From contig NZ_QLKQ01000007.1 in NCBI RefSeq assembly GCF_003349955.1, forward strand, positions 62,001-126,000: DNA of 64,000 bases, in the 5' to 3' direction. The notes under the pieces are model-generated. The model made no database searches, was not told where the DNA came from, and saw only the letters and a program-made list of their open reading frames with translations. This document shows, one piece after another, positions 1-64,000 of this stretch; position 1 is the stretch's first letter; every line of letters begins with the position of its first letter. This DNA comes from Azospirillum brasilense (GTDB lineage: Bacteria; Pseudomonadota; Alphaproteobacteria; Azospirillales; Azospirillaceae). Made by a program: the position numbers and the translations under genes.

Positions 1-527
1 GCCGGCTGGCCGAGGATTCCCTGCCGCTGGACAGCTTCATCAAGCGGCACGCCAAGTCCTCGGACATTCAGCGGGTGAAGGGCACGGCGATCTTCCTGAC
101 CTCCAGCGCCGACACGGTGCCCATCGCCCTGCTGCACAACCTGAAGCACAATCAGGTGATGCACGAGCGCATCGTCTTCCTGACCGTGATGGTCGAGGAC
201 GTGCCCCGCGTTCCGGCCAAGGAGCGCGTCGTCCTGGAAGGTCTGGCCGACGGCTTCTACCGCCTGACGGTGCGCTACGGCTTCTCGCAGGAGCCGAACA
301 TCCCCAAGGCGCTGCGGCTGTGCAAGGCGTTCGGGCTGGAGTTCGACGTGATGACGACCTCCTTCTTCCTCGGCCGCGAGACGCTGATCCCGCGCATCAA
401 CCCGCAGATGGCCCAATGGCGGGAGAAGCTGTTCGTCGTGATGTCGCGCACCGCGGTCAGCGCCACCGACTTCTTCAAGATCCCGCCGAACCGCGTGGTC
501 GAGCTGGGCACCCAGGTTCAGCTCTGA
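1..527 (+). CDS. kup: Kup-family potassium uptake transporter, C-terminal part (cut by window edge)
   Basis: The reading frame is open from the window edge to the stop at 525-527, so this is the 3' end of a longer gene; about 174 residues are visible. The sequence matches the cytoplasmic tail of KUP potassium/proton symporters: a run like GTAIFLTS...TVPIALLHNLKHN, then HERIVFLTV, and near the end TTSFFLGRETLIP and FFKIPPNRVVELG. KUP proteins are inner-membrane K+ importers of about 620 residues; the membrane part lies upstream of the window. The last codons (GTT CAG CTC TGA) are tandemly duplicated in frame just after the stop. Confidence 0.9.
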   Translation, partial: RLAEDSLPLDSFIKRHAKSSDIQRVKGTAIFLTSSADTVPIALLHNLKHNQVMHERIVFLTVMVEDVPRVPAKERVVLEGLADGFYRLTVRYGFSQEPNIPKALRLCKAFGLEFDVMTTSFFLGRETLIPRINPQMAQWREKLFVVMSRTAVSATDFFKIPPNRVVELGTQVQL

Positions 528-563
528 AAGGTTCAGCTCTGAGGGTTTGCCGCCACGCCGATG

Positions 564-596
564 AAAAAGCACCTTTCCGATGGAGAGGGGCTTTTT
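564..596. terminator. Bidirectional intrinsic terminator between kup and the small coiled-coil gene
   Basis: AAAAAGC at 564-570 pairs with GCTTTTT at 590-596, with a few more pairs inside. A-tract and T-tract flank both sides, so it can end transcripts from both converging genes. Confidence 0.7.
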
Positions 597-611
597 CGTG
601 GGAGAGCAGCA

Positions 612-818
612 TTAGGCCGCGGGCTTGCGTGGTGGATTGACTGGCGCCATCAACGCCGAAAAACGCTGATCCATGGATTGCAGCCACGTCAGCATGATGG
701 ACATCTGCCCCTTCAACTCGCGGAGGTCGCCCTCCATGGCGCGCTGACGCTCGCCATCAATCCGTTGGGTGGCGATGATCTGGTCCAGCTTCGACAGGAT
801 TTCCGATTCACGGTCCAT
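612..818 (-). CDS. Small hypothetical coiled-coil protein (68 aa)
   Basis: I do not recognise a named family. The start is the ATG at 818, chosen because AGGGG lies about 10 nt upstream; the frame stays open further upstream but that part reads like a shadow of the next gene. The protein begins MDRESEILSKLDQII, is rich in charged residues and Met/Leu up to about residue 55 (probably one long helix), and ends in a Pro/Arg tail. It is convergent with kup and lies 80 nt downstream of the large TPR gene on the same strand. It has no signal peptide or membrane segment. Function unknown. Confidence 0.6.
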   Translation of the reverse strand: MDRESEILSKLDQIIATQRIDGERQRAMEGDLRELKGQMSIMLTWLQSMDQRFSALMAPVNPPRKPAA

Positions 819-898
819 CACCGAATCCCCTGGGACGCATGCATTCCGATGCAAAACCCTAACATAACTTCCCGCCCCGGTCGAATCCGGAGAAGGAT

Positions 899-3800
899 CT
901 AGTTGATCGCCGCGCTCTGCTTGCCGCGGTAGTTCTTCAGGAACTTCTGGAACACGTCCACCTCGGCGACGCGGGAGCGGACGGTGTTGACGTCGATCAG
1001 GCCCAGCGCCTGCTCCGGCCGGGTCAGCACGCGGAAGGCGTCGGCGTCGGGACCGTTGGTCATCGCCGAACCGAATTCCTTGCGCAGCAGATTCAGGTTC
1101 GTCCCGTCCCCGGCCAGGGCCAGCGCCACCGCGCGGTTCAGGACGAGCTGCGAGGTCGCCGGGTTGATCGGCTGGGTCGGCGGTGGCGGAGCGCCGATCA
1201 GCTTGTTCAGGGCGAAGGCCGCGGCCTCCCACTTCTGGGCGCGCCACGCGATGTCCACCCGCAGCGAATTGGCCGGCTTGCTGTCGTCCTCGGCGAGCAG
1301 CAGCAGCGCCTCGTCGCCGCGGCCCAGTTCAGCCAGCGCCTTGGCCTGCATCAGCCGGCGCTCGCCCACCAGATCCGCCGGCAGGTTCGGCACGTTGGAC
1401 AGCTCCAGCGCGCGCAGCGCGTCCTCCGGCTTGTTGTCGAGCAGCCGGACGGAGGCGAGCCGGGTGCCGACCCGCGCCTTGTCCTCGCCGGACAGGCGGT
1501 ATTCCACCTGATGCTGCAGCAGGTCGGCGGCGCGGTTCAGCAGGTCCACGGAGATCAGCCGCTCGGCAAGCTGCCGGATCACCTCGTCGCCCGCCTCTCC
1601 CACCGGGGTCAGTTCGCGGAACTGGTCGTAAAGCTGGAGCGCCTCGATGGTCGGCAGCTTCTGCGCCCCGTCCTTGTAGAGGTCGGCGAAGATGCGCGAC
1701 ATCTCGCGGGTGATCTCCTCCGCCCGCGGCGTGTCGGCGACCAGGGCGGCGGTCTCCTTCATGGCGTTGAAGCCGTCGGCGTACTGGCCGGCGGCGATCA
1801 GCACCTCGCCCATGCGCTGGCGGATCTGCATCTCCAGCTCGTCGCCGCGCCACGTGAAGGTCAGCCCGGCCAGCCGCTCCGCGGCGGCGGGGGGCGACAT
1901 GCGGCCTTCCGCCAGTTGCAGGTTGACCAGAGCCAGCCCGGCCTTGGCCCGGTAGTAGCGGTCGAGGCTGTTGTAGGAGGCGGTCAGCTGCTCCAGCGCC
2001 CGCTCCGGCTCGTTGGTCTGGGCGTAGTAGAGGCCGCGGAGATACTGGACGTCGGGCCGCTCCTCGGCGTCCGGGCCGCCGCGCTCGGCGATGCGGTCGA
2101 GCAGCCGCTTGGCAAAGGGCGCATCGCCGGTCTTCAGCGCGGCCTCGGCGGCGCGGGTCGCCAGCTTGGTCAGGATCGGGTCGGGATAGGAGTTCAGGAT
2201 CGGCGCCGCCGCCTTGAAACCGGCCTGGGCCGCCGGCCAGTCGTTGCGATCCGCCGCGATGGCGGCGCGCCACAGCGCGGCCTCGCCGTTGTTGGCGAGG
2301 TTCGGATGGGCGAAATCCTCCGCCGCGGCGTCGGTGTTTCCGGCCAGGAAACGCGCGGCCCCGCGCAGGGCGCGGAACTCCGGCCAGCCTTCCAGGTCGG
2401 GCTGGGCCTCCTGCAGCACGTCCATCATGCCGATGGCCTCCTGCCCGAAACCGTTCGCCAGATAGAAGCGGGCGAGGTCGAGCTGGGCGCGGGGGCGTTC
2501 GGACTCCGGCGCGTTGACGATGTTGAGCTGAAGATTCTGTCGCGCCTCGGTGTAATGGTCGAGGTCGCCCTTCTTCCAGGCCGGCAGGTCGAACAGGCGG
2601 CGTCCGGAGGGCACCGGCTTCGGGTCGGTGGGCGGCGTCAGCGTGTTGGAGGCGCCGCCGGGGGACGGCGTCGGCGGAAGCGACGCCGTCTGCGCGGTGG
2701 CCGGGCGGCTTCCAGCGTCGGCCACGGGCGACAGATGCAGCCCCCCCGCTGCCGTCACTTCCACCCCCTCCTTGACCGGACGCACGGTGACCGCGTCGGC
2801 GATGGGCCGCACGACCACGCCCTGGTAGCTGGGCAACAGTTCCAGATCGGCGTAACGGTGCGATTCGGGGATGGCGTTGCCGGGAACCGGCAGCGGGACG
2901 ACCTGGAGACGGTCGCCGACGTCGGGGTCGGACAGCGTCACCACGGTCGCCGCGTCCGCGGCGCGCACCAGCAGACGGGCGCCCAGCAGAAAATCCGGCT
3001 CCGGGTCGATCCTCAGCTCGAAGGGCGGCGTGCCGGTCAAACGGCTGGTCGGCGTGATCTTCCAGCTCGTCCCCTGCCGTTCGATCTTCGGCCAGACCAG
3101 CGGCCCGATCTTGGTGCGGAAGGCGCTGCCGCCGGTGGCCGGAACCGGCTCGATCGCGCCGACGGTTCCGGCTCCGGCCCCGATGGCCTTGCCGGCGCCG
3201 ATGGGCAGGGGCTTGTCGAACACGATGTAGAGATGGCCGGCGCGCGGGTAGACGGCGATGGACGCCGGACCGCCCGCGTCGAACACCAGCGTCGGCCCCT
3301 GCGGCTCGGCCTTCGCCGGATCGGGTTTGGCCACCTCCGGTTTCACGGCTTCAGGCTTGGCGGGCGTGGTCGCCGCCGCGACCTCCTTCGCCGGGGAAGG
3401 CGCCGCCACCGGCTTGGCCGTCGGCGCGGCGGCCGGGGGTGCCACCGGTGGAGCCGCGACTTCGGCCGACGGCGGGCGCACGGTGGTCGTGGTGGCGCCG
3501 GGCGGGGCGGCACTTGCCGCGTCGCTCGTCGGCAGACCGGCGCGCGTGCCCGGATTCTGCACGTCGATCACCACGGACCGGCCCGACTTGCTGTCCTTGA
3601 TCTCGGCGTCCTGCGGCACGGCGAAGGTGAAGGCCAGCGCGCCGTTGGCCTGCCGGAACTGCTCCACGTTCTGGATGTTGCGCAGCGTCGCCTTGGCCAC
3701 CGGCGTGAGATCGGCGGTGCCATTGCGGTCGAACAGCAGCGTGGCCGAGGCGCCGTCGCGGCGCAGCGTGTAGTTGGCGCCCTCCGGCCAAGTGAAGGAC

Positions 3801-4345
3801 AGGCGGCTCTGTTCCGGCGTGTCGGCCGCGCTGACCGTCACCCGCCCGGCGGAGCGCGCCGGAGCGGGTGCGGCCGGTGTCTCGGCCTTGGCCGCGGGAG
3901 TTGGAGTGGCGGCCTGGGCCGGCGTCTGGCTCTGGGCCGGCGCTTCCGCGGCAGGGGTCAGGTCGAGCGCCACGGCGTTGCCGTTGCGGAAGCTCTTCAG
4001 CGTCACCGGCCGCTTCAGGTCGAAGGTCACCGTCTTGCCGTCGCCGCCGATCCTCACGCCGGACAGATAGCCGGGCAAGGCCGCCACGGTGCGATCCAGC
4101 GCGGCGTTGATCGGCTCGTCGAAGCGGACGACCAGCGTGTTGCCCTCCACCGACGCGCTGTAGCCGGTCTGGCGCGGCCAGTCGAAGACCATGCGCCCGA
4201 AGGTCTTGTGGGTGGCGGCGCGCACCGGAACGTCGACGGCCCAGGCGGCCGGGGGAGCGGCGGTCTGGGCGGCGAGCAGGGCCGTGGCGGCCACGAAGCC
4301 GCTCAACCAGCGCCGGTATGCTCCGCCCCGCCCCATCCGTTTCAC
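899..4345 (-). CDS. Large secreted TPR protein with AMIN-like repeats, in a motility operon
   Basis: 1148 residues. An N-terminal signal peptide (about residues 1-36, ending AAWA-VD) points to export. Up to three beta-rich segments follow (roughly 37-130, 165-270 and 350-440) with phrases such as GNTLVVRFDEPIN and GKTVTFDLKRPV that resemble AMIN-type periplasmic domains, separated by Ala/Pro/Lys-rich linkers. From about residue 590 to the end the sequence is TPR-like helical repeats (for example YLRGLYYAQTNEPERALEQL). The start codon overlaps the stop of the upstream MotB-like gene (ATGA at 4342-4345), so it is the last gene of the cheZ-led unit. Operon position suggests a periplasmic scaffold linked to the motor or flagellar envelope structures; this is inference, as I know no characterised homologue. 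Confidence 0.75.
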   Translation of the reverse strand: MKRMGRGGAYRRWLSGFVAATALLAAQTAAPPAAWAVDVPVRAATHKTFGRMVFDWPRQTGYSASVEGNTLVVRFDEPINAALDRTVAALPGYLSGVRIGGDGKTVTFDLKRPVTLKSFRNGNAVALDLTPAAEAPAQSQTPAQAATPTPAAKAETPAAPAPARSAGRVTVSAADTPEQSRLSFTWPEGANYTLRRDGASATLLFDRNGTADLTPVAKATLRNIQNVEQFRQANGALAFTFAVPQDAEIKDSKSGRSVVIDVQNPGTRAGLPTSDAASAAPPGATTTTVRPPSAEVAAPPVAPPAAAPTAKPVAAPSPAKEVAAATTPAKPEAVKPEVAKPDPAKAEPQGPTLVFDAGGPASIAVYPRAGHLYIVFDKPLPIGAGKAIGAGAGTVGAIEPVPATGGSAFRTKIGPLVWPKIERQGTSWKITPTSRLTGTPPFELRIDPEPDFLLGARLLVRAADAATVVTLSDPDVGDRLQVVPLPVPGNAIPESHRYADLELLPSYQGVVVRPIADAVTVRPVKEGVEVTAAGGLHLSPVADAGSRPATAQTASLPPTPSPGGASNTLTPPTDPKPVPSGRRLFDLPAWKKGDLDHYTEARQNLQLNIVNAPESERPRAQLDLARFYLANGFGQEAIGMMDVLQEAQPDLEGWPEFRALRGAARFLAGNTDAAAEDFAHPNLANNGEAALWRAAIAADRNDWPAAQAGFKAAAPILNSYPDPILTKLATRAAEAALKTGDAPFAKRLLDRIAERGGPDAEERPDVQYLRGLYYAQTNEPERALEQLTASYNSLDRYYRAKAGLALVNLQLAEGRMSPPAAAERLAGLTFTWRGDELEMQIRQRMGEVLIAAGQYADGFNAMKETAALVADTPRAEEITREMSRIFADLYKDGAQKLPTIEALQLYDQFRELTPVGEAGDEVIRQLAERLISVDLLNRAADLLQHQVEYRLSGEDKARVGTRLASVRLLDNKPEDALRALELSNVPNLPADLVGERRLMQAKALAELGRGDEALLLLAEDDSKPANSLRVDIAWRAQKWEAAAFALNKLIGAPPPPTQPINPATSQLVLNRAVALALAGDGTNLNLLRKEFGSAMTNGPDADAFRVLTRPEQALGLIDVNTVRSRVAEVDVFQKFLKNYRGKQSAAIN

Positions 4346-5079
4346 TCCTCCGGCTCCGCATCGGTGGCCGCCCCGGACACCGGCGGACCCGCCGTTTCCT
4401 CGCGCACCACCACATCGACCCGCGCCCCGCCGGGCACCGGATCGATGCCGGGCGCCTCGCTCATCAGGCTGCGCGCCACAAGGTCGCGCTTGTAGCCCGT
4501 TTCGCGCAGCAGCGCCGCAACGGCGACCGCGCGCGTCAGGGCGCGTTCCCAGGCCAGCCCGGCGGACTGGTCCTCGCGCTCGGCGTGGCCGACCACCTCG
4601 ATCCGGTTGCCGATCCGGCCCACCGCCGCGCCCAGCAGATACAGCACCCGTCGCCCCTGGTCGGTGAAGCTGCCGCCGGTCGGGTCGAACATCACGTGGG
4701 CCGGCAGGCCGATCACCACGCGGTCGTCCTCCCGCCGCACCTCCACCGCCGCCAGATCCTCGTTGGCCGCGGTCTGGGTACGAAGCAGGGCGCTGAGATA
4801 ATCCAGATTGATCGCCGAATATGACTCCACCGTGGCGGCGTTGAAGGCGGCCTTCGGCTCGGGCGGCGTCGCGGAGGGGGTGACCGCGGTGGAGCGGGCC
4901 GACGACAGCGACTTGACCAGCCCGGTCCAGCGCTGCGCCTCCGGCTCGCTCATCGAATACATCAGGACGAAGAAGGCGAGCAGCAGCGACATCAGGTCGG
5001 TGAAGCTGATCAGCCAGATCGTCCGGTTGTGGCCACCGCTCTTGTCCTCGGCCCTGGGCAGTTTGGGGAGGCGGATCAT
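4342..5079 (-). CDS. MotB-like flagellar motor stator protein (keeps the TM aspartate)
   Basis: 245 residues. One N-terminal membrane helix at about 20-43 carries an aspartate (Asp28 in SFTDLMSLLLAFF), the position of the ion-binding residue of MotB. The C-terminal half has an OmpA/MotB-like peptidoglycan-binding module (VVGHAEREDQSAG, then an Arg-rich helix). MotB proteins anchor the stator and form the ion channel with MotA; no motA gene is in the window. It overlaps the preceding MotB-like gene by ATGA at 5076-5079 and the following TPR gene by ATGA. It is shorter than typical MotB (about 300 residues). The canonical motAB pair may lie elsewhere, so this could be an accessory stator-like protein. 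Confidence 0.75.
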   Translation of the reverse strand: MIRLPKLPRAEDKSGGHNRTIWLISFTDLMSLLLAFFVLMYSMSEPEAQRWTGLVKSLSSARSTAVTPSATPPEPKAAFNAATVESYSAINLDYLSALLRTQTAANEDLAAVEVRREDDRVVIGLPAHVMFDPTGGSFTDQGRRVLYLLGAAVGRIGNRIEVVGHAEREDQSAGLAWERALTRAVAVAALLRETGYKRDLVARSLMSEAPGIDPVPGGARVDVVVREETAGPPVSGAATDAEPEE

Positions 5080-5762
5080 CGGCGCCCTCCCCCCGGTGAA
5101 TCGTCCGTGGCGCGCAGGCTGAACAGCAGGCGGACGGCGCCCGGCGCCCCGCGCTCGATGCCGACCGTCACCGCGTCCGACGGCGCCCCGTCGGCTATCA
5201 GCAGCCGGGCCAGCGCGCCCGCCCGCACCACCGGGCCGGGGGGCTGGCTGGGGCCGCCCGCCGGGCCGATGGACAGAAGCGCGTCCAGCTCGATCCGCTC
5301 GCCGGGCCGGTTCTGCAGAAGCGCGTCGGCCACCCGGTCGATCAGGCCGATGCGGTCCGGGCGCAGATCGGCGGTGCCGGGCAGGAACAGCTCGTCGGCG
5401 GGAAGACGGACCTCCAACAGGCGGCCCGGCGTCACGCTGTCCACCTTTGCCACGGCGATGGCGGTGGCGAACAGGTTGCCCAAGCCCTCCAGCCGCTGCA
5501 CGGCGAAGACGGTGCCGGCGCGCGAGGCCAGCGGGTCGGCCGGCTCGCGCAGGCGGGGGTCGATGTAGAAGGCGGGGAAGCTGCGCTCCAGCGACACCAG
5601 CACCGTGCGCACCCGCTGGGCGGTCTGCACCGACTGGGCGTTCAGCACGATGAAGAAGACGAGCAGCAGCAGGAACAGCGACAGCAGAAGCACGATGCTT
5701 CCGTTGTTCGGGTTCGGCCGGCTGCCCGACAGGTCCGGCTTCCTGTGGCCGGGCGCAGCCAT
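5076..5762 (-). CDS. MotB-like membrane protein lacking the TM aspartate
   Basis: 228 residues. A short cytoplasmic N-terminus is followed by one very hydrophobic helix at about 22-43 (VLLLSLFLLLLVFFIVLN) with no acidic residue where MotB has its ion-binding Asp. The C-terminal part (about 110-225) looks like a divergent OmpA/MotB-type domain, with FLPGTADLRPDRIGLIDRVADAL matching its first strand and helix. It sits between cheZ (4 nt gap) and the Asp-containing MotB-like gene (4 nt overlap), which implies translational coupling and perhaps a heteromeric complex. Function not established; assignment rests on architecture and neighbours. Confidence 0.65.
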   Translation of the reverse strand: MAAPGHRKPDLSGSRPNPNNGSIVLLLSLFLLLLVFFIVLNAQSVQTAQRVRTVLVSLERSFPAFYIDPRLREPADPLASRAGTVFAVQRLEGLGNLFATAIAVAKVDSVTPGRLLEVRLPADELFLPGTADLRPDRIGLIDRVADALLQNRPGERIELDALLSIGPAGGPSQPPGPVVRAGALARLLIADGAPSDAVTVGIERGAPGAVRLLFSLRATDDSPGGGRR

Positions 5763-5766
5763 GGGA

Positions 5767-6480
5767 TCAGTCGAAGCTCGCCAGCAGGCGGTCGATCTCG
5801 TCCTGGTCCATGGCGGCGCTGGTCATCTGCGGCCCGTGCAGCAACCCGGCCTCCGGGTCGTCCGCCGGGCGGTCGGTGGCGAAGTTCGGCGACGGATCGG
5901 TGTGAACCTCCGCCGCAGCGGCCGCGGCGGGGCGCGTGTGGTTCTGCCGCACCTCGTCGCCGAAAGCCGCGACGATCATGTCCACCTTCGACTCGATGTG
6001 CTTCAGCGTGCGCACGACCTTGGAGATGCGCTGGCCGGTGATGTCCTGGAAGTTGCAGGCCTCGAAGATCTTGGTCACCTGCTCGGTCAGCTTCGCGGAG
6101 TTGTCCGGGTCGATCTGGCCGGAGATGCCGGTGATGACGTCGCAGGCGTCGAAGATGGCGAAAGTGGCCTGCTCCGTGGCGCCGACGACGGCGTCCAGCT
6201 CATCGGTGGCGTTGGGGATGTGCTGGTCGCGGATTTCCGCGGGCTGGAGCGCCGCCAACTCCTGCTTGGCGCTCTCGATGAAGCGGGCAAGGTCGACCAC
6301 CTCCTTGTAGAGGCGCAGGTCGGTGGCGGAGATGTCGCCGTCCATGGTGCCGAGGATGGAGCGGACGATGTCCGTCACCTCCTCGCGGCTCAGCGGCTGG
6401 GCCGCTTCGGCATGGGCGGCGTCGAGCTGCTGGCGCAGAAGCTTCTGGTCGGCGAGCGAGGTGGAAACGGGCGGGGCCAT
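5767..6480 (-). CDS. cheZ: CheZ-type chemotaxis phosphatase
   Basis: 237 residues, mostly helical. The CheZ signature FQDITGQRISKV lies at about 144-155; by alignment with the E. coli motif, Asp146 and Gln150 correspond to the catalytic Asp/Gln that dephosphorylate CheY-P. The last residues, MDQDEIDRLLASFD, form an acidic amphipathic segment like the C-terminal CheY-P-binding helix of CheZ, and closely resemble the FliM CheY-binding motif seen in this window (LNQDEIDSLL). First gene of a minus-strand unit with two MotB-like genes and a TPR gene. A perfect TTAA-N7-TTAA box lies about 170 bp upstream. Confidence 0.88.
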   Translation of the reverse strand: MAPPVSTSLADQKLLRQQLDAAHAEAAQPLSREEVTDIVRSILGTMDGDISATDLRLYKEVVDLARFIESAKQELAALQPAEIRDQHIPNATDELDAVVGATEQATFAIFDACDVITGISGQIDPDNSAKLTEQVTKIFEACNFQDITGQRISKVVRTLKHIESKVDMIVAAFGDEVRQNHTRPAAAAAAEVHTDPSPNFATDRPADDPEAGLLHGPQMTSAAMDQDEIDRLLASFD

Positions 6481-6649
6481 GTGCGTTCCGATGTGAGCGT
6501 TCCGTGGTCTTGTCCGGCCTGCGTGCGATCGGGTGCGTCGGCCGGCCCGGACGCAGACGCCCGAAGCGGGTTAGACCCAACCTCGCGTCCTCGCACGGCC
6601 GCCGCCGACTCGGAGCCTCGTCAGCCTTTCCAACCCTAAATTCGCTCGG

Positions 6650-6664
6650 TTAACACGCCGTTAA
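6650..6664. promoter_or_regulatory. CtrA-type binding site (TTAA-N7-TTAA)
   Basis: TTAA at 6650-6653, seven bases CACGCCG, then TTAA at 6661-6664: an exact match to the full CtrA box known from Caulobacter and other alphaproteobacteria. It sits upstream of the cheZ-led motility unit on the minus strand. Confidence 0.65.
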
Positions 6665-6824
6665 GCGCCTGAAACGTCGCAACGCAAAGACGGGACGGAA
6701 TCGCGTGGCCGGAAAGAAAGAGGAAGCGTTGTTCTGCGCCCCGATGCCTTCAACCGGCGCTCGCCATTGTCGAACTTTAAGGAGAGCTGCGGCAATTTGT
6801 TTCAATTGGAGTCCACAAACGGAC

Positions 6825-6854
6825 AAAGGGCCGCCTCGGAGGGCGGCCCTTCTT
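6825..6854 (-). terminator. Intrinsic terminator downstream of the KGG-repeat gene
   Basis: GGGCCGCC pairs with GGCGGCCC around a short loop; read on the minus strand it is followed by TTTGT. It lies about 80 bp past the KGG-gene stop. The + strand side also has a short T-rich stretch. Confidence 0.65.
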
Positions 6855-6932
6855 CACCGTGGCGCAGACCAACTGTTCCGTTGGGCTAAGAAACCGTCGG
6901 TGAATTCGTCAGGGATGACGGACTCCCGGAGG

Positions 6933-7271
6933 TCAGCTCCCGCTGCTCCGTCCGCCGCCATGGCTGTGTTCGCCGCCCTTGCGGCCCGCTTCCGACGCGC
7001 GCTCCGGATCGTTCTTGAAGTTGCCACCCGACGCTTGGCCACCCTTGTGGCCGGCTTCGGAGGCACGCTCCGGATCGTTCTTGAAGTTGCCGCCCGACGC
7101 CTGACCGCCCTTGTGGCCGGCTTCGGAGGCGCGCTCCGGATCGTTCTTGAAGTTGCCGCCCGACGCCTGACCACCCTTGTGGCCGGCTTCCGCCGCACGT
7201 TCCGGATCGTTCTTGAAGTTGCCGCCGGAGTGCTGACCGCCCGAGCTACGGCCCTGGTTCTGGTCGTTCAT
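6933..7271 (-). CDS. KGG-repeat (stress-induced, Con-10-like) protein
   Basis: 112 residues, start ATG at 7271 with AAGGAAGGAATCAAG just upstream as the ribosome-binding region. The protein is nearly all tandem repeats of a 22-residue unit, core GGNFKNDPERASEAGHKGG, about four copies, then a Gly/His/Ser tail. These match the KGG (stress-induced bacterial acidophilic repeat) motif of small, hydrophilic, probably disordered stress proteins such as B. subtilis GsiB and fungal Con-10. No signal peptide or membrane segment. It sits alone between motility units with its own terminator. Role in desiccation or general stress is inferred from the family. Confidence 0.85.
   Translation of the reverse strand: MNDQNQGRSSGGQHSGGNFKNDPERAAEAGHKGGQASGGNFKNDPERASEAGHKGGQASGGNFKNDPERASEAGHKGGQASGGNFKNDPERASEAGRKGGEHSHGGGRSSGS
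6985..7250. repeat. 66-bp tandem repeats inside the KGG gene
   Basis: About four nearly identical copies, each encoding 22 residues. The nucleotide copies differ by only a few bases (for example Ala/Ser at one codon and Arg/His near the end), which suggests recent slippage or unequal recombination. Boundaries approximate. Confidence 0.8.
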
Positions 7272-7413
7272 CTTGATTCCTTCCTTCTTGCTGTTGGGCA
7301 AACTTGCGTTGCCCGAACACGCCGGAGCCAACACGAACCGCAGCCGACCGTCACGGGCCCTCTACCTTCCTGACAGTATGTGTACGTATATTCAGTAGGT
7401 GCGCCACGGGCGA

Positions 7414-7443
7414 TGGGTATGACCAACCGCACGGTCATACCCA
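7414..7443 (-). terminator. Hairpin downstream of the fliL-motE unit
   Basis: An 11-bp perfect inverted repeat, TGGGTATGACC and GGTCATACCCA with an 8-nt loop, starts about 30 bp after the motE stop on the minus strand. There is no T-tract, so it is either a non-canonical terminator or an mRNA 3'-end stabiliser. Confidence 0.45.
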
Positions 7444-7473
7444 CCCCGCCATCACCTCAATCAAAGAGCGTAT

Positions 7474-8421
7474 TCAGTTCTTCGGCGCCGCGGGCACGCC
7501 GCGCCGCTCGATGAGCGCGGAGGTCAGTTCCTTGGCCTTCAGCGGGTCCATCGCGGCCAGGATCGGCGCCGTCTTGGTTTCCTTCATCTTCTCCACCACA
7601 CCCAGCAGGACCGGCATGTCCAGCTCCTCGAAGATGCGGGCGGCTTCCTTGGGCTTCATCGTCTCGTAGATCTTCACGAGGCTTTCGAGCTGAGCGGTCT
7701 GCTTCTCGTCGCCCTGGCGCATCAGCTTCTGGATGTCGGTGCGGACCTTCTCCATCTCCTGCACCTTCTGGTCGATGCGCTTCTCGGCGGCGGTCAGCAG
7801 CGCTTCACGCTGCTCCAGCTCCTTGGTGCGGCGCTCGATCTCGGCGCGGCGCTCGGCGAAATGCTGGAGAAGCTCCTCGTTCTTCACCGGGCCGAGGGCG
7901 GCGTTGTCCGGTGGCGTCGGGTTGGGCGGCGCGCCGTTGCTCGACCCGCCCTGGGCCGGCTCGGGCGAGGGCTTGGCGCCGTTGGCGGCGAGCTGCATCG
8001 GCGCCGCCGGAACGGCGCTCTGCCCCTGCGCCAAGGTCGCCGGAAACTCCGGAAGGCGGGCGTCGCGCGTGGTGATCCGCCACAGGTCGCCGACCCGCAC
8101 ACCCAGCATCAGGACGGCGACGAAGATGGTCAGCGGCAGGATGCGGAAGCGCCACGCCTTCATCGTCTGGCGCATGCGCTCCGACAGCGGACGGCGCGGG
8201 ACGGCGGGCTTGCGCTTCGCCTTGGCCTTCACCTTGGCCTTCGGCTTCGCTTTGGCGGCGGCCTGGACAGCGGCCTGCGCGGCGCCTTGAGCGGCCGGCA
8301 GGCCGGCAACGCTCTGGCTGGTGCGGACGCCGGTCGGGGTGGCGCCGGCGGGACGGATCACAACCTTCGGCTCCCCGCCTTGCGCGGCGTTCGCGCCCTT
8401 CGTGGTGGTGGCGTCGCTCAT
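7474..8421 (-). CDS. motE: MotE-family flagellar protein (MgtE-N/FliG-like domain)
   Basis: 315 residues. The N-terminus is Ala/Lys-rich (KAKPKAKVKAKAKRK at about 57-71) and cytoplasmic; one membrane helix lies at about 94-110, followed by a Pro/Gly-rich linker, a coiled coil at about 190-245 and a C-terminal helical module with YETMKPKEAARIFEELD and ILAAMDPLKAKELTSAL, typical of the MgtE-N/FliG-middle fold. In Sinorhizobium MotE is a periplasmic partner of MotC needed for motility; here the name follows fold and context. Last gene of the fliL-fliM-DUF6468-motE unit; its start overlaps the preceding stop by ATGA (8418-8421). Confidence 0.8.
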   Translation of the reverse strand: MSDATTTKGANAAQGGEPKVVIRPAGATPTGVRTSQSVAGLPAAQGAAQAAVQAAAKAKPKAKVKAKAKRKPAVPRRPLSERMRQTMKAWRFRILPLTIFVAVLMLGVRVGDLWRITTRDARLPEFPATLAQGQSAVPAAPMQLAANGAKPSPEPAQGGSSNGAPPNPTPPDNAALGPVKNEELLQHFAERRAEIERRTKELEQREALLTAAEKRIDQKVQEMEKVRTDIQKLMRQGDEKQTAQLESLVKIYETMKPKEAARIFEELDMPVLLGVVEKMKETKTAPILAAMDPLKAKELTSALIERRGVPAAPKN

Positions 8422-9110
8422 CCGACCCCCTTGCCGGCGTTCTCGATGGCTTGCAGAAGTTCACGTTCGGCGCGGGACAGGCTCTCGCCCTCGCGCAGGA
8501 TGGGATCGGACGGCGGCGCCGGGCGGCGCACCAGGGACTCGGCCCGCGACGGATCGGCCCGCAGCGGCTCGTTCCGGAAGACGGCGGAGCGCAACGGCGG
8601 CAGGTCGTCGTGATCGTCGTGGTCGATGGGACCGTGATCGTGGAGATCGTGGTCGTCGTGATCATGGTCGTCGTGACCGTGATCGTCCTCGACGATCGGG
8701 CGCGGGACGACCGGGCGGGAGGCCACCGGCGGGCGGGCGGACAGACCCGGACGCGCCGCCGGACGCGCCGCGGGGCCCGGCTTCGGGCGCTCCCCACCGA
8801 CGTTGCCCAGCCGGTTGGCCATGGCATCGGCGGCCTCGATCATGAACTCCAGCTCGTCGCGCAGGGTCTGCGCCTTGGCGACCGTACGCTGAAGATCCTC
8901 GCCGGTCTCGTGGGCCGTCTTCTTCAGCCCGCGCACGCCGGTTTCGGCGCGCGACATGGCCTCGTTCAGGCCACGCACCAGCTCGGCCATCTCGCCGCGG
9001 CTCTCGCGCAGCTTGATGATCTGCCGGTTGAGGATGATCGCGTAGGCGATGGTCGCGGCAAGCAGCCCCACCATCACCAGATCGAGGACGAGCGTGAGGG
9101 TCGGGCTCAT
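8418..9110 (-). CDS. DUF6468-type membrane protein with a His/Asp-rich segment
   Basis: 230 residues. One N-terminal membrane helix (about 5-25), a helical region to about 105 (MAELVRGLNEAMSRAETGVRGLKK), then an Ala/Pro/Arg linker, an extreme His/Asp segment at 141-169 (for example HGHDDHDHDDHDLHDHG) and a conserved-looking end LSRAERELLQAIENAGKG. A gene of this kind between fliM and motE is, to my knowledge, the alphaproteobacterial DUF6468 family. Both ends overlap neighbours by ATGA (fliM at 9107-9110, motE at 8418-8421), implying tight coupling. The His/Asp stretch could bind divalent metal or be a spacer; this is untested. Confidence 0.75.
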   Translation of the reverse strand: MSPTLTLVLDLVMVGLLAATIAYAIILNRQIIKLRESRGEMAELVRGLNEAMSRAETGVRGLKKTAHETGEDLQRTVAKAQTLRDELEFMIEAADAMANRLGNVGGERPKPGPAARPAARPGLSARPPVASRPVVPRPIVEDDHGHDDHDHDDHDLHDHGPIDHDDHDDLPPLRSAVFRNEPLRADPSRAESLVRRPAPPSDPILREGESLSRAERELLQAIENAGKGVG

Positions 9111-10189
9111 AGCCGCATGACCTCCTGCTTGGGCAGCTCCCGCTCGATCCGCACGGCGATGTGCCCGCCCTTGCGGCCCATGCGGCCTTGGAACATGGAA
9201 ACGTCGCCGCAGCGCAGCTCGATGGTGCCGTCCGGGGTGGCGTTCAGAAGGATTCGCGTGCCGACGCGCCAGTTCAGCACATCGTGCAGAGTCATCGTCA
9301 CCTCGTCCAGCACCGCGGAGATGTCCACGTCGGTGACCAGCAGCTCCGAGGCGAGGTGGGTTTCCCAGATCGAGTCGCGGCCGAACTTCTCGCCCATGAA
9401 CATCTGGAGCAGAAGCTCGCGCACCGGCTCCAGCGTCGCGTAGGGGATCATCAGCTCCAGGCGGCCGCCGCGATCCTCCATGTCGATGCGCAGCTTGACC
9501 AGCACCGCCGCGTTGGCCGGACGCGCGATGGTCGCGAAGCGCGGGTTGGTCTCCAGCCGATCGAAGCGGAAGGTGACGGGCGACAGCGGGTCGAAGGCGG
9601 CGGACAGGTCGGACAGCACCACATGGACCATGCGCTCCACGAGGTTGCGCTCGATGGTCGTGTAGGGGCGGCCCTCGATGCGCATCGCCGCGGTGCCGCG
9701 CCGTCCGCCCAGCAGCACGTCCACGATGGAGTAGATCAGCGCCGAGTCCACGACCATCAGGCCGTAGTTGTCCCACTCCTCCGCCTTGAAGACGGACAGC
9801 ATCGCCGGCAGCGGGATCGAGTTCAGATAGTCGCCGAAGCGCACCGAGGAAATCTGGTCGAGGCTGACCTCGACGTTGTCGGAGGTGAAGTTGCGCAAGC
9901 TGGTGGACATCATGCGGACGAGGCGGTCGAAGACCACCTCCAGCATGGGCAGGCGTTCGTAGTTGACCAGCGCCGAGTTGACCAGCGCCATGATGCCGGA
10001 GTTGTCGCCGTCCCCGGCCCCGCCCTGGTCGAAGCCGAGCAGGCTGTCGATCTCGTCCTGGTTGAGGACGCGGGTCGAACCGCCGCCGCCCATGTCCGCC
10101 ATCTCGCCCATGTCGCCGCCGTCTTCGGCGAGGGCGGCCCATTCGGCGGCAAGGCGTTCTTCTTCGCTCAGTTCCTCGGTGTTGCTCAT
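9107..10189 (-). CDS. fliM: Flagellar motor switch protein FliM
   Basis: 360 residues, in the family's usual range. The CheY-binding motif LNQDEIDSLL lies at about 42-51 rather than at the extreme N-terminus, after an acidic extension. The middle CheC-like domain is recognisable (FGDYLNSIPLPAMLSVFK, then RPYTTIERNLVERMV) and the C-terminal FliN/SpoA domain follows (VLNWRVGTRILLNATPDG). FliM forms the C-ring with FliG and FliN and receives CheY-P to switch rotation. Second gene of the unit, 18 nt after fliL. Confidence 0.96.
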   Translation of the reverse strand: MSNTEELSEEERLAAEWAALAEDGGDMGEMADMGGGGSTRVLNQDEIDSLLGFDQGGAGDGDNSGIMALVNSALVNYERLPMLEVVFDRLVRMMSTSLRNFTSDNVEVSLDQISSVRFGDYLNSIPLPAMLSVFKAEEWDNYGLMVVDSALIYSIVDVLLGGRRGTAAMRIEGRPYTTIERNLVERMVHVVLSDLSAAFDPLSPVTFRFDRLETNPRFATIARPANAAVLVKLRIDMEDRGGRLELMIPYATLEPVRELLLQMFMGEKFGRDSIWETHLASELLVTDVDISAVLDEVTMTLHDVLNWRVGTRILLNATPDGTIELRCGDVSMFQGRMGRKGGHIAVRIERELPKQEVMRL

Positions 10190-10207
10190 GGCCCGTTTCC
10201 GCCGCCC

Positions 10208-10729
10208 CTACTGGACCAGCATTTCCTTGAACAGAACGTCCTTGACCTTCACCGGATGGGCGGAGGCGGTGATCCGCATCAGCAGCTCCTGGCGCAGGCG
10301 GTACATGCCCGCCGATCCCTTCAGATCCTCCAGCCGCAATTCGCGCAGATAGACCTGGAAGTTGTCGATGATGCGCGGCAGCACATGCTCGATCGCTGGT
10401 ATGTCCTCGCCCTTCGCGAGCTGGATCGAGATCTTGATCTTCAGGAAGGCCGGACGCTTGCCGCTGCTGTTCAGGTTCACCAGCATGTCCGGCAGGTCGT
10501 AGAAGACCGGGGCGGCGTGGGGATCGGGCTGCGCCGGCTCCGCCGGCACCTCCGCGTGCTCCTCCTTCTTGCCGAGCAGCGAATCGAGCAGGCCGCTGAA
10601 ATACACGCCCGCCCCGGCGCCGATCAGCAGAACCAGCGGCAATATGACGAACAGGACCAGCTTCTTGCCGCTGAATTTCTTGCGCGGCAGGCCATCGGTC
10701 GAAACGTCGTCTTCAGCGTGCGCGGTCAT
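10208..10729 (-). CDS. fliL: Flagellar basal body-associated protein FliL
   Basis: 173 residues. A Lys-rich cytoplasmic N-terminus precedes one membrane helix at about 28-50 (KLVLFVILPLVLLIGAGAG). The periplasmic C-terminal domain has the FliL pattern: FYDLPDMLVNLNSSGKRPAFLKIKISIQL, broken here by memory of family order into DMLVNLN, LKIKISI, LPRIIDNFQVYLREL and a final KDVLFKEMLVQ. FliL associates with the stator and supports torque and swarming. First gene of the fliL-fliM-DUF6468-motE unit. Confidence 0.95.
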   Translation of the reverse strand: MTAHAEDDVSTDGLPRKKFSGKKLVLFVILPLVLLIGAGAGVYFSGLLDSLLGKKEEHAEVPAEPAQPDPHAAPVFYDLPDMLVNLNSSGKRPAFLKIKISIQLAKGEDIPAIEHVLPRIIDNFQVYLRELRLEDLKGSAGMYRLRQELLMRITASAHPVKVKDVLFKEMLVQ

Positions 10730-11045
10730 GGAATCCTAAGCGCGAGCGGTGGCGGAGCGTGGCCTTACCAGCCCAGCAACCCTATCTTTCGGATAGTTAA
10801 CAAAGCCTTTCAGGCATGGGCCGGGGCTGTGACAGAAGCGCAACCACAGACAGCGGCACGGTTCTTGATTGGGGCGTCGCCGGAGAACCCTGTCGACCGA
10901 GGAGCGAACGCCCGAACCACGCCCGCCATCCCCTTTCCCACGATCCCTTCCGCGCCCCATGCCCGCCGTCTCCGGCGGCGGGAGCCGTCCTGACCCGCGC
11001 GCCGTCCGCGCCGCGGCAACGGGACGCTTTTGCCCGGCGCCGGGC

Positions 11046-11079
11046 GGCAGCCCTTGCCATCCCACCGGCAGTTCTTGCC
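11046..11079. promoter_or_regulatory. Two phased GGCA-N5-TGCC dyads (putative FlbD/ftr-type enhancer)
   Basis: GGCA-GCCCT-TGCC at 11046-11058 and GGCA-GTTCT-TGCC at 11067-11079, starts 21 bp apart, ending about 65 bp upstream of the sigma-54 element of flgF. The same half-sites and spacing recur upstream of flgI and fliK. Confidence 0.6.
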
Positions 11080-11143
11080 CGGCAGGCGGTTCCCCGACGC
11101 CGAGGCCGGCCCTCCATGCCGCAACTCCGGCTCCTTCCCGCTC

Positions 11144-11159
11144 TGGCACGCGCCGTGCA
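11144..11159 (+). promoter_or_regulatory. Sigma-54 promoter of the flgF operon
   Basis: TGGCACG-CGCC-GTGCA matches the -24/-12 consensus TGGCACG-N4-TTGCA with one mismatch. It lies 56 bp upstream of the flgF ATG. Confidence 0.75.
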
Positions 11160-11215
11160 TTGCCATTTGCGCCGGTCGGGACGCTCCCCCCGGCCCGAAT
11201 GGAAAGAGGCCGCCG

Positions 11216-11938
11216 ATGGAAAACCCGATCTACGTGTCCCTGTCGCGCCAGCTCACCCTGCGCCGCCAGCTGGACGTGATCTCGAACAACATCGCGAACA
11301 TGAACACCACGGGCTTCAAGCAGCAGCGCATGCTGTTCACGGAGTTCCTGGAGCGTCCGGGCATGCACGAGCAGATCAGCTTCGTGCAGGACCGCGCCGT
11401 GGTGCGCGACCTCTCGGCCGGCGGGATGATGCAGACCGGCAATTCGCTGGATCTGGCGCTGACCGGCCATGGCTACTTCACGGTCGATACGGCCAGCGGC
11501 CCGCGCTACACCCGCGCCGGCAACTTTCGCCTGAACGACCAGCGCCAGATCGTCGACGGCGGCGGCCTGCCGGTCCTGGGCGACAACGGCCAGCCGCTGG
11601 CCATCCCGAACGGCACCAAGGACATCATGGTGTCCGGCGACGGCACCGTCTCCACCGAGCTGGGCCAGGTCGGCCGGCTGAACATCGTCACCTTCCGCAA
11701 CGAGCAGCTGATGACCGAGGTCGGCGCCGGTCTCTACGTCAGCGACGAGGAGCCGCAGGCGGCCCCCGCCGACACGAAGGTGGCACAGGGAATGCTTGAG
11801 AATTCGAACGTGAAGCCGGTGGTGGAGATGACGGCGCTGATCGAGATCCAGCGCCAGTACCAGTCCAACCAGAAGCTGATCGAGAACGAGCACGAGCGCA
11901 TCCGCAGCGCCATCCAGAAGCTGGGCCGCACGGCCTGA
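11216..11938 (+). CDS. flgF: Flagellar basal-body rod protein FlgF
   Basis: 240 residues. Start ATG at 11216 follows GGAAAGAGG; the N-terminus MENPIYVSLSRQLTLRRQLD and SNNIANMNTTGFK are the usual rod-protein axial motif. Other family landmarks are GHGYFTV, YTRAGNFRLN and the C-terminal coiled segment EMTALIEIQRQYQSNQKLI. FlgF is a proximal rod subunit exported by the flagellar type III system. Annotating from an upstream GTG or ATG would add about 60 Pro/Arg-rich residues that do not fit the family. First gene of flgF-flgG-flgA-flgH. Confidence 0.95.
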   Translation: MENPIYVSLSRQLTLRRQLDVISNNIANMNTTGFKQQRMLFTEFLERPGMHEQISFVQDRAVVRDLSAGGMMQTGNSLDLALTGHGYFTVDTASGPRYTRAGNFRLNDQRQIVDGGGLPVLGDNGQPLAIPNGTKDIMVSGDGTVSTELGQVGRLNIVTFRNEQLMTEVGAGLYVSDEEPQAAPADTKVAQGMLENSNVKPVVEMTALIEIQRQYQSNQKLIENEHERIRSAIQKLGRTA

Positions 11939-11964
11939 TCGACCGCGTTTAAGGAGTAAGGACC

Positions 11965-12750
11965 ATGCGCAGCCTCGCCATCGGCGCCACCGGCATGATC
12001 GCCCAGCAGCTGAACGTCGAAACCATCTCGAACAACATCGCCAACGCGACGACGACCGGCTTCAAGAAGCAGCGGGCCGAATTCCAGGACCTGCTGTACC
12101 AGAACTTCCGCCGCATCGGCTCCACCTCGTCGGACGCCGGCACCATCGTGCCGACCGGCGTGCAGGTGGGTGCGGGCGTGCGCGTCGCCGCGGTGGCCCG
12201 CGTGCTGGAGCAGGGCAACCTGACCGTCACCGACAACAAGCTGGACGTCGCCATCAACGGCTCCGGCTATTTCCAGGTGCAGCTTCCCAGCGGCGACACG
12301 GCCTACACCCGCGCCGGCAATTTCAAGCTGTCGCCGGAGGGCATCATCGTCACCGCCGACGGCTATCCGGTGCAACCGGCGATCACCATCCCGGCGGAAG
12401 CCGTGGACGTCGCCATCAACGCGTCGGGCGAGGTGATGGTGAAGCTGGACGGCCAAGTGGCCCAGCAGAATGTCGGCCAGCTCCAGCTCGCCACCTTCGC
12501 CAACGCGGCCGGCCTGGAAGCCGTCGGCGACAACCTGTTCCTGCAGACCGGCGCGTCGGGCGAGGCGGTCGGCGGCAACCCCGGCGCCCCCGGCTTCGGC
12601 CGCGTGGTGCAGGGCGCGCTGGAGACCTCCAACGTCAACATCGTGCAGGAGATCACCACCCTGATCTCGGCCCAGCGCGCTTACGAGATGAACTCCAAGG
12701 TCATCAAGACCACCGACGAGATGATGCAGCAGGCCTCGCAGCTCCGCTGA
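11965..12750 (+). CDS. flgG: Flagellar distal rod protein FlgG
   Basis: 261 residues, the canonical FlgG length. It starts MRSLAIGATGMIAQQLNVE, has SNNIANATTTGFKKQRAEFQD, the FlgG-specific LLYQ segment, SGYFQVQLPSGDTAYTRAGNF and ends ISAQRAYEMNSKVIKTTDEM. AAGGAG lies 10 nt before the ATG. FlgG builds the distal rod that crosses the P and L rings. 26 nt after flgF. Confidence 0.97.
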   Translation: MRSLAIGATGMIAQQLNVETISNNIANATTTGFKKQRAEFQDLLYQNFRRIGSTSSDAGTIVPTGVQVGAGVRVAAVARVLEQGNLTVTDNKLDVAINGSGYFQVQLPSGDTAYTRAGNFKLSPEGIIVTADGYPVQPAITIPAEAVDVAINASGEVMVKLDGQVAQQNVGQLQLATFANAAGLEAVGDNLFLQTGASGEAVGGNPGAPGFGRVVQGALETSNVNIVQEITTLISAQRAYEMNSKVIKTTDEMMQQASQLR

Positions 12751-12794
12751 TGTCGGCATCGCCGTAAGGCTCGTTTTTGCAAGGAAGTTCCGCC

Positions 12795-13574
12795 ATGTCC
12801 CGCCCCGCCCTGCGCATCCTCGGCACCGCCCTCCTCGCCGCCGCCCTCGCCGGCGGCCCGGCGGCCTTCGCCCGGACGGCCTTGGCTGAAACGATGGAAG
12901 GTGCCGCTCCCGCGGCGGCGCAGGCGGTGGTCTACAGCCCGGCCCATGTCGAGGCGGTGCTGTCCGACGCGCTGTCCCGCCAGATCACCACGGGCCGCCT
13001 CCAGATGGAGCTGGACAACCGGGCGGTGGAGCTGCGCGCCCCGGCGGGCGCCGGCAGCCTGACGGTGGAGAACCTCTATTACAACCCGGCGCAGGGCCGC
13101 TTCGCCGCGGAAATGATCGTGGCCGACACCCGCCCGGTCGTGCGCTTTCCGGTGTCGGGCCGCGCCTATGGCGTGGTGCAGGTGCCGGTGCTGTCGCGGC
13201 GCATCGCGCCCGGCGACGTGATCGGCCCCGGCGACGTGGATTGGCAGGACATGCGCGCCGACCTCGCCGGCAGCGACATCGCCGCCACCGACGCCCAGCT
13301 CATCGGCCTGACGCCGCGGCGCGGCGTTCCCGTGAACCAGCCCGTGCGGTTGCGCGACCTGCAGTCGCCGCGGGTCGTGGACAAGGGCGCGCTGGTCACC
13401 ATCACGCTGGCCACCGAGAACCTGACCCTGTCGGCCCAGGGCAAGGCCCTGCAGGACGGCGGCCGGGGCGACGTGATCCGCGTCATCAACACCCAGTCGA
13501 ACCGCATCCTCGAAGCGACCGTCGCCGGCCCCAACATCGTCGCCGTGGCAAAGCCCGGCGTCATCGCGAAGTAA
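12795..13574 (+). CDS. flgA: FlgA, P-ring assembly chaperone
   Basis: 259 residues. Start ATG at 12795 follows AAGGAAG; a cleavable signal peptide covers about residues 1-35 (TALLAAALAGGPAAFA). The C-terminal SAF-type domain is clear: VPVLSRRIAPGDVIGPGDVDW, LIGLTPRRGVPVNQPVR and a final GDVIRVINTQSNRILEATV block. FlgA helps FlgI assemble the periplasmic P ring. Located between flgG and flgH, as in other alphaproteobacteria. Confidence 0.95.
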   Translation: MSRPALRILGTALLAAALAGGPAAFARTALAETMEGAAPAAAQAVVYSPAHVEAVLSDALSRQITTGRLQMELDNRAVELRAPAGAGSLTVENLYYNPAQGRFAAEMIVADTRPVVRFPVSGRAYGVVQVPVLSRRIAPGDVIGPGDVDWQDMRADLAGSDIAATDAQLIGLTPRRGVPVNQPVRLRDLQSPRVVDKGALVTITLATENLTLSAQGKALQDGGRGDVIRVINTQSNRILEATVAGPNIVAVAKPGVIAK

Positions 13575-13586
13575 GGAGAAAGCTCC

Positions 13587-14372
13587 ATGTGCGCCTTCAA
13601 GATGCCCGCCCCCAAGAGCACCGCTCGCACCGCTTTCCGCTTCGCTCTGCTCGCCGCCGTTGCCGCCGGCCTTCCGGCCTGCAACGCCATGTCGCGCGTG
13701 TCGGACATCGGCTCCGCTCCCGAACTCACCAAGATCAAGGACCCGCAGGCCCAGCCCGGCTACCAGCCCGTCAGCCTGCCGATGCCCACCCCCCTGCCGA
13801 CGGAGCGCAACCCGAACTCGCTGTGGCGGACCGGCGCCAAGGCCTTCTTCAAGGACCAGCGCGCGGCCAAGGTCGGCGACCTGCTGACCGTTGACATCCA
13901 GATCAACGACCAGGCGCAGATCAACAACCAGACCACCCGCAGCCGCAACAACACTGAGCAGGCCGGCATGCCGAGCCTCTTCGGCTTCGAGGGCCAGGCG
14001 CTGCAGCGCGTGCTGCCCGACGGGGCGAACGCCGGCAGTCTGCTGAACGTCGGCAGCTCGACCTCCAACGACGGCAAGGGCGCCGTCAACCGCAAGGAGC
14101 AGATCACCCTGAAGGTGGCCGCCCTGGTCACCCAGTCCCTGCCAAACGGCAACATGGTCATCCAGGGACGGCAGGAGGTGCGGGTGAACTACGAGGTGCG
14201 CGACCTGATCATCACCGGCGTGATCCGGCCCGAGGACATCACCGCGCAGAACACCATCAGCTACGAAAAGGTCGCCGAGGCCCGCATCTCCTACGGCGGA
14301 CGCGGCCAGATCACCGACGTGCAGCAGCCGCGCTACGGCCAGCAGCTCTTCGACATCATCATGCCGTTCTGA
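13587..14372 (+). CDS. flgH: Flagellar L-ring lipoprotein FlgH
   Basis: 261 residues. A lipobox (GLPAC, Cys at about 32) ends the signal peptide, as expected for the outer-membrane L-ring lipoprotein. FlgH landmarks follow: NSLWRTGAKAFFKDQRAAKVGDLLTV, split by QINDQAQINN, then NMVIQGRQEVRVNYE, GVIRPEDI and QPRYGQQLFDIIMPF at the end. Ribosome-binding AAGGAGAAAG precedes the ATG. Last gene of the operon, 12 nt after flgA. Confidence 0.97.
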   Translation: MCAFKMPAPKSTARTAFRFALLAAVAAGLPACNAMSRVSDIGSAPELTKIKDPQAQPGYQPVSLPMPTPLPTERNPNSLWRTGAKAFFKDQRAAKVGDLLTVDIQINDQAQINNQTTRSRNNTEQAGMPSLFGFEGQALQRVLPDGANAGSLLNVGSSTSNDGKGAVNRKEQITLKVAALVTQSLPNGNMVIQGRQEVRVNYEVRDLIITGVIRPEDITAQNTISYEKVAEARISYGGRGQITDVQQPRYGQQLFDIIMPF

Positions 14373-14484
14373 GAACGGTCAGGGGACACGGAGCGGAAAC
14401 GCAGACGAAGAACGACACGGACGCGGCACGGGCGTGTTTCGATGGTCGCGCCACGCCCCAGTCACGCGCCGCTCCCGCTGGGCA

Positions 14485-14514
14485 GGCAGTTTCTGCCGCC
14501 CGGCGCCTTCTGCC
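14485..14514. promoter_or_regulatory. Orphan GGCA-N5-TGCC dyads downstream of flgH
   Basis: GGCA-GTTTC-TGCC at 14485-14497 and GGCG-CCTTC-TGCC at 14502-14514. They resemble the putative enhancers of flgF, flgI and fliK, but are 17 bp apart and have no recognisable -24/-12 element nearby. Confidence 0.4.
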
Positions 14515-14760
14515 GTCCCCTTCCCTACCCACCCGGAGCTTGGCACCGTCCCGTCCGCGGCGACGGCCCCGGACGCTCGGCGCGCTTGAGCGGGTGTCGT
14601 CGCCGGCCTGGGCTTGCGCCGCGCCGGGCACACGCAAGCCGGCTGCACCGGCAAGGTGCATGGGGAGGCATGGCTATCCCTTCCGACGCATCACGATCCG
14701 ATGCCCAGATCGCGGAAGAGCGCCGGCCGCGCGATGGCCGTGGCGGCGGGTTGGGCAACC

Positions 14761-14786
14761 GCAAAGCCTGATGTGTCAGGCTTTGC
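14761..14786 (-). terminator. Hairpin downstream of the RTX gene
   Basis: Perfect 11-bp inverted repeat GCAAAGCCTGA / TCAGGCTTTGC with a 4-nt loop, 28 bp past the RTX stop. No T-tract follows on either strand, so termination is plausible but not certain. Confidence 0.5.
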
Positions 14787-14814
14787 GCTCGATGACAGCG
14801 GGGGGCCGCTTTTT

Positions 14815-15930
14815 CTACTTGAGACCGAAAGCGAGATATCCGTTGCCCTCGACCTGGCCCGGAGTGGTCAGGATCGAACCGGAGGATTGGCCGGAAACAG
14901 TCATGCTCATATCGATGCTGCCGTTGCCATCCAGGTCGATGTGAGCCGTGGCGCCCTTGTAGCCTTCGGCGCCACCCATCTCCTGCCAAGTCAGTTTCGA
15001 GACTCCCTCCTTCCAACCCCAGGCGGTCACCCACTCCCCCGCCTCCAGGTCGGTGACGGTGGACCAGGTCACGCCGCCGCTGCGACCGTCGACGAAGAAT
15101 GTGTCCGTGCCCCAGCCGCCGGTCAGGAAGTTGGAGCCCAAACCGCCGTCGAGGACGTCGTCGCCATTCCGCCCGTCGATCGCGTCATCGCCCTCCAGCG
15201 CGTTGATGAAATCGGCTTGGCTCGAGCCCCGGATCGCTTCGCCGGCAGCGGTGCCAATGTGCTGGTTCACCACCCCCGCCACCGGACCGTAATAAGCGGC
15301 CATCGTAGTCTCGACACTGGCACCGCCGGTCGTGATGGCGACACGGTTGGTCGGATCATTTCTGTAGTCGATGGTCGCTCGAGTCTGGAGCAGGGATTCT
15401 CGGTTCAGGTAGTAGCCCAACGCCTCGTTGATATCCGAAGTGTTCAGACGCGCAATGTTCATCCGATCCGTAAACGCTTCCCATGAAAAATTCCCAAGAA
15501 AACCTGGAGCCTTGGGAAGCAAAGAAATAATACTGTCATATGAATGGACCGAATCGGACAAAGTTATTTGTTCGATCTTGAATCGGGGATCAAGATAATT
15601 GAGGACATACACCAACTGACCGGACTTCGTGTCACCGACCACCAAATGGCGTCCATCGATCGTTGCCGCGTACGTCGTCGGTCTGCTGACGCCGATTCCC
15701 GATGCGATCAATTGATCGAAAGAACCATCCGAATCGGCAATCACAATCGCTCCCGACGTTTGAAGCGAATACGTATCGTTTCCAGCGCCCCCAAGGAAAA
15801 AAACGAAATCAACCCCGTATTGACCGTAAAATACATCATTGCCTTGCAGACCGAAAAACACTGTATTTCTCGAGGCCGCCATGGTATCGCCGCTTTTTGA
15901 ACCGATGCGCTCGGAAAACCTCAGTGTCAT
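14815..15930 (-). CDS. RTX-type calcium-binding protein, probable type I secretion substrate
   Basis: 371 residues. Two glycine/aspartate-rich regions are visible: near the N-terminus (GLQGNDVFYGQYG, GGAGNDTYSL) and at about 250-290 (DFINALEGDDAIDG, NGDDVLDGGLGSNFLTGG), matching the hemolysin-type nonapeptide GGxGxDxUx. Such beta-rolls bind Ca2+ after export through a type I system; there is no N-terminal signal peptide, consistent with this. AAGAGGA lies before the ATG at 15930; an alternative start is at 15882. The 5' half of the gene is visibly AT-richer than its neighbours, which with its place inside a flagellar cluster suggests acquisition. The segment between the repeats is not recognised. 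Confidence 0.8.
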   Translation of the reverse strand: MTLRFSERIGSKSGDTMAASRNTVFFGLQGNDVFYGQYGVDFVFFLGGAGNDTYSLQTSGAIVIADSDGSFDQLIASGIGVSRPTTYAATIDGRHLVVGDTKSGQLVYVLNYLDPRFKIEQITLSDSVHSYDSIISLLPKAPGFLGNFSWEAFTDRMNIARLNTSDINEALGYYLNRESLLQTRATIDYRNDPTNRVAITTGGASVETTMAAYYGPVAGVVNQHIGTAAGEAIRGSSQADFINALEGDDAIDGRNGDDVLDGGLGSNFLTGGWGTDTFFVDGRSGGVTWSTVTDLEAGEWVTAWGWKEGVSKLTWQEMGGAEGYKGATAHIDLDGNGSIDMSMTVSGQSSGSILTTPGQVEGNGYLAFGLK

Positions 15931-16267
15931 TTCTCGATCCTCTTGTTATCAAATGACCATCTTGCCAGCGCTCGACTTGCCCTTCAGCGCTCGGCGTTCA
16001 CCGGCCCGCACCCGACGTTGCGATCCGCGTCGGAATCAGGACCGGCACCGCCATGACTCGTTGTTGGGCATACCGAGGCGCTTACACCCGCCATCAAGCT
16101 CTACCAAAGAGGGTGTGAAAAGGAAATTCAAAACAGTTTATGACCAATGGCGGATGTTGGCGGCGTGATGCGTCCCTCAAGAATTGAAAGGATACGCTTC
16201 TGGAGAGCGGGACCGGGCAGCAGCGGCCATCATTCCAAAGGGGGCGGTCCTCTTTGCGCCGGGCCCG
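15931..16267. other. Intergenic region upstream of the RTX gene
   Basis: About 340 bp, AT-richer than the surroundings. It should contain the RTX promoter on the minus strand, but I see no clear consensus, repeat or gene. Confidence 0.4.
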
Positions 16268-16777
16268 TCACCCGCCCCCGGCCAGAAGCGCCTCGTAACG
16301 CCGGACGGTTTCCCGCATCTCCTCAAGGATCTGACGCTGCTCCTCGTTCACCGCCCGGACGCGCTCCGCGTCGGTGCGCGCTTGCTCGGCATGGAGCCGG
16401 GCCTCCTCGGCGTAACGCCGGGTCCTTTCATGGAGCCGCCGCGCCCGCTCCTCCGAGAGGCGCGCCTCCTCCGCCGACAACCGGGCCATCTCGGCGGATT
16501 GGCGAAGCTCCTCGTCCAGGATGCGCACCTCCTCCGCTTCCTGGCGCCGCGTTTCTCCGGTGATCCGCCCCTCTTCCGCGATCAGCCGGGCCCCTTCCGC
16601 TTCGACATGGCGCTGGAAATGCGCCGCCCGCTCCTCTTCGGCCTCCTCCCGCATCCGCTCAGCCCCGGCGCGTGCCTCTTCGGCCCGGCTGCGCCGCACC
16701 TCGCTGCGCCGACGCCAATCCTCGGCATCGGGGGTCCGCGCCTCAGGGTGGTTCGTGGGATGATGAGCCTGGGTCAT
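16268..16777 (-). CDS. Hypothetical highly charged long-helix protein
   Basis: 169 residues, almost entirely Glu, Arg and Ala in short repeats such as MARLSAEEARLSEERARRLHE and AEEARLHAEQARTDAERVR. This is typical of a single long charged helix or coiled coil. No signal peptide, membrane segment or known domain. The start overlaps by 35 nt the small upstream gene ending at 16743. High GC can create long false frames, but composition and absence of proline in the core argue for a real protein. Function unknown. Confidence 0.55.
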   Translation of the reverse strand: MTQAHHPTNHPEARTPDAEDWRRRSEVRRSRAEEARAGAERMREEAEEERAAHFQRHVEAEGARLIAEEGRITGETRRQEAEEVRILDEELRQSAEMARLSAEEARLSEERARRLHERTRRYAEEARLHAEQARTDAERVRAVNEEQRQILEEMRETVRRYEALLAGGG

Positions 16778-16928
16778 GGGGCTTCCCTTTCAGCAGGCGG
16801 TGAGACCCTTCCAACGCCTTCTCGGCGGAGCGCAGGCGCTCATGGGATCGGTCCAGGAGGCGCGTCCTGCGTGCCTGCGCCTCCCGGACCAGGGCCTGCA
16901 ATGTCTCGATCCGCTTCAGGACATCCAT
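16743..16928 (-). CDS. Small hypothetical helical protein (61 aa)
   Basis: Start ATG at 16928, chosen because the longer upstream frame reads as low-quality Pro/Arg sequence. The protein starts MDVLKRIETLQALVREAQ, is Arg/Leu/Glu-rich to about residue 47 (one amphipathic helix) and ends in a polar tail. It overlaps the next gene by 35 nt in a different frame. Possible partner of the charged-helix protein; no family recognised. Confidence 0.45.
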   Translation of the reverse strand: MDVLKRIETLQALVREAQARRTRLLDRSHERLRSAEKALEGSHRLLKGKPHDPGSSSHEPP

Positions 16929-17312
16929 TTCACCGTCAACAGGCCGTTCTGGCAACCCGCACCATCGGGTTGTGAAGAACCGACCCGGGCGGACGGGCGG
17001 ACGCGCGAAAGCACCACACCACAAGGCGATGCGTCACCGGAAGACGCTCGCCTTTTGGTGGCGCGGCGGCAGAGAGGGGCAAGCCGTTTCCCGGGCTGGC
17101 CGGCGCCGGCCGGAACCGGTAGCGTGACGGTTCCTTGCAGCGGGCCCGCGGCCGGCCCGAGCGAACCAAGCCCCGACAGAGGGGCGGGCCGCAACCCCCT
17201 CAGCACGCCGTCGGACATTCACCCCGACACCGTCCCCGAACGGACAAAAGCCCCCGCCGGGATCGGAGGGGGCCTGTCCAAGGCGCGGCCGGAGACGCGG
17301 GCAACCGCCGCG
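16929..17312. other. Intergenic region between the coiled-coil pair and dksA
   Basis: About 380 bp; contains the dksA terminator (17242-17278). Frames here on both strands are low-complexity GC-rich shadows. Confidence 0.5.
17242..17278 (-). terminator. Intrinsic terminator of dksA
   Basis: Read on the minus strand, GGACA-GGCCCCC and GGGGGC pair and are followed by TTTTGTCC. It lies 35-70 bp after the dksA stop. Confidence 0.75.
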
Positions 17313-17732
17313 TCAATCGTCCCGCTGGGTGCGCTCCATGCGCTCGTGCCGTTCCTGGGCTTCCAGGCTCAGCGTCGCGATGGGACGGGCGTCGAGGCGG
17401 CGGACGGAGATGGGCTCCCCCGTTTCCTCGCAATAGCCGTAGGACCCATCCTGCAACCGCTCCAGCGCCGCGTCGATCTTGGAGATCAGCTTGCGCTCGC
17501 GGTCGCGGGTGCGGAGTTCCAGCGCCCGGTCGGTTTCGGCCGACGCGCGGTCGGCGATGTCCGGTTCCTGGATGCCGCCTTCCTGAAGGCTGCTCAGGGT
17601 CTCGCTGGATTCAGCCAGCAGCTCCGCGCGCCAGCGCAGCAGCTTCTGGCGGAAATATTCCCGCATCACGGGATTCATGAACTCCTCGTCTTCCGACGGG
17701 GTGTAGTTCTTAGGCAGAAGCGGAGACGACAT
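17313..17732 (-). CDS. dksA: DksA-type RNA polymerase-binding transcription factor (degenerate zinc finger)
   Basis: 139 residues from the ATG at 17732 (MSSPLLPKNYTPSEDEEFM). The coiled-coil tip motif DxxDxA is present (PDIADRASAETDRA). The C-terminal finger reads YGYCEETGEPISVRRLDARP and then LSLEAQERHER: only the first of the four zinc cysteines of E. coli DksA remains. Cysteine-poor DksA proteins of this form are usual in alphaproteobacteria. DksA binds in the RNAP secondary channel and with ppGpp controls rRNA, stress and flagellar promoters. Monocistronic, with its own terminator. Confidence 0.9.
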   Translation of the reverse strand: MSSPLLPKNYTPSEDEEFMNPVMREYFRQKLLRWRAELLAESSETLSSLQEGGIQEPDIADRASAETDRALELRTRDRERKLISKIDAALERLQDGSYGYCEETGEPISVRRLDARPIATLSLEAQERHERMERTQRDD

Positions 17733-17921
17733 CCGAGAGCATCCAACGCAAAAGGGTGATCCGGGCGGCGCGGAGTATAGGTAGGCGCATCGGCAACCGC
17801 AACCCCGCGCTTCGCCTATCGAAGCGCGAACAAGCCCTTGGAGAAGCAAAGTTTTGTGAAAGGTTCGGCGATGGCCGTACGGCCGATGCCGAAAAGCCGG
17901 TCCTATGGCCGGAAACCGCGC

Positions 17922-18338
17922 TCAGGGGGTGAGCTTCGCAAGCTCGACCTGGGCGCGCAGGTCGATCTGGTCGAGGATGTCGGCCAGACGCGGATCGTCC
18001 ACATGGACGCGGCGCGACTGCACCACCTTCACGAGGTCCATCAGCTTCTGCGCCGGAAGCGTGCCGGCGAGAAGCCCGTGCTGGATTTCCTCCAGCTTGT
18101 CGAGCATCTCCTCGGCGCGCATCTTGCCGCGCGACGCGCGGGCCGTGGCGTCGTCCACCTCCTGCAACGCCAGCACGCTGGCGATGCCGGCCAGCGGCGC
18201 CGCGGCATGGACGCCCTGGGCGGTGTTGGTCTCGCCGACGAGCTGCTTGGAAAAGGACGCACCGGACGAGCCTTCGGCCTTCCCCGTGCGCCGGACCGAG
18301 CTGCTGCCGCGAAGTTTTCCGGGGCCTTCGACTTTCAT
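17922..18338 (-). CDS. fliX: FliX, flagellar assembly regulator
   Basis: 138 residues from the ATG at 18338. The start MKVEGPGKLRG, the central GIASVLALQEVDDATARASRGK and the segment LDKLEEIQHGLLAGTLP match Caulobacter-type FliX. In Caulobacter, FliX couples basal-body assembly to the sigma-54 activator FlbD and is divergent from flgI, the same arrangement as here. Its own promoter region holds a near-perfect CtrA box (18389-18403). No flbD is in the window. Confidence 0.88.
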   Translation of the reverse strand: MKVEGPGKLRGSSSVRRTGKAEGSSGASFSKQLVGETNTAQGVHAAAPLAGIASVLALQEVDDATARASRGKMRAEEMLDKLEEIQHGLLAGTLPAQKLMDLVKVVQSRRVHVDDPRLADILDQIDLRAQVELAKLTP

Positions 18339-18388
18339 GTTCCGTGCAACCGGTTTCGGAAAAGCGCGATACTCTAGATGGAAGCACC

Positions 18389-18403
18389 TTAACATCCGGT
18401 CAA
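18389..18403. promoter_or_regulatory. CtrA-like box upstream of fliX
   Basis: TTAA-CATCCGG-TCAA: the CtrA pattern TTAA-N7-TTAA with one mismatch, about 50-65 bp upstream of the fliX ATG. CtrA control of fliX is known in Caulobacter; here it is inferred. Confidence 0.5.
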
Positions 18404-18431
18404 GGTTTGCCGCAATCGGGCAAAAATTGCC
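18399..18431. promoter_or_regulatory. Phased dyads upstream of flgI (putative FlbD sites)
   Basis: A perfect GGCA-AAAAT-TGCC at 18419-18431 (extended to GGGCA...TGCCC) and a weaker GTCA-AGGTT-TGCC at 18399-18411, 20 bp apart, about 110 bp upstream of the sigma-54 element. Confidence 0.55.
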
Positions 18432-18540
18432 CCGCTTCCGTGACATAAAGCGGTCCGGCGCGGTGCCAATTTCCGGCCTTTTCATCCGGCGGCGCCGCTT
18501 CCCCTTGCCAATCCTGCCCTTCGCCTGCCATCCGCGGCTC

Positions 18541-18556
18541 TGGCACGCTGTTTGTA
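18541..18556 (+). promoter_or_regulatory. Sigma-54 promoter of the flgI operon
   Basis: TGGCACG-CTGT-TTGTA: perfect -24 element, -12 element with T in place of C. It lies 35 bp upstream of the flgI ATG. Confidence 0.7.
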
Positions 18557-18590
18557 TAGGAAGGGACAGCCCGTTGAGGAGTGTCCCCGC

Positions 18591-19754
18591 ATGACCGCCA
18601 CCGCCCTGACCCGTGCCACCATGCCGCGCACCGCCGTCCTGCTGCGCGCGGTCGCGATGCTGGCTGCCCTGGCCGCGGCCTTGCTCGCGCTGTCGGGGCC
18701 GGCCTCGGCCTCCTCGGCGCGGATCAAGGACATGGTGGACGTCGAGGGCGTGCGCGACAACATGCTGATCGGCTACGGCCTGGTGGTCGGCCTGAACGGC
18801 ACGGGCGACAGCCTCAACAACTCGCCCTTCACCGAGCAGAGCCTGGTCGGCATGCTGGAGCGCATGGGCGTCAACACCCGCGGCACCAACCTGCGCACCA
18901 AGAACGTGGCGGCGGTGATGGTGACGGCGACCCTGCCGCCCTACTCCGCCCAGGGCACGCGCATCGACGCCACCGTGTCGGCGATGGGCGATTCGAAGAG
19001 CCTGCTCGGCGGCACGCTGCTGGTCACCCCGCTGCTGGGCGCCGACGGCGAGGTCTATGCCGTGGCCCAGGGGCCGATCGCGGTGTCCGGCTTCTCCGCC
19101 CAGGGCCAGGGGGCCAGCGTGACGCGCGGCGTCCCCACCTCGGGCCGCATCTCCTCGGGTGCCATCGTCGAGCGCGAGATCCAGTTCTCGCTGGCCGAGC
19201 TGCCGGTGCTGCGCCTGTCGCTGCGCAACCCGGACTTCACCACGGCGCAGCGCGTGGCCACCGCCATCAACATCCAGCTCCGCGGCAACCGCGCGCAGGC
19301 CACCGACCCGTCCTCGGTCCTGCTGAGCGTTCCGGAGGCGCGGCGCGGCGACATCGTCGGCCTGATCACCGAGATCGAGCAACTCCGCGTCACCCCCGAC
19401 CAGGTCGCCCGCGTGGTGGTGGACGAGAAGTCCGGCGTGATCGTGATGGGCGAGAACGTCCGCATCTCCACCGTCGCCATCGCCCAAGGCAACCTGACCA
19501 TCCGCGTCACCGAGACGCCGCAGGTCAGCCAGCCCGGCCCCTTCAGCCAGGGCCAGACCGCCGTGGTGCCGCGCACCGACATCCAGGTGGACGACCAGTC
19601 CAACAACCGTCTCGCCGTGATGAATTCCGGGGTGACGCTCCAGGAGTTGGTACAATCCTTGAATGCGCTTGGCGTGGGTCCCCGGGACATGATCGCCATC
19701 CTTCAGTCGATCAAGGCCGCCGGAGCCCTGCAGGCGGAGATCGAGGTGATCTGA
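18591..19754 (+). CDS. flgI: Flagellar P-ring protein FlgI
   Basis: 387 residues from the ATG at 18591, preceded by GAGGAG. A signal peptide (about 1-40, ending ASA) is followed by ARIKDMVDVEGVRDNMLIGYGLV, the classic FlgI start. Other landmarks: VGLNGTGDS, KNVAAVMVTATLPPY, the C-terminal VVPRTDIQVDDQ and LNALGVGPRDMIAILQSIKAAGALQ split at family-conserved points. Forms the periplasmic P ring. An upstream TTG would overlap the -12 element and is rejected. Confidence 0.97.
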   Translation: MTATALTRATMPRTAVLLRAVAMLAALAAALLALSGPASASSARIKDMVDVEGVRDNMLIGYGLVVGLNGTGDSLNNSPFTEQSLVGMLERMGVNTRGTNLRTKNVAAVMVTATLPPYSAQGTRIDATVSAMGDSKSLLGGTLLVTPLLGADGEVYAVAQGPIAVSGFSAQGQGASVTRGVPTSGRISSGAIVEREIQFSLAELPVLRLSLRNPDFTTAQRVATAINIQLRGNRAQATDPSSVLLSVPEARRGDIVGLITEIEQLRVTPDQVARVVVDEKSGVIVMGENVRISTVAIAQGNLTIRVTETPQVSQPGPFSQGQTAVVPRTDIQVDDQSNNRLAVMNSGVTLQELVQSLNALGVGPRDMIAILQSIKAAGALQAEIEVI

Positions 19755-20179
19755 TGGATACGACGCTTTCCCTTCCCGGCCTTCCGCCTCCGCGCCTGCC
19801 CGCGGCCGCCGAGCGCGCCCAGAGCAACGCCCAGCCCGGTGCGCAGGCGAGCTTCCGGACGGCGGTGCGCACCGATCTGGTCGATCCCAAAAGCGCGGAG
19901 AGCCCCAAAAGCGCGGAGAGCAAGGTGGACCCGGCGATCCGCGCCAAGATCCGCCAGTCCGCGAACGAGTTCGAGAGCGTCTTCGTCTCCCAGATGCTGG
20001 GCCACATGTTCGACGGGATCGAAGTGGACCAGACCTTCGGCGGCGGCCATGCCGAGGAGATGTTCCGCTCCATGCTGACCAACGAATACGGCAAGCAGAT
20101 GTCCCGCAGCGGCGGGTTCGGCATCGCCGATCAGGTTTACCGCGAGCTTCTGCGCGCACAGGAGGGCACCCATGGATAA
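19754..20179 (+). CDS. flgJ: FlgJ-type rod-binding protein (no muramidase domain)
   Basis: 141 residues, overlapping the flgI stop (TGATG). Only the rod-cap domain is present: SANEFESVFVSQMLGHMFDGI and FGGGHAEEMFRSMLTNEYG, then GFGIADQVYRELLR. Like the single-domain FlgJ/CheL proteins of Caulobacter and rhizobia, it lacks the C-terminal peptidoglycan hydrolase of enterobacterial FlgJ. A tandem PKSAES repeat sits at about residues 45-56. Confidence 0.9.
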   Translation: MDTTLSLPGLPPPRLPAAAERAQSNAQPGAQASFRTAVRTDLVDPKSAESPKSAESKVDPAIRAKIRQSANEFESVFVSQMLGHMFDGIEVDQTFGGGHAEEMFRSMLTNEYGKQMSRSGGFGIADQVYRELLRAQEGTHG

Positions 20180-20687
20180 GGTCGACGTCCGTTTCCCGCA
20201 GCCGTCCAAGGCTCCCGCCGCCAATCTGCCCAAGAACGCGGAGGAGCGCGCGGTCGCGCTGGTCGAGCTGATGAACCGGCTGAGCGCCCATCTGGCGCGC
20301 GAGACCGAGGCGGTGATGCGCCACTGCACCAGCGCCGAGCTGGCCCGGCTGGGGCGCGAGAAGCAGCCGATGATGCTGGTCTATGAAGAGGTGTCGCGCC
20401 TGCTGCGCGTGGACCGCGAGGGCATGGCCGCCCTGCCCGACGAGGCCAAGGCCGCGCTGCGCGAGGCCACGCGCGGCCTGTACGAGGCGTCCGCCGCCAA
20501 CGCCGACGCGCTCCGCCGCAACAGCGCGGCGCAGAAGATCCTGGTGGACACCGTGGTCGGCGCCATCAACCGCGCCCGGCAGACCACCACCCCCGCCTAC
20601 GGCACCGCCCCGGTTCCGCCCCGCGCGACCTACGTCACGCCGAGCCATGGGCCGTCGACCTCAGCCACCCTCAACACCCGTCTCTGA
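20172..20687 (+). CDS. FlbY/FlgN-like flagellar export chaperone candidate
   Basis: 171 residues, overlapping flgJ by 8 nt. A helical core (AVALVELMNRLSAHLARE, RLGREKQPMMLVYEEVSRLL, LYEASAANADALRR) matches the general FlgN-like pattern of a helical bundle that holds hook-associated proteins before export. In Caulobacter the flgI operon is flgI-cheL-flbY, the same order, so FlbY is the likely counterpart. Pro/Thr-rich tail from about 138. Assignment by position and pattern rather than strong motif. Confidence 0.7.
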   Translation: MDKVDVRFPQPSKAPAANLPKNAEERAVALVELMNRLSAHLARETEAVMRHCTSAELARLGREKQPMMLVYEEVSRLLRVDREGMAALPDEAKAALREATRGLYEASAANADALRRNSAAQKILVDTVVGAINRARQTTTPAYGTAPVPPRATYVTPSHGPSTSATLNTRL

Positions 20688-20718
20688 CGCCTCTCCCGGC
20701 GTCACCGACATCCGCAGC

Positions 20719-20745
20719 AAGGGCCGTCCGACCGGGCGGCCCTTC
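20719..20745 (+). terminator. Intrinsic terminator of the flgI operon
   Basis: AAGGGCCG and CGGCCCTT pair around a GC-rich loop, about 32 bp after the last stop. The T-run is short. Confidence 0.6.
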
Positions 20746-20760
20746 GGCGTTGCCGGGTCC

Positions 20761-20814
20761 GGCAAGAAGCGCCGGCCACCCGGCGGAATTTGCCGGCCGG
20801 CGGACGGAACTGCC
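20761..20814. promoter_or_regulatory. Three phased dyads upstream of fliK (putative FlbD enhancer)
   Basis: GGCA-AGAAG-CGCC at 20761-20773, GGCG-GAATT-TGCC at 20782-20794 and GGAC-GGAAC-TGCC at 20802-20814. Starts are 21 and 20 bp apart, so all lie on the same face of the helix, 45-100 bp upstream of the sigma-54 element. Confidence 0.6.
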
Positions 20815-20857
20815 GGGCGCGGAACGACGGTCCGACGCACCGGCGCCGGCCTGAAAC

Positions 20858-20873
20858 TGGCCCGTTAGTTGCT
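20858..20873 (+). promoter_or_regulatory. Sigma-54 promoter of fliK-flgD
   Basis: TGGCCCG-TTAG-TTGCT: perfect -12 element and one mismatch in the -24 element. About 40 bp upstream of the fliK ATG. Confidence 0.75.
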
Positions 20874-20914
20874 TCTGGAAGGGGTGCACCTGTCCGCTTC
20901 GGGGAACCCGTTCC

Positions 20915-22945
20915 ATGGCCATCCAAACGAACACCGCGCCCACCGCGTTCGAAAGCCTGGTCAGGGGTCAGACCTCGTCCAGCCAGAACACGGCTCCGCG
21001 AAGCGACAAGTTCGCCTCGATGATGGACCGGCTGATCAGCGAGGCCGCCACCCGCAAGCGCGATCAGGTTCAGGCGGAGAGCGCGGCCCAGGATCGGCGC
21101 AACGCCACGGCAAGCGCGGCCGACCAGGCGGCCGCCGATCGGGCCGCCGCCCGCAAGGCGGCGGAACGCAACCCGCCGTCCCGCCCCGACCCAATCCGCG
21201 CGGAGCCCGCCAAGCCGCGCCAGGCCTCCGAAGCGACCACCCAGGCCGAGGCCCGCGCCGCCCGCAAGGACGAGGCCCAGCGCGCCGCCGACCGCAGAGA
21301 CGCCCGCGCGTCCGATGCGGCCAAGGCCGGCGACTCCGCCCACACGACGCGCACCGAACGGCGCGAGGCCGCCGCGGCCAACCACGCCGCGGCCAAGGAT
21401 GCGAAGGCCGCCAGCGCCAAGACCGCGCAGGAAGACGCCGCCGCCAAGCCCGAGCCCACCGGCACCGCCGCTCTCGCCGACATGGCGGAGGAGCTTCCGT
21501 CGGACGAAACCGGCAGCGCGCTGGGCGATGGCACCGCCCAGGACGGTGCCGGCAATCAGGCCGCGGAGGATGGGAACGGCGATGCCGTGATCCTCGACCT
21601 GACCGTCACCGTGACCGAGACCACCGTGGAGCTGGTCACCGCCGACCAATCCGCCACCCTGACCGACAGGGAGGCTGCCCTCTCGCTGGCCGTCGCCCAG
21701 GTCGCCGTCGGCACGCCGGACGGCGCTGAGGCCGACAAGGCGACCGAGAACGACGCGGTCGCCTTGTCGGCCCCGGTCGAGGCCACGCCGTCCGGCAGCC
21801 CGACTCCGGACGGCGAGAAGGCTCCTTCCGCCGCGGACGCCGCCGCGGAGGCCGCCTTGGCCGCCGCCCTGGCGGCCGCCGGCGCTCCCCATCCGGACGG
21901 CAAGGCCAAGGCCGCCGACGAGTCGGTGAAGGCCGCGGGCACGGCCAAGCCGGCCACGGAAGCGCCTGCGGCGCTGGCGGGAGCCGCGCCGGCGCCGGCC
22001 GCTCCGACCGACGGCCCGCAGATCGAGGTGCCCGCGCCCCACGCCGAGGCCCAGGATGCCGCCACCAAGGACAAGCCGGCGAAGGCCGCCGACACGCTGT
22101 CCTCCGGCGCCCCGCCCCCCGGTGCTCTGCCCATCGCCGACCTGCCGAACGACGACGGCGCGCCGCTGCCGCAATCCCTGACCGATCTCGCCGCCGCCAA
22201 GGCCAAGGGCGCGAACCGGACAGGGGCGGACGGCGATGCCGGGGCCAACGCCGGCAACCGCGGCAACCAGGACCCGAGCGGCAACGCCGGCTTGGCGCAA
22301 CCACCGGCCCCCCAGGCACCGGTTGCCGACCCGGCAAAGCCTGCTGGGCAAAGCGCGTTCCTGACCGCCGCCGCGGACACGCCGCCGCCGGCCGACGGCA
22401 CGCCACACCCCGCGACCCCCACCCACCCGGTCTTCGCCGGGATCGAGGGGGTGCACACGGCAAGCGGTGTCGATGCGGGGCTGACCACCGCCCAGCTTCG
22501 CCCGTCCCGCGGGTCCGCCGGCCTGCCGATGGGCGTGCAGGATCAGGTGGCCGTCCACATCAGCAAGAACGTGTCGGACGGCAACGACCAGTTCACCATC
22601 AACCTGCGCCCCGCCGAGTTGGGCCGCATCGACATCAAGTTGGAAATCGGCCAGGACGGGCGGGTCACCGCGTCGGTCGCCGTGGAGAAGGCCCAGACCC
22701 TCGAACTGCTGCAGCGTGACAGCCGCAATCTGGAACGCGCCTTGCAAGACGCCGGACTGAAGGCGGACAGCAACAGCCTCAACTTCAGCCTGCGCGGTGA
22801 AGGCGGCCAGTCGTTCCAGGACTCGGGACGGCAGGGCGGCTCGGGCCGGCGGGGCCGCAGCCTCGGCGGCGGCGGAGAGGTGGAGGATGCGCAGGCCGCC
22901 TACACCCTGACGCTGGCCCCGGGCCGCGTCGACATCCAAGCCTGA
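20915..22945 (+). CDS. fliK: Flagellar hook-length control protein FliK
   Basis: 676 residues. The N-terminal 500 or so are Ala/Asp/Lys/Pro-rich and low-complexity, as in the export-ruler part of FliK. The conserved C-terminal FliK domain is clear: QVAVHISKNVSDGNDQF, then NLRPAELGRIDIKLEI, VTASVAVEKAQTLELLQRD and LERALQDAGLK. FliK sets hook length and triggers the switch in export specificity. First gene after a sigma-54 promoter; flgD follows after 40 nt. Confidence 0.92.
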   Translation: MAIQTNTAPTAFESLVRGQTSSSQNTAPRSDKFASMMDRLISEAATRKRDQVQAESAAQDRRNATASAADQAAADRAAARKAAERNPPSRPDPIRAEPAKPRQASEATTQAEARAARKDEAQRAADRRDARASDAAKAGDSAHTTRTERREAAAANHAAAKDAKAASAKTAQEDAAAKPEPTGTAALADMAEELPSDETGSALGDGTAQDGAGNQAAEDGNGDAVILDLTVTVTETTVELVTADQSATLTDREAALSLAVAQVAVGTPDGAEADKATENDAVALSAPVEATPSGSPTPDGEKAPSAADAAAEAALAAALAAAGAPHPDGKAKAADESVKAAGTAKPATEAPAALAGAAPAPAAPTDGPQIEVPAPHAEAQDAATKDKPAKAADTLSSGAPPPGALPIADLPNDDGAPLPQSLTDLAAAKAKGANRTGADGDAGANAGNRGNQDPSGNAGLAQPPAPQAPVADPAKPAGQSAFLTAAADTPPPADGTPHPATPTHPVFAGIEGVHTASGVDAGLTTAQLRPSRGSAGLPMGVQDQVAVHISKNVSDGNDQFTINLRPAELGRIDIKLEIGQDGRVTASVAVEKAQTLELLQRDSRNLERALQDAGLKADSNSLNFSLRGEGGQSFQDSGRQGGSGRRGRSLGGGGEVEDAQAAYTLTLAPGRVDIQA

Positions 22946-22985
22946 TTCAGACCAGCTGCAGCCATTCCAGCGAAGGACGACGACC

Positions 22986-23714
22986 ATGGCCACCACCAAC
23001 ACCGACTACGGCAGCAGCTGGAACACCAACCAGACCAAGACGAAGACCGACACCACCACCAAGACCACCAAGACCGCCGACGAGCAGAAGCTCGACACAG
23101 CGGTGAAGGGGCTGGGCGACAATTTCGAGCATTTCCTGAAGCTGCTGACCACGCAGATGCAGAACCAGGACCCGCTGAAGCCCATGGACACGAACGACAT
23201 GACCAAGCAGCTGGTCGATTTCGCGAACGTGGAGCAGAACATCGGGACCAACAGCCGCCTGGACAAGCTGCTGAAGCTGCAGAACGCCTCGACCAACTCG
23301 ACCAACCTCGCCTATCTGGGTCGCACGGTCACCTTCGAGGGCGACAGCTTCGACTACACCCAGGGCATGACCGCGGCCCCGCTGGCCTATGAGCTGGAGA
23401 AGTCCGCCAAGTCGGTGCGCGTGGACATCCTGGACAGCAAGAACCGCATCGTCCGGTCGATGACCGGCGAGACCACCGCCGGCATCAAGCATGTCGTCAA
23501 CTGGGACTTCAAGGACGATGGCGGCAACGCCGTCCAGCCGGGCCAGTACCGCCTGAACATCGCCCCGGTGTCCGAGAAGAAGGACGACATCATCAAGGCG
23601 ACCACCTTCACCTTCGGCACGGTCAACGGCATCGGGTCCAACAAGGACGGCGAAACGGTGATGTCCGTCGGCAGCCTCGAGGTTCCGCTGTCCAAGCTTT
23701 CGAAGGTGTACTGA
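22986..23714 (+). CDS. flgD: Flagellar hook-capping protein FlgD
   Basis: 242 residues. The N-terminal signature FLKLLTTQMQNQDPLKPMD and FANVEQNIGTNSRLDKLL is diagnostic of FlgD. The C-terminal part has the FlgD tudor/Ig-like region (YELEKSAKSVRVDILD, HVVNWDFKDDGG, PGQYRLNI). A Thr/Lys-rich polar stretch precedes the signature. FlgD caps the growing hook. Follows fliK, as in other alphaproteobacteria. Confidence 0.96.
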   Translation: MATTNTDYGSSWNTNQTKTKTDTTTKTTKTADEQKLDTAVKGLGDNFEHFLKLLTTQMQNQDPLKPMDTNDMTKQLVDFANVEQNIGTNSRLDKLLKLQNASTNSTNLAYLGRTVTFEGDSFDYTQGMTAAPLAYELEKSAKSVRVDILDSKNRIVRSMTGETTAGIKHVVNWDFKDDGGNAVQPGQYRLNIAPVSEKKDDIIKATTFTFGTVNGIGSNKDGETVMSVGSLEVPLSKLSKVY

Positions 23715-23757
23715 GGGTCTCGCCCTCACCCTCATAGGCGTCGTCCAGACGCATGGG

Positions 23758-23804
23758 AAAAGGCATGGGCATGGGTCCGGATGGGCCTATGCGCCATGCC
23801 TTTT
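23758..23804 (+). terminator. Intrinsic terminator of fliK-flgD
   Basis: AAAAGGCATGG pairs with CCATGCCTTTT around an inner GCAT/ATGC stem; it begins about 45 bp after the flgD stop. Confidence 0.8.
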
Positions 23805-23907
23805 ATGCTTAAAACATTAACCCTATCGTTTAGGCTTTTGTTAAGCGGAGAAGGGGTAGGTTACCACCAAATCGTGGAATACACTGCTGATGGTGGAGCG
23901 TCCGCGC

Positions 23908-24252
23908 ATGTCATCTCGCGAGCTTGAAATGAGCGACGATGGCTCCAGTGGAGCGTCGGTCATCGGTCCAGCAGGACGGCCGATGACAGAAAATGATCTT
24001 CCCCCTCCGGACACCAAGCGCTGGGTCATGCGGCGCAAGGCGGAGGTCGTGGCCGGCGTGCGTTCGGGGCTGATCAGCCTCGAGGAGGCGTGCCGCCGCT
24101 ACACCCTGTCCGTGGAAGAGTTCCTGTCCTGGCAACGGCTGATCGACAGCCACGGCATGCGGGGCCTGCGCGCCACGCGGCTTCAGGACTATCGCGGGAA
24201 CCAGCCGCCGCCCTCCGTGCGCAGCCGCATGGCCAGCACCGCCGCCGAATAA
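23908..24252 (+). CDS. sciP: SciP-type CtrA inhibitor (DUF1153)
   Basis: 114 residues from the ATG at 23908, which has GGTGGAG 9 nt upstream; an ATG at 23890 and one at 23929 are alternatives. The core is very close to Caulobacter SciP: DLPPPDTKRWVMRRKAEVVAGV, then GLISLEEACRRYTLSVEEFLSWQ and LRATRLQDYR, a small helix-turn-helix protein. In Caulobacter SciP binds CtrA and promoter DNA to shut off CtrA-activated motility genes. Its place at the end of a flagellar cluster that contains CtrA-type boxes supports the same role. Upstream there are TTAA half-sites (23817, 23841) but no full CtrA box. Confidence 0.88.
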   Translation: MSSRELEMSDDGSSGASVIGPAGRPMTENDLPPPDTKRWVMRRKAEVVAGVRSGLISLEEACRRYTLSVEEFLSWQRLIDSHGMRGLRATRLQDYRGNQPPPSVRSRMASTAAE

Positions 24253-24283
24253 GCGACACCCGCCACCCCCGACCGGACCAGAC

Positions 24284-24316
24284 CGCCGCAGGCCCGCCCT
24301 GCGGCGTCGTTGTTTT
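24284..24316 (+). terminator. Intrinsic terminator of sciP
   Basis: CGCCGCAGG and CCTGCGGCG pair with a 5-nt loop, followed by TCGTTGTTTT, 32 bp after the stop. Confidence 0.75.
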
Positions 24317-24487
24317 GCGTCCCGGCGTGTTCGGTGCATCGGCGTTTCGCCCACGGGCGTTTTCCGGCCCGACATTTTGCGTCCCGGCTGCTTTGCAATT
24401 TTTACGTGGCAGGTATCGCTTTCGTTCCCGCCCCGCAAAGGTTAACGCAACGCGACGGTATAGCCACCCACGGGAGTCCGCCCAACG

Positions 24488-24943
24488 ATGCGCTATCTTG
24501 ACGACCTGACCCCGGGCGACCGCTTCACCGGCGGCCCGGTGACCGTGACGGAGGAAGACATCGTCGCCTTCGCGCGGCAGTTCGACCCGCAGCCCTTCCA
24601 CCTCGACCCCGAGGCGGCGCTGAACAGCGTCTTCGGCGGGTTGGCGGCCAGCGGCTGGCACACCGCCGGGCTGACCATGCGGATGATCGTCACGGGGGAC
24701 GGCGCGCTCGCCGGCGGCTTCGTCGGGATGGGGGTGGAGGACATCCGCTGGCCCAAGCCCACCCGCCCCGGCGACGTCCTGCGCATCGAAAGCGAGATCC
24801 TGGAGGTCCGCGTGTCGGCCAAGCGCCCCGACCGCGGCATCGCCCGCGTGCGCACCACCACCCTCAACCAGGACGGCGAGCCCGTGCAGCAGATGACCGC
24901 GAACCTGCTCGTCCCCCGCCGGCCCGCCGCCGATAAGGGCTGA
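24488..24943 (+). CDS. MaoC-family (R)-hydratase/dehydratase
   Basis: 151 residues with a single hot-dog fold. The hydratase-2 region reads DIVAFARQFDPQPFHLDPE, where the usual motif has Asp and His for water addition; LAASGWHTAGLTMRM and FVGMGVEDIRWPKPTRPGD follow, as in MaoC dehydratases. Likely acts on acyl-CoA enoyl groups; substrate not predictable. Stands alone with its own terminator. Confidence 0.88.
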   Translation: MRYLDDLTPGDRFTGGPVTVTEEDIVAFARQFDPQPFHLDPEAALNSVFGGLAASGWHTAGLTMRMIVTGDGALAGGFVGMGVEDIRWPKPTRPGDVLRIESEILEVRVSAKRPDRGIARVRTTTLNQDGEPVQQMTANLLVPRRPAADKG

Positions 24944-24980
24944 TGGCGCGAGCAGAGCCCCGAACGCGAGCAACCCCAAA

Positions 24981-25019
24981 CGCACAAAGGGCCGCCCGAG
25001 GGCAGCCCTTTTGTGTGCG
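24981..25019. terminator. Terminator between the MaoC gene and the tRNA genes
   Basis: A long near-perfect inverted repeat: CGCACAAAGGGC pairs with GCCCTTTTGTGTGCG-type sequence, with T-runs on both sides, so it may serve both the MaoC gene (+) and the tRNA transcript (-). Confidence 0.75.
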
Positions 25020-25045
25020 TCTCTGTCATGCCGCTGTCCTGGGAA

Positions 25046-25121
<76 letters not shown>

Positions 25122-25196
25122 ATTCCCATCCGGGCATCGAACACCCGGCGGCGTGAAAGGGGTCCTGGGAACGATCCCTTTCGGTCCGGAAAGTGA

Positions 25197-25272
<76 letters not shown>

Positions 25273-25567
25273 ATCACTTCGCGTTCACACCGGCACCGGA
25301 GCCTTCGTCTCTGCGTCAGGGGGTGCCTGACCGTATCGACTAGGGTTCCTGTCCGGCCAAGCCGTCGTCCCGGCCGGTGTGGCGCGGTTTATAACGAAGG
25401 GTCCGGGGCTTGTCGATACCAAAATGGCTAGGGCCGCATTTTTTTCCGGGGCTCGTTCCGGCTGCGGATTCACCCTTCATAACCGCCCGCTTTGGCCGCC
25501 TTCTTTGACAGCCGGCCAAGCCCGGCGCTATCACCCATCCCCAGAAGATGACGGAGGGGTTGGGGTC

Positions 25568-27094
25568 ATGCAGGGCTGGACCGAGGGCTATGTGGGCGGG
25601 ATCGGCTACATCCACGCCTTCTACCGGGAACTGTCGCCGGCGCTGCTGTCCTTCGCGCTGACCCTGCGCGGCTGGCGGTCCCCGATGGACCTCGCCGGGT
25701 CCTTCGCCTGCGCGGAGATCGGCTGCGGCCATGGGGTGAGCAGCGCCGTCCTGGCCGGCTGCCACCCCGACGCCCGGTTCGAGGCGGTGGACTTCAACCC
25801 CGGCCACATCGCCGGCGCCCAGCGCCTCGCCGCCGAGGCCGGGCTGGGCAACGCCACTTTCCTGGAAGAGAGCTTCGCCGATTACGCCCAAAACGGGGCC
25901 AAGGACCTGGACATCGTGACCCTGCACGGCGTCTGGTCCTGGGTCAGCGCGGAGAACCGGGCGATCCTGGTGGACCTGCTGAAGCGTCGGCTGAAGCCCG
26001 GCGGGCTGGTCTTCGTCAGCTACAACGCCCTGCCCGGCACGCTCGCCTACATGCCGCTGCGCCGCGTCCTGGTCGAGCATTGCGCCGACCGCACCGCCCC
26101 CCTGCCGGAGCGGATCGAAGAGGCCGTGGCCTTCGCCAGCCGCCTGACCGCCCTGAACGCCGGCTGGTTCACCCAGGCCGACGCTCTGCCGGCGCGGCTG
26201 GATTCGCTGAAACGCAAGTCGCCCAACTACATCGCCCACGAATATCTGAACCGCGACTGGACCGCCTTCTACCACGCCGACGTGGCGCGCGAGCTGGCCG
26301 CGGCCAAGCTGGACTTCGCCGGCCCCGCCGTCCCGATGGAGCAGATGGACGAACTGTCCCTGCCGCCGGACGCCCTGCCCCTGCTGGCCGAGGCGCGCGA
26401 CCCGGCCTACCGCGAGACCTTGCGCGACCTGCTGACCAACCGCGCCTTCCGCCGCGACCTGTTCGTGAAGGGGGCGGAACGGCTGACCGCGGCGGAGCGG
26501 CGGGAGCGGCTGCGCGCCACCCGCTTCGCCCTTCTGATGCCGCCCGACGATCTGCCGGAAGTCGTGCTGGCGCCGGTCGGACGCGTGCCCCTGCCGCAGG
26601 ACCTGCACGGCCCGCTGGCCGGGGCCCTGGCCGCCGGCACGCCCACGCTGGCCGAGCTGGCCGCCCTCCCCGCCCTCGCCCGCCATGGCGAGGAGGCGGT
26701 GCTGCGCGCGCTGATGATCCTGACCAGCCTGGCGCTGGCGGCCCCCGCCCTGCCCGAAGCCGGCCAAGCGGCGCGCGCGGCCCAGGCCGACCGCTTCAAC
26801 GCCGCCATCCTGGAGCGCAACCGCCGCGACGACACGCTGGACACGCTGGCGTCTCCCGTCCTCGGTTCCGGCGTCGCGGTGTCGCGGCTGGAGGCGCTGT
26901 TCCTGCTGGCCCGACGCAACGGCACCGACCCCGCGGCGACCGCCTGGGAAGCGCTGTCGGCGGACGGGCTGACGCTGTCGCGGGACGGCGCGCGGCTTGA
27001 CGGCGAAGAGGCCAATCTTGCGGAGCTGCGCGCCCGGTTCGACCGCTTCACCCGCCTGCGCCTGCCCACCCTGCGCCGCCTCGGCGTGGCGTAA
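25568..27094 (+). CDS. Class I SAM-dependent methyltransferase with regulatory domain
   Basis: 508 residues from the ATG at 25568, preceded by GGAGGGG. The SAM-binding motif I is AEIGCGHGVSSAVLAG (about residues 54-69), with the acidic loop FEAVDFNP and motif-IV-like DIVTLHGVWSWV. A middle region (YIAHEYLNRDWTAFYHADVA) matches the methyltransferase regulatory domain (MethyTransf_Reg), and the C-terminal 200 residues are helical. Substrate unknown; relatives are often beside surface or motility genes. An upstream in-frame ATG at 25379 would add Pro/Arg-rich sequence over the tRNA promoter and is rejected. Confidence 0.85.
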   Translation: MQGWTEGYVGGIGYIHAFYRELSPALLSFALTLRGWRSPMDLAGSFACAEIGCGHGVSSAVLAGCHPDARFEAVDFNPGHIAGAQRLAAEAGLGNATFLEESFADYAQNGAKDLDIVTLHGVWSWVSAENRAILVDLLKRRLKPGGLVFVSYNALPGTLAYMPLRRVLVEHCADRTAPLPERIEEAVAFASRLTALNAGWFTQADALPARLDSLKRKSPNYIAHEYLNRDWTAFYHADVARELAAAKLDFAGPAVPMEQMDELSLPPDALPLLAEARDPAYRETLRDLLTNRAFRRDLFVKGAERLTAAERRERLRATRFALLMPPDDLPEVVLAPVGRVPLPQDLHGPLAGALAAGTPTLAELAALPALARHGEEAVLRALMILTSLALAAPALPEAGQAARAAQADRFNAAILERNRRDDTLDTLASPVLGSGVAVSRLEALFLLARRNGTDPAATAWEALSADGLTLSRDGARLDGEEANLAELRARFDRFTRLRLPTLRRLGVA

Positions 27095-27109
27095 CCGCGA
27101 GGCCGCGCG

Positions 27110-27904
27110 TCAGGTCCGGAACCAGTCGAGGCAGCCGGTCGGCAGCAGCGTGTTGCTGACCAGCAGGGCGCCGTGCCGGTACAGCGCCGTCGGGCTGCCG
27201 GTCTCGCCCAGGTCGATGGCCCAGAGCTGTCCGGAGGGGTCCTGCCAGACCGTCCGCCCGTCCACCGCCGCCACGGCGGCGAAGACGTCCGGCGCCGTCG
27301 TGCCGGGTTTGAACAGCACCGTCACCGTCGTCACGCCCGGCGGTGGCAGAGCGGCGACCGGTCCGGCGATCAGAACCGCCAGCGTCAGGACGACGGGCGC
27401 AGCACGGCCACCGCCGCCCGTTCCCCCGGTACGCCGCAGCCGCCACCCCACAGCGGCGACGGCGACGCCGAAGACGACGAACCACAGCAGGTCCCAGAGC
27501 AGCGGGTTCGCCGAGTCCATACGGATGCGGTGGATGCCGAGAATCCAATGGGACAGGACGCCGTCGAGGATGTGCCAGACGCCGAAGCCGATCAGCGCGT
27601 TGGCGAACAGGAGACGGTCCGCCCCCGGCTCGGCGAAGCGGCGCCGGCTCCGCCACAGCAGCCACAGGCCGACCGCCGCGACGACGTACATCGCGGCGTG
27701 GAACAGGCCGTCCGCCAGGATCTGGACGCGGATGTCCTGCACGGCGGACGATTCGACAGCCGACAGCAGGTGATGCCACTGCAGCACCTGATGCAGCAGG
27801 ATTCCGTCGAAGAAGCCGCCCAGCGCGAAGCCCAGCAGGTATCCCGCCCAGGAAAGCCCCGCCGCCCGCGCCGGTGAAGGAAGGTGAATCGTGTCGGTGG
27901 ACAT
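27110..27904 (-). CDS. DUF2243-family membrane protein with extra C-terminal domain
   Basis: 264 residues from the ATG at 27904. The DUF2243 pattern is visible: GYLLGFALGGFFDGILLHQVLQWHH, then DGLFHAAMYVVAAVGL and GVWHILDGVLSHWILGIHRI, with several His residues in four or so membrane helices. After a fifth helix (about 180-195) a periplasmic-looking domain has VTVLFKPGTTAPDVFAAVAAVDG. Function of the family is unknown; the His-rich membrane core suggests metal or heme binding. Convergent with the methyltransferase gene (15 nt apart). Confidence 0.8.
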   Translation of the reverse strand: MSTDTIHLPSPARAAGLSWAGYLLGFALGGFFDGILLHQVLQWHHLLSAVESSAVQDIRVQILADGLFHAAMYVVAAVGLWLLWRSRRRFAEPGADRLLFANALIGFGVWHILDGVLSHWILGIHRIRMDSANPLLWDLLWFVVFGVAVAAVGWRLRRTGGTGGGGRAAPVVLTLAVLIAGPVAALPPPGVTTVTVLFKPGTTAPDVFAAVAAVDGRTVWQDPSGQLWAIDLGETGSPTALYRHGALLVSNTLLPTGCLDWFRT

Positions 27905-27968
27905 GGCCCGACAACCGCCGCAGACGCGGACGGGTTCCGGCCACGGCGTCCGAAGGGCGGCGGGCTCC

Positions 27969-29801
27969 TCAGCCCCCGACCAGCCCGGCCTCGTCCGCCG
28001 CGCGGTCGAACTGGAGCGCCGCGAGGCGGGCGTAGAGGCCACCCTCGCGGACCAGCTCGGCGTGACGGCCGGTGGCGACGACGCGCCCCTGTTCCATCAC
28101 CACGATCCGGTCGGCGTTCAGGACCGTCGCCAAGCGGTGGGCGATGATGATGGTGGTGCGCCGGGTCATCAGCTTGTCCAGCGCGTCCTGCACCATGCGC
28201 TCGCTCTCCGCGTCGAGCGCGCTGGTCGCCTCGTCGAGCAGCAGAACCGGCGGGTCGCGCAGGATGGCCCGCGCGATGGACAGGCGCTGGCGCTGGCCGC
28301 CGGACAGCCGCACGCCCTTCTCGCCCAGGAAGGTGTCCAGCCCTTCCGGCAAGGCCTGCAGGAACTCCAGCGCGTGGGCGGCCTCGGCGGCGGCGAGCAC
28401 CTCGGCTTCGCTGGCGTCCGGACGGCCGTAGCGGATGTTCTCCCAGGCGTTGGCGGAGAAGACCACGGGATCCTGCGCCACGAGGCCGAGCCGCCGCCGC
28501 ACCTCCACCGGGTCGGCGTCGCGGACGTCCACCCCGTCCAGTTTGACCGCTCCGGCCTGCGGGTCGTAGAAGCGCAGCAGAAGCTGGAACACCGTGGATT
28601 TGCCGGAGCCCGACGGGCCGACCAGGGCCACCGTTTCCCCCGGCTCGATCTCCAGGGAGAAGTCCTTCAGCGCCGCCCAATCCGGGCGCGACGGGTAATG
28701 GAAGCGCACGTCGCGGAACGACAGCGCGCCCTGCGCCGGCTCCGGCAGGGCGCGCGGGTTGGCCGGGGCGCGGATTTCCGGCTCGGTGTCCAGCAGGTCG
28801 AACAGCCTCTCCGTGGCGCCGGCGGCGCGCTGGAGTTCTCCGGCCACCTCGCTGATCGCCCCGACCGAGCCGGCGACGACCACCGAATAGATGACGAAGG
28901 CCGAGAGCTGCCCCACCGTCAGCCGGCCGGCCAGCACGTCGTGCCCGCCGATCCACAGGATCAGCCCGACCGAACCGAACACCAGCACGATGACGATCAT
29001 CGTCATGATGGCGCGCACGGTCACCCGCCGCCGGGCGGTGGCGAAGGCGTCCTCCACCCGCGCTCCGAACAGGCTGCGGTCGATGGTCTCGTGCGTGTAG
29101 GCCTGCATGGTGCGGATGGCGCCCAGCGTCTCCTCGACGAAGGAGCCGAGGTCGGCGATCTTGTCCTGGCTGGCCCGCGACAGGGCGCGCACCCGCCGCC
29201 CCAGGATGATGATCGGCAGGATGACCACCGGCACGCCCAGGAACACCAGCCCCGCCAGCTTCGGCGAGGTCACCAGCAGCATCGCCGTGCCGCCGAGGAA
29301 CATCAGCGCGTTGCGCAGCGCGATCGAGACGGAGGAGCCGACCACGACCTGAAGCACCTCGGTGTCGGTGGTCAGGCGCGTCAGGATCTCGCCGGTCTTG
29401 GTGGTCTCGAAGAAACCGGGGGAGAGCTTCACCACATGGCCGTAGACGGCGCGGCGGATGTCGGCCACCACCCGCTCACCGATCCAGCTCACCAGATAGA
29501 AGCGCCCGAAGGTCGAGGCGGCCATCAGCACGATGACCACCAGCAGGACCAGCAGCGCCCGGTCGAGCAGCGCCGAATCGCCCGCGACGAAGCCCTGGTC
29601 CACCAGGACGCGCATCCCCTGCCCCAGTCCCAGCACGGTCCCGGCGGCCACGGTCAGGGCCAGCACGGCGCCCAGTATCTGCAAACGGTAGGGCCACAGG
29701 AAGGGAAACAGCCGGCGCAACGGCGACAGGTTGCGGCGGCGCGTTGCGGCGGAGGGCATCCCTTCGGACACCGGATCGGGCTTCGACGAATGACGGGACA
29801 C
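27969..29801 (-). CDS. MsbA-like ABC exporter (fused permease-ATPase)
   Basis: 610 residues from a GTG at 29801 with GGGGAG upstream. An N-terminal six-helix type I exporter domain (about 25-330; FFETTKTGEILTRLTTD is the coupling-helix region) is followed by a full ATPase: Walker A GPSGSGKST, Q-loop VAQDPVVFS, signature LSGGQRQR, Walker B VLLLDEAT and the H-loop in IIIAHRLATV. This is the MsbA-related permease/ATP-binding group common in alphaproteobacteria; it probably works as a homodimer exporting a lipid or drug-like compound. Substrate unknown. Confidence 0.92.
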   Translation of the reverse strand: MSRHSSKPDPVSEGMPSAATRRRNLSPLRRLFPFLWPYRLQILGAVLALTVAAGTVLGLGQGMRVLVDQGFVAGDSALLDRALLVLLVVIVLMAASTFGRFYLVSWIGERVVADIRRAVYGHVVKLSPGFFETTKTGEILTRLTTDTEVLQVVVGSSVSIALRNALMFLGGTAMLLVTSPKLAGLVFLGVPVVILPIIILGRRVRALSRASQDKIADLGSFVEETLGAIRTMQAYTHETIDRSLFGARVEDAFATARRRVTVRAIMTMIVIVLVFGSVGLILWIGGHDVLAGRLTVGQLSAFVIYSVVVAGSVGAISEVAGELQRAAGATERLFDLLDTEPEIRAPANPRALPEPAQGALSFRDVRFHYPSRPDWAALKDFSLEIEPGETVALVGPSGSGKSTVFQLLLRFYDPQAGAVKLDGVDVRDADPVEVRRRLGLVAQDPVVFSANAWENIRYGRPDASEAEVLAAAEAAHALEFLQALPEGLDTFLGEKGVRLSGGQRQRLSIARAILRDPPVLLLDEATSALDAESERMVQDALDKLMTRRTTIIIAHRLATVLNADRIVVMEQGRVVATGRHAELVREGGLYARLAALQFDRAADEAGLVGG

Positions 29802-30054
29802 CGGGGCTCCCCAGCGGCAGGACGGGCGGCAGGACAATGTGCGGACGGCACACGGGGGCGAACCCGGCATATAGCAAGGGGGGAACCTATGAACAAGGTA
29901 AGGTATGGTGCGGCCGGCCGAATCAACCAAGCCGGCACGACACGGCAGGAAAGCGGCGGCCGTCAAGAACCGCCCGCTTTCCCGTGCAGGAACGCGGTTG
30001 CATCATGCCGCATGCTTTGCTATAGACCGCGCTCGCTTTGCAGGAACCCCGGCC

Positions 30055-30279
30055 ATGAAGACTGATATCCATCCCGACTACCACGAGATCAACGTGGTGA
30101 TGACCGACGGCAGCACGTTCAAGACCCGCTCCACGATGGGCAAGCCGGGCGATACGCTGCGCCTCGACATCGACCCGAAGTCGCACCCGGCCTGGACCGG
30201 CGTGCAGAAGCTGCTGGACACGGGCGGCCAGATCGCCAAGTTCAACAAGCGCTTCGCGAGCTTCGGCCTGAAGAAGTAA
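30055..30279 (+). CDS. rpmE: 50S ribosomal protein bL31
   Basis: 74 residues: [20 protein letters not shown], then SHPAWTG and [12 protein letters not shown]. It lacks the CxxC zinc motif of C+ L31 forms, as in most alphaproteobacterial L31. Stands alone between an ABC exporter and DUF1465, with its own terminator. Confidence 0.97.
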
Positions 30280-30299
30280 TCTTCTTCGCCCGCAAAACG

Positions 30300-30332
30300 A
30301 AAAGGGGCGTCCGGTTCGCCGGGCGCCCTTTT
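30300..30332 (+). terminator. Intrinsic terminator of rpmE
   Basis: AAAAGGGGCGTCCGG and CCGGGCGCCCTTTT pair over a TTCG tetraloop, about 20 bp after the stop. Confidence 0.85.
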
Positions 30333-30392
30333 CGCGTTTGCGGCTTCCGTTTGCGGACGGATTCTGTTCGCGGTTTGCCGGGAAGCCGGCCG

Positions 30393-30800
30393 TCAGCCGG
30401 CCAGCGCCACCGCGTCGCGGGCACGCTCATCCAACCGGGCGACGCGCATGTAGAGCCGGTGGCTGCGCTCCAGAAGGCTGCGCAGACCTTCGGGCAGTTG
30501 CTCGTTGTCGGGGCCGGAGGGATCGGTGCAGATGTCCCCGCCCGACAGGGCGAAGTCGTCGCTCGCCGCCTGCTCGCGGGTCATCTCCCCGGCATGAACG
30601 GCCTTCTGCGCCAGCAGCCAGGCCATCACCTGGGTCAGGCGGCTGGTCACCCGCATGGATTCGTACGAGATCTGAAGCCGGACCTGGGGCGGCAGCGCCC
30701 GATGGCTGACGGCGTCATGATAGGCGATGTAATTGCGCGCCTCGATCAGCAGCGCCATCGTCTCGTCGTAAGTCCCGTTGAAGAAGGTCGGTGTTTCCAT
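30393..30800 (-). CDS. DUF1465-family protein
   Basis: 135 residues from the ATG at 30800. The pattern METPTFFNGTYDETMALLIEARNYI, RLQISYESMRVTSRLTQVMAWLLAQKA and ALHAGEMT-type sequence matches the alphaproteobacterial DUF1465 family, small helical cytosolic proteins of unestablished function. Preferred over the in-frame GTG one codon upstream. Monocistronic. Confidence 0.85.
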   Translation of the reverse strand: METPTFFNGTYDETMALLIEARNYIAYHDAVSHRALPPQVRLQISYESMRVTSRLTQVMAWLLAQKAVHAGEMTREQAASDDFALSGGDICTDPSGPDNEQLPEGLRSLLERSHRLYMRVARLDERARDAVALAG

Positions 30801-30943
30801 CACGGCCGTACCCCTCCCGCGGCCGAATGGCCCGATTCCGAGCCTCGCCGCAACTGATTAACAATCGATGAGTGGTTATGGACCCCCGACATCCGCCCTG
30901 CGGACGGTGACGGCGCGGCCCGGCGATTTTCAAAAAGCGCCCT

Positions 30944-30971
30944 CTTGAACGGGCAAATGGCTCGACTATCT
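30944..30971 (+). promoter_or_regulatory. RpoH (sigma-32)-type heat-shock promoter
   Basis: CTTG at 30944-30947 (within CTTGAA), 17 bp, then ACTATCT. This fits the alphaproteobacterial RpoH consensus CTTG-N17-CYTATNT with one mismatch. It places transcription start near 30978, about 100 nt before the Hsp20 ATG. Confidence 0.7.
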
Positions 30972-30974
30972 GTC

Positions 30975-31082
30975 GCGGTGTCGGCGGACGCCCAGTTGGG
31001 GTTCGCCGACACCGCAAGCCGGGAGACCGACGATGATCGTGGTCTCCGATCGCTGTATCGCTCATGTGGAGGATATGTCATG
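30975..31082 (+). ncRNA. ROSE-like RNA thermometer in the Hsp20 leader
   Basis: The leader can fold into three hairpins. The first is a perfect 12-bp stem (30975-30986 with 31004-31015). The second is GGAGACC/GGTCTCC (31022-31047) with an inner ACGA/TCGT. The third pairs AUC-G-CUC (31057-31063) with GAGGAU (31069-31074), burying the Shine-Dalgarno GGAGGA and leaving one bulged G. The UCGCU opposite the SD is the UYGCU signature of ROSE elements, which open on heating to allow translation of small heat-shock proteins. Confidence 0.8.
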
Positions 31083-31541
31083 CGCTCCTACGACCTTTCG
31101 CCCCTGTTCCGTTCGACCGTCGGATTCGACCGCCTCTCGCGTCTCCTGGAGAACGCGATGACCGGCGACGAGGCCGCCGCGTCCTACCCGCCCTACAACA
31201 TCGAGAAGACGGGCGACGACGCTTACCGGATCACCATGGCTGTCGCCGGCTTTGGCCCGGAGGACCTGGAGATCACCGCTCAGCAGAACTCTCTGGTGGT
31301 CACAGGGAAAGCTAAGAAGGAACAGGAGACCGGCCAATTCCTCTACCGGGGTATTGCCGGCCGCGCTTTCGAGCGCCGCTTTCAGCTTGCCGACTTCATC
31401 AAGGTGGGCAACGCCAATCTGCTGAACGGGCTGCTCCACATCGATCTGGTGCGCGAGGTGCCGGAGACGATGAAGCCGCGGACCATCCAGATCGGCACCA
31501 ACGGCATGGCGAAGCCGGCTCTGACCCAGCAGGCCGCGTAA
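31080..31541 (+). CDS. Small heat-shock protein, Hsp20/IbpA type
   Basis: 153 residues from the ATG at 31080. IbpA-like N-terminus MRSYDLSPLFRSTVGFDRL; alpha-crystallin domain with YNIEKTGDDAYRITMAVAGF, the QNSLVVTGKAK strand and the closing RGIAGRAFERRFQLAD; near the end GLLHIDLVREVPE. Holdase chaperone that binds aggregating proteins. Upstream of it are an RpoH-like promoter and a ROSE-like thermometer, so both transcription and translation should rise with heat. Confidence 0.95.
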   Translation: MRSYDLSPLFRSTVGFDRLSRLLENAMTGDEAAASYPPYNIEKTGDDAYRITMAVAGFGPEDLEITAQQNSLVVTGKAKKEQETGQFLYRGIAGRAFERRFQLADFIKVGNANLLNGLLHIDLVREVPETMKPRTIQIGTNGMAKPALTQQAA

Positions 31542-31562
31542 CCGGAAACCTCCATACGTCGG

Positions 31563-31595
31563 CACGGCGCTCCGGGAAACCGGGGCGCCGTTTTT
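31563..31595 (+). terminator. Intrinsic terminator of the Hsp20 gene
   Basis: ACGGCGC-N-CCGG pairs with CCGG-N-GCGCCGT over GAAA, followed by TTTTT; about 22 bp after the stop. Confidence 0.88.
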
Positions 31596-31624
31596 GCGCC
31601 CGCAGGAAGGTCTCGCCATCTCCG

Positions 31625-33517
31625 TCATCCGTCGGCCATGACCCGGCCTGGCGGCAGGACCACGGTCACCGTGGTCCCCTGCCCCGGCGCGCTGTCGATG
31701 CGCAGCGTGCCGCCATGCGCCTCGACCAGCCGTTTCGAGATGGACAGGCCGAGCCCCATCCCCTCGTAGCGCCGCGCCATCGACTGGTCGACCTGGACGA
31801 AGGGCGTCATCGCCTTCGGCAGATCCTCCGCCGCGATGCCGATCCCGGTGTCCGTCACCGACAATTCCAGCCCGCCATCGCCCCCGCGACGGGCACGGAT
31901 GAGGGCGGGTTCACCCGGATTGGAGAATTTCACGGCGTTCGACAGCAGATTCACCAGCACCTGCCGCAGGCGCAGCGCGTCGCCGGTCAGCATCGGCAGC
32001 CCCGCCTCCAGATCGAGGTGGATCGGCACGCCGCGCTTGCCCGACTGGATGGCGACGAGATTCAGCGCCTCCCCCACCAGGGCGGACGGATCGACGGGGG
32101 TTTCGTTCAACCGCAGTCCGCCGGCCTCGATGGTCGTGATGTCCAGGATGTCGTCGATGATCGCCAGCAGATGCTCGCCCGACTGGCGGATCGAACCGGC
32201 ATAGTCGATGTAGCGGTCCACCTCCGTCGCCCCGAGCAGCCGCATTTCGATCACCTGGGCGAAACCGATGACCGCGTTCAGCGGGGTCCGCAATTCGTGG
32301 CTCATGACCTGGAGGAAGGTCGACTTGGCGCGATCCGCCGATTCGGCGGCCTCCTTCGCGGCGATCAGGTCGTTTTCGCTCCGCTTGCGCGCGGTGATGT
32401 CGCGGATGATGCCGGTGAAGACGCGGCGCCCGCCCGTCTCGACCGCGCTCACCGACAGTTCGATGGGAAAGCGGTCGCCATCGCCACCCCGCACCGCCAC
32501 GGCCTCCCGCACGGCCCCGGCGCCGTGGGCCTCTCCGCCCGGCTGGTAGACGGCAAGCCCACCATCCTGCAGCAGCGCGCCGATGTCCGGGATCAGCCGG
32601 TCGATCCGGCTCCACAGCATGTCGGCGGCGGGAATGCCGAACATCGCCTCCGCCGCCGGGTTGAAGCTGTGGACGATGCCCTCGCCGTCCATGGTGACGA
32701 TGGCGTCGGCCGCGGCGTCCACGATGGCGTTGGTCCGGGCTTCCGCCATCAGGAGCGCGTCGACGGTCCGCACATACTCGGTCATGTCGGTCAACGTGCC
32801 GACCCAGCCCTGCACCCGCCCATCGGCATCGGTCAGTGGCGAGCCCTGGCACAAGGCGAAGGTGACCGCGTCGCCGGCCCCGCGGAATCGCACGTTCAGC
32901 AGAACCGGCTGCGCCGACTCCACGGCCTCCGCCCAATCCGCCTCCAATCGCCTGCGGTCCTCCGGATGGAGCGCCGCGCGCCAAGCATGGCCCCGCAAGG
33001 CATCGGGCGGCAGCCCGGCGATGGCGGCGAAACGCGAGTTGGCGGAGACGATGCCGCCGGCACGATCCGTCTGGAACAGGCCGACCGGGGCGGAGCGGGC
33101 CAGCGTTTGGTACCGTGTTTCGCTCGCCTGCAGCCGCTCCTCCGCCTCCACACGGTCGGTCACGTCGCGGGCGTTGAGGACGATCCCCCGGACATCGTCA
33201 TCGTCGAGCCGGTTCTGCGCCGTCACCTCCATGTGCCGCCATTCACCCGCCGCATGGCGCAGCCGGCAGGGGAACGGACCGATGACGCCGGCTGAGTCGC
33301 CGCGGCCGCGCAAAGCCAGGCGACGGGCCACCTCATCCCGATCCTCCGGATGGACGCGGTCCAGAGCGACCGTCCCCACCAGCGCCTCCGGCGCAAGGCC
33401 AAGCACGCGCAACGACGCGGCTCCCACATCGGCGAACCGGCCATCCGGCGACAGCACGGCGACGACGTCGCCGGCATTCGCCATCAGGGCATGGACGTAC
33501 CGCTCAAGACTCCGCAC
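31625..33517 (-). CDS. PAS-domain sensor histidine kinase (soluble)
   Basis: 630 residues from a GTG at 33517. Three PAS domains (about 8-125, 131-255, 262-388; each ends in a PAC-like DVTDR, LTDMTEY or IIRDITARK) are followed by HisKA with the phospho-acceptor His407 in MSHELRTPLNAVIGF, and HATPase with N-box NLLSNAVKFS, G1 DTGIGIAAED, F-box FVQVDQS and G2 GMGLGLSISKRLVEAHGG. No membrane segment, so it senses a cytosolic signal. Convergent with the Hsp20 gene; no response regulator gene adjacent, so it is an orphan kinase. Confidence 0.93.
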   Translation of the reverse strand: MRSLERYVHALMANAGDVVAVLSPDGRFADVGAASLRVLGLAPEALVGTVALDRVHPEDRDEVARRLALRGRGDSAGVIGPFPCRLRHAAGEWRHMEVTAQNRLDDDDVRGIVLNARDVTDRVEAEERLQASETRYQTLARSAPVGLFQTDRAGGIVSANSRFAAIAGLPPDALRGHAWRAALHPEDRRRLEADWAEAVESAQPVLLNVRFRGAGDAVTFALCQGSPLTDADGRVQGWVGTLTDMTEYVRTVDALLMAEARTNAIVDAAADAIVTMDGEGIVHSFNPAAEAMFGIPAADMLWSRIDRLIPDIGALLQDGGLAVYQPGGEAHGAGAVREAVAVRGGDGDRFPIELSVSAVETGGRRVFTGIIRDITARKRSENDLIAAKEAAESADRAKSTFLQVMSHELRTPLNAVIGFAQVIEMRLLGATEVDRYIDYAGSIRQSGEHLLAIIDDILDITTIEAGGLRLNETPVDPSALVGEALNLVAIQSGKRGVPIHLDLEAGLPMLTGDALRLRQVLVNLLSNAVKFSNPGEPALIRARRGGDGGLELSVTDTGIGIAAEDLPKAMTPFVQVDQSMARRYEGMGLGLSISKRLVEAHGGTLRIDSAPGQGTTVTVVLPPGRVMADG

Positions 33518-33615
33518 CGCTCACCGTTCCGCATCGCCGCTCCAATGCAGAACAGTAAGACGCGAACCTGTTAACGATTCATGACGCCATTGTAATCGGC
33601 AAAGAAATAGCCGCT

Positions 33616-34413
33616 TCAGCGCGCAGAAAACCGCGCGGAGAAAGCATCTGTGGTTGCGTTTGGTGCTTCCGTCATAACCATATGGCCTATGCCAGACAGC
33701 TGAATAACTTCAGAACCGCTGACTTTGGCGGCAAGCGCCTTGCCAGATTTTGCCGGGGTCATACGGTCGACTCCGCCCAGCAGGAACAGCGCCGGACAGG
33801 ACACCGCCGCCGCCGCCTCGCCGCCGCGGACATAAGCGTTGCAGGCGCCCAGATCGACGCCCAGCACACCGGGCCGCGCCCGCTGCATCAGCCGCCGCCC
33901 GCCGGGAACCAGGGACAGTCCGGGCGCCGCCGCGCCGCCGACATGCCCGCGCGGGCCATGCCCCCAGCCGATGACCAGCTCGATGGCGGACGGGTCGTTC
34001 AGCGCCGCGGCGGCCAGCAGGTCGGGATGGACCGGCATCGTCTCCGCCACCCCCAGCAGAGCCAGCGATTCGACGCGCTCGCCGTGCCGCGCCGCGGTTT
34101 CCAGGGCAACCAGGGCGCCCATGGAATGACCGGCGAGCGCGGCCTTCGCCACGCCCGCCGCGTCCAGCAGCGCCACGATCCAGTCCGCCAACGCCTCGAT
34201 GGACGACAGCGGCGCCCCGGCGGAGCGGCCATGCCCCGGCAGATCGACCGCCAGGACCGACCGCCCGTGATGGGCGAGGTAACGGCTTTGCAGGCTCCAC
34301 ACCGTGTGGTCCATGCCGGCGCCGTGGATCAGCACGATCGCCGGAAGCGCCGGATCGAAGGGCCGCCCGCCGGTGTGGGCGTAAACGCTCTGGCCGTTGA
34401 CGGTCAGGTCCAT
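33616..34413 (-). CDS. Alpha/beta hydrolase
   Basis: 265 residues. Nucleophile elbow GHSMGAL (Ser97), oxyanion region LIHGAGMDHTVWS, acid in LLGGVDRMTP and the catalytic His in GIGHMVM complete the triad. No signal peptide. It starts 10 nt after the sulfhydrylase gene stop and is probably cotranscribed with it. Substrate unknown; perhaps an esterase. Confidence 0.88.
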   Translation of the reverse strand: MDLTVNGQSVYAHTGGRPFDPALPAIVLIHGAGMDHTVWSLQSRYLAHHGRSVLAVDLPGHGRSAGAPLSSIEALADWIVALLDAAGVAKAALAGHSMGALVALETAARHGERVESLALLGVAETMPVHPDLLAAAALNDPSAIELVIGWGHGPRGHVGGAAAPGLSLVPGGRRLMQRARPGVLGVDLGACNAYVRGGEAAAAVSCPALFLLGGVDRMTPAKSGKALAAKVSGSEVIQLSGIGHMVMTEAPNATTDAFSARFSAR

Positions 34414-34423
34414 GGCAGCCTCC

Positions 34424-35734
34424 TCACGCCTTGGTGGCGGCGCGCAGCGCCTGGCGCAGATCGTCGATCAGGTCGTCACAATCCTCCAGCCCGATGGACA
34501 GGCGGATCATGTCCTCCCCCACCCCGGCGGCGGCAAGGGCCTCGGCGTCGAGCTGGGCGTGGGTGGTGCTGGCGGGGTGGATGACCAGCGACTTGGCGTC
34601 GCCGACGTTGGCGAGGTGGGAGAACAGCGCCAGCTTCTCGATGAAGCGCCGCCCGGCCTCCCGCCCGCCCTTGATGCCGAAGGAGACGATGGAGCCGGCG
34701 CCGTGCGGCAGGAGCTGGGCGCGCAGCCGGTGGTCGGGATGGTCGGGAAGCTCCGGGTGGGTGACCCAGGCGACGCTGCCGTTCTCCGCGTAAGCCTCCG
34801 ATTCGAGGAAGCCCAGCACCTTGCGGGTGTTGTGGATGTGCCCCTTCATGCGCAGCGGCAGGGTTTCCACGCCCTGGAGGATCTGGAAGGCGTTCATCGG
34901 GCTCATGCAGGCGCCGAAGTCGCGCAGCCCCTCGGCGCGGGCGCGCATGACGAAGGCCGCCGGCCCGTACTCCTCCGCGAAGTCGATGCCGTGATAGCCG
35001 GCGTAGGGCTCGGTCAGGGTCGGGAACTTGCCGGACGTCTCCCAGTCGAAGGCGCCGCCGTCGATCACCACGCCGCCGATGGCGACGCCGTGCCCGGCCA
35101 GCCACTTGGTGCAGGAATGCATGACCAGATCGGCGCCGAAACTCAGCGGCTTGCACAGATAGGGCGTGACGAAGGTGGCATCGACCATCAGCGGCAGACC
35201 GGCGTCGTGGGCGATGGTCGACAGGCCGGGGATGTCGAGCACCTCCAGCCCCGGATTGCCCAGCACCTCGCCGAACAGCAGCCGCGTCTCCGGCCGGATG
35301 GCCGCGCGGAAGCCGTCGAGGTCGCGCGGATTCACGAAGGTCGTGGTGATGCCGAATCGCGGCAGCGTGTAGGTCAGCAGGTTGCGGCTGCCGCCATAGA
35401 TCGAGGAGGAAGCGACGATGTGACCGCCGGCGTCCATCAGCGTCATGATGGCGAGCGTCAGCGCCGCCTGTCCGCTGGCCGTGCAGACCGCGCCGACGCC
35501 GCCGTCCAGGGCCGCCAGCCGCTCCTCCAGCACCGCCACCGTGGGGTTGGAGATGCGGGAATAGATGTGCCCCGGCCGTTCCAGGTTGAACAGCGAGGCG
35601 GCGTGGTCGGTGTCGTCGAAGACGTAGGACGTGGACTGGTAGATCGGCACCGCCCGCGCCCCGGTGGCCGGGTCGGGCCGCTGGCCGGCGTGCAGGCTCA
35701 GCGTGTCGAACTTGAGGAACTTGGCGTCGGCCAT
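34424..35734 (-). CDS. O-acetylhomoserine sulfhydrylase (PLP Cys/Met metabolism enzyme)
   Basis: 436 residues from the ATG at 35734 (MADAKFLKFDTLSLHAGQ). PLP-enzyme landmarks: PIYQSTSYVF, YSRISNPTVAVLEERLAALDGG, and the Schiff-base lysine in HSCTKWLAGHG. The length (about 430) and the ETLPLRMKGHIHNTRKV segment fit the MetY/O-acetylhomoserine (thiol)-lyase group better than the 400-residue MetZ/MetB. It makes homocysteine from O-acetylhomoserine and sulfide. Its leader contains a terminator-like hairpin whose T-run abuts the Shine-Dalgarno, suggesting attenuation. Confidence 0.9.
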   Translation of the reverse strand: MADAKFLKFDTLSLHAGQRPDPATGARAVPIYQSTSYVFDDTDHAASLFNLERPGHIYSRISNPTVAVLEERLAALDGGVGAVCTASGQAALTLAIMTLMDAGGHIVASSSIYGGSRNLLTYTLPRFGITTTFVNPRDLDGFRAAIRPETRLLFGEVLGNPGLEVLDIPGLSTIAHDAGLPLMVDATFVTPYLCKPLSFGADLVMHSCTKWLAGHGVAIGGVVIDGGAFDWETSGKFPTLTEPYAGYHGIDFAEEYGPAAFVMRARAEGLRDFGACMSPMNAFQILQGVETLPLRMKGHIHNTRKVLGFLESEAYAENGSVAWVTHPELPDHPDHRLRAQLLPHGAGSIVSFGIKGGREAGRRFIEKLALFSHLANVGDAKSLVIHPASTTHAQLDAEALAAAGVGEDMIRLSIGLEDCDDLIDDLRQALRAATKA

Positions 35735-35756
35735 TCCCTTCCCCCTGAAAAAGGTA

Positions 35757-35843
35757 AGGGCCGCCCGTGGTGCGAGCGGCCCTCTGCTGCTTCGTTTTTT
35801 TTGCCTGCCCTGCTCAACTCGGTGAGCTGATTTGCGGGGAGGG
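35757..35843 (-). promoter_or_regulatory. Structured leader with terminator hairpin upstream of the sulfhydrylase gene
   Basis: Read on the minus strand: first a CCCT...GCTCA stem-loop TGAGC...AGGG-type structure (35808-35843), then an 8-bp hairpin AGGGCCGC/GCGGCCCT (35757-35783) followed by TACCTTTTTC and directly by the Shine-Dalgarno GGGGGAAGGG. An intrinsic terminator inside a leader usually means attenuation or a riboswitch. I could not match it to SAM-I, SAM-II or SAH consensus. Confidence 0.5.
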
Positions 35844-35908
35844 TATGGCTGGATGACGCAAAGGTCAAGTAGTGGCTTTCCGAAAGTTGCCCCCAATTTC
35901 GAAGCAAT

Positions 35909-37039
35909 TCATTCCACCCCGACCATCGTCTCCTCGGTCAGCCAATCGACCACCTGGGCCAAAGCCTCCCAGCCGGTGGCGCCCTGCTCCAGCGCCTCGC
36001 GGTAGATGGCCACCTGACGGTGGGCGCTGGTGCCGCGCCGGATGATGTCGCGGGCGTTGGCGACCTCGGCCACGCAATCAAATCGTTCCGCGTCCTCACG
36101 GGTCAGCTCGATCAGCTCCTCCATCAGGTCGGCGTAGGGAACGATGGTGCCGCGCCCGAAATCGACCAGCCCCTCATCGAGGCCGTAGCGCTGGGCGCGC
36201 CAGCGGTTCTCGCCGATCAACAGATTCTTGTAGGGCCGCCACGTCACGTTCCTCAGCCGCAGCCGCCACAGCATCCGCAGCAGGCAGCGGAACAGCGCCG
36301 CCACCGTCACCGCGTCATCGAGGCGGGTGCAGACGTCGGTGATCCGCATCTCCAGCGTCGGGAAGCGCTGGGACGGGCGGATGTCCCACCACAGCTTGCT
36401 CGCGTCCTCGATGATCCCGGCGTTGACCAGCACGTTCACCTGCTGCTGGTACTCGCCGAAGCTCTGGAAGCTGTCGGGCATGCCGGTGCGCGGCAGCTCG
36501 TTCCACACCGCCAGCCGGTAGGATTTGCGCTGCATGTCCTGCCCCCGCCAGAAGGGCGAGGAGGTGGAGAGCGCCAGCAGATGCGGCAGGAAATAGCGGA
36601 CCTGGTTCATCAGGTCGATGCGCAGGTCGTCGTCCTCGATCCCGACATGGACGTGCATGCCGCAGATCATCAGACGCCGCGCCGGCGCGCCGAGGTCGCG
36701 GGCCAGCATGTTGTAGCGGTCGCGGTTGGTGTGCTTCTGCGGCTCCCACGCGGCAAAGGGATGGGTGGAGGCGGCGATGGGCGCCAGATTGTGGGCGCGC
36801 GCCACCCCGGCCACCGTCGCGCGAAGCCGTGCCAGCTCCGCCCGCGCCTCCGCCAGCGTGGAGCACACCGGCGTGCCGACCTCGATCTGGCAGCGCAGGA
36901 ATTCCGGGTGGATTTGGCCCGGCGCCTGCTCCTGGCAGGCCGCCAGCATCTCATCCGGCGGGTTGCGCGCGATGTCCCGCGAGCTGCGGTCCACCAGCAG
37001 ATACTCTTCCTCAAGCCCCAGCGTGAAGGCCGGCTCCAT
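35909..37039 (-). CDS. Carboxylate-amine ligase, YbdK/GCS2 family
   Basis: 376 residues. GLEEEYLLVD at the N-terminus is the family's glutamate-cysteine ligase-like motif; ICGMHVHVGIED, FPTLEMRITDVCTRLDD and ENRWRAQRYGLD are further GCS2 landmarks. Members ligate amino acids with ATP and some have weak glutamate-cysteine ligase activity. Starts 6 nt after the stop of the N-formylglutamate amidohydrolase gene, so the two form an operon; a shared substrate class (glutamate derivatives) is plausible inference. Confidence 0.9.
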   Translation of the reverse strand: MEPAFTLGLEEEYLLVDRSSRDIARNPPDEMLAACQEQAPGQIHPEFLRCQIEVGTPVCSTLAEARAELARLRATVAGVARAHNLAPIAASTHPFAAWEPQKHTNRDRYNMLARDLGAPARRLMICGMHVHVGIEDDDLRIDLMNQVRYFLPHLLALSTSSPFWRGQDMQRKSYRLAVWNELPRTGMPDSFQSFGEYQQQVNVLVNAGIIEDASKLWWDIRPSQRFPTLEMRITDVCTRLDDAVTVAALFRCLLRMLWRLRLRNVTWRPYKNLLIGENRWRAQRYGLDEGLVDFGRGTIVPYADLMEELIELTREDAERFDCVAEVANARDIIRRGTSAHRQVAIYREALEQGATGWEALAQVVDWLTEETMVGVE

Positions 37040-37045
37040 GTACGC

Positions 37046-37918
37046 TCACTCCCGCGGGAACAGTTTGATCTGGTAGAGGTCGGGGTCGGCCAGGATCGGC
37101 TCCAGCGCGTCGCCCAGCACCGTCGCCCACAGCGCGGCCCCGTCCGGCATGGCGATCAGGTCCTGGCGCACCTCGACCAGGACGTTGGGCAGCCCGGCGG
37201 GGGTGGCGTGGCTTTCCACCGTGCCGCCCAGGGTGGTCCGGCCCGAATAGGGCTCGTTGTCGCCGACACACCAGCGCCCGTCGGCGCGCAGCCGCGCGAT
37301 CATCGGAATCGGAATGCGCGGGTCGTGGTCCCACAGGATGCCGACATGCCAGGGCCGGGCGACGCCGCGCATGGCGGGCGTGAAGCTGTGGATCGACAGC
37401 AGCACCGGCACCTGACCACGCTCGCGCCGCCGGGCGACCTCGGCGGCGACGGCCTCATGATAGGGCCGGAAGATGGCGTCGATTCGGCGCTCCTCCTCGG
37501 CCCGGTCCAGGGCACGGTTTCCGGGGATCACAACATCGTCGCTGACCACCGGGATCGCCGTGGGATCGTTCAGCGCGCGGTTCGGGTCGATCACCAGCCG
37601 GGAATAGCCGGACAGCACCGCCGTCGCGCCGAACCGCTCCGACAGCCGCCGCGTCACCTCGGCCGCGCCGATGTCGTAGGCGATGTGCCGGCACAGATTC
37701 GTCTCGTCCAGCCCCAGCGTCCCCAGAGCCTTCGGAATGGCGCGCGAGGCGTGGTCGCACAGCAGCAGGACCGGACTGTCCGACTCCGGGCGCAACACGG
37801 TCACCGGCGGCGGATCGTCGGGACCCAGCAGCGGCGCGGCCGGCGCGGCGCGGGGCGGCGACGGCAGGGTCACCGGTCGGGGATGTTCGGCGGGCTTGCT
37901 GGGGGATCGCTGCGTCAT
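37046..37918 (-). CDS. N-formylglutamate amidohydrolase family protein
   Basis: 290 residues from the ATG at 37918. Family landmarks: PVLLLCDHASRAIPKALG, HIAYDIGAAEVTRRL, GYSRLVIDPNRALNDP, the histidine segment LSIHSFTP and VEVRQDLI. These enzymes are zinc-dependent hydrolases; characterised ones release formate from N-formylglutamate in histidine breakdown, but no hut genes are nearby. A Pro/Ala-rich N-terminal tail of about 45 residues precedes the domain. Confidence 0.88.
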   Translation of the reverse strand: MTQRSPSKPAEHPRPVTLPSPPRAAPAAPLLGPDDPPPVTVLRPESDSPVLLLCDHASRAIPKALGTLGLDETNLCRHIAYDIGAAEVTRRLSERFGATAVLSGYSRLVIDPNRALNDPTAIPVVSDDVVIPGNRALDRAEEERRIDAIFRPYHEAVAAEVARRRERGQVPVLLSIHSFTPAMRGVARPWHVGILWDHDPRIPIPMIARLRADGRWCVGDNEPYSGRTTLGGTVESHATPAGLPNVLVEVRQDLIAMPDGAALWATVLGDALEPILADPDLYQIKLFPRE

Positions 37919-38082
37919 GATGGCACAGTATTGCAGGGTCTCGGTCGCGGCGGAAGTTCCCGCCGGCTGGTCCGATGGCAACGGCCGTGACCGGCGGACG
38001 ATCCCGGGACACAGGCAATGTCCCACAATCCGGGCCTTCCGCAGATGAGCCATGCGGTGGGGGGACGTGGCGCGCGCAGGTT

Positions 38083-38102
38083 GCGTCCGTTATAACGGAC
38101 GC
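38083..38102. promoter_or_regulatory. Perfect 20-bp palindrome just before the EamA start
   Basis: GCGTCCGTTA and TAACGGACGC are exact inverse halves, ending one base before the ATG at 38104. The centre reads TTATAAC and could double as a -10 element. Likely an operator or, in RNA, a start-blocking hairpin. Confidence 0.55.
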
Positions 38103-38103
38103 C

Positions 38104-39018
38104 ATGCCGGACGCCAGCACCCTCGCCCCCGCCGCGCGCGCCGACGCCGCGCAACGGATCGCCCTGATTGCCCTTCTGACCGGGGCCCTGGGGATCGCCT
38201 TCGCCCCGATCTTCGTGCGCCTGTCCGAGCTGGGCCCGAGCGCCACCGCCTTCTGGCGCCTGGCCTTCGCCATCCCGGCCCTGTGGGTCTGGATGGCCAT
38301 GGAGCCGAAGGGCGGCTCACGGTCCCGCCGGCCCTCGTCGCTCAACGACTACGCCCGGCTGACCGCCGCAGGGCTGTTCTTCGCGGGCGACCTCGCCATC
38401 TGGCACTGGTCGATCCGCTACACCTCCGTCGCCAACTCCACGCTGCTCGCCAACTTCGCGCCGATCTTCGTGACGCTGGTGTCCTGGCTGGTGTTCAAGG
38501 AGCGGTTCAGCCGCACCTTCCTCACCGGCCTGGGTCTGGCCCTGTGCGGCGCCATCGTGCTGATGGGGCAGAGCCTGCAGTTGAGCCCCGATCATCTGTT
38601 CGGCGACGCGCTGGGCTTGCTGACCGCCGTGTTCTACAGCGGCTATTTCCTGATGGTCGGCCGTCTGCGGTCGGAGTTCTCCACCGCCACCATCATGACC
38701 TGGAGCGGCGTGATCACTGGCCTCGCCCTCCTGCCCATCGCCCTGATGTCGGGGGAGAGCCTGATCGCCGGCTCGCTCGGCGGCTGGAGTGTGCTGCTGG
38801 GACTCGCCCTGGTCAGCCACGCCGGCGGCCAGAGCCTGATCGCCTATGCGCTGGCCCACCTGCCGGCCGCCTTCTCCTCCGTCAGCCTGCTGCTCCAGCC
38901 GGCCGCTGCGGCGGTGCTGGCCTGGGCGCTGCTCGCCGAACCGCTCGGCGCGTTCCAGGCGGTCGGCGGCACCATCGTGCTGGCCGGAATCCTGGTGGCG
39001 CGCCGCGGAAGCCGATAA
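38104..39018 (+). CDS. EamA/DMT-family transporter
   Basis: 304 residues with ten membrane helices in two EamA repeats; RLSELGPSATAFWRLAFAIPAL and YTSVANSTLLANFAPIFVTLVSWL are typical of the family, and the second repeat has LLQPAAAAVLAWALLAEPLG. Drug/metabolite superfamily, probably an exporter of amino acids or metabolites; substrate unknown. No Shine-Dalgarno is visible before the ATG, only the palindrome; a leaderless message is possible. Divergent from the amidohydrolase gene. Confidence 0.92.
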   Translation: MPDASTLAPAARADAAQRIALIALLTGALGIAFAPIFVRLSELGPSATAFWRLAFAIPALWVWMAMEPKGGSRSRRPSSLNDYARLTAAGLFFAGDLAIWHWSIRYTSVANSTLLANFAPIFVTLVSWLVFKERFSRTFLTGLGLALCGAIVLMGQSLQLSPDHLFGDALGLLTAVFYSGYFLMVGRLRSEFSTATIMTWSGVITGLALLPIALMSGESLIAGSLGGWSVLLGLALVSHAGGQSLIAYALAHLPAAFSSVSLLLQPAAAAVLAWALLAEPLGAFQAVGGTIVLAGILVARRGSR

Positions 39019-39127
39019 AGCGCCACGGGCGGCGCGCACCATACGCCGCCGTCCGGATGCGAGTTGACGTGATTTGCCCGACTCGGGTACGACCTATGAC
39101 CGATTGCTGATGAAAGGGCATGCCACC

Positions 39128-39886
39128 GTGTCCGACACTGAAGAACCCCACCACGTACCGGCCTCCTCCCAGCGCATTTCCGAATGGGTGGCGGAGCGGC
39201 TTCTCGAGCGGATCGCCCGCGGCGAACTCGTTCCGGGTGAACGCCTGCCCGGCGAACGCCAGCTGGCCGAGCAGCTCCATGTCAGCCGGGTGTCGGTGCG
39301 CGCGGCCCTGCAGAAGCTGAAGACCCAAGGCTTCCTGACCGCTGTGCAAGGCGGCGGCACGCGGGTGGTGTCCTCCGCCGGGGCCATGGATGGCGCCCTG
39401 ACCGAGATGGTCCGGGTGAAGCACGCCAACCTCTGCGATCTCGTGGAGATCCGGCAAGCCCTGGAGAGCTGGGCGGCGCGGCGGGCGACCGAACGCGCGA
39501 CCCAGGAGCAGATCGACCATATCGGCCGGGTCCTCGCGGCGATGGGCGAGACGGGCCGTGACGGCAAGCAGGCGGCCGACGACATGGACTTCCACCTCGC
39601 CGTCGCCCAGGCGGCGGGAAGTCCGGTCTACCTGCATCTGCTGGCGACCATCCGCGACATCCTCGGCCAGATGATGGAGTACCATCACACCGAGCCCTTC
39701 GCGCTGGGCCGCGAGGCGCTGATGATCGACCATCACCGCGCCATCTACGACGCCATCCGGCGCCGCGACGCCGATGCCGCCGCCGTCGCCGCCACCGATC
39801 ACCTCGGCTGGGTGCTCGACCGCTACAACGACCTGAGCCGGAAGGCGGAGGACCTGTCCCGCCCCGACACCGACGCCAATTCATAG
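39128..39886 (+). CDS. FadR-subfamily GntR transcriptional regulator
   Basis: 252 residues from a GTG at 39128, preferred because GAAAGGG lies about 10 nt upstream; an ATG at 39110 is the alternative. Winged helix: ERIARGELVPGERLPGERQLAEQLHVSRVSVRAALQKLKTQG in segments typical of GntR. The C-terminal FCD domain has LVEIRQALESWAARRA, DMDFHLAVAQAAGSPVY and DHHRAIYDAIRRRDADAA, with the metal-binding Asp/His pattern. FCD proteins sense carboxylic acids. Target genes are not evident; it is monocistronic. Confidence 0.9.
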   Translation: MSDTEEPHHVPASSQRISEWVAERLLERIARGELVPGERLPGERQLAEQLHVSRVSVRAALQKLKTQGFLTAVQGGGTRVVSSAGAMDGALTEMVRVKHANLCDLVEIRQALESWAARRATERATQEQIDHIGRVLAAMGETGRDGKQAADDMDFHLAVAQAAGSPVYLHLLATIRDILGQMMEYHHTEPFALGREALMIDHHRAIYDAIRRRDADAAAVAATDHLGWVLDRYNDLSRKAEDLSRPDTDANS

Positions 39887-39937
39887 AGCCGCGACAACCG
39901 CGGAGGACTGCCGGGGAGGACCGCCCTCCCCGCTCCG

Positions 39938-39969
39938 CCATCGACGCATGAAGCCATCGACGCATGAAA
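39938..39969. repeat. 16-bp tandem repeat at the end of the ribosomal cluster
   Basis: CCATCGACGCATGAAG is followed at once by CCATCGACGCATGAAA. It lies between gntR and the convergent adk terminator, where the alpha operon would be expected in relatives. Confidence 0.7.
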
Positions 39970-40002
39970 AAGCCGCGGGAGTCCAAAGACCCCCGCGGCT
40001 TT
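39967..40002. terminator. Bidirectional terminator between gntR and adk
   Basis: AAAGCCGCGGG and CCCGCGGCTTT form an 11-bp stem with A/T tails on both sides. It closes the S10-spc transcript 28 bp after the adk stop. Confidence 0.88.
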
Positions 40003-40029
40003 CTGTTCAGCGAACCGTGCGTTTCCCGG

Positions 40030-40677
40030 TCAGGCGGCCAGGATGCCCTCGATCTGCTTGGTCACGTCGTCGATCTCGGCCATGCCGTCCACCGTCTTCA
40101 GAACACCGCGGTTCTGATAGTAGGGAAGGATCGGCGCGGTCTGCTCGTGATACTGGGCGAGGCGGGTCTTCACCGTGTCGGCGTTGTCGTCGGCCCGGCG
40201 CTTGAACTCCGTGCTGCCGCAGACGTCGCAGACGCCCACGACCTTCGGCTTCTCGAAGACGTCGTGATAGCCCTTGCCGCATTTGGCGCAGGTGTAACGA
40301 CCGGTGATGCGCTCCACCAGGATGTCGTCGACGACTTTCATCTCGATCACGTGATCGAGCTTGAGCCCCTTCTCCGACAGCATGCTGTCCAGCGCCTCGG
40401 CCTGGGCGACCGTGCGCGGGAAGCCGTCGAGGATGAAGCCGTTGGCGACATCCGGCTTGGAAATGCGCTCCGCGATGATTTCGACCATCAGCGCGTCCGG
40501 CATCAATTTGCCGGCGGACATGATGTCCTTCGCCTGCTGCCCCAGCGGACCGCCCTCGGCGACCATCGCGCGGAGCATGTCGCCCGTGGAAAGCTGGACG
40601 AGTCCGCGTGTGTCTTCGAGACGCCGCGCCTGGGTCCCCTTCCCGGCGCCCGGCGGTCCGAGCAGAATGAGATTCAT
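40030..40677 (-). CDS. adk: Adenylate kinase
   Basis: 215 residues, canonical long form. P-loop GPPGAGKGTQA; NMP site LSTGDMLRAMV; DGFPRTVAQAEAL; LID domain with four cysteines (CAKCGKGYHD and VCDVCGSTEFK) expected to bind structural zinc. Interconverts AMP, ADP and ATP. The start overlaps the secY stop by one base (TAATG), so it is translationally coupled and last in the spc operon. Confidence 0.98.
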   Translation of the reverse strand: MNLILLGPPGAGKGTQARRLEDTRGLVQLSTGDMLRAMVAEGGPLGQQAKDIMSAGKLMPDALMVEIIAERISKPDVANGFILDGFPRTVAQAEALDSMLSEKGLKLDHVIEMKVVDDILVERITGRYTCAKCGKGYHDVFEKPKVVGVCDVCGSTEFKRRADDNADTVKTRLAQYHEQTAPILPYYQNRGVLKTVDGMAEIDDVTKQIEGILAA

Positions 40678-42017
40678 TACTTTCTCCCCCGAAGCTTCGC
40701 TTTTTTAATCAGCCCCTCATACTGGTGGGCCAGCAGATGGGAATGAATCTGCGCGACCGTGTCCATCGTCACCGTGACCACGATCAGCAGGCTGGTGCCG
40801 CCAAAATAGAACGGAACCGAATGCTGGGAAATCAGGATTTCGGGGAGGAGACAAACCGCCACAAGGTAGGCCGAACCGATCACCGTCAGGCGGGTCAACA
40901 CATAGTCAATGTAGTCCGCGGTGTTCTTGCCCGGACGGATGCCGGGAATGAAGCCGCCATACTTACGCAGGTTCTCGGCCGTGTCCGCGGGGTTGAAGAC
41001 GATGGCCGTGTAGAAGAAGCAGAAGAAGATGATCAGAGCCGAATACAGGATCATGTAGAGCGGCGTGCCGTGCGCCAGATAGCGCGTGACGGTCTGCAGC
41101 CACTCCGGACCCTCGCCGCCGGCGAAGCCGACCGCGGTCAGCGGCAGCAGAAGCAGCGACGACGCGAAGATCGGCGGGATGACGCCCGCGGTGTTCAGCT
41201 TCAGCGGCAGGTGCGACGCTTCACCGCCGAACACGCGGTTGCCCATCTGCCGCTTCGGGTACTGGATCAGCAGACGGCGCTGCGCGCGCTCCATGAACAC
41301 GATGAAGAACACGACGCCCACCGCCATCAGCAGCAGGAAGACGATGAACAGCGTGGACAGCGCGCCGGTGCGGCCCAGCTCCAGCGTGCTGACCAGAGCG
41401 CGCGGCAGCTCGGCGACGATGCCGGCGAAGATGATGAGGGAGATGCCGTTGCCGATGCCGCGGGCGGTGATCTGCTCGCCCAGCCACATCAGGAACATCG
41501 TTCCGCCGACCAGCGTGATGACCGTGGCGATCTTGAAGAACAGCCCAGGTTCCGGAACCGCGGCTCCGGACGCGCCGGTCATCGCCTCGAGTCCCACCGC
41601 CAAGCCCCAGGCCTGCACGGTCGCCAGAAGGACGGTGCCGTAGCGGGTGTACTGGTTCAGCTTCTTGCGGCCCGACTCGCCCTCCTTCTTCAGCGCTTCC
41701 ATCTGCGGCGACACCGCGGTCAGGAGCTGCACGATGATGGAGGCCGAAATGTACGGCATGATATTGAGCGCGAAGATCGTCATGCGGTGCAGCGCGCCGC
41801 CGGCCAGCATGTCGAACATGCCCAGGATGCCCCCGCCCTGCTGCCGGAAAATATCGGCCAGGATCTGCGGGTTGACGCCCGGAATCGGGATGTAGGTGCC
41901 CAGGCGGTAGATGATCAAGGCACCAAGGGTGAACCAGATCCGCTTCTTCAGCTCGGTCGCCTTGGAGAAGGCCCCGAAATTAATGTTCGCGGCAAGCTGC
42001 TCGGCCGCTGATGCCAT
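40677..42017 (-). CDS. secY: Protein translocase subunit SecY
   Basis: 446 residues from the ATG at 42017, ten membrane helices. Landmarks: IPIPGVNP near helix 1, the plug-region GGGILGMFDMLAGGAL, and FNPADTAENLRKYGGFIPGIRPGK in the cytoplasmic loop before helix 9. Forms the SecYEG channel in the inner membrane. Usual place after rplO and before adk. Confidence 0.98.
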   Translation of the reverse strand: MASAAEQLAANINFGAFSKATELKKRIWFTLGALIIYRLGTYIPIPGVNPQILADIFRQQGGGILGMFDMLAGGALHRMTIFALNIMPYISASIIVQLLTAVSPQMEALKKEGESGRKKLNQYTRYGTVLLATVQAWGLAVGLEAMTGASGAAVPEPGLFFKIATVITLVGGTMFLMWLGEQITARGIGNGISLIIFAGIVAELPRALVSTLELGRTGALSTLFIVFLLLMAVGVVFFIVFMERAQRRLLIQYPKRQMGNRVFGGEASHLPLKLNTAGVIPPIFASSLLLLPLTAVGFAGGEGPEWLQTVTRYLAHGTPLYMILYSALIIFFCFFYTAIVFNPADTAENLRKYGGFIPGIRPGKNTADYIDYVLTRLTVIGSAYLVAVCLLPEILISQHSVPFYFGGTSLLIVVTVTMDTVAQIHSHLLAHQYEGLIKKAKLRGRK

Positions 42018-42135
42018 GGGTCGTATCCCTGTCCCTAATGCACGAACGGGGCGGTCCTGCAGGATGCAGGCCGCCCCTCGCAACTTCGCTTCATTTAGTG
42101 CCGGAAGGTGCCCGCGCGCAAGCGCGGGCTTCCGA

Positions 42136-42621
42136 TCACTCGGCGGCTTCGGCGGCGGACGCGGTCAGCGTGACGCTGCCACCCGCCTTCTCGACCGCTT
42201 CCACAGCCGACTTGGAGGCGCCGGCCACGGTGAAGCTGGCCTTCGTCGTCAGGGCGCCCTTGCCCAGCAGACGGATGCCGTCCTTCTTCACCTTCCCGGT
42301 GACGCCCGCCGCTTCCAGAGCCACCGCGTCGATGGTCTGGCTGGCGTCGAGCTTGCCGGCGTCGATGAACTTCTGGACCAGGCCCAGGTTCACGACCGAG
42401 TATTCCTTCGCGAAGATGTTGCGGAAACCGCGCTTCGGAAGACGGCGGTGAAGGGGCATCTGGCCGCCTTCAAAGCCGTTGATGGCCACGCCGGTGCGCG
42501 AGGTCTGACCCTTGACGCCACGGCCGCCGGTCTTGCCCTTGCCCGAACCGATACCGCGGCCGACGCGCATGCGCTCCTTACGGGCACCGGGGTTGTCCCG
42601 GAGATCGTTCAGCTTCGTCAT
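42136..42621 (-). CDS. rplO: 50S ribosomal protein uL15
   Basis: 161 residues. [12 protein letters not shown] and the glycine-rich [19 protein letters not shown] are the uL15 signature; the C-terminal domain follows. Between rpmD and secY as usual; the gap to secY (118 nt) is the largest within the spc part. Confidence 0.97.
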
Positions 42622-42625
42622 GGGT

Positions 42626-42817
42626 TCAGCCCTCGTTCTCGACGCGGACCAGGTGCGCGACCTTGGCGATCATGCCCCGCACGGCCGGAGTGTCCTCCAG
42701 TTCGCGGGTCCGGTGCAGCTTGTTGAGACCCAGACCGACCAGCGTCTCGCGCTGGTCGTGCTTGCGGCCGATCGGGCTGCCGGTCTGGGTGACGATGACG
42801 GTCTTCTTCTCGGCCAT
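42626..42817 (-). CDS. rpmD: 50S ribosomal protein uL30
   Basis: 63 residues from the ATG at 42817, 2 nt after the rpsE stop. Landmarks [22 protein letters not shown] and [14 protein letters not shown]. Usual small bacterial uL30. Confidence 0.96.
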
Positions 42818-42819
42818 GA

Positions 42820-43401
42820 TCAAGCCTCCTGCGCACCGGCAGCGCCGGTTTCACGCTTGCCGAGGATGTCGCTCACGCGACGGCCGCGACGGGCGGCGAC
42901 GCTGCGCGGGCTGGAAACCTGCGACAGCGCGTCGAAGGTCGCCTTGATCATGTTGTGCGGGTTGGAGGTGCCGATGGACTTCGTCACCACGTCCTGCACA
43001 CCCAGCGCCTCGAAGATCGCGCGCATCGGACCGCCGGCGATGATGCCGGTACCGGCCGGAGCGGTGCGCAGCACGACCTTGCCGGCACCGAAGTGACCGT
43101 TGGAGTCGTGGTGCAGCGTACGGCCTTCGCGGAGCGGAACGCGGATCATACCGCGCTTCGCCTGGTCGGTGGCCTTGCGGATCGCTTCCGGCACTTCACG
43201 GGCCTTGCCCGATCCGACGCCGACGCGGCCCTTGCCGTCACCGACCACCACCAGGGCGGCGAAGCCGAAGCGACGGCCGCCCTTCACAACCTTGGCGACG
43301 CGGTTGATGCCGACGAGCTTTTCGATCAGCTCGCTCTCTTCCCGGTCGCGGTCGCGCGGCTGCCGATCACGGTCGCTCCGCTCGCCTCTTTCACGTGCCA
43401 T
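42820..43401 (-). CDS. rpsE: 30S ribosomal protein uS5
   Basis: 193 residues. The N-terminus has a charged Arg/Asp extension of about 25 residues, then [37 protein letters not shown] and the C-terminal half [18 protein letters not shown]. Takes part in decoding accuracy. Confidence 0.97.
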
Positions 43402-43413
43402 TTCGGAGCCTCC

Positions 43414-43776
43414 TTAGAACGACAGCCCGCCCTCGCGGGCGGCGTCAGCCAGGGCCTTGACCCGGCCGTGGTAAATGTAGCCACCACGGTCGAACACGAC
43501 CTCGGTGACGCCCGCCGCCTTGGCGCGCTCGGCGATGAGCGCGCCGATCTTCTGGGCGGCTTCGACGTTCCCACCGTGCTTGAGCTGCTCGCGCAGCTCC
43601 TTTTCCACGGACGAGGCCGAGGCGACCGTGCGGCCGTTCTCGTCGTCGATGATCTGGGCGTAGATGTGCAGATTGGACCGGAAAACCGAGAGGCGAGCCC
43701 GCCCGCCGGCCTTCTTGGCAATCTGCGCGCGCACGCGCTGCTTGCGGCGCTCGTGGAGTTGCTTTGGCTTGAGCAT
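43414..43776 (-). CDS. rplR: 50S ribosomal protein uL18
   Basis: 120 residues from the ATG at 43776 ([19 protein letters not shown]). [18 protein letters not shown] and [23 protein letters not shown] are diagnostic. Binds 5S rRNA with uL5. Confidence 0.97.
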
Positions 43777-43784
43777 GGCGGACC

Positions 43785-44318
43785 TTACTTCTTCTTGCCT
43801 TCCTTGCGGATGATCGTCTCGGTGTCGTACTTGATGCCCTTGCCCTTGTAGGGCTCCGGCTTCTTCCAACCGCGGATCTCCGCAGCCACCTGACCGACCT
43901 TCTGCTTGTCGAAGCCCGACACCGAGATCGCGGTGGGCTTGTCACACTTGATGGTGATGCCCTCCGGGATCGGGTACTTGACGTCGTGCGAGTAGCCGAG
44001 CTGCATGACCAGCTCCTTGCCCTGCACGGCGGCACGGTAACCGACGCCGTTGATCTCGAGGTTGATGGTGAAGCCCTGGTTGACGCCCGTGACCATGTTG
44101 TTGATCAGGGTGCGCGAGGTTGCCCACATGATGCGGGCGCGCTTGCTGTCGTTCGCCGGGGCCACCACGACCTTGCCGTCTTCCAGCTTGGCCGTGATGT
44201 CGTCGATGAGGGTCAGGCTGAGCGAACCCAGCTTGCCCTTGGCCGACACCTGCTGGCCGTTGACGGAGACGTCAACACCAGCCGGAACCGGCACGGGATG
44301 CTTTCCAATGCGCGACAT
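43785..44318 (-). CDS. rplF: 50S ribosomal protein uL6
   Basis: 177 residues, usual length, from the ATG at 44318 ([17 protein letters not shown]). C-terminal signature [25 protein letters not shown] in overlapping pieces. Sits near the elongation-factor site. Confidence 0.97.
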
Positions 44319-44331
44319 CGAAGGGTCCCCC

Positions 44332-44730
44332 TTAGAACACGCGGCAGAGGACTTCACCGCCGACGTTGGCGGCGCGGGCCTCATTGTCCGACATCACGCC
44401 GCGCGGCGTGGAGAGGATCGCGATGCCGAGGCCGTTGAAGACGCGGGGCAGATCGGTGATCTTCGAATAGACGCGGCGGCCGGGCTTCGACACACGGGCG
44501 ATCTGCTTAATCACAGGCTCGCCTTCGTGATACTTCAGCTCGATCTTCAGGTTCTTGATGCCGGGGCGCAGCTCCTCCTCGGAGTAGCCGCGGATGTAAC
44601 CCTCGCGCTTGAGAACCTCAAGCACGTTGCTGCGCAGCTTCGACGCCGGGCTCTGCACAACAGACATACGGGCGTGCTGACCGTTGCGGATGCGGGTCAG
44701 CATATCGCCGAGCGGATCGCTCAAAGACAT
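44332..44730 (-). CDS. rpsH: 30S ribosomal protein uS8
   Basis: 132 residues. [18 protein letters not shown] at the start and [22 protein letters not shown] at the end. In E. coli S8 regulates the spc operon by binding its mRNA; no check of that site was possible here. Confidence 0.97.
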
Positions 44731-44743
44731 TCTCCGACCCTCC

Positions 44744-45049
44744 TTACCAGCTCGACTTCACCATCCCCGGGATCTGGCCGGTCGAGGCCAGTTCGCGGAG
44801 GGTGACGCGGGACAGCTTGAACTTGCGATAGAACGCCCGCGGACGGCCGGTCATTTCGCAGCGGTTGCGGATGCGCACCTTCGAGGAGTTGCGCGGCAGT
44901 TCGGCCAGCTTGAGGCGGGCGGCGAACTGCTCTTCCGGCGGGAGGGAGCGATCGGAGGCGATGGCCTTCAGGCGGGCACGCTTGTTGGCGAACTGCTTCA
45001 CCAGCTTGGTGCGACGCTTGTTCTTCTCGATGGCACTGGTCTTAGCCAT
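44744..45049 (-). CDS. rpsN: 30S ribosomal protein uS14 (zinc-free form)
   Basis: 101 residues from the ATG at 45049. The C-terminal block [20 protein letters not shown] lacks the CxxC pairs of the short zinc form. Usual place between rplE and rpsH. Confidence 0.97.
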
Positions 45050-45068
45050 GGGGTCGTGCTCCAGCCAA

Positions 45069-45611
45069 TCAGGCCACAAACGGCATGTCGAAGGCCTTAA
45101 GGAGAGCCTTGGCTTCCTTGTCGGTCTTCGCCGAGGTGACGAAAATGATGTCCATGCCGCGGATCTGATCGATCTTGTCGTAGTCGATCTCCGGGAAAAT
45201 GATCTGCTCCTTCACGCCCATGGCATAATTGCCACGGCCGTCGAAGCTGTTGCCGGGAATGCCGCGGAAGTCGCGGACACGCGGCAACGCGATCGTGACC
45301 AGGCGATCCAGGAACTCGTACATCCGCTCACGACGGAGCGTGACCTTGCACCCGATCGCCATGCCCTCACGCAGCTTGAACTGCGCGATCGACTTGCGGG
45401 ACTTCGTGACGATCGGCTTCTGGCCGCTGATCGCCGTCAGTTCGCTCACCGCATTCTGGATCTTCTTGGAGTCGCCGACAGCTTCGCCGACACCCATGTT
45501 GATGACGATCTTCTCGATCCGCGGAACTTCCATGTCGTTCGCGTAGCCGAACTCAGCCTTGAGCGCGGCGCGGATCTTGGAGTCGTACACTTCCTTCAAA
45601 CGTGCAGCCAT
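45069..45611 (-). CDS. rplE: 50S ribosomal protein uL5
   Basis: 180 residues from the ATG at 45611. [31 protein letters not shown] and [17 protein letters not shown] are diagnostic. 5S rRNA-binding protein of the central protuberance. Confidence 0.97.
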
Positions 45612-45622
45612 TGGTCCGGTCC

Positions 45623-45940
45623 TCACACGTCGATGACTTCGCCGGACCGCTTGGCGACACGCACCTTGCGGCCATCCTCAAGGACCTTGAAACCGACGCG
45701 GGTCGGCTTGCCGTCCTTGGGGTCGACATGAGCAACGTTCGAGACGTTGATGGGCGCCTCGAACTCAACGATGCCGCCCTGCGAGGTGGCGCTCGGACGC
45801 TGGTGCTTCTTCACCACGTTCACGCCCTGCACGACGACACGGTTTTCCGCCGGGATGACCTTGAGGACCTCACCGGTCTTCCCCTTGTCCTTGCCGGCAA
45901 GGATGACGACCTTGTCCTTGGTCTTGATCTTCGCGGCCAT
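45623..45940 (-). CDS. rplX: 50S ribosomal protein uL24
   Basis: 105 residues from the ATG at 45940, sharing a base with the rplN stop (TGATG); GGAGGTG is upstream. KOW motif in [21 protein letters not shown]. Assembly initiator of the large subunit. Confidence 0.97.
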
Positions 45941-46308
45941 CACAGCACCTCCGGCGCCAGCGAGATGATCTTCATGAACTTCTTGCCGCGAAGCTCACGA
46001 GTGACCGGCCCGAAGATACGCGTGCCGATCGGCTCGCCCTGCTTGTTGATCAGCACGGCGGCATTGCGGTCGAAACGGATCGCGGACCCGTCCTCCCGGC
46101 GCAGTTCCTTCGCGGTGCGGACGATGACGGCGCGATGCACGTCGCCCTTCTTGACGCGACCCTTCGGAATGGCCTCCTTGACGGAGACGACGATGACGTC
46201 GCCGACGGTGGCCACCTTCCGCTTGGACCCGCCAAGCACCTTGATGCACTGCACCCGGCGCGCCCCGCTATTGTCGGCGACTTCCAGGTTGGTTTGCATC
46301 TGGATCAT
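45940..46308 (-). CDS. rplN: 50S ribosomal protein uL14
   Basis: 122 residues, canonical length. [20 protein letters not shown] at the start and [24 protein letters not shown] at the end (shown in two overlapping parts in the family). Start of the spc part of the cluster, 17 nt after rpsQ with no visible terminator between. Confidence 0.98.
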
Positions 46309-46325
46309 GGTTTGTACCCTTCCGT

Positions 46326-46580
46326 TTACGCGGCGCCGCTAACGGCGGCGGACTCAAGCACGACCGTCCAGCGCTTGCGCTTGGAGATCGGGCGGCATTC
46401 GATGATCGAAACGGTATCGCCGACCTTGAACTGGTTGCCCTCGTCGTGGGCGGCGTACTTCTTCGACTGACGAATGAACTTCTTGTACACGGGGTGCATG
46501 ACGCGGCGCTCGACCAGGACGATAACCGTCTTGTCGCCCTTGTCGCTGACCACCGTGCCCTGCAGAACGCGGCGAGGCAT
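46326..46580 (-). CDS. rpsQ: 30S ribosomal protein uS17
   Basis: 84 residues. [40 protein letters not shown] and [13 protein letters not shown] mark the family. Last gene of the S10 part. Confidence 0.97.
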
Positions 46581-46592
46581 AGGTAGCCCTCC

Positions 46593-46799
46593 TTACTTGC
46601 CGGCTTCGGCCGAGCGCGAACGCTCGCCGAGGATCGTCTTGATGCGCGCGATGTCGCGACGCACCACTCGCACCCGCGCGGTGTTCTCCAGCTGGCCGGA
46701 GGCCCGCTGGAAACGCAGGTTGAACTGTTCCTTTTTGAGCTGGAGGAGCTGATCGTTCAGCTCCTCGCTGCTCTTCGCACGAACGTCGACGGGCTTCAT
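46593..46799 (-). CDS. rpmC: 50S ribosomal protein uL29
   Basis: 68 residues. [20 protein letters not shown] and [15 protein letters not shown] are the uL29 signature. The start overlaps the rplP stop by ATGA (46796-46799). Confidence 0.97.
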
Positions 46800-47227
46800 G
46801 CCGCCACCTCCTCACCGCCGCCGAGGCGGGTCACCAGCTTGGTCTTGATCGGCAGCTTGGCGGCCGCCAGGGCGAACGCCTGCTTTGCCACATCCGCGGG
46901 CACGCCGTCCAGCTCAAACAGGATGCGGCCGGGATGAACGCGGGCCGCCCAGTACTCGGGCGTGCCCTTACCGGAACCCATGCGGACTTCGGCGGGCTTG
47001 GTGGAGACCGGCAGGTCCGGGAACACGCGGATCCACACGCGGCCCTGACGCTTCATGGCGCGGGTGATCGCGCGGCGGGCCGCCTCGATCTGGCGGGCCG
47101 TGATGCGCTCCGGCTCCAGGGCCTTGAGGCCGAAGGAGCCGAAGTTCAGCTGGGTGCCGCCCTTCGCGTTGCCGTGGATGCGGCCCTTGTGGGCCTTGCG
47201 GTACTTGGTACGCTTCGGAGAAAGCAT
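46796..47227 (-). CDS. rplP: 50S ribosomal protein uL16
   Basis: 143 residues. [42 protein letters not shown] in parts, and [18 protein letters not shown]. Lies near the A site. Confidence 0.97.
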
Positions 47228-47242
47228 CGCTCGTGCCCCTTA

Positions 47243-48019
47243 CTAGCGGTCAGCCCGCTCGGAGCGGTCACGGTCGCCGCGACCACGGCCCCCACGCTCC
47301 TCACGGTCACCACGCTCGCGACGCTCGCGCCGCGGCTCGCCATCGGTCGACACCGGCTCGGTGCCCATGCGCTTGTCCTGCGCCATCGGGTCGTGCGCCA
47401 TGATCTCGCCCTTGAAGACCCACACCTTGACACCGCAGGTGCCGTAGGTGGTCTTCGCGGTCGCGGTGCCGTAATCGATGTCCGCACGCAGGGTGTGCAG
47501 CGGAACGCGGCCCTCGCGGTACCACTCCAGGCGGGCGATCTCGGCGCCGCCGAGACGACCGGAGCAGTTGATCCGGATGCCCTGGGCGCCCAGGCGCATG
47601 GCCGACTGAACCGCGCGCTTCATGGCGCGGCGGAAGGCCACGCGACGCTCGAGCTGGCTGGAGATGTTCTCGGCGATGAGCTTGGCATCGATCTCCGGCT
47701 TGCGGATCTCGATGATGTTCAGGCTCACCTCGCCGCCGGCCATCTTCGACAGCTCGGTGCGCAGCTTCTCGATGTCCGCGCCCTTCTTGCCGATCACCAC
47801 GCCCGGACGGGCCGAGTGGATGGTGACGCGGGCCTTCTTGGCCGGACGCTCGATGATGACGCGCGAGCAGCCGGCCTGCTGCAGGCGACCCTGCAGATAG
47901 CCGCGCAGCTTCAGGTCCTGGTGCAGCAGGTTGGCGTAATCGCGCTTGGCGAACCAACGGCTGTCCCAGGTCCGGTTGATGCCGAGGCGCAGCCCGATCG
48001 GATTGACTTTCTGACCCAT
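47243..48019 (-). CDS. rpsC: 30S ribosomal protein uS3
   Basis: 258 residues from the ATG at 48019 ([19 protein letters not shown]). KH domain [18 protein letters not shown]-terminal domain [20 protein letters not shown] and [12 protein letters not shown]. About 25 residues longer than E. coli S3, with an Arg/Asp/Glu/Gly-rich tail from about residue 218. Confidence 0.97.
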
Positions 48020-48020
48020 C

Positions 48021-48416
48021 TTACTCGGCCCCTTCGGCAGCGGCGGCTTCGCGCTCACGCACGATGATCGTCAGGTTGGAGAACAGCTTCTCGACCCGCG
48101 CGCCGCGGCCACGGGCGCGGGCGTGGAAACGCTTCATCACCAGGGCGCGGCCGACCGTCGCCGAGGAGACGTACAGGCGGTCCACATCGAGCTGATGGTT
48201 GTTCTCGGCGTTGGCGATCGCGGCCTGCAGGACCTTCTTCACCTCGCCGGCGATGCGGCGCTTGGAGAAGGTCAGCTCGGCCACGGCGCTGCTGGCATCC
48301 TTGTTCCGGATGAGCTGGGCGACGAGGTTCAGCTTGCGCGGGCTGGTGCGGATCATCGGATTGGAGGCGATCGCCTCGTTCTCCGCGATACGGCTGGGGT
48401 TGGAGGGCTTGCCCAT
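48021..48416 (-). CDS. rplV: 50S ribosomal protein uL22
   Basis: 131 residues, about 20 longer than E. coli L22. [35 protein letters not shown] and the exit-tunnel loop region [18 protein letters not shown]. Confidence 0.97.
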
Positions 48417-48419
48417 GGC

Positions 48420-48698
48420 TTACTTCCTCTTCGCCTTCTTGTCCGCCGCGTGCCCGTAGAAGGTGCGCGTCGGAGCGAACTCACCGAACTTGTGGCCGAT
48501 CATGTTCTCGGTCACCAGAACCGGCAGGAACTTGTGGCCATTGTACACGCCGAACGTGAGACCCACGAACTGCGGCAGGATCGTCGAGCGACGCGACCAG
48601 ATCTTGATGATCTCGTTGCGGCCCGAGGCCCGCGACTTGTCCGCCTTCTTGAGCAGGTAGCCGTCGACGAACGGGCCCTTCCAAACGGAGCGTGCCAT
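48420..48698 (-). CDS. rpsS: 30S ribosomal protein uS19
   Basis: 92 residues, canonical. [33 protein letters not shown] and [21 protein letters not shown], in parts, are diagnostic. 3 nt before rplV. Confidence 0.98.
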
Positions 48699-48710
48699 CG
48701 TCCGCCCTCC

Positions 48711-49538
48711 TTACTTCGAATGACGGCGGCGCAGGATCAGGCCATCCGTCTTCTTGTTGTGACGAGTCTTCTTGCCCTTGGTCGGCTTGCCCCACGGCGT
48801 GACCGGATGACGGCCACCCGAGGTGCGGCCTTCACCACCGCCGTGCGGGTGGTCGATCGGGTTCATGGCGACACCACGGACGGACGGACGGATGCCCAGC
48901 CAACGGCTGCGACCGGCCTTGCCCTTGTTGGTGTTCATGTTGTCCGGGTTCGACACGGCGCCCAGGGTAGCCATGCAGTCGCCACGGACCACGCGAAGCT
49001 CGCCCGAGGGCAGCTTCAGCTGGGCGTAGCCACCGTCGCGGCCGACCAGCTGCAGGTAGGTGCCGGCCGAACGGGCCAGCTGACCACCCTTGCCGGGCTT
49101 CAGCTCGACGTTGTGCAGCACCGAACCGACCGGGATGTTCTTCAGCGGCATGGCGTTGCCGGGCTTCACATCCACCTTGTCACCGGCGATCACCGTGTCG
49201 CCCACCTTCAGACGCTGCGGCGCCAGAATGTAGGACAGGGTGCCGTCCTCATACTTGATGAGGGCGATGAAGGCCGTGCGGTTCGGATCGTACTCCAGGC
49301 GCTCGACGGTCGCCGGGACGTTGAACTTGCGGCGCTTGAAGTCCACCAGACGGTAGACGCGCTTGTGACCGCCACCCATCCGGCGCGCGGTGATGCGGCC
49401 GGTGTTGTTGCGGCCGCCGGACTTGGTCAGGCCCTCGGTGAGGGTCTTGACCGGCTTGCCCTTCCACAGCTCCGAGCGGTCGACGATGACCAGCTGGCGG
49501 AGCGACGGCGTAATTGGGCGATATTGCTTCAGAGCCAT
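48711..49538 (-). CDS. rplB: 50S ribosomal protein uL2
   Basis: 275 residues. Start [18 protein letters not shown]-terminal [20 protein letters not shown] includes the conserved histidine region near the peptidyl-transferase centre. Confidence 0.98.
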
Positions 49539-49554
49539 CGGATCACACTCCCGC

Positions 49555-49872
49555 TCAGATGCCCGTGGTCACGTCGATCTTGTTCCCCTCGGCGAGGGTC
49601 ACGACGGCCTTCTTGAAGTCCGAGCGACGGCCGATGGTGCCGCGGAAGCGCTTGGTCTTACCCTTGGAAACCAGGGTGTTGACCGCCGTCACCTTCACGT
49701 TGAACAGCCCTTCGACCGCCGCCTTGATCTCCGGCTTCGACGCCGACAGCGGCACGCGGAACGTCACCTGATTGTGCTCCGACGCCATCGTCGACTTCTC
49801 GGTGATCACCGGAGCCAGGATGAGGTCGTACATCCGCTCCTGGCTCACCGCAGGTTTCGACTGCTTGCTCAT
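49555..49872 (-). CDS. rplW: 50S ribosomal protein uL23
   Basis: 105 residues. [20 protein letters not shown] and [21 protein letters not shown] are the family signature. Tunnel-exit docking site for trigger factor and SRP. Start overlaps the rplD stop by ATGA. Confidence 0.97.
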
Positions 49873-50495
49873 TTCAGGCGAGCCTCCAGCTGCTCGACCG
49901 CGTTGCGGGTCAGGACCAGCGTATCGCGGCGAAGAATGTCGTAGACGTTGGCGCCCTGCTCCGGCAGCACGTCGATCAGCGGGATGTTGCGCGAAGCCCG
50001 AGCGAAGTTCTCGTTCAGGTTGGCGCCATCGATGATCAGGGCCGAGGTCAGGCCGAGCGAAGCGAGACGGACAGCCAGTTCCTTGGTCTTGTGGCTCTCG
50101 GCCGAAGCGGCGTCGAGGACCAGGAGCTTGCCTTCCGCGGCCTTGGTGGACAGCGCGGTCTTCAGCGCCAGCTTGCGGACCTTCTTGGTCAGGTCGTGCT
50201 CGTGCGAGCGGACGACCGGGCCGAAGATGGTCGCGCCGCCACGGAACTGGGCGGAGCGCATGGAGCCCTGACGGGCGCGGCCGGTGCCCTTCTGGCGGTA
50301 CGGCTTCTTGCCGGTGCCGGAGATCTCGCTGACCGTCTTGGTCTTGTGCGTACCGGCGCGGCGCTTGGCCAGCTGCCAGTTGACCATGCGGGCCAGGATG
50401 TCCGTGCGGGACGGGAGGCCGAAGACCTCGTCGGCCAGCTCGATCTCGCCGACGGTCTCGTTGTTCAGGTTCTTAATGGTCGCCTTCATGGCCAT
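49869..50495 (-). CDS. rplD: 50S ribosomal protein uL4
   Basis: 208 residues from the ATG at 50495, which shares a base with the rplC stop (TGATG). [25 protein letters not shown], split at RQG, is the tunnel-lining loop. In E. coli L4 represses its own operon through the S10 leader. Confidence 0.97.
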
Positions 50496-51205
50496 CACTC
50501 CTGCGGCTCGGCGGCGGCTTCAGCGGCCGGCGCAGCCTTGATCCCGGCCGGGAACGGCAGACCTTCCGGAGCCTTCTTCTTCACCGCGTCGCGGATGCGG
50601 AGCCAAGCCCCCTCGGAGCCCGGAACGGCACCCTTGAGGAAGATCAGACCGCGGTCCTCATCGACCGACACGACCTTCAGGTTCAGAACCGTGACCTTCT
50701 CGTCGCCGAGATGACCGGCCATCTTCTTGTTCTTGAAGACCTTGCCGGGGTCCTGGCGGTTACCCGTCGAACCGTGCGAGCGGTGCGACACCGACACGCC
50801 GTGCGTCGCGCGCAGACCACCGAAGTTCCAGCGCTTCATCGGACCGGCGAAGCCCTTACCGATGGAAGTGCCGGTGACGTCGACGAACTGGCCCGGGACG
50901 AAATGCGCAGCCGAGAGCTCGGCGCCGACCTCGATCAGCGCGTCGGCATCGACGCGGAACTCGACCAGCTTGCGCTTGGGCTCGACGCGCGCCTTGGCGA
51001 AATGCCCGCGCTGCGGCTTCGTGACGTTCTTCACCTTGATGGCGCCTGCGCCGAGCTGGACGGCGGTGTAGCCATCCTTGTCCTCGGTGCGAACGGCGAC
51101 GACCTGGCAGCTGTCGACTTTCAGCACAGTCACCGGCACGTGCTGCCCGTCGTCCGTGAAGACGCGGGTCATGCCGACTTTCTGCGCGATCAAACCGGAT
51201 CGCAT
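50495..51205 (-). CDS. rplC: 50S ribosomal protein uL3
   Basis: 236 residues. [19 protein letters not shown] at the start; [20 protein letters not shown] and [27 protein letters not shown], in parts, include the glutamine methylation-site region. C-terminal Ala-rich tail. Confidence 0.98.
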
Positions 51206-51265
51206 TGTTCTTTATCTCCTGACCAGGGACATCCTCAGAGGGAGAGGTCCCTCAACAGCAACGAA

Positions 51266-51574
<309 letters not shown>

Positions 51575-51869
51575 GTCCAAACGTCCCTTGCACCTCGTTT
51601 CGATGACGCGACTGCGTCACCGGCACCCCAAAATCTGTCCCCCGGGGACCCGCGGCGGCAGGCGAACCGGAGCCGGCTCACCGAAGCGGTGGGCGGCGGT
51701 TCGTCTGTCCGATCTGACGGCCGATACGAAAAAGAACATCCCCCGCATCGCAATGCGGATGGATGTTCCTGGCAGCAACCGGTGCAAGTGGAGCTTGCGG
51801 TGCCGTTCGTGATCGGGCTGCGTCTAGGCCGGACGTGCCTACTACCAACCCAAATTCCAGAGGGCGTAA

Positions 51870-51898
51870 CGTGTATGCCCTGGGCGCCCCGGTGTCAA
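51870..51898 (-). promoter_or_regulatory. rpsJ: Sigma-70-type promoter candidate for the S10 operon
   Basis: TTGACA (perfect -35) at 51898-51893 on the minus strand, 17 bp, then TACACG, a weak -10. Located between the tuf terminator and rpsJ. Confidence 0.5.
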
Positions 51899-51985
51899 CC
51901 CACATTTTCCCCCTTGTGACAGGAGGGTGACGGGATCGGCCCGGTTCGGCGCGTCACGCCGCATTTTCGCGGATCGGCCATGCAA

Positions 51986-52015
51986 AAGGGGGCCGGCCCG
52001 AAGGCCGGCCCCCTT
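51986..52015 (-). terminator. Intrinsic terminator of tuf / str operon
   Basis: AAGGGGGCCGGCC and GGCCGGCCCCCTT form a 13-bp stem over a tetraloop, followed on the minus strand by TTGC; about 15 bp after the tuf stop. Confidence 0.88.
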
Positions 52016-52030
52016 CCGCAGAACACGAAC

Positions 52031-53221
<1,191 letters not shown>

Positions 53222-53258
53222 GGTGTGTGCTCTCCGTCTCTTTGTCGTTCCAGCGGTT

Positions 53259-55337
<2,079 letters not shown>

Positions 55338-55363
55338 GACAAGCACCTGGGCCGGTGGGTGCC

Positions 55364-55846
<483 letters not shown>

Positions 55847-56218
55847 TTACTTCGGACGCTTCGCGCCGTACTTCGAACGACGCTGCTTACGGTCCTTCAC
55901 GCCCTGGGTATCGAGCGTGCCGCGGATGATGTGGTAGCGAACGCCGGGAAGATCCTTCACACGGCCGCCGCGGATCATAACCACCGAGTGTTCCTGGAGG
56001 TTATGGCCTTCACCGGGGATGTAGGAGGTCACTTCGAAGCCGTTCGTCAGGCGAACGCGGGCGACCTTACGCAGAGCCGAGTTCGGCTTCTTCGGCGTGG
56101 TCGTGTAAACGCGGGTGCAGACGCCACGCTTCTGCGGGCACGCCTCCATCGCGGGAACCTTATTGCGCGCGGCCAAGGGCTCGCGCGGCTTACGGATCAA
56201 CTGGTTGATCGTCGGCAT
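55847..56218 (-). CDS. rpsL: 30S ribosomal protein uS12
   Basis: 123 residues. [20 protein letters not shown] at the start; [17 protein letters not shown] and [17 protein letters not shown] carry lysines at positions 43 and 88 (the streptomycin-resistance sites), both wild type, and Asp89, the usual methylthiolation site. Decoding-centre protein. First gene of the str operon. Confidence 0.98.
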
Positions 56219-56296
56219 ATCTGCCCTTCATCCCTTCAGGTCGATCGGCCGGCGGAGCCGGACCGATTGGAAAATCGCCCGGCGGCACCGGACGAT

Positions 56297-56337
56297 GCAA
56301 AAGCCCGCCTGCGAAGCCTGAGGGGCTTCGAGCGGGC
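56297..56337 (-). promoter_or_regulatory. Terminator-like hairpin in the str operon leader
   Basis: GCCCGC/GCGGGC with an inner CGAAGCC/GGCTTCG stem, followed on the minus strand by TTTTGC. It lies between the promoter and rpsL, about 80-120 nt before the start codon, so it could attenuate transcription. Confidence 0.5.
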
Positions 56338-56463
56338 CCAATGGTCGATCGCCGTCGGATCGGTCCGCGAGGACCCGGTCGTTCAGCTATGTCGCTTGGG
56401 TTCAGCCGGATGCCGGACGGGATGGACGAAAGACCTTCCCGAGGCTCCTTTTGAAGTTCGCGG

Positions 56464-56492
56464 ACTATATGGGTCCGCCAGAGACCCGTCAA
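56464..56492 (-). promoter_or_regulatory. Sigma-70 promoter of the str operon
   Basis: On the minus strand TTGACG (-35), exactly 17 bp, TATAGT (-10). Predicted start near 56457, giving a leader of about 240 nt. The spacer itself contains GGGTC...GACCC inverted halves. Confidence 0.8.
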
Positions 56493-56668
56493 GCGCGCAG
56501 ATGACCGTTTTACGCTAGCTTCAGAGAAGGCTTCCGCACCAGCCCGTTCGCCATCGACGCAAGACATCCCCCGACGCCGTCCACGCTCGTTTTTATTGGC
56601 GCCTTCTTAAAGAGGATGGTTCCGATCAATAACATTTGGCTCTCGGCGGCAATGTTGAAACGCGAAAA

Positions 56669-56692
56669 GGCGGCGATGTGCACATCGCCGCC
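56669..56692 (-). terminator. Perfect 24-bp palindrome, terminator-like
   Basis: GGCGGCGATGTG followed directly by CACATCGCCGCC; on the minus strand it is followed by TTTTCGCG. It would end any minus-strand transcript from the AT-rich region. Confidence 0.55.
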
Positions 56693-57236
56693 CCCTGCCA
56701 TGGCCATGGCTATCGCATCCGTCGACGCGATGAATTTTGTATGCTCTCTCTCATAGTGAACGAGACTGCAGAAAATTGCTCGAGCTCGTCCTCATATGGC
56801 GAGGATGTCGCATCTCACTGGGAGCCATAGACATCTGAGAGTCCATGATTACCGGAGCGGACAGGGGTTGCGCGCTGCTCTGGATCATTTCAAAGCGCTG
56901 CGACTTTGATTAGTCCGTGAGAATAAGCCCGGCGGCCTTCCTATTTCCCATTCAATCACCCCATTTGATCTCACCGAGTAATCACCTGGCTACTCCATTC
57001 CCCCGTTCGTTGCGAGTTTCCATAGATCGTACATCGCGCTACCCAGGTCAAAAGCTGCAACAACGATCCGTATCACTAGCTCAAAAGCTCTCGCATACAT
57101 TGCTGGCACTCCGGCATTTGCATGAGCACCAAGCCGGCCGGTGCGAACAGCTTGCAGAAAGATCAACTTTTCTGCGAGCCATAAATAGCTAGGACGCGCG
57201 GAGCTATCCTTCAAGGACGACTTTTACATTTTTCCA

Positions 57237-57269
57237 AAGAAAAGGGCGCGTCCCCTGCGGAACGCGCCC
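57237..57269 (-). terminator. Intrinsic terminator of rpoBC
   Basis: GGGCGCGT and ACGCGCCC pair around a CCGCAGGGG-type loop, followed on the minus strand by TTTTCTTT; about 40 bp after the rpoC stop. Confidence 0.88.
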
Positions 57270-57310
57270 CCTCCCCTACCCTATGCGCCGAAGCGTCGGT
57301 CCCCGAACCC

Positions 57311-61513
<4,203 letters not shown>

Positions 61514-61526
61514 TTAAGGGCAGTTC

Positions 61527-61564
61527 CCGCCGGAAGGGGCCGACATGGCCCCTCCTCCGGCGGG
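61527..61564 (-). other. Strong intercistronic hairpin between rpoB and rpoC
   Basis: CCCGCCGGA pairs with TCCGGCGGG (9 bp) and inside it AGGGGCC pairs with GGCCCCT over a 5-nt loop. No T-tract follows on the minus strand, so it is more likely an RNA processing or stability element than a terminator. Confidence 0.6.
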
Positions 61565-61580
61565 TTCAAGTCTCTTGGGC

Positions 61581-64000
<2,420 letters not shown>

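What the first reader, a model, noticed from the sequence alone, without database searches (positions are those of the whole stretch)
11046..20873. Phased GGCA-N5-TGCC dyads upstream of sigma-54 flagellar promoters: a candidate FlbD-type enhancer code
Seen directly: upstream of fliK three dyads start at 20761, 20782 and 20802; upstream of flgF two at 11046 and 11067; upstream of flgI two at 18399 and 18419. Spacing is 20-21 bp in each case (about two helical turns). Each set precedes a -24/-12 element (20858, 11144, 18541). Established: in Caulobacter the activator FlbD binds paired upstream sites at sigma-54 flagellar promoters and is controlled by FliX, which is encoded here. Inference: these dyads are the FlbD sites of this lineage, and regular helical phasing is part of the code.
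Basis: partly seen in the sequence, partly recalled or inferred. Interest (0 to 1): 0.75.

Follow-up and report, generated by a model that had tools for sequence, protein, structure and literature searches.

The report
Helically phased flagellar enhancer sites (FlbD-type)
Small palindromes in front of flagellar genes of this Azospirillum bacterium look like docking sites for a known flagellar switch protein (FlbD), and in related bacteria they tend to sit whole turns of the DNA helix apart, which suggests that the spacing itself is part of the signal.

Summary
The dyads are real, but only 3 of the 7 listed match GGCA-N5-TGCC exactly. The host is an Azospirillum. Single dyads are no commoner than a reversed control (209 vs 318). 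Pairs 20-21 bp apart are: 3 places in 7.1 Mb, control 0, about 0.012 expected. These are the flgF promoter, the region upstream of fliF in the cluster encoding the FlbD candidate, and a flagellin promoter. The fliX-flgI block is nearly invariant in 17 relatives; at fliK 31 of 32 site gaps are 20-21, 32-33 or 44 bp.

In 385 alphaproteobacterial genomes strict pairs occur in 38 at 20-21 bp, 4 at 25-26 bp and 32 at 30-32 bp; controls 2, 2, 4. All 38 carry FliX, as do 208 of 385 overall. A flagellar gene was recognised in 27 of 39 pair stretches outside Azospirillum.

Best reading: FlbD enhancer (ftr-type) sites whose helical phasing is under selection. FlbD binding is not shown. FlbD, FliX and ftr sites are known from Caulobacter, so this extends a known kind; the class-wide phasing counts and a diguanylate-cyclase promoter of the same design are the new details.

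The parts
11022..11034 (.). degenerate dyad GGACGCTTTTGCC, outermost site of the flgF array
   Evidence: position kept, with sequence variation, in the 7 relatives whose flgF upstream is covered; 24 bp from the next site, i.e. out of phase
11046..11058 (.). dyad GGCAGCCCTTGCC, proposed FlbD site (flgF)
   Evidence: exact motif; centre 93 bp upstream of the -24 GG
11067..11079 (.). dyad GGCAGTTCTTGCC, proposed FlbD site (flgF)
   Evidence: exact motif, 21 bp from the previous; one of 3 strict-pair places in the genome
11144..11158 (+). sigma-54 -24/-12 element TGGCACGCGCCGTGC of flgF
   Evidence: GG-N10-GC; TGGCACG and the TGC kept in the 7 aligned relatives
11216..11938 (+). flgF
   Evidence: Pfam Flg_bb_rod, LlgE_F_G_D1, Flg_bbr_C
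14485..14514 (.). second dyad pair GGCAGTTTCTGCC / GGCGCCTTCTGCC, 17 bp apart, downstream of flgH
   Evidence: similar dyads in the same place in several relatives; target gene not identified, no clear -12 box
17922..18338 (-). fliX, divergent from flgI
   Evidence: Pfam FliX E 7.9e-44
18389..18392 (.). TTAA box next to the dyads on the fliX side (CtrA-like, by recall)
   Evidence: kept in the window and 16 of 17 aligned relatives, broken in L027
18399..18411 (.). degenerate dyad GTCAAGGTTTGCC, proposed FlbD site between fliX and flgI
   Evidence: GGTCAAG-N2-TTGCC in the window and 17 of 17 relatives L018-L034; not in the distant MAG L035
18419..18431 (.). dyad GGCAAAAATTGCC, proposed FlbD site between fliX and flgI
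   Evidence: exact motif; same 13 bases in 15 of 17 relatives, GGCAAAATTTGCC in the other two
18541..18555 (+). sigma-54-like -24/-12 element TGGCACGCTGTTTGT of flgI
   Evidence: TGGCAY kept in 17 of 17 aligned relatives; the -12 part is TTGT in most, TTGC in L028, TTGA in L027
18591..19754 (+). flgI
   Evidence: reading frame and close relatives; about 67-78% identity to matches outside the genus
20761..20773 (.). degenerate dyad GGCAAGAAGCGCC, fliK array
   Evidence: same 13 bases in the 6 close relatives aligned
20782..20794 (.). dyad GGCGGAATTTGCC, fliK array
20802..20814 (.). degenerate dyad GGACGGAACTGCC, fliK array
   Evidence: same in 5 of 6 close relatives; GGCGGGAACTGCC or GGCCGGAACTGCC in most of the more distant ones
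20858..20872 (+). sigma-54 -24/-12 element TGGCCCGTTAGTTGC of fliK
   Evidence: GG-N10-GC; kept in the 6 close relatives aligned by fliK start; the wider set was picked by its TGGCCC box
20915..22945 (+). fliK
   Evidence: Pfam Flg_hook E 7e-15

Best explanation
The dyads are binding sites (ftr-type enhancer elements) of the NtrC-family activator FlbD, which drives sigma-54 promoters of the later flagellar genes and is held in check by FliX until the early structure is built. Each 13-bp dyad GGCA-N5-TGCC would bind one FlbD dimer through its Fis-type HTH. Two to four dimers lie on the same face of the DNA because their centres are about 2, 3 or 4 helical turns apart; they assemble the AAA+ hexamer, which loops to the -24/-12 element 43-117 bp from the nearest site and opens the promoter with ATP. 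The same sites upstream of the fliF-motA-flbD-flhA cluster and next to fliX would let FlbD feed back on its own operon and on its own controller. Shown here: the sites, their conservation, their phasing, their flagellar location and their co-occurrence with FliX. Inferred: FlbD as the binder, hexamer assembly, activation at sigma-54 promoters, and feedback (probably repression) at fliF and fliX.
For: Strict pairs at 20-21 bp: 3 places in 7.1 Mb against 0 control, at flgF, upstream of fliF-flbD, and at a flagellin with a TGGCCCATTTATTGC box. Genus: 328 pairs at spacing 13-43 in 45 genomes against 28 control, 45 of 45 genomes with at least one (some lie in coding sequence or in a tandem repeat). 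Class: 38 of 385 genomes at 20-21 bp, 4 at 25-26, 32 at 30-32; controls 2, 2, 4. FliX in 38 of 38 genomes with a 20-21 bp pair and 208 of 385 overall; among genomes of 3 Mb or more, 31 of 123 with FliX and 0 of 47 without have the pair. A flagellar gene was recognised in 27 of 39 pair stretches outside Azospirillum. fliK site gaps: 31 of 32 are 20, 21, 32, 33 or 44 bp in 17 orthologous promoters. The FlbD candidate has GAFTGA and a Fis HTH. FlbD/FliX/ftr biology: passages of PMC3930126, PMC3096577, PMC7064773.
Against: No binding or expression data. Four of the seven listed dyads are degenerate. Some conserved spacings are out of phase: 24 and 14 bp at flgF, 17 bp at 14485/14502. In 12 of 39 pair stretches no flagellar gene was recognised (8 of these 12 were checked only by tblastn), several inside long reading frames, so some pairs are chance. 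Only 38 of the 208 FliX genomes have a strict 20-21 bp pair. PMC3169532 (passage) says that A. brasilense FlbD concerns lateral flagella, whereas the flagellin with four dyads has the size reported for the polar one.
Confidence: 0.85

Rival explanations
1. The dyads are sites of another Fis-type enhancer-binding protein (NtrC-like), and FlbD acts elsewhere.
For: The genome has 12 strong sigma-54 activator domains (E below 1e-50); proteins of this family often bind dyads (recalled). I did not test which of the 12 other than the FlbD candidate might fit.
Against: Phased pairs track FliX and flagellar genes, and one sits upstream of the gene cluster that encodes the FlbD candidate. Other activators were not tested for the same co-occurrence.
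Confidence: 0.08
2. Chance palindromes in GC-rich sequence, selected by eye.
For: Single dyads are not enriched (window matrix scan 22 against 17.5).
Against: Pairs are strongly enriched against the reversed control in genome, genus and class, and the sites are conserved at the flagellar promoters while the flanks drift.
Confidence: 0.02
3. The sites bind FlbD, but the spacing is only inherited and helical phasing is no functional requirement.
For: Related promoters share ancestry; out-of-phase sites exist (14, 17, 24 bp).
Against: Within fliK the gaps changed by about 11-12 or 23-24 bp, not by half turns (step test p about 0.006, steps not fully independent and periods from 10 to 12 bp fit about as well). 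Class-wide the half-turn class 25-26 bp is near control level while 30-32 bp is enriched again.
Confidence: 0.15

Closest known systems
FlbD / ftr enhancer elements with FliX control, Caulobacter crescentus
   Same: FlbD-like and FliX proteins, flagellar sigma-54 promoters, and a site upstream of the early fliF gene (ftr4, through which FlbD represses fliF according to a passage of PMC3930126)
   Different: Here arrays of two to four dyads with measured helical spacing, one next to fliX and one at a diguanylate cyclase; binding not shown. The Caulobacter consensus was not available in a held paper; my recollection (CGGC--AAA--GC-G) comes from no call and overlaps the dyad
NtrC sites of the glnA enhancer (recalled, from no call)
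   Same: Paired dyads about three helical turns apart that seed an oligomer
   Different: Different dyad sequence, regulator and target genes
Flagellar sigma-54 circuits of FlrC, FleR and FlgR (passage of PMC7064773)
   Same: An enhancer-binding protein couples flagellar assembly to sigma-54 rod and hook genes
   Different: Those use a sensor kinase; FlbD is controlled by FliX

Membership tests
FlbD-ftr sites | genome encodes FlbD (receiver-like domain, AAA+ with GAFTGA, Fis-type HTH) | tested here: met
   L040:4795-6333 minus: Pfam Sigma54_activat, HTH_8, Response_reg below its cut-off; GAFTGA present; between motA and flhA
FlbD-ftr sites | FliX present | tested here: met
   window 17922-18338 minus, PF10768 E 7.9e-44
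FlbD-ftr sites | sites lie at sigma-54 flagellar promoters | tested here: met
   flgF, flgI, fliK and a flagellin, each with a -24/-12-like box; flgI has GT at -12
FlbD-ftr sites | site at the early fliF operon (as ftr4) | tested here: met
   pair at C35:10214-10247 upstream of fliF
FlbD-ftr sites | match to the published ftr consensus | tested here: inconclusive
   two primary papers looked up and not held; consensus only recalled
FlbD-ftr sites | FlbD binds the element | not testable with these tools
   needs footprinting or ChIP
Helically phased enhancer | site spacing concentrated at whole helical turns | tested here: met
   38, 4 and 32 of 385 genomes at 20-21, 25-26 and 30-32 bp; controls 2, 2, 4. 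Exceptions at 14, 17 and 24 bp
sigma-54 dependence | promoter activity needs RpoN | not testable with these tools
   literature only: an rpoN mutant of A. brasilense Sp7 lacks both lateral and polar flagella (passage of PMC12826043)

The most novel reading that the evidence does not exclude
Across the class, FlbD enhancers follow a helical grammar: distances between sites, and from the array to the -24/-12 box, evolve mostly in whole helical turns. The same code marks the activator's own gene cluster and the promoter of its controller fliX (a two-point feedback), and reaches outside the flagellum to a diguanylate cyclase, so that completion of the early flagellum would directly switch on c-di-GMP synthesis.
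Probability: 0.45. Interest if true: 0.65.

Novelty: new member of a known kind. Interest (0 to 1): 0.5.

Why it matters
It turns the operator into a searchable signature (paired GGCA-N5-TGCC at 20-21 or 30-32 bp) that picks out likely FlbD targets across Alphaproteobacteria without annotation. It offers a natural experiment on why enhancer-binding proteins care about the face of the DNA, and it names new candidate targets, notably a diguanylate cyclase, which would tie flagellar assembly to the motile-to-sessile switch.

Tried and rejected
Chance or base composition: rejected for pairs, kept for single dyads. A lineage-specific code: rejected, the pairs occur across the class.

The query was my error: 18590-20179 is out of frame with flgI and joins an out-of-frame stretch to the rod-binding (FlgJ-like) domain. 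It still found 17 close relatives (16 labelled Azospirillum, one labelled Roseomonas) and one distant MAG (L035); positions were re-mapped with the correct proteins.

A weight matrix on single dyads did not separate sites from background. The own-genome scan for dyad plus -24/-12 gave 6 matches against 2 control: C46, fliK and C152 are supported by other evidence, C132 is plausible, C22 and C139 look like chance and were not examined further. The target of the 14485/14502 pair was not resolved.

In the listings (capped at 10-20 papers each) no title or abstract start reports this motif in Azospirillum or these spacing counts; of the papers I saw only passages. Papers under subscription are not in that library.
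Full report
OBSERVATION. All seven positions were read back. Three are exact GGCA-N5-TGCC (11046, 11067, 18419); four are degenerate. The spacings 21 (flgF), 20 (flgI) and 21/20 (fliK) are as stated. The sigma-54 elements are GG-N10-GC for fliK and flgF and GG-N10-GT for flgI. Genes were confirmed by Pfam for flgF, flgG, flgA, flgH and fliL, fliK and flgD and fliX; flgI by frame and relatives. The window's close relatives are Azospirillum by their record titles (16 of 17; one is titled Roseomonas), with one distant MAG besides.

IS IT MORE THAN CHANCE? Single dyads are not: 209 in the genome against 318 for the reversed pattern, and 22 against a mean of 17.5 in window shuffles. Pairs are: at 20-21 bp there are four pairs at three places and none in the control, with about 0.012 expected from the single-dyad density. 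At spacings 13-43 the genome has 6 pairs and the control 2; the six spacings are 21 (four times) and 30 (twice). At 44-74 bp there are 3 pairs and no control hit: two join members of the same four-dyad array, the third is on C63 and was not examined. In 45 Azospirillum genomes there are 328 pairs at spacings 13-43 against 28 in the control, and 45 of 45 have at least one. The list is capped after nine genomes and part of a tenth; it includes a tandem repeat in G007 and a conserved 18-bp pair that by its distance from flgF corresponds to coding sequence of fliK, so not every pair is an enhancer. G035, with 24 pairs, was not listed.

WHERE THE PAIRS LIE. In this genome: flgF (window 11046); C35:10214-10247, upstream of fliF on the contig that also carries motA, the FlbD candidate and flhA in the same orientation; C152:470-554, four dyads before a gene whose Sp7 counterpart is annotated flagellin, with TGGCCCATTTATTGC; and C46:45538-45580, two dyads 30 bp apart before a GGDEF protein with TGGCACGGCGATTGC. 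The GGDEF promoter, with box and both dyads, is conserved in four named Azospirillum plasmid records.

CONSERVATION. Between fliX and flgI, GGTCAAG-N2-TTGCCGCAAT followed by GGCAAAAATTGCC (one base different in L029 and L031) stands in the window and 17 of 17 relatives while the flanks drift; the distant MAG keeps only the second dyad. At fliK, 17 promoters (the window and 16 relatives, picked by a TGGCCC box) keep two or three sites; 31 of 32 gaps are 20, 21, 32, 33 or 44 bp (one weak extra site in L020 gives 27). The site nearest the -24 GG lies at 49-52, 60-61, 70-71 or 82 bp. A Rayleigh test at 10.5 bp gives p = 0.011 for 12 array-to-promoter distances and p = 0.006 for nine step sizes. 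These states are not fully independent, periods from 10 to 12 bp fit the steps about equally, and the site matrix was partly trained on the same sites, so this is support, not proof. Exceptions: 24 and 14 bp at flgF and 17 bp at 14485/14502.

CLASS-WIDE TEST. In the same 385 alphaproteobacterial genomes strict pairs occur in 38 at 20-21 bp, 4 at 25-26 bp and 32 at 30-32 bp; reversed controls hit 2, 2 and 4 genomes. Per spacing value that is 19, 2 and 10.7 genomes against about 1 in the controls. FliX (PF10768) is present in 208 of 385: in 38 of 38 genomes with a 20-21 bp pair, 30 of 32 with a 30-32 bp pair (not in G180 and G202) and 4 of 4 with a 25-26 bp pair. Genome size and composition confound this: 7 of 8 genomes with a control hit also have FliX. 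Among genomes of 3 Mb or more the 20-21 bp pair is in 31 of 123 with FliX and 0 of 47 without (Fisher p about 1e-5). The 39 stretches that hold the listed 20-21 bp pairs outside Azospirillum were all fetched; in 27 a flagellar gene was recognised (flagellin, fliX or flgI, fliK, flhA-flbD). Of these, L064, L065 and L087 have flhA about 2 kb off, L079 and L080 have the nearest recognised flagellin about 1.7 kb off, and in L061 the pair lies beyond the 3' end of a flagellin. The 12 others include one beside an SLT-domain protein (L052) and one beside a GT41/TPR protein (L058), which may be flagellar but were not counted; 8 of the 12 were checked by tblastn only. Strict pairs 20-21 or 30-32 bp apart lie within about 140 bp of the fliX start in several families (for example G134, G053, G186, G170, G124, G164, G107 and G203).

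MECHANISM. Best reading: FlbD dimers on the same DNA face, hexamer, looping to sigma-54 RNA polymerase, gated by FliX. The FlbD candidate has GAFTGA and a Fis HTH; its receiver scores below Pfam's cut-off and by eye lacks the usual acidic pair and lysine, in keeping with FliX rather than phosphorylation control (passages of PMC3096577 and PMC3930126). Two early units also carry the sites: the fliF-motA-flbD-flhA cluster and fliX, each with a TTAA box just beyond the dyads. By analogy with ftr4 at fliF in Caulobacter (passage of PMC3930126) this suggests feedback; it is inference.

TENSION WITH THE LITERATURE. PMC3169532 (passage) states that FlbD concerns lateral flagella in A. brasilense. The flagellin with the four-dyad array is annotated in strain Sp7 as a 2013-nt gene, which fits the 65 kDa given for the polar flagellin rather than the 45 kDa of the lateral one (passage of PMC12826043). 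Either FlbD also serves the polar flagellum or that flagellin is not the polar one; this was not resolved.

NOVELTY. FlbD, FliX and ftr sites are established. The class-wide spacing counts, the whole-turn changes at fliK and the diguanylate cyclase target did not appear in the titles or abstract starts listed; the library lacks most subscription papers. New member of a known kind, with a testable quantitative rule.

Noticed in passing
own genome C46:45488-45580 (L043:6636-7581, minus): A GGDEF (diguanylate cyclase) gene has a consensus sigma-54 box TGGCACGGCGATTGC and two dyads 30 bp apart, conserved in four named Azospirillum records: a candidate non-structural FlbD target.
   Followed up: partly
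own genome C132:12419-12508 (L068): A gene for an alanine-rich protein of unknown function (read by eye) has TGGCACGCCGGTTGC and a dyad GGCAGCTCTTGCC upstream.
   Followed up: no
14485-14514: Dyad pair 17 bp apart after flgH, with similar dyads in several relatives; its target is unknown and no clear -12 box follows.
   Followed up: partly
23890-24252: DUF1153 protein (PF06627) beside flgD; by recall this is the family of the CtrA inhibitor SciP.
   Followed up: no
14815-15930 (minus): Reading frame with RTX calcium-binding repeats (PF00353) between flgH and fliX.
   Followed up: no
L041 and L076 (A. brasilense Sp7 plasmid p3): The flagellin with the four-dyad array has the size reported for the polar flagellin, while one paper links FlbD to lateral flagella.
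   Followed up: partly
class-wide 30-32 bp pairs: Listed spacings look two-peaked at 30 and 32 bp with few at 31 (tallied by eye).
   Followed up: no
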